Assembly (NCBI GenBank): GCA_027298025.1
Contig: JAPUGV010000129.1
Coordinates: forward strand, 1 to 36,096
Direction of reading: 5' to 3'
Source of the DNA: Chloroflexota bacterium
GTDB taxonomy: Bacteria > Chloroflexota > Anaerolineae > Anaerolineales > E44-bin32
Length of the DNA: 36,096 nt
Shown: positions 1 to 36,096 of the stretch, in pieces
Layout of the letters: every line of letters starts with the position of its first letter
Numbering within the stretch: position 1 is the stretch's first letter
Program-made: the position numbers and the translations under genes
Notes under the pieces: model-generated
What the model saw: the letters and a program-made list of their open reading frames with translations, nothing else
Databases searched by the model: none
Told to the model about the DNA's origin: nothing

Positions 1-252
1 GACGGAGATTACAATGTCAGCGGCGCGGTGCCTCCGAACTACAACCCAACGACCTCCATGAACGTGCCGGTGCGGCTGGCGCCGGGCGATATCAAATTCG
101 TGCAGTTCGGCGGCCAGCCGAGCGGGGCCATCCTGCAGATCCGCGGTTCCGAAAATGAGGGCTCCACGCTGCTGGGCGTACTGGGGCTGTCGCTGCTGGC
201 CGCGGCCGGAATCGTGGGATTTTACGCGGTCCGCGCCGGCCGAACCTTCTGA
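1..252 (+). CDS. C-terminal part of a protein with one C-terminal TM helix (5' end outside window)
   Basis: Frame 1 is open from base 1 to the TGA at 250-252; ends with hydrophobic segment LLGVLGLSLLAAAGIVGFYAVRAGR. Confidence 0.6.
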   Translation, partial: DGDYNVSGAVPPNYNPTTSMNVPVRLAPGDIKFVQFGGQPSGAILQIRGSENEGSTLLGVLGLSLLAAAGIVGFYAVRAGRTF

Positions 253-409
253 AAACCCCCCTTACAAACGGCTTACACAAAGCCCGCTTCCCCCCCAATA
301 AACCTACAATGCAATTAGGCGGGCTACAATTCCCCGCCTGTATCTATGACCCTTCCGAGCAGCTTCGGGTTTCTATCCAATCGAAACGGATGCTCAAAAG
401 GGACTGCAG

Positions 410-444
410 GAAAAGCGAGGCTTGCTGCCGCTGCCTCGCTTTTC
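410..444. terminator. Hairpin, probable bidirectional terminator, downstream of the minus-strand aconitase-like ORF
   Basis: Perfect 12-bp inverted repeat GAAAAGCGAGGC / GCCTCGCTTTTC with 11-nt loop. Confidence 0.6.
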
Positions 445-526
445 GATTCTCCAGGATGGGATGGGTTGGAAGCGGATGAAAATCGGAAATGCGTTCGACG
501 GAGCTTTCCAATGTTGTTGGTGGAAG

Positions 527-1054
527 CTACGCGTCCTGAAGCATCTGCCGCAGTACCGTATGCAAGATGCCGCCCTTGCGGTAATAGTCGAGCTCGATGG
601 AGGTGTCGATTCGGGCTAGTGCCTCGAATTCGATATCCGAGCCGTCTTCCCGCTCTGCCCTCACCTGCACTGTGGCGCCTGGCCGCAGGTCACTTAGGTT
701 CGCAATATCGAACGTTTCGTGTCCGGTCAGGCCGAGCGCAACCACGCCGTCGAACTCCAGGGGAAGCACCCCGATGCCCACCAAGTTGGAGCGGTGGATG
801 CGCTCAAAGGACTTCGCCAGCACCGCCCGGACGCCGAGCAGCAAGGTTCCCTTTGCGGCCCAATCGCGGGACGAGTCGGTTCCGTATTCAGCGCCGGCCA
901 AGACGACCAGTGGAATTCCTTCCTCACGATACTTGAGCGCGGCCTCGAAGATGCTCGTGCGTTCCCGATCGGGGAAGTGAAGCGTCTCTGCGCCCTCCAC
1001 TCCCTCGAGCAGCAGGTTCTTGATCCGAATGTTCCCAAACGTGCCGCGCGTCAT
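527..1054 (-). pseudogene. 5'-truncated aconitate hydratase: only the C-terminal swivel domain remains
   Basis: [59 protein letters not shown] and [16 protein letters not shown] match the AcnA/IRP C-terminal domain; no N-terminal aconitase domains upstream, where rnhB lies. Confidence 0.75.
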
Positions 1055-1115
1055 CACGCGGTCGTTTCCCCTTCGAGCCCCAAAGGGTCGGCGTCCTACC
1101 CGGCTCGCTTGAAGA

Positions 1116-1751
1116 TCAGCCTGGGGAGAGAGCTCTTTGCACCGGGGCATAGGAACGCCGATGCTCAGGGCACGGACCGAGGCGTGCAAGCGCCTGGCGA
1201 TGCTGCTGGGTGCCGTATCCTTTATGGCGCTCAAACCCGTAACCGGCAAAGCGCACATCAAGCTCGGCCATCCATCGGTCCCGCCATACTTTGGCCACTA
1301 CAGAGGCGGCCGCGATCGAGAGTACGCTCTGATCTCCGCGGGTGATGGCCTCCTGTGGGAGTTCTAATTCGGGGATCCGGATGTGGTCGATAAGCAGGCA
1401 GGAAGGCGCCGGGTCGAGCGCTTCCACGGCACGCCGCATGGCGGCCCGGGTGGCGGGCAGCAAGCCCTGTTCATCAACTTCCTTGGCGGAGGCCTCGCCA
1501 ATGCCGACCGCAACTGCTAGCTCGCGAACCTGCTCATCGCAGCGATCGCGCGCGGCAGGAGTAAGCTGCTTCGAGTCTCGCACTTCCGACAATCCAAGCG
1601 CCAGGTCGAAGAGGCCCAAGGGCAACACGACCGCAGCCGCCACGACTGGCCCAGCCAGAGCGCCCCGTCCGGCTTCATCTACGCCGGCGACGTAGCGATG
1701 GCCGCTTGAAAGCAATTCTAATTCTCGATCGAGATCGGGCTGCACTCTCAC
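1116..1751 (-). CDS. rnhB: Ribonuclease HII
   Basis: [25 protein letters not shown] and [25 protein letters not shown] motifs. Confidence 0.95.
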
Positions 1752-1754
1752 CGC

Positions 1755-2486
1755 TCAATCCGGATTCGAGCGCGGGACCGGCTGGTAGAGCCCTCGCCGC
1801 CAGTTGTCGCGAATGCGAAACAGGTCGGTGAGCATGAGCCAGGAATCACGAACCATGCGCACCCGGCTCCCGGGAAAGTAATACCAGTGGATGGGCACTT
1901 CTTTGACTCGGTAACCCAATCGAAGCGCGACGAAAAGCAACTCGACATCGAACGTCCACCCGTCGATGCGCTGCATGGGGAAGAGCGCCTCAGCTGCATC
2001 GGCGGTGAAGCACTTGAACCCACATTGGGTATCTTGAAATCCGGGAACCGCCATCGTCCGAACCAGCAAGTTGAAGATACGGCCGATCCAGTGGCGATAG
2101 GCGGGTTCATTGTGGCGAACGGCGCCGGCAATCTCTCGAGAGGCGATCGCAATATCGTATTCGTCAAGCTGTGGCGGAAGGAAACGGTTTACCTCTTCAA
2201 TGGGCATCGAGAGGTCGGCGTCGCAAATGAAGCGGAATTCCCCGCTGGCCTCCATCATCCCGCGCCGGACGGCCCGCCCCTTGCCGCGCTCCGGCTCCCT
2301 CAACAAACGCACAACGGAGGAAAACTCACCGGCAACGGCTGCGGTTCGATCACTGCTCCCGTTATCGACCACCAAGACTTCTGATCCGTAGGGTTGGTCT
2401 TTCAGGAAGGCCTGAATCCTAGTGAGGGTAAGTGGAAGGCGCTGTTCTTCGTTGTACGCGGGGATGATCAGGGAGAGGAAGGGCAA
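1755..2486 (-). CDS. Family 2 glycosyltransferase (dolichyl-phosphate sugar transferase-like)
   Basis: LSLIIPAYNEEQRLPLTLTRI, VLVVDNGSSDRT, FICDADLSMPIEEV, DTQCGFKCF motifs. Confidence 0.9.
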   Translation of the reverse strand: MPFLSLIIPAYNEEQRLPLTLTRIQAFLKDQPYGSEVLVVDNGSSDRTAAVAGEFSSVVRLLREPERGKGRAVRRGMMEASGEFRFICDADLSMPIEEVNRFLPPQLDEYDIAIASREIAGAVRHNEPAYRHWIGRIFNLLVRTMAVPGFQDTQCGFKCFTADAAEALFPMQRIDGWTFDVELLFVALRLGYRVKEVPIHWYYFPGSRVRMVRDSWLMLTDLFRIRDNWRRGLYQPVPRSNPD

Positions 2487-2488
2487 GG

Positions 2489-3307
2489 TCAGCTAAAGAT
2501 GACGTCTCCCAGCACGATGAAGGCGATGGTGAGAATTAGAATCAACTGGAAGACCCCCAGTACCCCAATGACGATCCATTGTCGCTTGGTGAAGCTGCCG
2601 AAACGTCGCGCAAGCGTGAGGTCCTGCCGATCTTCGCGGGGCCGGAGGGCTTCCGACTCAAAGGCCTCCTGGCCTGCTTCATCGAGTTCGGGTTCCGGCT
2701 CAGGTTCAGGCAGCTTGGGATTCAAGAGCGAATCCACCAACATGTGGATGTCATCCTGATCCATGACGGATTGGCCCTCGAGAATATTCGCTGCGAAGTG
2801 CTCGAAGGCGTCTGATAGTACGATTCGGGTCTGGGGCCCGGCCGTATCGACATGCGTCAGGGGATTCGTGAAGAGCAGCACGGCCTCGAGCTCAGGCAAT
2901 GGGTAGCCCTGACTCTCAAAGTAGCGCATCAAACCGCGTGCGAATGCCAGCGCGCGGAACTGCAAATTGGGCTTCTTTGGCTTGAACTCGCGTGTCCGAC
3001 TGTTGTAGGTCTGCCACTGATCGTCCTGAGCGCGTAGGGTTCCCCGGATAGTGCTCGGATAAAGCAATCGAACGCCCTGAGGGCTGAAAAGAATCATCGG
3101 GGCCAAGACGTCAGTGCCCACAAGCGGCGCATTGAGCAGCAGCATGTGATCGTCGTCTAAGATGCCTTGAAGCTTGCCGGTGACCTGCTTCTGAGCCTGC
3201 ATGTCCCCATACCAGCCGAAGCCGAACTTCATCGTGCCGCGCACACGGTTCTCCAGGCTGATCAGGCCCTCTTCATCGCGAAACTCAGAAAGCTCTATAA
3301 CTTGCAT
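2489..3307 (-). CDS. NERD-like (nuclease-related) domain protein with C-terminal TM helix
   Basis: Weak NERD-like pattern (NAPLVGTDVLAPMILFSPQGVRLLYP ... AVLLFTNP), Pro/Glu linker, C-terminal TM WIVIGVLGVFQLILILTIAFIVLG; start taken at MQVIEL. Confidence 0.5.
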   Translation of the reverse strand: MQVIELSEFRDEEGLISLENRVRGTMKFGFGWYGDMQAQKQVTGKLQGILDDDHMLLLNAPLVGTDVLAPMILFSPQGVRLLYPSTIRGTLRAQDDQWQTYNSRTREFKPKKPNLQFRALAFARGLMRYFESQGYPLPELEAVLLFTNPLTHVDTAGPQTRIVLSDAFEHFAANILEGQSVMDQDDIHMLVDSLLNPKLPEPEPEPELDEAGQEAFESEALRPREDRQDLTLARRFGSFTKRQWIVIGVLGVFQLILILTIAFIVLGDVIFS

Positions 3308-3412
3308 TTCCGGGGAAATTATACGGTCGTTACAGGGAGGCGACCAGTCACTTCTGCTTCCCATGACCGGCGGTTGACTTGATTCTAGAGCAGTCGTACA
3401 CTAGCCATCTCC

Positions 3413-3988
3413 ATGGCTGAAAACCCGTCCCGTCTCGTCGTAAAGGCCGGACCGAGCCCCGGAACTGCGTTTGACTTGACTAAAGAGGTCACGCTGATGG
3501 GCAGGGATGTCACTAACGACATTTCGCTCGGCGATTCGGAAGTCTCGCGCCAGCACGCACGCCTCACCCGTACCCCGGGGGGCTACGTGCTTGAGGATCT
3601 GGGTTCCACAAACGGGAGTTTCGTTAACGGCGAGCGCTTGATTGCGCCGCGCGTCCTGGCTTCCGGCGATCTGTTGGGCCTGGGGGAAAACGTAACGTTG
3701 AGTTTCGAAGGCGCTTCGCCCGAGATGGCGGAAACCGTAATGGGTGAGGCGGTACAACATGGAGCTGCCCCGACCCCGGAAGCCATGCAAGAAGCCATTC
3801 CCCAGCCGACACCGGTCCCCGTCGCCGAAGCGGAGCCGAGCAGAGGGAGAGGTCGCTCGCGGTGGCTGCTGGCAGGAGCGGGTTGCCTGGTCTTGCTGGT
3901 CGTCTGCGCGGCCACACTCTTCCTCATGGACGCCTTTGCACCGGAAATTCTTTACGCTCCACTGCGCGTGCTGGGCATCACTCCATAG
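3413..3988 (+). CDS. FHA domain protein with C-terminal TM segment
   Basis: MGRDVTNDISLGDSEVSRQHARL...LEDLGSTNGSFVNG is a canonical FHA core; C-terminal TM WLLAGAGCLVLLVVCAATLFLM. Confidence 0.93.
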   Translation: MAENPSRLVVKAGPSPGTAFDLTKEVTLMGRDVTNDISLGDSEVSRQHARLTRTPGGYVLEDLGSTNGSFVNGERLIAPRVLASGDLLGLGENVTLSFEGASPEMAETVMGEAVQHGAAPTPEAMQEAIPQPTPVPVAEAEPSRGRGRSRWLLAGAGCLVLLVVCAATLFLMDAFAPEILYAPLRVLGITP

Positions 3989-4072
3989 CCCTCTGCAGCC
4001 AGGGATCGCACTCCGGCGCATTTCGGGCTACCGTATCTCCATAAGATTCGAATTACACTTACGATTCCGGCA

Positions 4073-4118
4073 TTCCCGCGGACCTCGCGGTTCCCGCGAT
4101 ACTCGCGGTTCCCGCGAG
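4073..4118. repeat. 18-bp-period intergenic tandem repeat with palindromic units
   Basis: ttcccgcg recurs at 4073, 4091 and 4109; contains ctcgcggttcccgcgag, itself a 7-bp stem with 3-nt loop. Confidence 0.75.
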
Positions 4119-4134
4119 TAGAATCCATTTCGCG

Positions 4135-4884
4135 ATGCGACACGGCATCCTTCTAGCAACCGGCCCGCTGCTCGCGGCCTGCGCGCTGCTCGCGGCCTGC
4201 GCGGAAGCCCGCTCCCCAACGCACACCTCGCTTCCGACCGATTCGTTCGCTCCCGCACGAGAGGAATTGGTTGAGACCGGGATCATCAGCTACGGCGTCT
4301 CAGACCCTGAGGTGATTCAGGCCATGCGCACGGTGCCCCGGCACAGATTCGTGCCGCCCGAGTACCAGGATCAAGCCTACGATAACCATCCTCTTCCCAT
4401 CGGATATGGACAGACCATTTCGCAGCCCTACATCGTGGCGTTGATGACAGAATCGCTCGAGTTGGAGCCAGGGGATCGCGTGCTGGAGATCGGCACGGGT
4501 TCCGGTTATCAAGCGGCCGTTTTGTCGGAGCTGGGGATGGAGGTTTACTCGATCGAGATCGTGGGGCCGCTCGCTGAGTCGGCCGCCTCGGTGCTCGGGG
4601 AGCTCGATTACGCTAATCTCAATCTGAAGCACGCGGATGGTTACTTCGGTTGGGAGCAGGCCGCTCCTTTCGATGCCATCATCGTGACTGCCGCACCGGA
4701 CCACGTTCCGCAGCCGCTGCTGGGGCAGCTGAAGGTGGGGGGAATTCTGGTCATTCCGGTAGGCCCGGTAGGAGGCTTCCAAGAGCTTTGGCGCGTCCAT
4801 CGCGTGGCGGTAGATGTTTACGAAAATACCAGCCTAGGCGGCGTGCTGTTCGTTCCCCTGGTTCGCGAGCCGGGCACCGACTAA
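4135..4884 (+). CDS. pcm: Protein-L-isoaspartate O-methyltransferase family protein, predicted lipoprotein
   Basis: VPRHRFVPPEYQDQAYDNHPLPIGYGQTISQPYIVALMTE and VLEIGTGSGYQAAVL motifs; N-terminal signal with LLAAC lipoboxes. Confidence 0.92.
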   Translation: MRHGILLATGPLLAACALLAACAEARSPTHTSLPTDSFAPAREELVETGIISYGVSDPEVIQAMRTVPRHRFVPPEYQDQAYDNHPLPIGYGQTISQPYIVALMTESLELEPGDRVLEIGTGSGYQAAVLSELGMEVYSIEIVGPLAESAASVLGELDYANLNLKHADGYFGWEQAAPFDAIIVTAAPDHVPQPLLGQLKVGGILVIPVGPVGGFQELWRVHRVAVDVYENTSLGGVLFVPLVREPGTD

Positions 4885-7189
4885 GGTCCGTGTGGCTACC
4901 AGCGCCCCAAGATAAGCGAGCGCTCCGATTATTAGAGCCATACGAAAGCCGAGGTCCAGCGTGAGCATGGCGGCCACCACGCCGCCGACCCCCGAAAGCG
5001 CCCCATTCGCTGACCAAGCCCAGGGAATCTGTGCGGGTCCAATCCGCCGAAGGCCGGAGGCAAAGGGGATACCCATGAGCGTTCCCAATGGAGCCAGGAC
5101 CAGGGCAGCCAGAATCAACCGCGCCCCCAATGGCCAGGAAAGGCCAAGCCGCATCAGAGCGGGCAGCGCCAGGGCAGTCAGGATCACCAGCGCCACCAGG
5201 ATCGTAAGCGACCCCCTCAGCGGGAGCCTAACAGAGAACCAGCTACCGATTCCGGAGGTCAGCAGCAAGGTAAACAAAACCACAGCCAGCGCCAGGGCAG
5301 GGCGATCCAGCAGGAGCGTGAATTGCTGAATGAGGGGGATCTCTACCAGCAGATACCCGGCGCCGATGAAGGCGAAGTAGGCGATCCCCGGAGCGGAGGG
5401 GCTGGCACCGGCGAATCTGGGCAAGATCAGCAGGGCTGCCGCGATCATCATCATCATCGCCAACAATGCCACCAGCACCAGATAGCCGCTGCCGCCAAAG
5501 GGTTGCCACGTCTGTCCCAGCGAGGACAGCACCTCGGGCGTTTGAGCCCAGCGAAAGAAGTGATAGAAGTACGGGCGATCGTCGGTGGGTGGAGTCAGGT
5601 TGAACTCGTACGAATCAATCGTGCTCTGCGGCGACTTCATCAGAGCCAAATAGAGCTCGTGATAAGCGGGCTTCGGCAGCCGATTGCGCTGATTTAGCTC
5701 TGCCGGTTTCAGATCCGGCAGCCAGATCGGATCGTAGCCGTTGAGCTCTAAGAATTCCCGCGACAGTCGCAGTTCCTCGGAGGTGAAGGGGCGAGCAGAG
5801 GCGATCATGGTGGCGGTGCGCATGCCACGGAAAGCCAGGACCCGTTCCTCGACCTCCACCGAATCCATGGCGGCCAGCAAGGTGGCCCATGCGCGCGCCG
5901 ACTCGCTAGGCGGAGTCCCCAGCCAACGAGTGAGCACGAGAAGCCCATCCTCCGACAGACGACCCATGGCATCGGAAAGAGACTCCACGGTCAGTGCATA
6001 GTGCTCTGTCAGGCTGAAGGCGCCGTTAGTTACCGGTCGAAAGGGATCGCTTAGGGCGAAGTGCACGATGTCATACTGCTCATCCCCCTCGAGAAGCGCC
6101 CCACGGCTTGGACGCTCGAGCCGCTCGAGACGCGCATCCTGAAGCAAGCCCTCGCTGAATTCGTCATATGGCCCGTCCAGGATATCGAAGACGGCCGGCT
6201 CATCGAGCGCGATGTGTACGCGATCTGCGCCACTTCCCAAAGCCACCAGAGCCTCCAGCCCCGCCCCCGACTGAAGCACTAGGCTATTTGCCCCGGGACG
6301 CAGCTGATAAGCCAATGCTGCGGGCATGTGACGCGCCAGGATCGCAGCCTCCGGAGAGGTGGGGGACAGATTTGTGATCGGGAGTGGCCCGTCCCCATCG
6401 ACGAAGAGCGCCGCCTGCTGAGGTAGCTCCAGGCCTGCATTCAGACTGAGGCCCGGAAATACGTGGGTGCCGCCGGATTCAACAACGTCGATGCGCGCCG
6501 CGGGTGCCCAGCGGCTGATCGTGGTTTGGGCTTTCGGGGCCAGTTCAGTGAGAGAAAGCGGCTTGTAGGGCGAAAGGCGCAGGGCGAACTGGGAGGGGAT
6601 AGCCATGGACAGCATCCCCAAGATCAGGCTGCCTCCCAGGAGGACCCATTGGGCTCGGCCCCCCCTCGAAAAAGCGGCTGCTGCCAGCACTCCGAGCGCG
6701 AGCGAGAACAATACGGCGCCCTCGCCCCCTAGCAAGGGTATGGCAACCAACGCCAAGGGCACGCCCAGGGCCGAACCCATGAGATTGGCCGCATAACGTC
6801 GATAGGCCTGGGGCCCAGCAGAGGCGAGGTTGGCACCAATGACCCACCCTGCGAATAGAAATGGCGCGGCGGCCGACAGGAAGTACAGGAACAGGATCCA
6901 GATCTGGCGTCGATCCCAGGCGATGCTGTAGGAATCGAACGTCACGAAGTTGATTACGGCGTAAGCGACAAAAATGGCGACGGAGTAAGCTAGGCAGAGG
7001 GCGATCAGCGATGTACCGTAGGGCTTAAAGGACAGGATGACGCCGCTGGCTGCGAAGCCCATGACGGCTAAACCGATAACCAGGAAGGCGAAGTGATGGA
7101 ATTGCTGAACGGCGAAGATGCGTGTCAGAGTGACCTCGAACGCCAGGGCGCTGGCAGAGATCAAGATCAACCCAAAGGTAGGCTTCATG
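4834..7189 (-). CDS. Multi-pass membrane protein with spermidine-synthase-like (methyltransferase fold) domain
   Basis: N-terminal TMs (FEVTLTRIFAVQQFHHFAFLVIGLAVMGFAASG), central Rossmann-like region, C-terminal TMs; start taken at MKPTFGLIL; tail-to-tail overlap with pcm. Confidence 0.75.
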
Positions 7190-7236
7190 GAACTAAGGCT
7201 GATTCTAACCATGAACCGAGACGCCAATTCAAGCGA

Positions 7237-8112
7237 ATGAACCCACAAAAAATGGTCTTGGCGCTCGCGATTGCGGCGTACTTGGCCGCTTGCCAGACTG
7301 CTGGATCGACCGCGGAGACGGCTCCTGGCAGTGAGGCACCAAACGGGTCTCAAGACAGTCAGGAAGGAGTGGTTCAACTCGATCCTCAGCTGCCCACGGG
7401 GGTGCACCTCCAGGCGGCTCTCCATATGCCGGAGACGTTGGAAGGAACACCCACGGTCCACGATGAGCTGCGTTATCTGGTCTACCTTCCCGAAGGCTAC
7501 GGGGATGACGCGGAGCGTGAATGGCCACTGATCTTCTTCCTGCATGGATCGGGAGATGGTGATTACGACTCGACCTTCGTCTTGAGCTTCGGACTGCCGG
7601 CGGTACTGCTGGCGGGTGAGCAACCGGAAGATTTCCCCTTTGTCGTGATCTCGCCGCAAGCCTTTCCGGGGGAGGTCTGGTGGTCGCCAGAAATGATTCC
7701 AGCTCTGGCGGCTTTATTGGATGAGGCGACGGAGACCTACCGGGTGGACACGGATCGCGTGTATTTGACTGGCCTGAGCATGGGGGGGTACGGCTCGTGG
7801 TGGCTGGCGACCGCCTATCCTGAACGATTTGCGGCCATGGTCTCCATCTCGGGAAGTGGGTATCGAGAACCCACCGTGCCCGAGTCGGAGACCCTTTGCC
7901 GGTTGGCAGACCTGCCGATCCGGGCCATCCATGGCGCGAAGGATCGGATCTCGGAGGCGCGGGCGTCTCAAATGAATGTAGAGGCGCTTGAGCAGCAATG
8001 TTCGGCGGACGTGGAGTGGGAGCTGTATGAGGACGAGGGCCACATCGGTGCCTACGAGCGCGCCTATCGGGATCCGGCCCTCTACGAGTGGATGCTAGAG
8101 CACTCCCGCTAG
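7237..8112 (+). CDS. Lipoprotein alpha/beta hydrolase (esterase/PHB depolymerase-like)
   Basis: Lipobox AYLAACQ; YLPEGYGDDAEREWPLIFFLHGSGDGD; nucleophile elbow GLSMGGYG; HGAKD; GHIGAYE. Confidence 0.88.
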   Translation: MNPQKMVLALAIAAYLAACQTAGSTAETAPGSEAPNGSQDSQEGVVQLDPQLPTGVHLQAALHMPETLEGTPTVHDELRYLVYLPEGYGDDAEREWPLIFFLHGSGDGDYDSTFVLSFGLPAVLLAGEQPEDFPFVVISPQAFPGEVWWSPEMIPALAALLDEATETYRVDTDRVYLTGLSMGGYGSWWLATAYPERFAAMVSISGSGYREPTVPESETLCRLADLPIRAIHGAKDRISEARASQMNVEALEQQCSADVEWELYEDEGHIGAYERAYRDPALYEWMLEHSR

Positions 8113-8397
8113 GAACCTAGTGCGGCTCCCCCTGCGAGGCCGAATCATTGAGTTACGGCCGAAATGGCTCCGCATCCACACTACAGGCAGCAGCGGCGAC
8201 GGCCATCCGTACCCCACCCGTAACTTTCCCAGAGCATGTATTAGATCGCTTCTCGGCTCCTTTGAGCGCGGGGGTTGCGCGTCCCACACCGCGGGTACCG
8301 CGCATTCTAACTCGCTCTATGGACCTGAGATAGGTTCAGGATTGCCCCGCGCGTGGGAGGAGCAAAGCCAAACCGGGAGTTATACTTTCCCGACCCT

Positions 8398-11300
8398 ATG
8401 GCTTCGAGCGGATTCCACCCACTGGTCCAAAAATGGTTCGAGGATCGCTTTGAGGCGCCAACGGAGGCGCAGCAAGCGGGCTGGTCGGCGATTCGAACAG
8501 GGAATGACACGCTCATTGCGGCCCCCACGGGGTCAGGAAAAACCCTGGCCGCTTTCCTCTGGTCGATCGACAAGCTGGTGCGCGCTTCGATCGAACGGCG
8601 GCTCGAAGACCGGACCTATGTCGTCTACATATCTCCGCTCAAGGCACTGGGCAATGACATCCGCAAGAATCTCCAAGAGCCACTCTCGGGTATCGAAGCC
8701 CTAGCGGAACAAGCAGGCTTCGACCGACCCGACCTGCGGATCGCGGTGCGGACGGGGGATACGCCGCAAAGCGAAAGACGGGCTATGTTGAAGCGCCCGC
8801 CCCACATTTTGATCACAACGCCCGAATCGCTCTACATCCTGCTGACTGCCGAGGGCAGCCGCGCTTTCCTGTCAACGGCAGAAACGGTGATCGTGGATGA
8901 AATCCATGCCGTGGCCGGCGACAAGCGTGGCTCGCACCTCAGTCTCTCGCTCGAGCGGCTCGATCGGCTGGTCGGAAGGCGCCTGCAGCGCATCGGGCTG
9001 AGCGCTACGCAGAAACCGATCACACTAATCGCAGGCCTGCTCGCGGGCGCGAGCGAGAATATTCCTACGATTGTGGACTTGGGTCACCAGAGGCAGCTCG
9101 ACCTGCGGATTGAAACTACGGATCACGAGCTGGGCCCTATTGGCACGCACGAGCTCTGGTCCGATGTCTATGATCGCATGGTCGAGCACGTGCAAGCGCA
9201 CCGCACTACGCTAGTCTACGTCAACACAAGGCGTCTTTCGGAGCGTGTGGCCTTCCAGCTTACTTCTCGATTGGGAGAGGGGAAGGTCGCCGCGCACCAC
9301 GGCAGCCTCTCGCGACGTGCCAGGCTCGAAGCGGAGCAGGGCCTGAAATCTGGGAAAGTGCCGGTGGTCGTAGCTACCGCATCGCTCGAACTAGGGATCG
9401 ACATTGGACACGTGGATCTCGTCATTCATGTTGGGGCTCCCCGCTCCTTAGCGAGTCTGCTTCAACGCGTGGGGCGCTCCGCCCACCGGCCGGGCAGTTT
9501 GGAAATGCCGAAAGGGATCCTGTTCCCACTGACGCGGGATGAATTGCTGCAAAGTGCGGCAGCTGTGCAGGCGATTCTGAAAGGAGACCTCGATCGGGTC
9601 ATCATGCCGCAGAATCCGCTCGATATCCTGGCCCAACAAATCGTCGCCATCACGGCCAACGAAGAAATTGGGGAAGAGGAACTCTACGAACTCGTCAAGC
9701 GGGCTTATCCCTTCCGTGACCTGGACCGGGAAGACTTCAATGACGTGTTGGACATGCTGTCGGAGGGCATCGCTACGGCACGCGGTCGCCGATCTGCCCG
9801 CATCCACCGAGACCGGGTCAACGCTAGCCTGAGTGGCCGGCGAGGCGCGCGGTTGGCGGCCATCACGGGCGGGGGAGCGATCCCCGATACGGCTGACTAC
9901 GATGTTGTGCTCGAGCCGGACGGTAGCCTCGTGGGGAAGGTCAACGAGGATTTTGCCATTGAGAGCATGGCCGGGGATATCTTCCTGCTTGGGAATCGCT
10001 CGTGGAAAATTCGCCGCGTGGTATCGGGCAAAGTGCACGTCGAAGACGCACAAGGCGCTCCACCCACCATACCGTTCTGGTTGGGTGAGGCCCCGGCGCG
10101 CACTGCGGAGCTTTCTTCTGCTGTTAGTGAACTGCGGGCGAAGATTGCCGATCAACTGCGCGACATTGAGGCGCTGCTGGGCTGGCTGGGAGCAGAATGT
10201 GGCCTGGATCGTGGCGGGGCCGAGCAGCTAGTGGCCTATATTTCGGAGACGGTGGCCGCGCTGGGGGAGGTGCCCACCAAGCAGACCATTATCGCCGAGC
10301 GCTTCTTCGACGAGGCGGGGGGGATGCAGCTTGTCGTACATTCCCCCTACGGTGCGCGGATCAACCGCGCCTGGGGCCTGGCCATGCGGAAGCGATTCTG
10401 CGTGACCTTCGACTTCGAATTGCAGGCAGCGGCGACGGATGACGGATTTGTGCTCTCTCTGGGTGAACAGCATAGCTTTCCAGTGGAAAACGCGTTTCGG
10501 CTAGTGCGGTCGGACAATCTCGAAAATGCGCTGGTTCAGGCCACCCTGGCGGTTCCGATGTTCACCAATCGCTGGCGCTGGAATTCGACGCGCTCGCTGG
10601 CGCTGCTCCGATTCAGCGGGGGCAAACGGGTCCCCATGCCGATCCAGCGCATGCGTGGGGAGGATCTACTGGCAGCCGTGTTCCCCGCCCAAGTGATGTG
10701 TCAGGACAATCGCTCCGGTGACGTTGAGATCCCTGACCACCCGCTGGTGCGGCAGACAGTTTATGACTGTCTGCACGAAGCCATGGACCTAGACGGCCTA
10801 CGGGAGGTCCTGGATGCGATCGACGTAGGAGAGATTCGCACCCTGGCACTCGACACTACAGGCCCCTCGCCCATATCACACGAGATCCTGAACGCCAATC
10901 CGTACGCCTTCCTCGATGATGCGCCGCTCGAAGAGCGTCGCGCCCGAGCCGTCGCGCTGAGACGCACAGATCCCGAACTGGGGCGTGGCATCGGCGCGCT
11001 AGATCCGCTCGCGATCAAGGAAGTAAGGAATCACGCCTGGCCGGATGTGCGCGATGCGCATGAACTACATGACGCGCTGCTCAACCTGTGCCTGGTGCCG
11101 GTCGAAGAGGGAGCAGAGTGGAGAGAGCAATTTGAAGAGCTCGTTCAGCATGGACGGTCATCCCTGGCGACCTGGTCCTCAGCGGGGACTTCGCGAAGCG
11201 CATACGTTGCGGCCGAACGAATCCGGATGGTTCAGGCGGCTTTCCCGGGAGCACACTTTGAACCCGAGCTGGATCCGGTGGCTCTGAGCGCCAGGGAACA

Positions 11301-12660
11301 GGTCTGGATCGAGCGCGGCGAGGTACCACGCGTTATCGTACAGGGCTGGCTGGAATGCATAGGACCGACGACAGCCGAGGCGTTGTCGATGCGGCTTGGC
11401 CTGCCGCGAGCGGACGTTGAGATCGCCCTCGCTCAGCTCGAGACGGAGGGAATCGTTCTGAGGGGTCAGTTCGAACCGGATGGGAATCCAGAGGATATCG
11501 AATGGTGTGATCGTAGATTGCTCGCCCGCATCCACCGGCGGACGATCAACAAGCTGCGCCGCGAAATACAGTCGGTGAGCGCAGCGGACCTCATTCGATT
11601 CTTGTTTCGATGGCAACATGCCTATCCCGGAAGGCAGTTGCGCGGCCAAGAGGGTGTGCTGCACGTCATTCGACAGCTTCAGGGCCTTGAGTTGCCGGCG
11701 CCCTCCTGGGAGCGGGATGTACTGCCGGCACGGGTTGAGGGCTACAAACCTTCCGATTTGGAGGACCTATGTCTGTCGGGAATTCTGGCCTGGGGACGGC
11801 TCAGGGGTGGAAGGGCCTTCGATCCGGAAAAGCCAGGAGCGGTTCAACGTCCCACACGCTCCGCTTCTCTAGGCTTCGCTCTCAGGGAGGATCTGCCGGT
11901 TTGGATGGAAGGGAGCGACACGGATCTCGAGAAGCACCTCAGCCAGCCCGCGCGTGAGGTGCTCGAATATCTAACGGCCTCCGGCGCATCCTTCCAGTCG
12001 GATATTGAGCGCGGGACCGGCCTGCTGGGAACTCAAGTTGAGGAAGCGCTATGGGAGTTGGTGGCTCATGGCCTCGTTACCGGGGATGGTTTGGCAGGCC
12101 TGCGATCCCTGCTGCTGCCACCGGATCGCAGGCGGCGGGCGAGACGAATGAGGGCCAGAAGGGGCTCGCTTGCAATCGGCCCTCTGGGGCGGTGGTCGGT
12201 ACTTCAGCGCGGCCAGGAAGCCGCTGGGCAGGAGGCTGAAGAGGCGATGGCGCGCCAATTGCTGCGGCGCTATGGGATCGTCTTCCGCGAGCTGCTGTCG
12301 AGAGAGACGCGCATTCCCTCCTGGCGAAGCCTGCTGCGCCTATACCGAGAAATGGAGCTGCGAGGCGAGATCCGCGGCGGGCGCTTTGTCGATGGCTTCG
12401 TAGGCGAGCAGTTCGCTCTGCCGGAGGCGGTGGATGAGCTTCGGGCTGTTAGGCGCCACGCTAGCGGGGAAGAGACCGTCATCATTGCGGCATCCGATCC
12501 ACTCAATCTAGTGGGAATTCTGACTCCGGGAGAACGCGTGTCGCCGCTTTCGCGGCAGATGATCCTCTACGAACGAGGGGTCCCTGTTGAGATCGGAACA
12601 ATCGGAGCGATCCGACACCGGCTAGCCCCTAAGCCCAGCCGATCGCGGGAGATAAGCTAG
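8398..12660 (+). CDS. lhr: Lhr-like DEAD/DEAH-box ATP-dependent helicase
   Basis: AAPTGSGKTLAAFLWSIDKL, VDEIHA, GLSATQKP, HHGSLSRRAR, VVATASLELGIDIGHVDLVIHVGAPRSLASLLQRVGRSAHRPG; long C-terminal region typical of Lhr. Confidence 0.93.
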   Translation: MASSGFHPLVQKWFEDRFEAPTEAQQAGWSAIRTGNDTLIAAPTGSGKTLAAFLWSIDKLVRASIERRLEDRTYVVYISPLKALGNDIRKNLQEPLSGIEALAEQAGFDRPDLRIAVRTGDTPQSERRAMLKRPPHILITTPESLYILLTAEGSRAFLSTAETVIVDEIHAVAGDKRGSHLSLSLERLDRLVGRRLQRIGLSATQKPITLIAGLLAGASENIPTIVDLGHQRQLDLRIETTDHELGPIGTHELWSDVYDRMVEHVQAHRTTLVYVNTRRLSERVAFQLTSRLGEGKVAAHHGSLSRRARLEAEQGLKSGKVPVVVATASLELGIDIGHVDLVIHVGAPRSLASLLQRVGRSAHRPGSLEMPKGILFPLTRDELLQSAAAVQAILKGDLDRVIMPQNPLDILAQQIVAITANEEIGEEELYELVKRAYPFRDLDREDFNDVLDMLSEGIATARGRRSARIHRDRVNASLSGRRGARLAAITGGGAIPDTADYDVVLEPDGSLVGKVNEDFAIESMAGDIFLLGNRSWKIRRVVSGKVHVEDAQGAPPTIPFWLGEAPARTAELSSAVSELRAKIADQLRDIEALLGWLGAECGLDRGGAEQLVAYISETVAALGEVPTKQTIIAERFFDEAGGMQLVVHSPYGARINRAWGLAMRKRFCVTFDFELQAAATDDGFVLSLGEQHSFPVENAFRLVRSDNLENALVQATLAVPMFTNRWRWNSTRSLALLRFSGGKRVPMPIQRMRGEDLLAAVFPAQVMCQDNRSGDVEIPDHPLVRQTVYDCLHEAMDLDGLREVLDAIDVGEIRTLALDTTGPSPISHEILNANPYAFLDDAPLEERRARAVALRRTDPELGRGIGALDPLAIKEVRNHAWPDVRDAHELHDALLNLCLVPVEEGAEWREQFEELVQHGRSSLATWSSAGTSRSAYVAAERIRMVQAAFPGAHFEPELDPVALSAREQVWIERGEVPRVIVQGWLECIGPTTAEALSMRLGLPRADVEIALAQLETEGIVLRGQFEPDGNPEDIEWCDRRLLARIHRRTINKLRREIQSVSAADLIRFLFRWQHAYPGRQLRGQEGVLHVIRQLQGLELPAPSWERDVLPARVEGYKPSDLEDLCLSGILAWGRLRGGRAFDPEKPGAVQRPTRSASLGFALREDLPVWMEGSDTDLEKHLSQPAREVLEYLTASGASFQSDIERGTGLLGTQVEEALWELVAHGLVTGDGLAGLRSLLLPPDRRRRARRMRARRGSLAIGPLGRWSVLQRGQEAAGQEAEEAMARQLLRRYGIVFRELLSRETRIPSWRSLLRLYREMELRGEIRGGRFVDGFVGEQFALPEAVDELRAVRRHASGEETVIIAASDPLNLVGILTPGERVSPLSRQMILYERGVPVEIGTIGAIRHRLAPKPSRSREIS

Positions 12661-12747
12661 CTCTCTCCAGGATTATTCGGCCTGCTTCGTACCTCGGAGT
12701 CCATGTAATGATCCCGAGCCCCGAAATCCCAGCCTGGCTTGAAATTA

Positions 12748-12783
12748 CGAGGCAGGGCCCCAAACGCTCCTGGGCCTGCCTCG
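12748..12783. terminator. Hairpin downstream of lhr
   Basis: CGAGGCAGGGCCC / GGGCCTGCCTCG inverted repeat with one bulged base; no clear T tract. Confidence 0.4.
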
Positions 12784-12886
12784 GCTAAGTTAACAATCCT
12801 CCTACGTCACACATATCTGTTTCTGACGGCACCCAATTACCATAGATTCGAATTCGATGACAAAGAAAATTCTAGGAGGTAACACG

Positions 12887-13282
12887 ATGCAAAGTTACTA
12901 CAGAGGGTATCCGAGGCGAAGACGCTGGAACGGGTCTCGTACCATCGGCTTCAACGGCGGCCGGCGCATGCCGATCGACGTGCACTCAGACGATGAGGCC
13001 TACCTGATCACGGCCGCCGTGCCGGGTCTATCGGCCGAGGAGGTGAAGGTTGAGGTGCTCGACGATCTGGTGACGATGAGTGGCGAAATTACCCTTGAGG
13101 AGAATGGTGGCAGCCAGAAGATTCTCAGCGAGCTGCGTCACAGCTTCTACCGTCAGGTCCGACTGCCCGAGGCCGTCAACGCGGATGAGATCGAGGCCAA
13201 GGTCGAGAAGGGGCTGCTGACGGTGCGTATCCCCAAGGCCGATGAAGCCCGACCCAAGAAGATTGAAGTCAAGGCTGAGTAA
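12887..13282 (+). CDS. Hsp20/alpha-crystallin family small heat shock protein
   Basis: ACD pattern DVHSDDEAYLITAAVPGLSAEEVKVEVLDDLVTMSGE ... VEKGLLTVRIPKA; RBS AGGAGG just upstream. Confidence 0.95.
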   Translation: MQSYYRGYPRRRRWNGSRTIGFNGGRRMPIDVHSDDEAYLITAAVPGLSAEEVKVEVLDDLVTMSGEITLEENGGSQKILSELRHSFYRQVRLPEAVNADEIEAKVEKGLLTVRIPKADEARPKKIEVKAE

Positions 13283-13302
13283 GCCTCAATAGCACATAAG
13301 GT

Positions 13303-13331
13303 AAAATGGGCGGCGCTTGCCGCCCATTTTT
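13303..13331 (+). terminator. Rho-independent terminator after hsp20
   Basis: AAAATGGGCGGC-GCTT-GCCGCCCATTTT followed by T/C-rich tract. Confidence 0.9.
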
Positions 13332-13360
13332 CTTTTCCCCGATTCGCGCGCGAGCCGAGA

Positions 13361-14134
13361 ATGATTCAAAACGAGGCTCCGATCCTAAACCCTAATTCAG
13401 CCGAAGACGGTGAATTGCGCCAGCTTCCCGGCGTCGGTCCTCGATTAGCTAGCCGCATTATCGAGGGCCGGCCCTATCAGAGCCTGGAAGATCTGCGCCA
13501 GGTACCTGGCATCGGCGACAGCGTCCTTGAAGCGATTAAGCCCTTCCTGACCTTTGAGCCTGAGGCCCCGGAAGATTCGAAGGAGCGAGCTCCGGAAGAG
13601 AAAGAGCCTGCGGAAGCGAAGCCGGTGAAAGCGTCTCCACTGTCTGATCGGGCTGAAGCGAAAGAGGTGAAATATCCCCTCGTTCGGACGGAGCCCAGTT
13701 CGCAAAGGACTGGCTTCTGGGCCTTGCTAGCGATGGGTGCTGCCAGCGTCCTGTGCTCCGTCACACTTACGCTGGCCGTGATAGGCGGAATCAACGGTAC
13801 ACTGGACTTCGGCCGACACTCTGCGTTGCAGGACACGCGCAGTGAGTTGCTGCAGATTAGATCCCAATTGGAGGCCATACAAGTCGACCTCGATGCACTG
13901 CACGGTCGGGCCGAAGCTCTCGAAGGAATGTCCGGCAGGATGGCTGAGGTAGAAGGCCAGGTAGCGGCGCTGCAACAGCAAATCGGTGAGTCGCTCGAGG
14001 CTGTGGATGAAATGCAGGTGGAGCTGACCGCGGCGCTGGAAGAAACTCGTGCCCAAGCGGAGCGTGTCAACCGCTTCCAGTCCTTTTTGGATGGATTGAG
14101 TCGGTTGGTCGGCCAGGTCTTTACGGAACCATGA
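13361..14134 (+). CDS. Helix-hairpin-helix (ComEA-like) protein with single TM and extracytoplasmic coiled coil
   Basis: LRQLPGVGPRLASRIIEGRPYQSLEDLRQVPGIGDSVLEAIKPFL (paired HhH), TM ALLAMGAASVLCSVTLTLAVIGG, heptad-like C-terminus. Confidence 0.8.
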   Translation: MIQNEAPILNPNSAEDGELRQLPGVGPRLASRIIEGRPYQSLEDLRQVPGIGDSVLEAIKPFLTFEPEAPEDSKERAPEEKEPAEAKPVKASPLSDRAEAKEVKYPLVRTEPSSQRTGFWALLAMGAASVLCSVTLTLAVIGGINGTLDFGRHSALQDTRSELLQIRSQLEAIQVDLDALHGRAEALEGMSGRMAEVEGQVAALQQQIGESLEAVDEMQVELTAALEETRAQAERVNRFQSFLDGLSRLVGQVFTEP

Positions 14135-14859
14135 GTTCGACGATGAACGACTCCGACCGCACATTCCTGGGGCGATTATTCGGGATACTGCTTCGGCTGG
14201 CTGTAGTGGTTGTACTCGGAGTCGCCCTGGCGGCCGGGGCATACTTCGGAATTCCGCGAGCCTATCGCAGTCTCATAGAGCCTGCGCAGGTCAACACCGC
14301 TCGCATTGATGCCATTGAAGCCGAGCTGGATCTTGCGCGCGGCGACACCCGCTCTCTGGGCGACCGCACGGGTGATCAGCTGGCCGAGTTGGAGGCGGCT
14401 CTGGCGGAGGGGGGCGAATCATTGGCGACAGCCCAATTGCAGCTCGAGGAGGCGCTGGCAGCCTCGCTGGATCAGAGTCGCGCGATGGAGGTCCTGACGG
14501 ACCAAATCGGGACCCTAAGGGGTGCACTGGGCGACCTTACGGATCAGGTCGATGCGGCTCTCAGTGAGCTCGGACAGCCCGAAGAAGAACTCCGACAGGA
14601 GCTGCTGATCAACCGCGTCATGCTCCATCTGGTACGTGCGAGACTCGGACTGTTAGAAAACAATGCCGGACTGGCAGCCGACGAGGCCGCTCGGGCGCGC
14701 GCGCTACTAGTAGAGACGGACCCCGAGGGCGAAATCGAAAATGTTCAAGATGCGATCGCTCGAATCGATCTTGCTCTCGAAACGATGCCAACGACCCCGC
14801 TGGTTGCGGGGGGTGATCTGGAGATTGCCTGGAAGCTGCTGGTGCAACCTCATGAGTGA
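14131..14859 (+). CDS. Single-pass membrane coiled-coil protein of unknown function
   Basis: TM GILLRLAVVVVLGVALAAGAYFGI then long heptad-like region; ATGA overlap with upstream stop codon. Confidence 0.75.
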   Translation: MSSTMNDSDRTFLGRLFGILLRLAVVVVLGVALAAGAYFGIPRAYRSLIEPAQVNTARIDAIEAELDLARGDTRSLGDRTGDQLAELEAALAEGGESLATAQLQLEEALAASLDQSRAMEVLTDQIGTLRGALGDLTDQVDAALSELGQPEEELRQELLINRVMLHLVRARLGLLENNAGLAADEAARARALLVETDPEGEIENVQDAIARIDLALETMPTTPLVAGGDLEIAWKLLVQPHE

Positions 14860-15511
14860 AGAGCGGTTACCGAAGGAGCAGATCGGTTCCGAATCGGATC
14901 CCGAAGATGCTGCGGAGCAGCAAATCGGGACCGAGATCTCTGACGGTGAGCGACCCGAACCGGACACTCCGGAAACCAAAGATGAGAGTCGAACGGGCCG
15001 CTTTCTCAAGCGGGTGTTCCGATGGGCAGTGCTGTTGCTGATTATCTTCATGCTTGGAGTCGTGGCATTAGAAATCGTGCAGGTGCGCCCGCTGAGAGCG
15101 GAGCGAGACAGTCTCGATCAATCGCTGGTCGAAGCAGGTGCAATTCAGCAGGAACAGCAGGCGGAGATCGATCGGCTGGAAGGGGTGGAGGAAGAGAACC
15201 AGGTCCTGGCCGCGTCCCTAAATCAGGCCGAGGCCCGCCTGGTCCTTCTGAACGTGCTGGTTGACGTAACCCGGGCACAGCTAGCGCTGGCTCAGGACGA
15301 TCCAGTCAGAGTTGCTGCCGCACTTCGGGGCACCGGCGAGAAGCTGGGATCCCTTCGCGATCTACTGGGACCGACCGAACTCGACGGATTGCGCGAGCGA
15401 CTCGTCCTGGTGCTGTCCGAGGTGGATGACGACCCGTTCGCGGCGGAGCGTGACCTGGAGATTCTGGCCAATACGTTGCTAGAAATCGAGCGGGAGCAAT
15501 CCGAGGAGTAG
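14852..15511 (+). CDS. Single-pass membrane coiled-coil protein of unknown function
   Basis: Acidic N-terminus, TM WAVLLLIIFMLGVVALEIV, coiled-coil C-terminus; ATGAGTGA overlaps the upstream stop. Confidence 0.75.
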   Translation: MSEERLPKEQIGSESDPEDAAEQQIGTEISDGERPEPDTPETKDESRTGRFLKRVFRWAVLLLIIFMLGVVALEIVQVRPLRAERDSLDQSLVEAGAIQQEQQAEIDRLEGVEEENQVLAASLNQAEARLVLLNVLVDVTRAQLALAQDDPVRVAAALRGTGEKLGSLRDLLGPTELDGLRERLVLVLSEVDDDPFAAERDLEILANTLLEIEREQSEE

Positions 15512-15536
15512 GCGGACCGCTTCACACACACCCATC

Positions 15537-15562
15537 GCGGGCTTCCATAAATCGAAGCCCGC
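15537..15562. terminator. Hairpin between convergent operons
   Basis: GCGGGCTTC-N8-GAAGCCCGC. Confidence 0.5.
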
Positions 15563-15636
15563 TCTGATTCCCAGCAAACGCCCCTGGAGGAATTGAGGCT
15601 GAGGATCACCGGTCTGAGATCTAGCCAAATCCCAGG

Positions 15637-16809
15637 CTAGGGCCGGGGCTCCAAAGTCAATGGAAAATCGACAACTTCACCATCTCGCAACACGGTGAGT
15701 GTAACGAGCTCGCCAACATTGGCCTCTGTAACCAGATAAGAGATCAGGTCACTGAAGGTGCTGATGGACTGTCCGTCGATCGCAATGATGAGATCCCCGC
15801 CGGCTGAAGTGTCTGGAGATCCGCAGGCGCCTGCGCCTCGAATGCCGGCTCGATCGGCTGGCCCGCCGTTGACCACACAGGTAACGTAAACTCCGATTGC
15901 GCGGGAAGGAAGCTCCAGGAATTCCAGCTGCCTGAGATTCAATGAGCCGTCACCCAGGCTGGTGATGCCGAGATAGGGATAGTTGTAGCCTCCGCTCTGG
16001 ATCAGTGCCGGTACGACCCTTCGCAGGATATTGACTGGGACCGCGAATCCGACGCCGGAGTTCGAGGCGCTCCCGGAAACGGTGAAACTTTCGGTTGAGA
16101 TGGCGCGATTGACGCCGATTACCTGGCCTTGTAGGTTGAGCAACGGGCCCCCCGAGTTACCTGGATTGATGGCCGCGTCGGTCTGGATCAGGTCCCCCGC
16201 ACTAAACGAACCGCCTCCAGGCGCCTCGCGTTCGGATTGAAGCACCCGGCCGATGGCCGAGACGACCCCCACCGTCATGGACCCGGACAATCCAAATGGA
16301 TTTCCGATCGCCACGACGAATTCTCCGACTTGGACCTGGTCGGAATCTCCAAGCGGTATTGGGATCAGCTCCTCCGGCGGCGCATCCACTCTCAACACGG
16401 CCAGATCGGAGTCTGGATCGGTTCCGACCAGCGTTGCCCAGGCCTTGAACCCGGAAGGAAAGTCCACTTCGATTGCTTCGGCGCCATCGACGACGTGCTG
16501 ATTGGTCACGATATGACCCTCGGTATCGATGACGAAGCCCGATCCCTGGCCCAACGGAATGGTGTTTGGATGTGGAGCGGCGAAGGTGTAGATGGTAACC
16601 ACGCCCGGGTTCACGCGGTTGTAGAGATCTACGAGATTGTCTGGCAGAGAGAAACCGTTCCGCGGAATGTTAGAAACAACGGTTGGCGCTTCCAGAGTCG
16701 GCGCCGGCGGGGCAGTAGGCGGTGGCACAGGGGAAGCAGGGGAGGGGAGCACCGTGCAGGCCAGCGACGCGACTCCCAGAACGGAGATGAGTAGAGTTAT
16801 TCGTTTCAT
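15637..16809 (-). CDS. HtrA/DegP-like S1C serine protease with PDZ domain, predicted lipoprotein
   Basis: GSGFVIDTEGHIVTNQHVV, DPDSDLAVLRV, GNSGGPLLNLQGQVIGVN; C-terminal PDZ; signal LGVASLAC. Confidence 0.95.
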   Translation of the reverse strand: MKRITLLISVLGVASLACTVLPSPASPVPPPTAPPAPTLEAPTVVSNIPRNGFSLPDNLVDLYNRVNPGVVTIYTFAAPHPNTIPLGQGSGFVIDTEGHIVTNQHVVDGAEAIEVDFPSGFKAWATLVGTDPDSDLAVLRVDAPPEELIPIPLGDSDQVQVGEFVVAIGNPFGLSGSMTVGVVSAIGRVLQSEREAPGGGSFSAGDLIQTDAAINPGNSGGPLLNLQGQVIGVNRAISTESFTVSGSASNSGVGFAVPVNILRRVVPALIQSGGYNYPYLGITSLGDGSLNLRQLEFLELPSRAIGVYVTCVVNGGPADRAGIRGAGACGSPDTSAGGDLIIAIDGQSISTFSDLISYLVTEANVGELVTLTVLRDGEVVDFPLTLEPRP

Positions 16810-16846
16810 GAGGAGATTTCCATTTACCTTAGGCGCGGGCTTCGGG

Positions 16847-17743
16847 TCAGGATTCGCGGAGTTTGGCCAGCTGCTCGAAGAGACCACGCTCTTCCTTGCT
16901 TAATTCCTTTGGCAAAGAAATTTTGAGCTTAACTAGCAGGTCTCCATGTTGGGTCGGGTTGCGCAGGTTCGGCATGCCACGGCCACGAAGGCGGAACTTG
17001 CGGCCCGGCTGACTACCGGCGGGGATCTTCAGCATCACCGGTCCACCCAGTGTGCTCACTTCGATTTCTGCGCCCAGGATGGCGGTGTACAGATCGGTTG
17101 CTACTTCCGTTAACAGGTTGTCGCCCTTTCTCTCGATCCCGGGCATGTCCTGCACGCGCACCTTGAGATACAGGTCGCCTGGCTGACCCGTGCTGCGTTC
17201 CCCCTGGCCCGAAACACGGACCCGGGTTCCGGTCTTGGAACCCGATGGAATGACCACCTCTAGTTTGCGGCCATTGAGTTTGAACGTGCGACTGGTCCCG
17301 CTATAGGCTTCCATCAGCGAGATCGTGATGGGTTGCTCCAGATCCCGTCCCCTCAAACGAGACCGCGCCTGTGGACCCATCCCAAAGACGGAATTGAAGA
17401 AATCCGAGAAGCCGCCTCCGCCGAAGAGATCCCCGAAATCACCCACCTCGACTCGAGTCCCCCCCGGAGCACCCGATGACCACTGAGACCAATCAAACCC
17501 ACCGGGTGCGCTGCCAGCCCGCTCCCAATTCCGGTAGGACGAGCCGAGCTGATTGTACTTGGAGCGCTTTTCGGCATCGCCAAGTACCTCATAGGCTTCG
17601 TTGATCTCTTTGAAGTGCTCTTCGGAGTCCGGGTTCTTGTCCGGATGGTATTTGAGCGCGAGTTGCCGATAGGCGCTCTTGATCTCTTTCTCATCTGCGT
17701 TGCGGCTCACGCCGAGGATCTCGTAGTAGTCCTTGTATTCCAT
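16847..17743 (-). CDS. DnaJ/CbpA-like J-domain co-chaperone without zinc finger
   Basis: [52 protein letters not shown] with HPD motif; G/F region; C-terminal substrate-binding domain. Confidence 0.95.
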
Positions 17744-17873
17744 CCCTACGGATTCTAATAGGGCGCGGAAATGAGAGTCAAGCTTACGCAGGTGGATCTA
17801 ACGAAACTCTTATTGGGCCCCCGTACTATCGCACGGATGCTCGTCGCCTAAATACGGTGCTATCATATCGAAA

Positions 17874-19058
17874 GTGAGCCCCGCTCCGGCAACCGAACGT
17901 GTGCTTATCGTAGATGAAGATCCCGATGTGCTGGATCTGCTGTCGCGCCAGGTGCTCGTGCCGCTGGGATACGAGGTGGCAACTGCGAACGAAGCCGGTG
18001 CCGCGATTCAGCAGGCGGTGTCTTTCTCACCGGATCTGATCGTGGCCAGTCTCATGTTGCCCGGTCTAAGTGGAAAGGATCTGCTGGTCGCGCTGCGATC
18101 GCAGGGCTTGGATGTTCCCGTGCTAGTTACGGCGGAGGAGGGCCAGGAGGCGGACGCCATCCAGGCGTTCCGACTGGGCGCTAGAGACTACTTGGTCAAG
18201 CCGCTGCGAGAGGCCGAAGTGCTGGCAGCCATTGAGCGTGCCCTGAAAGAAGTCCGCTTGAGCCACCAAACTAAGCAGCTTGCGGCTGAGCTGGCGGAGA
18301 GCCATCGCCAACTCGAGCAGCGGGTTCGGGAACTCACCACCATCTACGGGATCGGTAAGGCCGTAACTTCCACCACGAATCAGCGCGATCTATTCGATAA
18401 GCTGATGGCGAGCAGCCTCAACGTAACGAACGCGGATATGGGGTGGGTGCTGCTCCTGGACGAAGACAGCGGCCACCTGTACATGCGCGCGCAGCGCGGA
18501 ATGCCGCAAGCGCTAGCAAACAAACTCCATCAACCGTGGGATGACGGCGTGAGCTCCCTGGTCATGCTCTCCGCAGAGACGCTCAGCATTCACGGCGACG
18601 GACTGCGGCAATTCAAACTGGCTCGCTTCGCGAAGGCGGCCCTGATCGTCCCGATCAAAGCGCGCGAGGAAGCCATCGGAGTAATCACCGTCGCCCGAGA
18701 AGAGGCCAAGCCGTTTTCGGAGCCAAATCAGCGAATGTTGGAAGCACTCTCCGACTATGCGTCCATTTCACTGATCAACTCGCGACTGTTTCAGGCCCTC
18801 ACCGGTCGGGCAGAGCAGTTGCAGGAAGTGGTGGATGAGACTCGAAGCGGCATGCAAGATCAAGTGGCATGGGTGAAGCGGGTGCGCGCGGAGCTTAAAG
18901 GATTGCAGGAACAGATCCCCGACCTGCTGAAAAGTTCGGAACACCCCTCCCAGCGTAAGCGACTCCAGGTTCTGAGCGGCGATGTCGAAACCATGCTGCA
19001 GGAACTGGACGAAATGCCACACCTCCAGACCGCGACCGCTCCCTCTCTAACTGCCTGA
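17874..19058 (+). CDS. Receiver-GAF protein with degenerate receiver (Asp to Ser)
   Basis: LIVDEDPDVLDLL, SPDLIVASLMLPGLSG (Ser at Asp position), LVTAEEG, DYLVKPL; GAF domain follows; GTG start. Confidence 0.88.
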   Translation: MSPAPATERVLIVDEDPDVLDLLSRQVLVPLGYEVATANEAGAAIQQAVSFSPDLIVASLMLPGLSGKDLLVALRSQGLDVPVLVTAEEGQEADAIQAFRLGARDYLVKPLREAEVLAAIERALKEVRLSHQTKQLAAELAESHRQLEQRVRELTTIYGIGKAVTSTTNQRDLFDKLMASSLNVTNADMGWVLLLDEDSGHLYMRAQRGMPQALANKLHQPWDDGVSSLVMLSAETLSIHGDGLRQFKLARFAKAALIVPIKAREEAIGVITVAREEAKPFSEPNQRMLEALSDYASISLINSRLFQALTGRAEQLQEVVDETRSGMQDQVAWVKRVRAELKGLQEQIPDLLKSSEHPSQRKRLQVLSGDVETMLQELDEMPHLQTATAPSLTA

Positions 19059-19154
19059 GCGCAGCCATCGACGCGGGTACCATATTCGCGCGCCCACGAG
19101 CGTGCTAGGATCAAACGGCTGGCCAGCTTCATGCAACCTCCTCGGAAATAAAAT

Positions 19155-21080
19155 ATGGGTAAACCCCTGATACTCATCGCGGACGACAGTCCGGACATGC
19201 GCCTTTACCTGGAAGAGGCGGTGTTAGGCCCTGCTGGCTATGAGGTGAAAACCGTCGGCGATGGGATGTCGGCACTTACGCTGGCGAGGGAGATTGACCC
19301 GGATGTCGTGATCACCGACTATCAGATGCCGAATCTGACCGGCCTCGAATTGGTCCGTCGCATCTGCTCAGATCTACCCCATCCCCCCGTCATCATGATG
19401 ACCAGTGCGCCCAGCGAGATGCTGGCGGTGGAGGCCATGCGGGCCGGCGCTTTTGATTTCCTCTCCAAGCCTTTTGAAGCGGAGCTCATGCTCGCGGCAG
19501 TGGGCAGGGCGCTCTCCCAGCGCAGGCGATGGATGGAGATCATCGAGGCCCACACGAATGCCAGCGAGACGGCCGAGACACTGAAACGCAGACTGGAGGA
19601 ATTCGAAACCCTGGCGCTGATTGGTCGCACCGTTACGGCTACGTTGGACCACAACGAGGTGCTGACGGCAGTAGTGGATGAGGCGGTGCGGTTGACCGGA
19701 GCAGAAGAAGGCAGCCTGTTGCTTATCGATGAGGCCACGGGCGAGCTCTATATGCGGGCCTCGAAGAACTTCGATGAGGTCTTCGCCCGCACGTTTCGGC
19801 TGCAAGTCGAAGACTCGCTGGCGGGCCAGGCCATCGAGTCGGGTGAGCCTGTGCTGCTGGATGAGCAGACGCCCCAGAAGATCAAGACCTCCTACTTGGT
19901 TCATTCCCTGATTTACGTGCCGCTGAATGCACGCGGCCGAACGATCGGTGTTTTGGGGGTTGACAATCGCAAGGCGGGGCGCACGTTGACCCACGCAGAC
20001 GTAACGATCATGACTGCCATGGCAGATTATGCGGCCATCGCAATCGAAAACGCGCGCCTGTTCAACAGCTCGGAAGCGGAGCGTCGAAAGCTGGAAACGA
20101 TATTGGCACGCGTCGAAAATGGCGTGATTGTCGTCGACCCCGAGAACCGACTACTCATCATGAATCGGACCGCGCGTGAAGCCTTTGGAGTGAACGGAAA
20201 TTGGAACGGCTGTCCGGTCAACGAGATCATCGAGGATCCAAGGGTACTGGCCTTGTTGCGTGCCTCGGGCGGAGTTTCGAAAAGAGAGGAAATAGAACTC
20301 GAGGACGGCAGAGTGTTCAACGCCCAACGTACCCCCATCGAAGGCATCGGGCAAGCGATCGTGATGCAAGATATCACGCACCTCAAGGAATTGGATCGCA
20401 TCAAGTCGGAATTCGTCACAACGGTTTCGCACGACTTGCGCTCTCCCCTGACGGCCATACTCGGCTATGTCGAACTGATAGAACGTTCCGGCGGGTTGAG
20501 TAAGCAGCAGGAGGAGTTCATTCATCGCGTCCAACTCAGCGTGAGTCAGATCACGGACCTGGTGAGCAATCTGCTGGATTTAGGGCGAATCGAGGCGGGC
20601 CTGGACGAGGCCAAGGAGAACACGCCCGTCATGGTGCTGGCGCGCTATGCGCTTGAAAGCATGCGAAGTACTGCAGAAAGTAAGGGTCTGAGCCTGGAGT
20701 CGGATCTTCCGGAAGAGTTACCGATGGTCCTGGGAGCTCCCATCCGGCTGAGACAAATGATCGGCAACCTGCTCGACAATGCGATCAAATACACTCCACC
20801 CGGAGGTTTGGTACAGATCGAAGGCGAGGGGGAGGGCGACCAGGTGATCCTGCGCGTGAGAGATTCGGGCCCCGGAATACCGACTGCCGATCAGCCGTAC
20901 CTGTTTGATAAGTTCTTCCGGGCAAGCAACGCCCCCGAGGATCTACCCGGAACGGGACTTGGCCTCTCGATCGTCAAGTCTATCGTGGACAACCACGACG
21001 GTCGAATTTGGGTTGAGTCCGCTTTAGGTGAGGGAACGACCTTTACGGTCGTGCTGCCCATCGCCGAATCCCTAGAGTAA
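19155..21080 (+). CDS. Receiver-GAF-PAS hybrid sensor histidine kinase
   Basis: Receiver ADDSPD/VVITDYQMP/FLSKPF; GAF; PAS; HisKA SHDLRSPLTAILGYVELI; HATPase IGNLLDNAIKYTPPGG, DSGPGIP, GTGLGLSIVKSIV. Confidence 0.95.
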   Translation: MGKPLILIADDSPDMRLYLEEAVLGPAGYEVKTVGDGMSALTLAREIDPDVVITDYQMPNLTGLELVRRICSDLPHPPVIMMTSAPSEMLAVEAMRAGAFDFLSKPFEAELMLAAVGRALSQRRRWMEIIEAHTNASETAETLKRRLEEFETLALIGRTVTATLDHNEVLTAVVDEAVRLTGAEEGSLLLIDEATGELYMRASKNFDEVFARTFRLQVEDSLAGQAIESGEPVLLDEQTPQKIKTSYLVHSLIYVPLNARGRTIGVLGVDNRKAGRTLTHADVTIMTAMADYAAIAIENARLFNSSEAERRKLETILARVENGVIVVDPENRLLIMNRTAREAFGVNGNWNGCPVNEIIEDPRVLALLRASGGVSKREEIELEDGRVFNAQRTPIEGIGQAIVMQDITHLKELDRIKSEFVTTVSHDLRSPLTAILGYVELIERSGGLSKQQEEFIHRVQLSVSQITDLVSNLLDLGRIEAGLDEAKENTPVMVLARYALESMRSTAESKGLSLESDLPEELPMVLGAPIRLRQMIGNLLDNAIKYTPPGGLVQIEGEGEGDQVILRVRDSGPGIPTADQPYLFDKFFRASNAPEDLPGTGLGLSIVKSIVDNHDGRIWVESALGEGTTFTVVLPIAESLE

Positions 21081-21098
21081 AGCAGCGGAATAAGTATT

Positions 21099-21137
21099 GC
21101 CTCCACCGGTGTGGTGAGGGGATTTCCCGGTGGAGGC
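21099..21137. terminator. Terminator-like hairpin after histidine kinase gene
   Basis: Perfect 11-bp inverted repeat GCCTCCACCGG / CCGGTGGAGGC. Confidence 0.5.
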
Positions 21138-21282
21138 GTTTGCCAAAGGAGGGCTGAGCGTTTGTGCTCTGTCTCCGAACCTATAATAACGCCCGGGGAG
21201 GAGGTCCTGCATTAATGAATGTCAGGGCAGGGTGTGACAATCATCACCTGTACCTCTATCTCTGGATGGGGATTGAGGCCTT

Positions 21283-22509
21283 ATGTCCGGTGACCTGAGA
21301 CGACGCCTTGAGCGGCTTGAGCGTGGACGACCACGCCCGCGGGCTCGAACTCGCCGCCGCGCCGGGGCTCAGGACCTGCCGCCCGGCGAGGAAGTTGAAA
21401 CGGCGGAAGGTCTCGCCTACCGCATTGACACCCGCTACTCGGCCGACTATCGGCATGGACGAAGCTCGCTACAGGATGTGCTGTCCTATGCGCCAGGCCT
21501 GGCAGCGGAGGTGGCCAACGATGCGGGGCTCGAGCGTTCGAAGATCCAGCGCTGGGGCTTCGTCGATATCGAGACGACCGGTCTCTCAGGAGGGGCGGGT
21601 ACCCTGGGTTTCCTCATCGGCCTAGGCTCTTTCCAGAAGGGAGGGTTTACGCTGCGGCAGTACTTCCTGCGCGATCCAGAAGAGGAGGCGGCCGCGCTGC
21701 AGCTATTGCGTGCCGATCTTGAGGGCGTGGAGGGGATAGTGACCTTCAACGGGCGGACGTTCGACCTACCCATACTTGAATCGCGTTATACCATCGCACT
21801 GCGGGATCGTTGGAAGCTCTCCGCTCGGCCGCATCTCGATCTGCTGTATCCCTCGCGCCGACTATGGAGCAAGACCCTGGTCAACTGCCGGCTCAGCACG
21901 CTGGAGCGGCATGTGCTCCAAGTTGAACGAACCGAAGAAGACGTGCCAGGCGAGCTGATTCCGGGAATGTACCTGGACTATCTCCGGACGGGGGATGCCT
22001 CCGACATGGCGCGCGTGATCTACCACAACGCGATCGACATCCTATCTCTGGTCGGGCTTTCATCGGTTGTCCTGAACCGCCACCGCTTACCGGATCCAAC
22101 GGGGCTTTCGGAAGGAGAGGCTTTGGCTGTGGCCCGCTGGCACGAGGCGGCGGGGCGGATTCCGGAATCAGAAGCGGCCTACCGAGCGGCCGTGAGCGGA
22201 GCTCCAAATGGCGCGCTCCATGCCGAGGCGCTCAAACACCTGACTGCGCTGCTGAAGCGTCAGAACCGGAGGCCGGAGGCGCTACCGGCCTGGGCCGAGT
22301 GGCACCGTACGGCGCCGGACGACCCGTTCCCTTGCATCGAACTAGCGATGTACTACGAGTGGGAGGCCAGGTCCCTGGCCGAGGCTTTGAAGTGGGCCGA
22401 AGTAGCGCTAAATGTCGTGGAGGCCTGGCCGAAAGGGTGGAGGCGAGAACAGCGCATTGCCGAGATTGAGCATCGCATCCATCGGCTGCAACGAAAGCTT
22501 GCGAGTTAG
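21283..22509 (+). CDS. YprB/MrfB-like RNase H-fold 3'-5' exonuclease (DEDDh) with C-terminal TPR-like region
   Basis: GFVDIETTGLSGGAGTLGFLIGLG, TFNGRTFDLPILESRY, YHNAIDILSL (D, E, D, H, D residues present). Confidence 0.87.
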   Translation: MSGDLRRRLERLERGRPRPRARTRRRAGAQDLPPGEEVETAEGLAYRIDTRYSADYRHGRSSLQDVLSYAPGLAAEVANDAGLERSKIQRWGFVDIETTGLSGGAGTLGFLIGLGSFQKGGFTLRQYFLRDPEEEAAALQLLRADLEGVEGIVTFNGRTFDLPILESRYTIALRDRWKLSARPHLDLLYPSRRLWSKTLVNCRLSTLERHVLQVERTEEDVPGELIPGMYLDYLRTGDASDMARVIYHNAIDILSLVGLSSVVLNRHRLPDPTGLSEGEALAVARWHEAAGRIPESEAAYRAAVSGAPNGALHAEALKHLTALLKRQNRRPEALPAWAEWHRTAPDDPFPCIELAMYYEWEARSLAEALKWAEVALNVVEAWPKGWRREQRIAEIEHRIHRLQRKLAS

Positions 22510-23348
22510 CCCGAAGGGACCTCCGTCTCCTGCCGCACCGTATGGTATAGGTGCTCGGCCTTGAGTTCGTGCAGCGTGTAGCACGGGGCTCCCAGTCTTT
22601 CTGCCACGGAACTGGCCAGCCCCTGATCGAATGCAGCGTGCTCCATGTTGATCACCACCGCGCGGATCTCGTTCTTGCGAAGCCGGTCCGCCACAAGCAT
22701 GGCTTCCTCTTGAGGCGGCAAATCCCCCATGGAGACATTTCCGGCCCCATCGGTCAGCAACACCATCAACGGCAGGACCTCCGGATGACTCAGCTTCTCC
22801 TTGGAGAATGTTTCAAGAGCCAGGGTCAGTCCGGCGGACAGTGGAGTCTTCCCACCCACCGGGATGTCCGCCAGGGCGTGCTGTGCCAGATGGATTGAGT
22901 TCGTAGGCGGCAGCACCGTCAGCGCACGATCTTTCTGGAATACGACCAGTCCCACGCGATCCCGACGCTGGTAGGCATCGTTGAGCAGCGAAAGAATAGC
23001 GCCCTTGGTGGCCGACATGCGCTCGGCGACTGCCATGGACCACGAGGCATCGACCACAAAGAGGATCAGGTTAGAGGCCTTCCGAATGCGTACCTTGCGG
23101 AACAGATCGGAGGGCCGGATGGCAAAGGCCACGCGCTTTTTCGTTCGATGCTTCTGATGAGGGGCAGCGGCGCGTATGGTGGCGTCGAATGCGATATCGG
23201 AGGTGATGTCCTCTGCCGGCCGCGCGGCAATGTATCGGCCGCGCTTTCGATCCGACCGCGTGAGCGTTCTGCGGCCACTTTGCTTGCGGGTCATGCGGTC
23301 TATGGGATTTTGCAAGCGCCGGGGGATAAACGCGGCGCCGACCTTCAC
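22506..23348 (-). CDS. VWA domain (ChlD/BchD-type C-terminal half), possibly expressed as a frameshift fusion with the upstream AAA+ ORF
   Basis: MIDAS NLILFVVDASWSMAVAERM, LLTDGAGN; open frame extends upstream past the GTG to the A7 tract. Confidence 0.85.
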   Translation of the reverse strand: MKVGAAFIPRRLQNPIDRMTRKQSGRRTLTRSDRKRGRYIAARPAEDITSDIAFDATIRAAAPHQKHRTKKRVAFAIRPSDLFRKVRIRKASNLILFVVDASWSMAVAERMSATKGAILSLLNDAYQRRDRVGLVVFQKDRALTVLPPTNSIHLAQHALADIPVGGKTPLSAGLTLALETFSKEKLSHPEVLPLMVLLTDGAGNVSMGDLPPQEEAMLVADRLRKNEIRAVVINMEHAAFDQGLASSVAERLGAPCYTLHELKAEHLYHTVRQETEVPSG

Positions 23349-23446
23349 ATCGTTTCCGCCCTCCCACCAACGGGCACTGAGAGAGTCGACGACGGTTTGT
23401 TCGGCGGGATTGGCCTGGCCGAGCTCCTTGCTATCTTGCTCGGGTT

Positions 23447-23490
23447 CCTGGGCTACGCCCCGGCGCTGACTTTTTTTCGGTTCGGATCCT
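23447..23490 (-). promoter_or_regulatory. Putative -1 programmed frameshift signal
   Basis: On the minus strand: AGGA (23490-23487), 9 nt, A_AAA_AAA (23477-23471) in phase with the 0 frame, 7 nt, hairpin CCGGGGC-GTA-GCCCAGG (23463-23447) that includes the 0-frame TAG. Confidence 0.6.
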
Positions 23491-24562
23491 GCTCTTCCAG
23501 TGGTTCGGGCTCCGACTCGGGCGAACCGGCGGCCTGGTTCTGGATCTGCTCGATCCGATCCTCCAGATCGGTGAGCTTAATCTCGGCCTGCTGGAACGGA
23601 CCGCGCCTCAGCCGATGAGGAAGTGCCAGCTCGGCCGCGCGGGCGATATCGGTTTCATCGATCGCCCGTCGGCCCTCATATGCCGCATGAGCCTTGGCGG
23701 CTTTCAAGATCACCAGGTCCGCTCGATGTCCGTCGACGTGTAGTGAGGAGGTGAGAGCCGCGATGGCGTGTAGGTTCACTGCTTCGTAGCTCACTTTGTC
23801 GACCCATTCCCGCGCAGATTCGATGCGTTGGGAGAGCTTCAGTTCACTCTCGATCCACTCTTCGCGGAAGCCCACCGGGTCTTCCTCAAAGGCCAAATTG
23901 CGCTTCATGATGGCCACCCGATCCCCCGGGTCTGAAAGCCCTCGAATATCGACAGAAAGTGCAAAGCGATCGAGCAGTTGCGGCCTCAGATCCCCTTCTT
24001 CCGGATTCATGGTACCGACCAGGATGTATCGGGACGGATGACTGAAGGAAATCCCCTCTCGTTCGACGATATTCATGCCCAGGGCAGCTGAGTCCAACAA
24101 TAGATCCACGACATGATCGTCCAGCAGATTGACTTCATCGATGTAGAGTAAGCCGCGGTTGGCAGAAGCGAGCACACCGGGATCGAAGTGCCGCTCACCT
24201 TCCTTGATAGCACGCTCGATATCCAGGGTGCCGACCACCCGGTCTTCGGTGGCAGAAACCGGCAGATCGACAAATGAGGTGCGGAAGACCTCCGTGAGCA
24301 GCTCTTCGCCAGAAGCGGCTCGCTCGCGGCACTCCGTGCACCAGGTCGTCGGCTGCTCCGGATTGCATCTGAACCGACAATCGGCAACCACCCTGACCGC
24401 GGGAAGCAATGCGGCCAGCGCCCGTGCAGCCGTTGATTTGGCAGTACCCCGTTCGCCGCGGATCAAGACCCCGCCAATACGCGGATTGACGGCATTCAAT
24501 ACAAGCGCACGTAGCATGCGCTCCTGACCGACGATTGCAGTAAATGGATATACGGAAGCCAT
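23453..24562 (-). CDS. Magnesium/cobalt chelatase ChlI-type AAA+ subunit (0-frame product)
   Basis: YPFTAIVGQERMLRALVLNAVNPRIGGVLIRGERGTAKSTAARALAALLP, CNPEQPTTWCTEC, GLLYIDEVNLLDDHVVDLLLDSA, GTMNPEEGDLRPQLLDRF. Confidence 0.93.
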   Translation of the reverse strand: MASVYPFTAIVGQERMLRALVLNAVNPRIGGVLIRGERGTAKSTAARALAALLPAVRVVADCRFRCNPEQPTTWCTECRERAASGEELLTEVFRTSFVDLPVSATEDRVVGTLDIERAIKEGERHFDPGVLASANRGLLYIDEVNLLDDHVVDLLLDSAALGMNIVEREGISFSHPSRYILVGTMNPEEGDLRPQLLDRFALSVDIRGLSDPGDRVAIMKRNLAFEEDPVGFREEWIESELKLSQRIESAREWVDKVSYEAVNLHAIAALTSSLHVDGHRADLVILKAAKAHAAYEGRRAIDETDIARAAELALPHRLRRGPFQQAEIKLTDLEDRIEQIQNQAAGSPESEPEPLEEQDPNRKKVSAGA

Positions 24563-24637
24563 AGCTAGGTTCCTGGGCCTCAAACTCGGCCGCGGCGGGG
24601 CCGCGCGGCATTATACCGCACGAGATTTGGCGATAGG

Positions 24638-24666
24638 TTGTCAACCCCTATCAACGCCTTTATAAT
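24638..24666 (+). promoter_or_regulatory. Sigma70-like promoter upstream of rpsA
   Basis: TTGTCA (24638-24643), 17-nt spacer, TATAAT (24661-24666), 33 nt before ATG. Confidence 0.75.
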
Positions 24667-24699
24667 CCGTGAGCTGATCCGCCGGGGCAAATCCCGTCC

Positions 24700-26211
24700 A
24701 TGGTAGACGAGGAGAAGGAGAGCGCAGCGGGTGATGCAGAGGGTCAAGACGAAGAAGAACTTCACCCGATGGCCGCGCTCCTTGAGTCTGAAGATTATGA
24801 GCTGAATACGCCCAGGCGGGGCGAGATTCGCGTTGGCACTATTGTGCGCGCCACAGAAGCCGATGTCTTGGTAGACATCGGTGCAAAATCCGAAGGAGTA
24901 ATCTCCACCCGAGAGCTTGAGCAACTCCCCGAAGATCAGCGTGCAACCCTAGACGTCGGAAAAGAAATCAATGTTTACGTGATACGCCCAGGCGGCCGCA
25001 ACGGCGCGCCTGAGCTTTCCCTGGTGCGTGCCGAAGAAGAGCAGGACTGGCAGAAGGCGGAGCAACTGCTTGAGTCGAAGGAAATCTTTGAGGGCGAGGT
25101 CACTGGCTACAACAAGGGGGGTCTCATCGTCAAGATGGGTCAACTTAGAGGATTTGTTCCAGCCTCGCAGGTCAGCCTGTCCCGGCGGCGGCGCGCGGAC
25201 GGCGAGACGCCGGAAGACCGCTGGGGAAAGATGGTTGGGGAGCATCTGGTGGCCAAGGTCATCGAAGTTGACCGGCAACGCAATCGTTTGATCTTATCGG
25301 AGCGCTCGGCTGCGCGCGAAGCCCGCGAGGCGCTCAAGGAACGCCTCATATCCGAGTTGGCGCTTGGGGAAGTACGCACCGGGCATGTGATCAGCTTGGC
25401 CGACTTCGGAGCCTTTGTCGACATTGGTGGAGCGGATGGGTTGGTGCACATCTCGGAGATCTCGTGGAAGCGAGTGAGCAATCCTCGCGAGGTACTCAGC
25501 GTTGGGCAAGAAGTGAAGGTCAAGGTGCTCGGGGTAGACGCGGAGCGCAATCGCATCAGTTTGTCTATCCGGGAGCTCGAGGAAAATCCGTGGGAGATGA
25601 TCCTGGATCGATACGATGAGGGCCAGCTGGTGGAAGGCACGATCACTAAGCTCACAAAGTTCGGGGCGTTCGCCAAGCTGACGGGCCTGGAGGATTATGG
25701 CATCGAGGGGCTCGTGCATATCTCGGAGCTCTCCGATCGACATATCGCTCACCCAAGCGAGGTAGTTGAGGAAGGGCAAGTGCTGACCTTGCGAGTAATT
25801 CGTGTGGACGCCATCCGGCACCGAATTGGATTGAGCCTGAAGCGGGTGGAGTCTTCCGACTACGCTGATATGGATTGGGAAGCTGCGGTCCAGGAGACAG
25901 GCGACGTGTTAGAGGCAGAACCTGTGGCAGACTTCGATGCGGAGTTGGAGGCGGAAGAAGCCCTCGCAGGTGGGGTGGAGGATCTAGAACTCGCCGAGGG
26001 ACCCGAAGCTGGGACCGACGAGCCGGGAGCCGAATCCATTATCGAAATCCTGACTGAGAGTGAAGGTGACGAGGATCTTGAGCCAGCCCTCGCAGAAAAT
26101 GAAGGGGCAGAAGCTGGCGAGCTAGATCGTGGGCTGCAGGAGCACACCGAAATGCTAGAGGAGACGGGAGCGAATTCCGCCGAGCCGGAAGGGGCCGAAA
26201 CCCCTTCATAG
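24700..26211 (+). CDS. rpsA: 30S ribosomal protein S1-like, four S1 domains plus acidic C-terminal tail
   Basis: Four S1 repeats, e.g. GEVRTGHVISLADFGAFVDIGGADGLVHISEISW and GQLVEGTITKLTKFGAFAKL...GLVHISELS. Confidence 0.93.
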   Translation: MVDEEKESAAGDAEGQDEEELHPMAALLESEDYELNTPRRGEIRVGTIVRATEADVLVDIGAKSEGVISTRELEQLPEDQRATLDVGKEINVYVIRPGGRNGAPELSLVRAEEEQDWQKAEQLLESKEIFEGEVTGYNKGGLIVKMGQLRGFVPASQVSLSRRRRADGETPEDRWGKMVGEHLVAKVIEVDRQRNRLILSERSAAREAREALKERLISELALGEVRTGHVISLADFGAFVDIGGADGLVHISEISWKRVSNPREVLSVGQEVKVKVLGVDAERNRISLSIRELEENPWEMILDRYDEGQLVEGTITKLTKFGAFAKLTGLEDYGIEGLVHISELSDRHIAHPSEVVEEGQVLTLRVIRVDAIRHRIGLSLKRVESSDYADMDWEAAVQETGDVLEAEPVADFDAELEAEEALAGGVEDLELAEGPEAGTDEPGAESIIEILTESEGDEDLEPALAENEGAEAGELDRGLQEHTEMLEETGANSAEPEGAETPS

Positions 26212-26229
26212 GACGTTAATCCTGCCTCG

Positions 26230-26250
26230 GAGTCCCGGAGGGGACTCTTT
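26230..26250 (+). terminator. Weak hairpin between rpsA and clpC
   Basis: GAGTCCC-GGAG-GGGACTC-TTT. Confidence 0.5.
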
Positions 26251-26293
26251 GGTAAAATCGAGAAGCCGAAAGTACCTCACGGGAGAATAGTTC

Positions 26294-28774
26294 GTGGCCG
26301 ACAAGATGGAACGCTTCACACAAAGGGCCAGAAGGGTGCTCAGCCTGGCGCACGAGGAGGCTGAGCGCTTGCATCATAACTATATCGGCACCGAACATCT
26401 GCTGCTCGGATTGATCCGAGAAGAAGGTGGGATCGCCGGGCGTGTGTTGCGCGACCTCGGGTTGGATCCGGCCAGGGTCAAGGAGATGGTCGAACGCCTG
26501 ACCGGCGTAGGGCGAAACCCGAGCAGTCGCATCGAGCTGGCACCTGGAACCGAACAGGTGCTCCAAATGGGTATCGAGGAAGCCCGGCGCATGGGGCATC
26601 ACTACATCGGTACCGAACACCTGCTGCTCGGAATGGTCCGACAGGGCGAAGGCGTGGGGATGGACGTGCTCCGCAGGCTCGGGATTACTCCAGAGCAAAT
26701 CCGCCGCCAGACGCGACGAGCGCTTCAAGAGACTCCTACCCGGCACGCCGGTCGGTCTTCCAGTCGAGAGCGCAAAGAAAAGCGGGTCAAGACGCCCATG
26801 ATCGATCAACTCGCGTCTGACCTCACTGGAATGGCGGAGGAAAACAAGCTGGATCCGGTTATCGGCCGTCAAATGGAGATCGAGCGGGTCATCCAGATCC
26901 TGGCTAGGCGCACTAAGAACAACCCCGCATTGATCGGTGACCCGGGCGTAGGAAAGACGGCCATCGCGGAAGGGCTCGCTCAGCGCATTGTGGACGGCGA
27001 GACCCCTGAGCCGCTACTGGGTAAACGAGTGCTTCAGCTGGACGTGGGCTCGCTCGTTGCGGGCACCATGTATCGCGGCCAATTCGAGGAGCGACTCAAA
27101 CGGGTCATCGACGAGCTGAAATCATCCGGCGCCATACTGTTTATCGACGAAGTCCACATGTTGGTCGGCGCCGGCTCCGCGGGCTCCTCCGTGGATGCTG
27201 CAAACATATTGAAGCCGGCGCTTGCGCGGGGTGAGCTGCAGGTCATTGGCGCCACGACGCAGGACGATTACCGCAAGTACATTGAGAGCGATTCCGCTCT
27301 TGAGCGTCGCTTCCAGCCAGTTTACGTCGACGAGCCGACTATCGAAGAGACGATCGAGATCCTGCATGGAATTCGGGCGCGATATGAAGACCATCACAAG
27401 CTCGTCATCACAGATGAAGCGCTGGAAGCCGCAACCCTCCTTTCTTCCAGATACGTGACGGATCGCTTCCTGCCGGATAAGGCCATCGACCTCATCGACG
27501 AATCCGCTTCCAGAGTGCGGATGTATAAAAGTCCCGTCGCGCGCTCCTTGCGAGAGACGGTGGAGAAATTGAGAGACACTCGCCAAGCTCATGTATCGGC
27601 CATGGAAGAGGATCGCTACGACGATGCTCAGGAGCTGGTGGAGCAGGAAAGCGAGCTGGAAGAGAAGCTGGCTCAGCTACGCCTGGGGTGGGAGCGCAGC
27701 GAGGATAGCCCTAAGGTAACCGCAGAAGATATCGCTGAAGTCTTGTCGATGTGGACCGGCGTGCCGGTCACGCAGATTGCCCAGGAAGAGTCGGAACGCT
27801 TGCTCCAAATGGAAGATGCACTCCACGAGCGGATCGTTGGACAGGACGAGGCCATTGAGGCCATAGCCAAGGCAGTCCGAAGGGCTCGCGCGGGGCTGAA
27901 GGATCCCAAGCGGCCGGTCGGCTCCTTCGTGTTTCTCGGCCCGACCGGAGTGGGAAAGACGGAACTCACCAAGGCGCTGGCTGACTTCATGTTCGGCAGC
28001 GATGAAGCGCTTATTCAGATCGACATGTCGGAGTTTATGGAGCGCCACTCGGTCAGCCGCTTGGTAGGTGCGCCTCCGGGCTACGTGGGGTATGACGATG
28101 CGGGACAGCTGACGGAGGCCATCCGAAGGCGACCGTATTCCATCGTTGTTTTCGACGAGATCGAAAAGGCACACAACGAAGTCCACAATATGCTTCTTCA
28201 AATCATGGAAGAGGGTCGGCTGACCGATGCCCGCGGGCGCAAGGTCGACTTTCGACATGCATTGATTGTGATGACTTCAAATTTGGGTGCCGATCTGATC
28301 ATCAATCAATCCCGGCTGGGTTTCTCTACCCAGCTCAACGGGGAGCTAGAGGAGCGGCTGGCATACGATGAAATGCATCGCCGCTTGACTGAAGCGCTGA
28401 AGAAGGAATTTCGTCCCGAATTCATCAATCGGGTCGACTCGGTGATTGTTTTCCATGCGCTTAGCAGGGAGCAGATCAAGGCCATCGTGGACCTGGAGTT
28501 GGCCAAAGTAGCTCTGCGGCTTGAAGACCACAGCTTGAAGCTGCGCTCCACGGATGAGGCGCGCGAGCTGCTGGCTAAATTAGGTTACGATCCCGAGATG
28601 GGAGCCCGGCCGCTCAAAAGGGTGATCCAGGCCAAGGTGGAAGATGCGTTGTCCGATGCGATGCTCAGCGGCGAATTTGAGGACGGTGACATCGTGCTGA
28701 TTGACGCAGCCGACGACGAATTATTTCTTACGCACGGGACCCCAGAGCAAGAAGAGGCTGTGGCCGCCGGCTGA
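26294..28774 (+). CDS. clpC: ATP-dependent Clp protease ATP-binding subunit ClpC
   Basis: Two N-domain repeats ([20 protein letters not shown] / [16 protein letters not shown]), two Walker A motifs ([31 protein letters not shown]); GTG start. Confidence 0.96.
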
Positions 28775-28799
28775 GCTTCGGCTGGATCCAATCGGATGG

Positions 28800-28826
28800 G
28801 GGCTGTCCAAATGGGCAGCCCTTTTT
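28800..28826 (+). terminator. Rho-independent terminator after clpC
   Basis: GGGCTGTCC-AAAT-GGGCAGCCC-TTTTT. Confidence 0.88.
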
Positions 28827-28885
28827 GGTTTAAGTTTGCTCGGCTTGAAACTGGCCTTCCGCACTTTCCGATTGCCTGAGTTCGA

Positions 28886-30124
28886 TCACTCGGAGCTCGC
28901 TCCGGACATTTTCATGGCGGTCTGAAGTAAATCGATGGCCTCGCGTTCGATCGCGGAAATTTCCATCACATGTGCCGAGAGCACCTCCCGCATCGCCGCG
29001 ACTTCCTCATCTGACATCGGAAATTCATCCGAGGCAATCGAGTGGATCTCCAAGAGTCGAGTGTTGATTCGCTTGATCTCGGCCAACGCGTTGCCGCCAC
29101 CGTCGAGAAAGAGATCGCGCCTGGATATGGACAACTCCTTGGCCTCCTTGAGAAGGGGGACTTCATCGGGAAGCAACGCCTCGGACAGTTCGCGCCAGGA
29201 CTTGCTGCTCACCCGGAATTGCTCGCCGGCTTCCCTAAGTTTGGGCCTGCCCAGGATCAGGGCGGCCTCGTCCAGGAAATCAGCGTACAGGTTTCGATCG
29301 TCCACCTGATTGGAGGGGAAAGTACGGGCCCACCCGAACGCGCCTGGCTGAAATCCGAATCCCGCCAGTGCTGCATACATTCTGCTCCCCGGCGCGAGGT
29401 TCCGCTCCCAACTCTGCTTGTTGCGGGTGTTTGTTAGCATCTTAGCCCACTTCTCATAGGCCGCGAAACCAAAGTTATCCCGCCCTCCCTTGGGAGGCGC
29501 TTCGTCATAGAGCGCAATACATTGCCAAATGCCCTTCTGGATGGCGCCAGGCAGCTTATTCAAATCGGGTGCGCCAAGCGCCAACACGCGAAACTTGTGC
29601 TTTTTCACCCGCGCTCTGGCGGATGCCAATTCATCTGTCGTTACGGAGAGCGAGCGGCTCGAGCGGTCCGCAACATTGACTGCTCCGTTCTCGTAGCCAT
29701 AGACGACGACGGGCATTATGGCCCACATCTGCTCGTCCTGAGCAAGGGCGTTGTAGGGCAGGCTAAATCCGTCCGCCCAAACCATGGCGGGGCGACCGCC
29801 CTCCAGTATGTCGATCAGGTTTCGCTCGCCTTTGCCGGGGTCGGTGGTATGGAACAGATCCTGCGGAATCGCGAGTCGTTCCAGCATCGTGTCCAGCGGG
29901 TCGAATGTGTTTCGGGAAAGCAGGGATACAAATGGGTCGGTATCCTTGTAATCGAAGACGAAATAGCCGAACGCGGCACCCCCGCTGATCCCCATGAGCA
30001 TCGCCTCCGAGATGGCGTGCCCAGTTTCGGGGATCTCGACGCCCTGATAGGCCAAAACGTTGTGGACCGAACCCGTCTCCCAGTGCCGCCCGTTGAATTG
30101 AGTGTATATAGGTAGGATTGGCAT
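28886..30124 (-). CDS. BtrH N-terminal domain / DUF4872-like protein
   Basis: FNGRHWETGSVHNVLAYQGVEIPETGHAISEAMLMGISGGAAFGYFVFDY resembles the BtrH_N core; remainder DUF4872-like; start taken at MPILPIYTQ. Confidence 0.65.
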   Translation of the reverse strand: MPILPIYTQFNGRHWETGSVHNVLAYQGVEIPETGHAISEAMLMGISGGAAFGYFVFDYKDTDPFVSLLSRNTFDPLDTMLERLAIPQDLFHTTDPGKGERNLIDILEGGRPAMVWADGFSLPYNALAQDEQMWAIMPVVVYGYENGAVNVADRSSRSLSVTTDELASARARVKKHKFRVLALGAPDLNKLPGAIQKGIWQCIALYDEAPPKGGRDNFGFAAYEKWAKMLTNTRNKQSWERNLAPGSRMYAALAGFGFQPGAFGWARTFPSNQVDDRNLYADFLDEAALILGRPKLREAGEQFRVSSKSWRELSEALLPDEVPLLKEAKELSISRRDLFLDGGGNALAEIKRINTRLLEIHSIASDEFPMSDEEVAAMREVLSAHVMEISAIEREAIDLLQTAMKMSGASSE

Positions 30125-30228
30125 ACTGACGTTCCACCCGAGTAGCGGATTCTGCGATTCTAAAGGAATTGCGGATCGAGTAGAAAACATAGAGACGTAG
30201 TCTCGACTTTTAAAGTGCCAACTCCCGA

Positions 30229-31431
30229 TCAGGCCAACCCGCGTGATTCCTTTAAGGCGTGTATCGCATCCGCGGCGCGCTGGACGCCTCCCGCCTCCTC
30301 GAACGAGCGGCGAATCTGCCCGAGCCCAAAAGTTGTGGAAGATTTGGTTAGGAGCGACTCCACCGCTTGGCGCAACTTTACGGATGTCAGCCGACTCGAA
30401 TCCAAGTAGAGTCCCGCGTTCAACTGCTCTACTCGAGCGGCATTGATGGCTTGCTCGATGGTATTCGGAACCACAATCATCGGCACTCCGTACATGACCG
30501 ACTCGCTGATGCTGTTCATACCCCCATGCGTGATGAAGACGTCGGATTGCTCCAACACCGAAAGCTGTGGGACATACTGTTCGATCCTGAAATTCGTGGG
30601 GGTGGCCCCTAACGCCTCCGGATCGATCGCCCTGCCTACCGACAGGATTACTAGATACTCGGTTTCCGCGAACGCCTTAATGCAGGCTCGAAAGAAATCC
30701 AGATTGGCTTGGTAGACGGTTCCAACAGCGATGTAGATCAGCCTTTGCCCCGCCCGCTTTTGAATCGTCATGGGAGCTTCCTGGCGCGCCAATTCGATCT
30801 GGGGGCCCACGTACAGGTAGGAATCGTCAAAATGCTTCTCATACGGTTGGAAGTGGCGCGAGGAGTACACAATGTTGAGCTCCGCGGAGCTCGACAATAC
30901 GTTGAGGGCCTTTGGGTCTCGTAGCCTGTAATCTTTCACGATCTTCGCGGTCTGGCGTTGAAGGCGACGCCAGTAACCATAACCCGGTCGTATGCTTCGC
31001 ATCCCTTTGCGCAGGACCCGCCAATCACTGAGTACCGTTCTCCAGTAGAAGGGCAGATGAGGAAAACTCGCAACAGCCGGAATGCGCATTTGACGGCTTG
31101 CGATCTTGCCCCAGGGGGCGCTCATGTCGAACATCAGGTAGTCGGGCCTTTCTTCCGCGATCGACGACAGCACATCCGGCAGGAGAGCATAGGTCGCCTC
31201 CGCCACTTGGTACCCTAGATGAACGACATGGGCGACTTTGCGGGTCTGCTCGAAGGAGTAGGAGCTGCTGTAGGCACGAAAGTGCGCCCCCGTCACTTGA
31301 ATGCGGGCTTCGAAAGTGGCTGTGGAGAAGTAGGTCACCTCATCCCCGCGCACGACTAGCTCCCGGATTAGCGGCAGGGTCGGGTTCACATGTCCGTGAA
31401 AAGGGATGTTGTAAAACCAGACGCTGGCCAT
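30229..31431 (-). CDS. MGT-type (macrolide/UDP-glycosyltransferase, GT1) glycosyltransferase
   Basis: FHGHVNPTLPLIRELVVRGDEVTYFST; PSPG-like VFITHGGMNSISESVMYGVPMIVVPNTIEQ. Confidence 0.92.
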   Translation of the reverse strand: MASVWFYNIPFHGHVNPTLPLIRELVVRGDEVTYFSTATFEARIQVTGAHFRAYSSSYSFEQTRKVAHVVHLGYQVAEATYALLPDVLSSIAEERPDYLMFDMSAPWGKIASRQMRIPAVASFPHLPFYWRTVLSDWRVLRKGMRSIRPGYGYWRRLQRQTAKIVKDYRLRDPKALNVLSSSAELNIVYSSRHFQPYEKHFDDSYLYVGPQIELARQEAPMTIQKRAGQRLIYIAVGTVYQANLDFFRACIKAFAETEYLVILSVGRAIDPEALGATPTNFRIEQYVPQLSVLEQSDVFITHGGMNSISESVMYGVPMIVVPNTIEQAINAARVEQLNAGLYLDSSRLTSVKLRQAVESLLTKSSTTFGLGQIRRSFEEAGGVQRAADAIHALKESRGLA

Positions 31432-31530
31432 CTGGGTGGATAGTAACCTGCGACCCGAAGGCCGGGCAAGGGAAGTGTAGTGTTGTAGCTTCCCGGTTAG
31501 ATATAATCCAGTTCCCCCTGCGAGACGAGC

Positions 31531-32895
31531 ATGGCAAAGACCCGGACTCAATACGTCTGTCAACAATGTGGTCGCACAGCTGCCAAGCCGCTTGGCCGCT
31601 GCCCGCAATGCGGAGAGTGGAACAGTATGGTAGAGGAGCTGCTCAACTCGGGCCGAACTTCCGTTACTCCCGCTTCCGGACTAGGTCCAAAAAGGTTGAC
31701 GGAGATTGACGTCAGCGCCGAGGAAAGGCTCCCAATGGATAACTCTGAGTTTGCGCGCGTGTTAGGAGGGGGCGTAGTCCCTGGATCACTGGTGCTGATC
31801 GGCGGCGACCCCGGGATCGGAAAATCCACGCTGTTGCTGCAGGTGAGCGCCGATGTGGCAGCGGGTGGACCGGTCCTCTATGTCTCTGGAGAAGAGTCGG
31901 TGGCGCAGATTAAATCCCGCGCGCTGCGAGTCTCCAATGGCGCCCCACCGCCGGAAAATCTATACCTGGCGACGGAGACCGATGTGGATCGCGTCATCGG
32001 ACAGATTGAGTCTGTGGAGCCAAGATTGGCCATCATCGATTCGATCCAGACTCTTCATTCTGCGGACATTGGTTCAGCTGCGGGCTCGATCTCTCAGGTG
32101 CGCGAATGTGCCTCCCGCCTGCAAGCGGTCGCTAAATCCTCGGGTGTGGCCATATTTCTCGTTGGCCACGTCACAAAGGACGGAGCAATTGCCGGACCGC
32201 GAGTGCTGGAGCATCTGGTCGACACCGTACTTTACCTGGAAGGGGATCCCTATCACTCCTATCGACTGCTTCGATCGGTAAAGAATCGCTACGGAGCCAC
32301 GACCGAGGTAGGTGTGTTTAAAATGGGGACGTCCGGGATGGTGGAGGTGGCCAATCCGTCGGAAGCATTTTTGGCGGAGAGGCGAACGGATGCTCCCGGC
32401 TCGGCCATCGCGGTAACGATGGAGGGCTCCCGACCGCTGCTTGTGGAAGTGCAAGGCCTCACAAGCCCCACCACCTTCGGGCATCCTCGGCGAACAGCCA
32501 ACGGGGTAGATACCAACCGGCTGCTAATTATTACCGCGGTACTCACGCGTCGGGTCGGTATTCAGTTGTCGGATCAAGATATCTTCGTGAATGTCGTGGG
32601 AGGGTTGCAGGTCAAAGAGCCAGCGGCTGATTTAGCGTTGGCGACCGCCATCGCCTCGTCGGCTCGCGACCGAGCGCTCCCACCTGATCTGGCACTGATC
32701 GGTGAGATCGGACTTTCGGGAGAACTCAGACGAGTGCCCCACCTCGAGCCCCGGCTCCGCGAAGCGGTCAAGCTTGGATTCTCTTCGGTTGTGCTGCCCA
32801 AAGGCGCGGATCTAGGATTGGACCTGCCATCGGAACTGGAAGGTCATGAGGTGACGAGCCTCTCCGAGGCGCTCGAATTCGCTCTCCGGACCTGA
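31531..32895 (+). CDS. radA: DNA repair protein RadA
   Basis: N-terminal zinc finger CQQCGRTAAKPLGRCPQCGEWNS, Walker A GGDPGIGKSTLLLQ, KNRYG motif, Lon-like C-terminus. Confidence 0.97.
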   Translation: MAKTRTQYVCQQCGRTAAKPLGRCPQCGEWNSMVEELLNSGRTSVTPASGLGPKRLTEIDVSAEERLPMDNSEFARVLGGGVVPGSLVLIGGDPGIGKSTLLLQVSADVAAGGPVLYVSGEESVAQIKSRALRVSNGAPPPENLYLATETDVDRVIGQIESVEPRLAIIDSIQTLHSADIGSAAGSISQVRECASRLQAVAKSSGVAIFLVGHVTKDGAIAGPRVLEHLVDTVLYLEGDPYHSYRLLRSVKNRYGATTEVGVFKMGTSGMVEVANPSEAFLAERRTDAPGSAIAVTMEGSRPLLVEVQGLTSPTTFGHPRRTANGVDTNRLLIITAVLTRRVGIQLSDQDIFVNVVGGLQVKEPAADLALATAIASSARDRALPPDLALIGEIGLSGELRRVPHLEPRLREAVKLGFSSVVLPKGADLGLDLPSELEGHEVTSLSEALEFALRT

Positions 32896-33173
32896 TTAAC
32901 TAGTGGGCGCGGGCGTCCGATCTGACGACTTTGAAGAATCGGCCATTTTGGCGCCTAGGGATGCTCCAGATTGGGATTTCATCCCGAGCTCTTCGCCTGA
33001 TGGACGCGGCAAATAAGTCTTAAGGTTCGGACGAATTCTCCGCCGGGCTGATTGCAGTCCGAACATCTAGGCCAGAGCCTTCGGAACAACTCGCCATATT
33101 GGGCCTGCGGGCCGCGGCCCGGCCAGCCCCGGTAAGTTAATCCCTCCGGTTTTCCTTAAGATTGCAAGTTCTT

Positions 33174-33189
33174 AAAGATTCGAATCTTT
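33174..33189. repeat. 16-bp perfect palindrome upstream of dnaA
   Basis: AAAGATTCGAATCTTT is its own reverse complement; preceded by TTAAGA-N8-TCTTAA (33156-33175). Confidence 0.7.
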
Positions 33190-33350
33190 TTAGGTTGGAG
33201 TGGTCTCCGAGCATTGATCGCTCCATACCCTTCTGCTAGAATGCGAACCGCGAGCCAGGGGGACGAATTTGGTCGCGCGGGACAGATCCTCTTCAAGGAC
33301 GAGAGCCCGGCAGCAAGTTAGAAGAAAACCAAATTTCCACGGAGGTTGGG

Positions 33351-34676
33351 ATGCAGGCGGAACAACTCTGGCAGGCGGCCTTAGGCCAGCTGCAAGTTGA
33401 GATGCCACGCGCTAAATTCGAAACTTGGATTCGCGACGCCGAGCTCTTGAGCTATGAGGACGGTGAGTTTGTTGTCGGCGTAAAGACCGCATTTGCCCGC
33501 GACTGGCTGAACGATCGAATGCGACCGACGATCAAGCAGGTTCTTGGCGGCATCGCAGGCCGAACGGTCGATGTGCGGTTCGTTGTTTGGCAGCCTCAAG
33601 CGTCGAGCGCGCCCTCACATGCGGTGGGCGAGTTACAGAGCCGGGTCACAGAGCCTGCACCCACACTCACTCACCTGAATCCAAAATTCACATTTGATAC
33701 GTTCGTGGTGGGAAAGAGCAACCGGCTGGCGCATGCCGCGGCTCTTGCAGTAACAGAACACCCCGCCGGCCCGTACAATCCGCTCTTTCTATATGGGGGA
33801 GTGGGCCTTGGAAAGACCCACTTGCTACACGCCATTACAAGGGCCAGCCTCGCCGCGGGACGCAAGGCGGTGTATGTTTCGTCGGAAGAATTCACAAATG
33901 ACCTGATTGATGCCATCCGCACCCACAACACGTCCGAATTTCGGGAGCGATATCGTCAAGCAGATATCTTACTGGTCGATGATGTGCAGTTCATCGCAGG
34001 CAAGGAGGCGACCCAGGAAGAGTTCTTCCACACATTCAATGCCCTGCACGCGCAGGAGCGTCAGGTCGTTCTATCCTCAGACCGACCCCCCAAAGCCTTC
34101 GTAACGCTAGAAGAGCGCCTCCGATCCCGATTCGAGTGGGGGCTGGCGGCGGACATACAAGCTCCGGATCTGGAAACCAAAGTCGCAATCCTGCGCGCAA
34201 AGGTGGAGCGAGAGGGACGGCGCGTATCGCAGGAACACCTTGAATTAATTGCCCGGCGCGCGCAGCGGAACATCCGTGAATTAGAGGGCGCCCTGACCCG
34301 CGCGCTCGCTTATTCGGACCTGACAGGAACTTCACTGGATGAGGAGACGATCGAAGCTGCCCTGTCCGATTTGGCGCCTCGCACAGCAAGTCTGACACCC
34401 GATCGCATAATCTCGGCTGTTGCTCAGCAGTATCAAATACCGGAAGAGGATCTGCTTGGGCGCCGGCGAACTCGGCAGATTGCCTTGCCCCGCCAGGTGG
34501 CCATGTACCTCATCCGGGAGGAAACCGACACATCGCTACCCAAGATCGGTCAGGCGTTAGGGGGTAGGGATCATACGACCGTCATGTATGGCCATGATCG
34601 AATATCGGATCTCATTGAACGCGACGACGGACTCCGGCGACAGGTGCATGCAATTCGCGATCTACTGTATGGCTAG
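33351..34676 (+). CDS. dnaA: Chromosomal replication initiator protein DnaA
   Basis: [47 protein letters not shown], signature [15 protein letters not shown]. Confidence 0.97.
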
Positions 34677-34707
34677 GATCTGAGCCTACGTATGCGCATC
34701 TCCAAGA

Positions 34708-34735
34708 AAAATGGCCGCCCCAGGGCGGCCATTTT
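34708..34735. terminator. Bidirectional terminator between dnaA and convergent response regulator
   Basis: AAAATGGCCGCCC-CA-GGGCGGCCATTTT. Confidence 0.9.
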
Positions 34736-34756
34736 GGATCCTGAGGCAAGGTTGGT

Positions 34757-35155
34757 CTAATCGCCAACAACCTTCTGGATCGTGGCCTGCAACTGATTGA
34801 TTGAGAACGGCTTAGCTACGAAGGCATCCGCGCCCGCCTGTGCCGCGGCAGCACGCTCGCGGGCAAGAACCAGCGCGCTGACGACGATGGTAGGGATCTT
34901 GGAGAGCGGAGGTGAGGCGCGCAGTTGCCGGATAAAGGTGATGCCATCCACTTCGGGCATCATCAAGTCGGTGAGTATGAGATCCGGGGGTTCATCCTGC
35001 AGCAAGGTCAGGGCCTCTTCGACGCTGTAGGCCAGGCGCACTTCATAGCCGTTGCGAACCAGCAGCTCCCGAATTATGGTGCAGTAGGAGGCGTCATCGT
35101 CCACAACCAGGACGCGAGGGAGGGGGGAATTCATCTTCAGTGGGTTAGCGTCCAT
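34757..35155 (-). CDS. Stand-alone response regulator receiver (CheY-like)
   Basis: VLVVDDDASYCTIIRELL, PPDLILTDLMMPEVDG, VVSALV, DAFVAKPFSINQL; start could also be 35134. Confidence 0.92.
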   Translation of the reverse strand: MDANPLKMNSPLPRVLVVDDDASYCTIIRELLVRNGYEVRLAYSVEEALTLLQDEPPDLILTDLMMPEVDGITFIRQLRASPPLSKIPTIVVSALVLARERAAAAQAGADAFVAKPFSINQLQATIQKVVGD

Positions 35156-35298
35156 GGCTTGCGGCTTGCAAGCTTCATGCCGCTGATACAATTGGCCGGC
35201 GAGCGAGTCTACACGGCGAAGCGGATTTCGCGCCAGCAGGAGGATCGAAGGATTCGCCGAATTTCGCAATTTTTGATGAACACTCGGGAGAGGGCGAC

Positions 35299-35817
35299 GT
35301 GACCGAAGGGTCCGACCTAGAAGGATTGACATTACTCGGCAGCGAAGCGCAACCGAGCAAGCAGCTGGAAACCTTCCCAAACCATCATCCCGGGCGCCGA
35401 TATGTGGTGCGCCTGGAATCCGATGAATTCACCTGTGTCTGCCCCGCAACCGACCAGCCAGACTTCGCCACGATCACTGTCGAGTACATCCCTAGCGAAA
35501 AGATCCTGGAATCCAAATCGTTCAAGCTATATCTGTGGTCGTACCGCAACGAGGGTGTATTTCATGAACACGTCACGAACACCATCCTCGATGACCTGGT
35601 GGAGGCGCTCGAACCCCATTGGTGTTGGGTGCGGGGCGCCTTCAATGTGCGAGGCGGGATCGGGATTACGGTAGAAGCGGAGCACGGCAGCCGAGGCGAA
35701 TCCTCGCTGCCGCGTGGTGAGCCGCTGGATATGCGCTCGGGGTCCGATACACGCCCTCAACCCGCCGCGAAATCCCCATCCGTGTCCGATGCGCCCGCCG
35801 AACCAAATTCCGACTAG
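35299..35817 (+). CDS. queF: NADPH-dependent 7-cyano-7-deazaguanine (preQ0) reductase QueF
   Basis: FTCVCPATDQPDFATITVEYIPSEKILESKSFKLYLWSYRNEGVFHEHVTNTILDDL; GTG start. Confidence 0.95.
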   Translation: MTEGSDLEGLTLLGSEAQPSKQLETFPNHHPGRRYVVRLESDEFTCVCPATDQPDFATITVEYIPSEKILESKSFKLYLWSYRNEGVFHEHVTNTILDDLVEALEPHWCWVRGAFNVRGGIGITVEAEHGSRGESSLPRGEPLDMRSGSDTRPQPAAKSPSVSDAPAEPNSD

Positions 35818-36096
35818 ATGGGCCGCTGGTATCCGGCGGTCGTCGCACTACTTGTCACTTCCCTGGTGGTCTCCAATATCATCGCCGTCCGGCTGATCGC
35901 GATTCGCCTTTCCGACTCAATCGAGCTTACGCTTCCGGCCGCCATCGTGCTCTTCCCCATCGCCTATATCGTGGGGGATGTGTTGACGGAAGTGTATGGG
36001 TACGCAGCGGCGCGTCGGGCGGTAAGGATCGCGGTGGGCGGGCACATTGTGGCCGGGTTAGCGATCCACATCGCCGGGGGGGTCCCGGGGGCGGCG
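35818..36096 (+). CDS. Queuosine precursor transporter, YhhQ/VUT family (3' end outside window)
   Basis: Manual translation MGRWYPAVVALLVTSLVVSNIIAVRL...LPAAIVLFPIAYIVGDVLTEVYGYAAARR; ATG directly follows the queF stop. Confidence 0.9.
   Translation, partial: MGRWYPAVVALLVTSLVVSNIIAVRLIAIRLSDSIELTLPAAIVLFPIAYIVGDVLTEVYGYAAARRAVRIAVGGHIVAGLAIHIAGGVPGAA

Follow-up and report, generated by a model that had tools for sequence, protein, structure and literature searches.

Three overlapping genes for membrane-anchored coiled-coil proteins in a conserved stress island of a Chloroflexota bacterium

What could be the role of three overlapping genes that each encode a membrane-anchored coiled-coil protein, the first of them carrying a helix-hairpin-helix (HhH) domain? 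Such a triad (g1, g2 and g3; Table 1) lies within the window, which is a whole 36-kb contig (C34) of a 2.7 Mb draft genome whose closest relatives with a name are Chloroflexi MAGs. The original prediction proposed a nucleoid-envelope tether, a DNA-uptake accessory or an envelope-stress complex. No paper was found in a literature search on transmembrane coiled-coil proteins with an HhH in Anaerolineae.

Table 1. Positions of the triad, its domains, its flanking signals and its neighbours in the window
Feature	Position	Strand	Description
Hsp20 small heat-shock protein	12857..13282	+	Conserved upstream neighbour; start probably 12887
Intrinsic terminator	13303..13337	+	Between Hsp20 and g1; z -4.9; terminator kept in sister genome, loop changed
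g1	13361..14134	+	(HhH)2 domain, acidic linker, transmembrane segment (TM), coiled coil; 257 aa
(HhH)2 domain of g1, aa 9-64	13385..13552	+	ComEA-type; hairpins PGVG and PGIG intact
Predicted TM of g1, ~aa 118-142	13712..13786	+	Conserved outer end GINGTL
g2	14131..14859	+	TM, then a long helix (aa 12-147) and a four-helix bundle (aa 151-238)
g2 C-terminal four-helix bundle	14581..14844	+	AlphaFold2, pLDDT ~90 or more
g3	14852..15511	+	N-terminal tail acidic and disordered; then TM, a long helix (aa 47-147) and a helical bundle (aa 151-218); g2 paralogue
9-bp hairpin	15537..15562	not assigned	Between convergent g3 and HtrA; no T-run; z -3.7
HtrA/Do-type serine protease with PDZ	15637..16887	-	Conserved convergent neighbour
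DnaJ/CbpA-type co-chaperone	16847..17743	-	Conserved neighbour

The triad consists of genuine protein-coding genes. The three proteins are 67-69% identical to those of a sister species, and pairwise dN/dS values against the sister genome are ~0.25 for g1, ~0.31 for g2 and ~0.40 for g3, so all three have been selected as proteins. The start of g3 is the ATG at 14852, and the longer listed reading frame from 14741 uses an upstream start. The predicted gene overlaps were confirmed (4 nt between g1 and g2, 8 nt between g2 and g3), as was the claim of one TM per protein, since each contains a single hydrophobic segment. The terminator expected before g1 is strong, and a hairpin does follow g3. The original prediction took these features to mark a discrete unit, but the triad is not self-contained, as it sits in a larger conserved neighbourhood. 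Only ~23 nt separate the T-run of the terminator from the g1 start, with the same layout in the sister genome (L033), and no sigma-70-type promoter site was found on the + strand near g1. Transcription may reach the triad by read-through from Hsp20 or start at an overlapping promoter. No Shine-Dalgarno-like site is seen ahead of the g1 start in 13303-13361. The window contains no CIRCE heat-shock operator and no Rfam match.

The HhH domain of g1 was correctly recognized, with a match to Pfam HHH_3 (PF12836) over residues 9-64 (E 5.7e-13, 49 bits against a cut-off of 27). ComEA likewise has a single TM, and its (HhH)2 domain, which also contains two GhG hairpins, is homologous. However, ComEA is arranged as TM-SLBB-HhH with the HhH outside the membrane, whereas g1 is arranged as HhH-TM-coiled coil, and its HhH is ~4 residues shorter between the hairpins than that of ComEA from the same genome set. 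A role as a ComEA-related accessory of DNA uptake draws on the match of the HhH to the domain part of TIGR01259 (E 5e-10), but at 39.3 bits this match falls far below the cut-off of 152. With its domain order reversed, no com genes recognized nearby and a normal TM-SLBB-HhH ComEA encoded elsewhere in the same genome, g1 is rejected as ComEA and the DNA-uptake reading deserves very little credence. The short loop of the g1 (HhH)2 domain is shared with PsbU (PF06514), for which g1 scores above the Pfam cut-off. PsbU differs in being an extrinsic photosystem II protein lacking a TM and a coiled coil, and its HhH is not known to bind DNA.

The other two proteins appear to be built on a common plan. 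In AlphaFold2 models made with family alignments, g2 is a single helix (residues 12-147) followed by four short helices (151-238), with a mean pLDDT of 82 and a bundle mostly at 90 or above. In the g3 model (pLDDT 82), an acidic, disordered tail is followed by a helix at 47-147 and four short helices. The original prediction that their C-terminal regions are related was borne out. Profile-profile alignment of the two families gives a probability of 98.7%, and hhalign of the C-terminal domains alone gives 97.4% (E 1e-11). The two are thus paralogues. Like them, g1 combines a TM and a coiled coil, but it lacks the C-terminal bundle.

Neither g2 nor g3 belongs to a named family by the searches made. 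No Pfam or NCBIfam match reached its cut-off, a sequence-profile search of the PDB returned only generic coiled coils, and Foldseek found nothing in the PDB at E <1e-3 for either model, the best matches being the four-helix bundles of FliS and SMBP (E 0.03-0.06). PADLOC anti-phage defence models gave weak coiled-coil matches only, with no system gene beyond the coiled coil. The original prediction had noted a loose likeness to HemX. A membrane-shaping or scaffold family of the HemX/mitofilin kind would share the order of parts, with an N-in TM, a coiled coil and a small helical C-terminal domain, and the bundle visually resembles part of HemX. The likeness did not hold up in profile searches. 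PF04375 is matched by none of the three proteins and by nothing in their own genome, while an E. coli control was positive. Although full-length hhalign probabilities are 74-82%, these are carried mainly by the TM and coil, and the C-terminal domains of g2 and g3 reach only 0.3% and 0.9% with a six-species profile. HemX also has a further C-terminal region and other surrounding genes, and none of the neighbours identified at 71 loci is a heme gene, where unlabelled genes were scanned in part. On the profile results, assignment of g2 and g3 to HemX is rejected, and the broader HemX/mitofilin reading is very unlikely. A cell-division set resembling FtsB, FtsL and DivIC, which are TM-coiled-coil proteins, is suggested by a weak match of g3 to DivIC (PF04977, E 0.036). 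At 14.3 bits this is below the cut-off of 28.9, and with the extra four-helix bundle and no division genes recognized nearby, we consider such a role very improbable.

The distribution of the genes indicates a lineage-specific and modular system. Among 200 genomes of the same Chloroflexota order, g2 is matched in 95 and g3 in 97. Full-length g1 is also common in the order; many shorter matches are restricted to the HhH, and the ones examined are ComEA. Across 300 genomes of the whole phylum, clear g2 and g3 matches fall almost wholly inside the order. The genes of the triad are co-conserved in that adjacency of g1 with g2 and of g2 with g3 recurs in several families, but each gene also occurs alone. 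Pairs of g1 and g3 are present at five loci of family f7 and one of f1, every one beside Hsp20, and g2-g3 pairs lacking g1 and loci with g3 alone were also seen. In family f11 (seven loci and L060), a single protein contains the HhH, a linker, a g2-type TM, a coiled coil, the bundle and a Thr-Pro tail. This fusion is the strongest sign of joint action by the HhH and g2, and hence probably by g1 and g2. A mirror-tree distance-matrix test of g1, g2 and g3, corrected for kinship with HtrA and DnaJ, was null (partial r 0.09, -0.04 and 0.09). It points to nothing beyond shared ancestry and counts against a complex.

Several other associations of g2 were also noted. In one f7 genome (L058:7353-9172), g2 follows an S1-domain protein with an overlapping start. 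It precedes a UspA-like protein in f7 and f5 (L054, L055), with a multi-TM transporter next in f7. In two f7 genomes (L125, L127), a CarD-like protein (FSEGDWVFHLYHGVGQVKG) is encoded upstream of g1-g2.

The positive charges before each TM had been taken to place all three N-termini inside the cell. The positive-inside rule supports this for g2 (19 proteins in favour, 0 opposed, 6 ties) and for g3 (19 of 19). For g1 it gives no such support when considered alone (5 in favour, 6 opposed, 7 ties). Thr-Pro-rich C-terminal tails, present in several relatives, agree with a C-out topology. From these tails, the 110-residue N-terminal tail of g1 and the N-in g2-type TM of the fused form, we infer that g1 is also N-in.

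This topology would place the HhH in the cytoplasm, where it could bind DNA with no sequence preference, fixed to the membrane by a coiled-coil complex. Such a nucleoid-envelope tether is favoured by the N-in orientation of g2- and g3-type TMs, the g2-type TM of the fused HhH-g2 protein, and the state of the hairpins. The window's g1 has the two GhG hairpins, PGVG and PGIG, that are expected of a DNA-binding (HhH)2 domain. Both are kept in 33 of 40 g1 proteins, one of the g1 proteins being cut by a contig end, and in all six ComEA controls. However, only one of the eight fused proteins keeps both, the other seven having lost the glycine pair of the first hairpin, and both hairpins are altered in two f6 triads inside the island. 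The HhH is absent from two g1 homologues (L059, L118), with profile matches for G047 and G374 in agreement, and g1 is missing entirely at several g2-g3 or g3 loci. The near-neutral net charge of the g1 HhH might also speak against a tether, but charge was judged uninformative on DNA binding, since a ComEA-type HhH can do without a net positive charge. No chromosome-segregation gene was recognized in the island. Nucleic-acid binding by the window's HhH is thus possible, given the hairpins kept in most g1 proteins, but their decay in fused forms and loss elsewhere indicate that it is not essential to the system everywhere. Docking of a protein is an equal candidate. We regard the nucleoid tether of the original prediction as possible, though rather unlikely.

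Two observations concern the HhH itself. The g1 homologue at L059:6943-7653 has too little upstream space to encode one. At L140 (G051:C5:990734-990979) a separate 139-residue frame combines an HhH at its N-terminus with a TM at its C-terminus that ends in RRRSQ, and short frames with a similar HhH are present in G256, G392 and G445 (family f13).

The genes around the triad were labelled at 71 loci, by Pfam and NCBIfam for representatives and by phmmer for the others. Most often, the genes run in the order Hsp20, rhomboid, SDH protease, g1, g2 and g3, head-on with baeRF10, HtrA and DnaJ on the opposite strand. In relatives, this island includes a rhomboid (PF01694), an SDH-type protease (PF01972) and baeRF10 (PF18854), a relative of hibernation factors. 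At least two of the six island genes are present at 20 of 24 triad loci (families f1, f6, f12, f13 and f14), at 11 of 17 loci with g3 alone and at three of five g2-g3 loci. Close relatives are among the loci counted, and the numbers should not be read as independent events. The remaining four triads, all in f12, have none. At g1-g2 loci lacking g3, which span nine families, island genes are present in 0 of 13. The island thus accompanies g3; the g1-g2 pair forms a separable second unit, which is often but not always located inside it.

Within the window, the HtrA and DnaJ frames, which lie on the - strand, share 41 bases (16847-16887) if the GTG start of HtrA is used. An internal ATG giving MKRITLLISVLGVASLAC looks like the true start, that of a lipoprotein-like signal. 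Beyond DnaJ, at 17874-21080, a pair of genes encodes proteins that have response-regulator and GAF domains, of which the second is a histidine kinase; the pair stays adjacent to the island in many relatives.

Taken together, the identities of the neighbours are those of a cluster for stress survival and membrane proteostasis. Genes of the Balon family of hibernation factors are reported to lie near Hsp20 and DnaJ in stress operons (PMC10901736), and baeRF family 10 retains the catalytic glutamine of release factors (PMC6514570). Bacterial rhomboids participate in membrane-protein quality control (PMC7232013, PMC7231995). The island resembles the Balon-containing operons in placing aeRF1-type hibernation-factor kin beside Hsp20 and DnaJ. 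It differs in adding rhomboid, SDH protease, HtrA and the triad, and the available portion of PMC10901736 describes no membrane coiled-coil proteins. Among the functions originally proposed, the envelope-stress complex is therefore the one favoured by the conserved neighbourhood. We suggest, with a probability of roughly 0.45, that g1-g3 form a scaffold or sensor of envelope stress or membrane proteostasis. Conservation of the island, the HhH-g2 fusion, the paralogy of g2 and g3, their shared predicted architecture and the Thr-Pro tails all count for a scaffold.

Other points weigh on the opposite side. Genomic context bears on function indirectly. No recurrent partner and no recurrent stress neighbour of g1-g2 was found by eye at the 13 loci outside the island, which counts against a stress function. 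The island is also reduced in the window's own genus. Searches of three genomes of the genus turned up neither SDH protease nor baeRF, and the rhomboid, absent at the window locus, is present in a third member (G002) and otherwise lies elsewhere or has been lost. This reduction also counts against the scaffold or sensor.

The proteases of the island raise another explanation, in which rhomboid, SDH protease or HtrA would cut g1 under stress and release the HhH into the cytoplasm. The outer end of the g1 TM (GGINGT) is rich in small, helix-breaking residues, and rhomboid and SDH protease are adjacent to the triad in relatives. However, these two proteases track g3 rather than g1, being beside none of the 13 g1-g2 pairs yet beside g3 where g1 is missing, and both are absent from the window's island. 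Regulated intramembrane proteolysis of g1 is accordingly quite improbable.

The triad encodes a lineage-specific set of single-pass membrane proteins, which as a scaffold or sensor of the cell envelope would most likely assemble through extracytoplasmic coiled coils. In this arrangement, g2 and g3 would have their helical bundles outside the membrane and g1 its HhH in the cytoplasm, where this domain would bind nucleic acid or protein. With Hsp20, rhomboid, the SDH-type membrane protease, HtrA, DnaJ and the hibernation-factor relative, the set would guard membrane and envelope proteins under stress, with g3 as the island partner and g1-g2 as a separable unit recruited beside it. A more specific version, which we consider a long shot, is a transmembrane stress-relay complex in which paralogous coiled-coil/four-helix-bundle proteins act as sensors outside the membrane and, joined to a nucleic-acid-binding cytoplasmic HhH, couple envelope damage to membrane proteolysis and ribosome hibernation.

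The envelope biology of Chloroflexota is little known. The g2 and g3 genes represent two families that have no database name, are present in about half of one order, and are linked through gene order with intramembrane proteases, chaperones and a relative of ribosome-hibernation factors. With the fused HhH-g2 form, the system can be approached through a single gene. If the triad is indeed the envelope arm of a stress programme, these would be testable genes linking membrane damage to translational shutdown.
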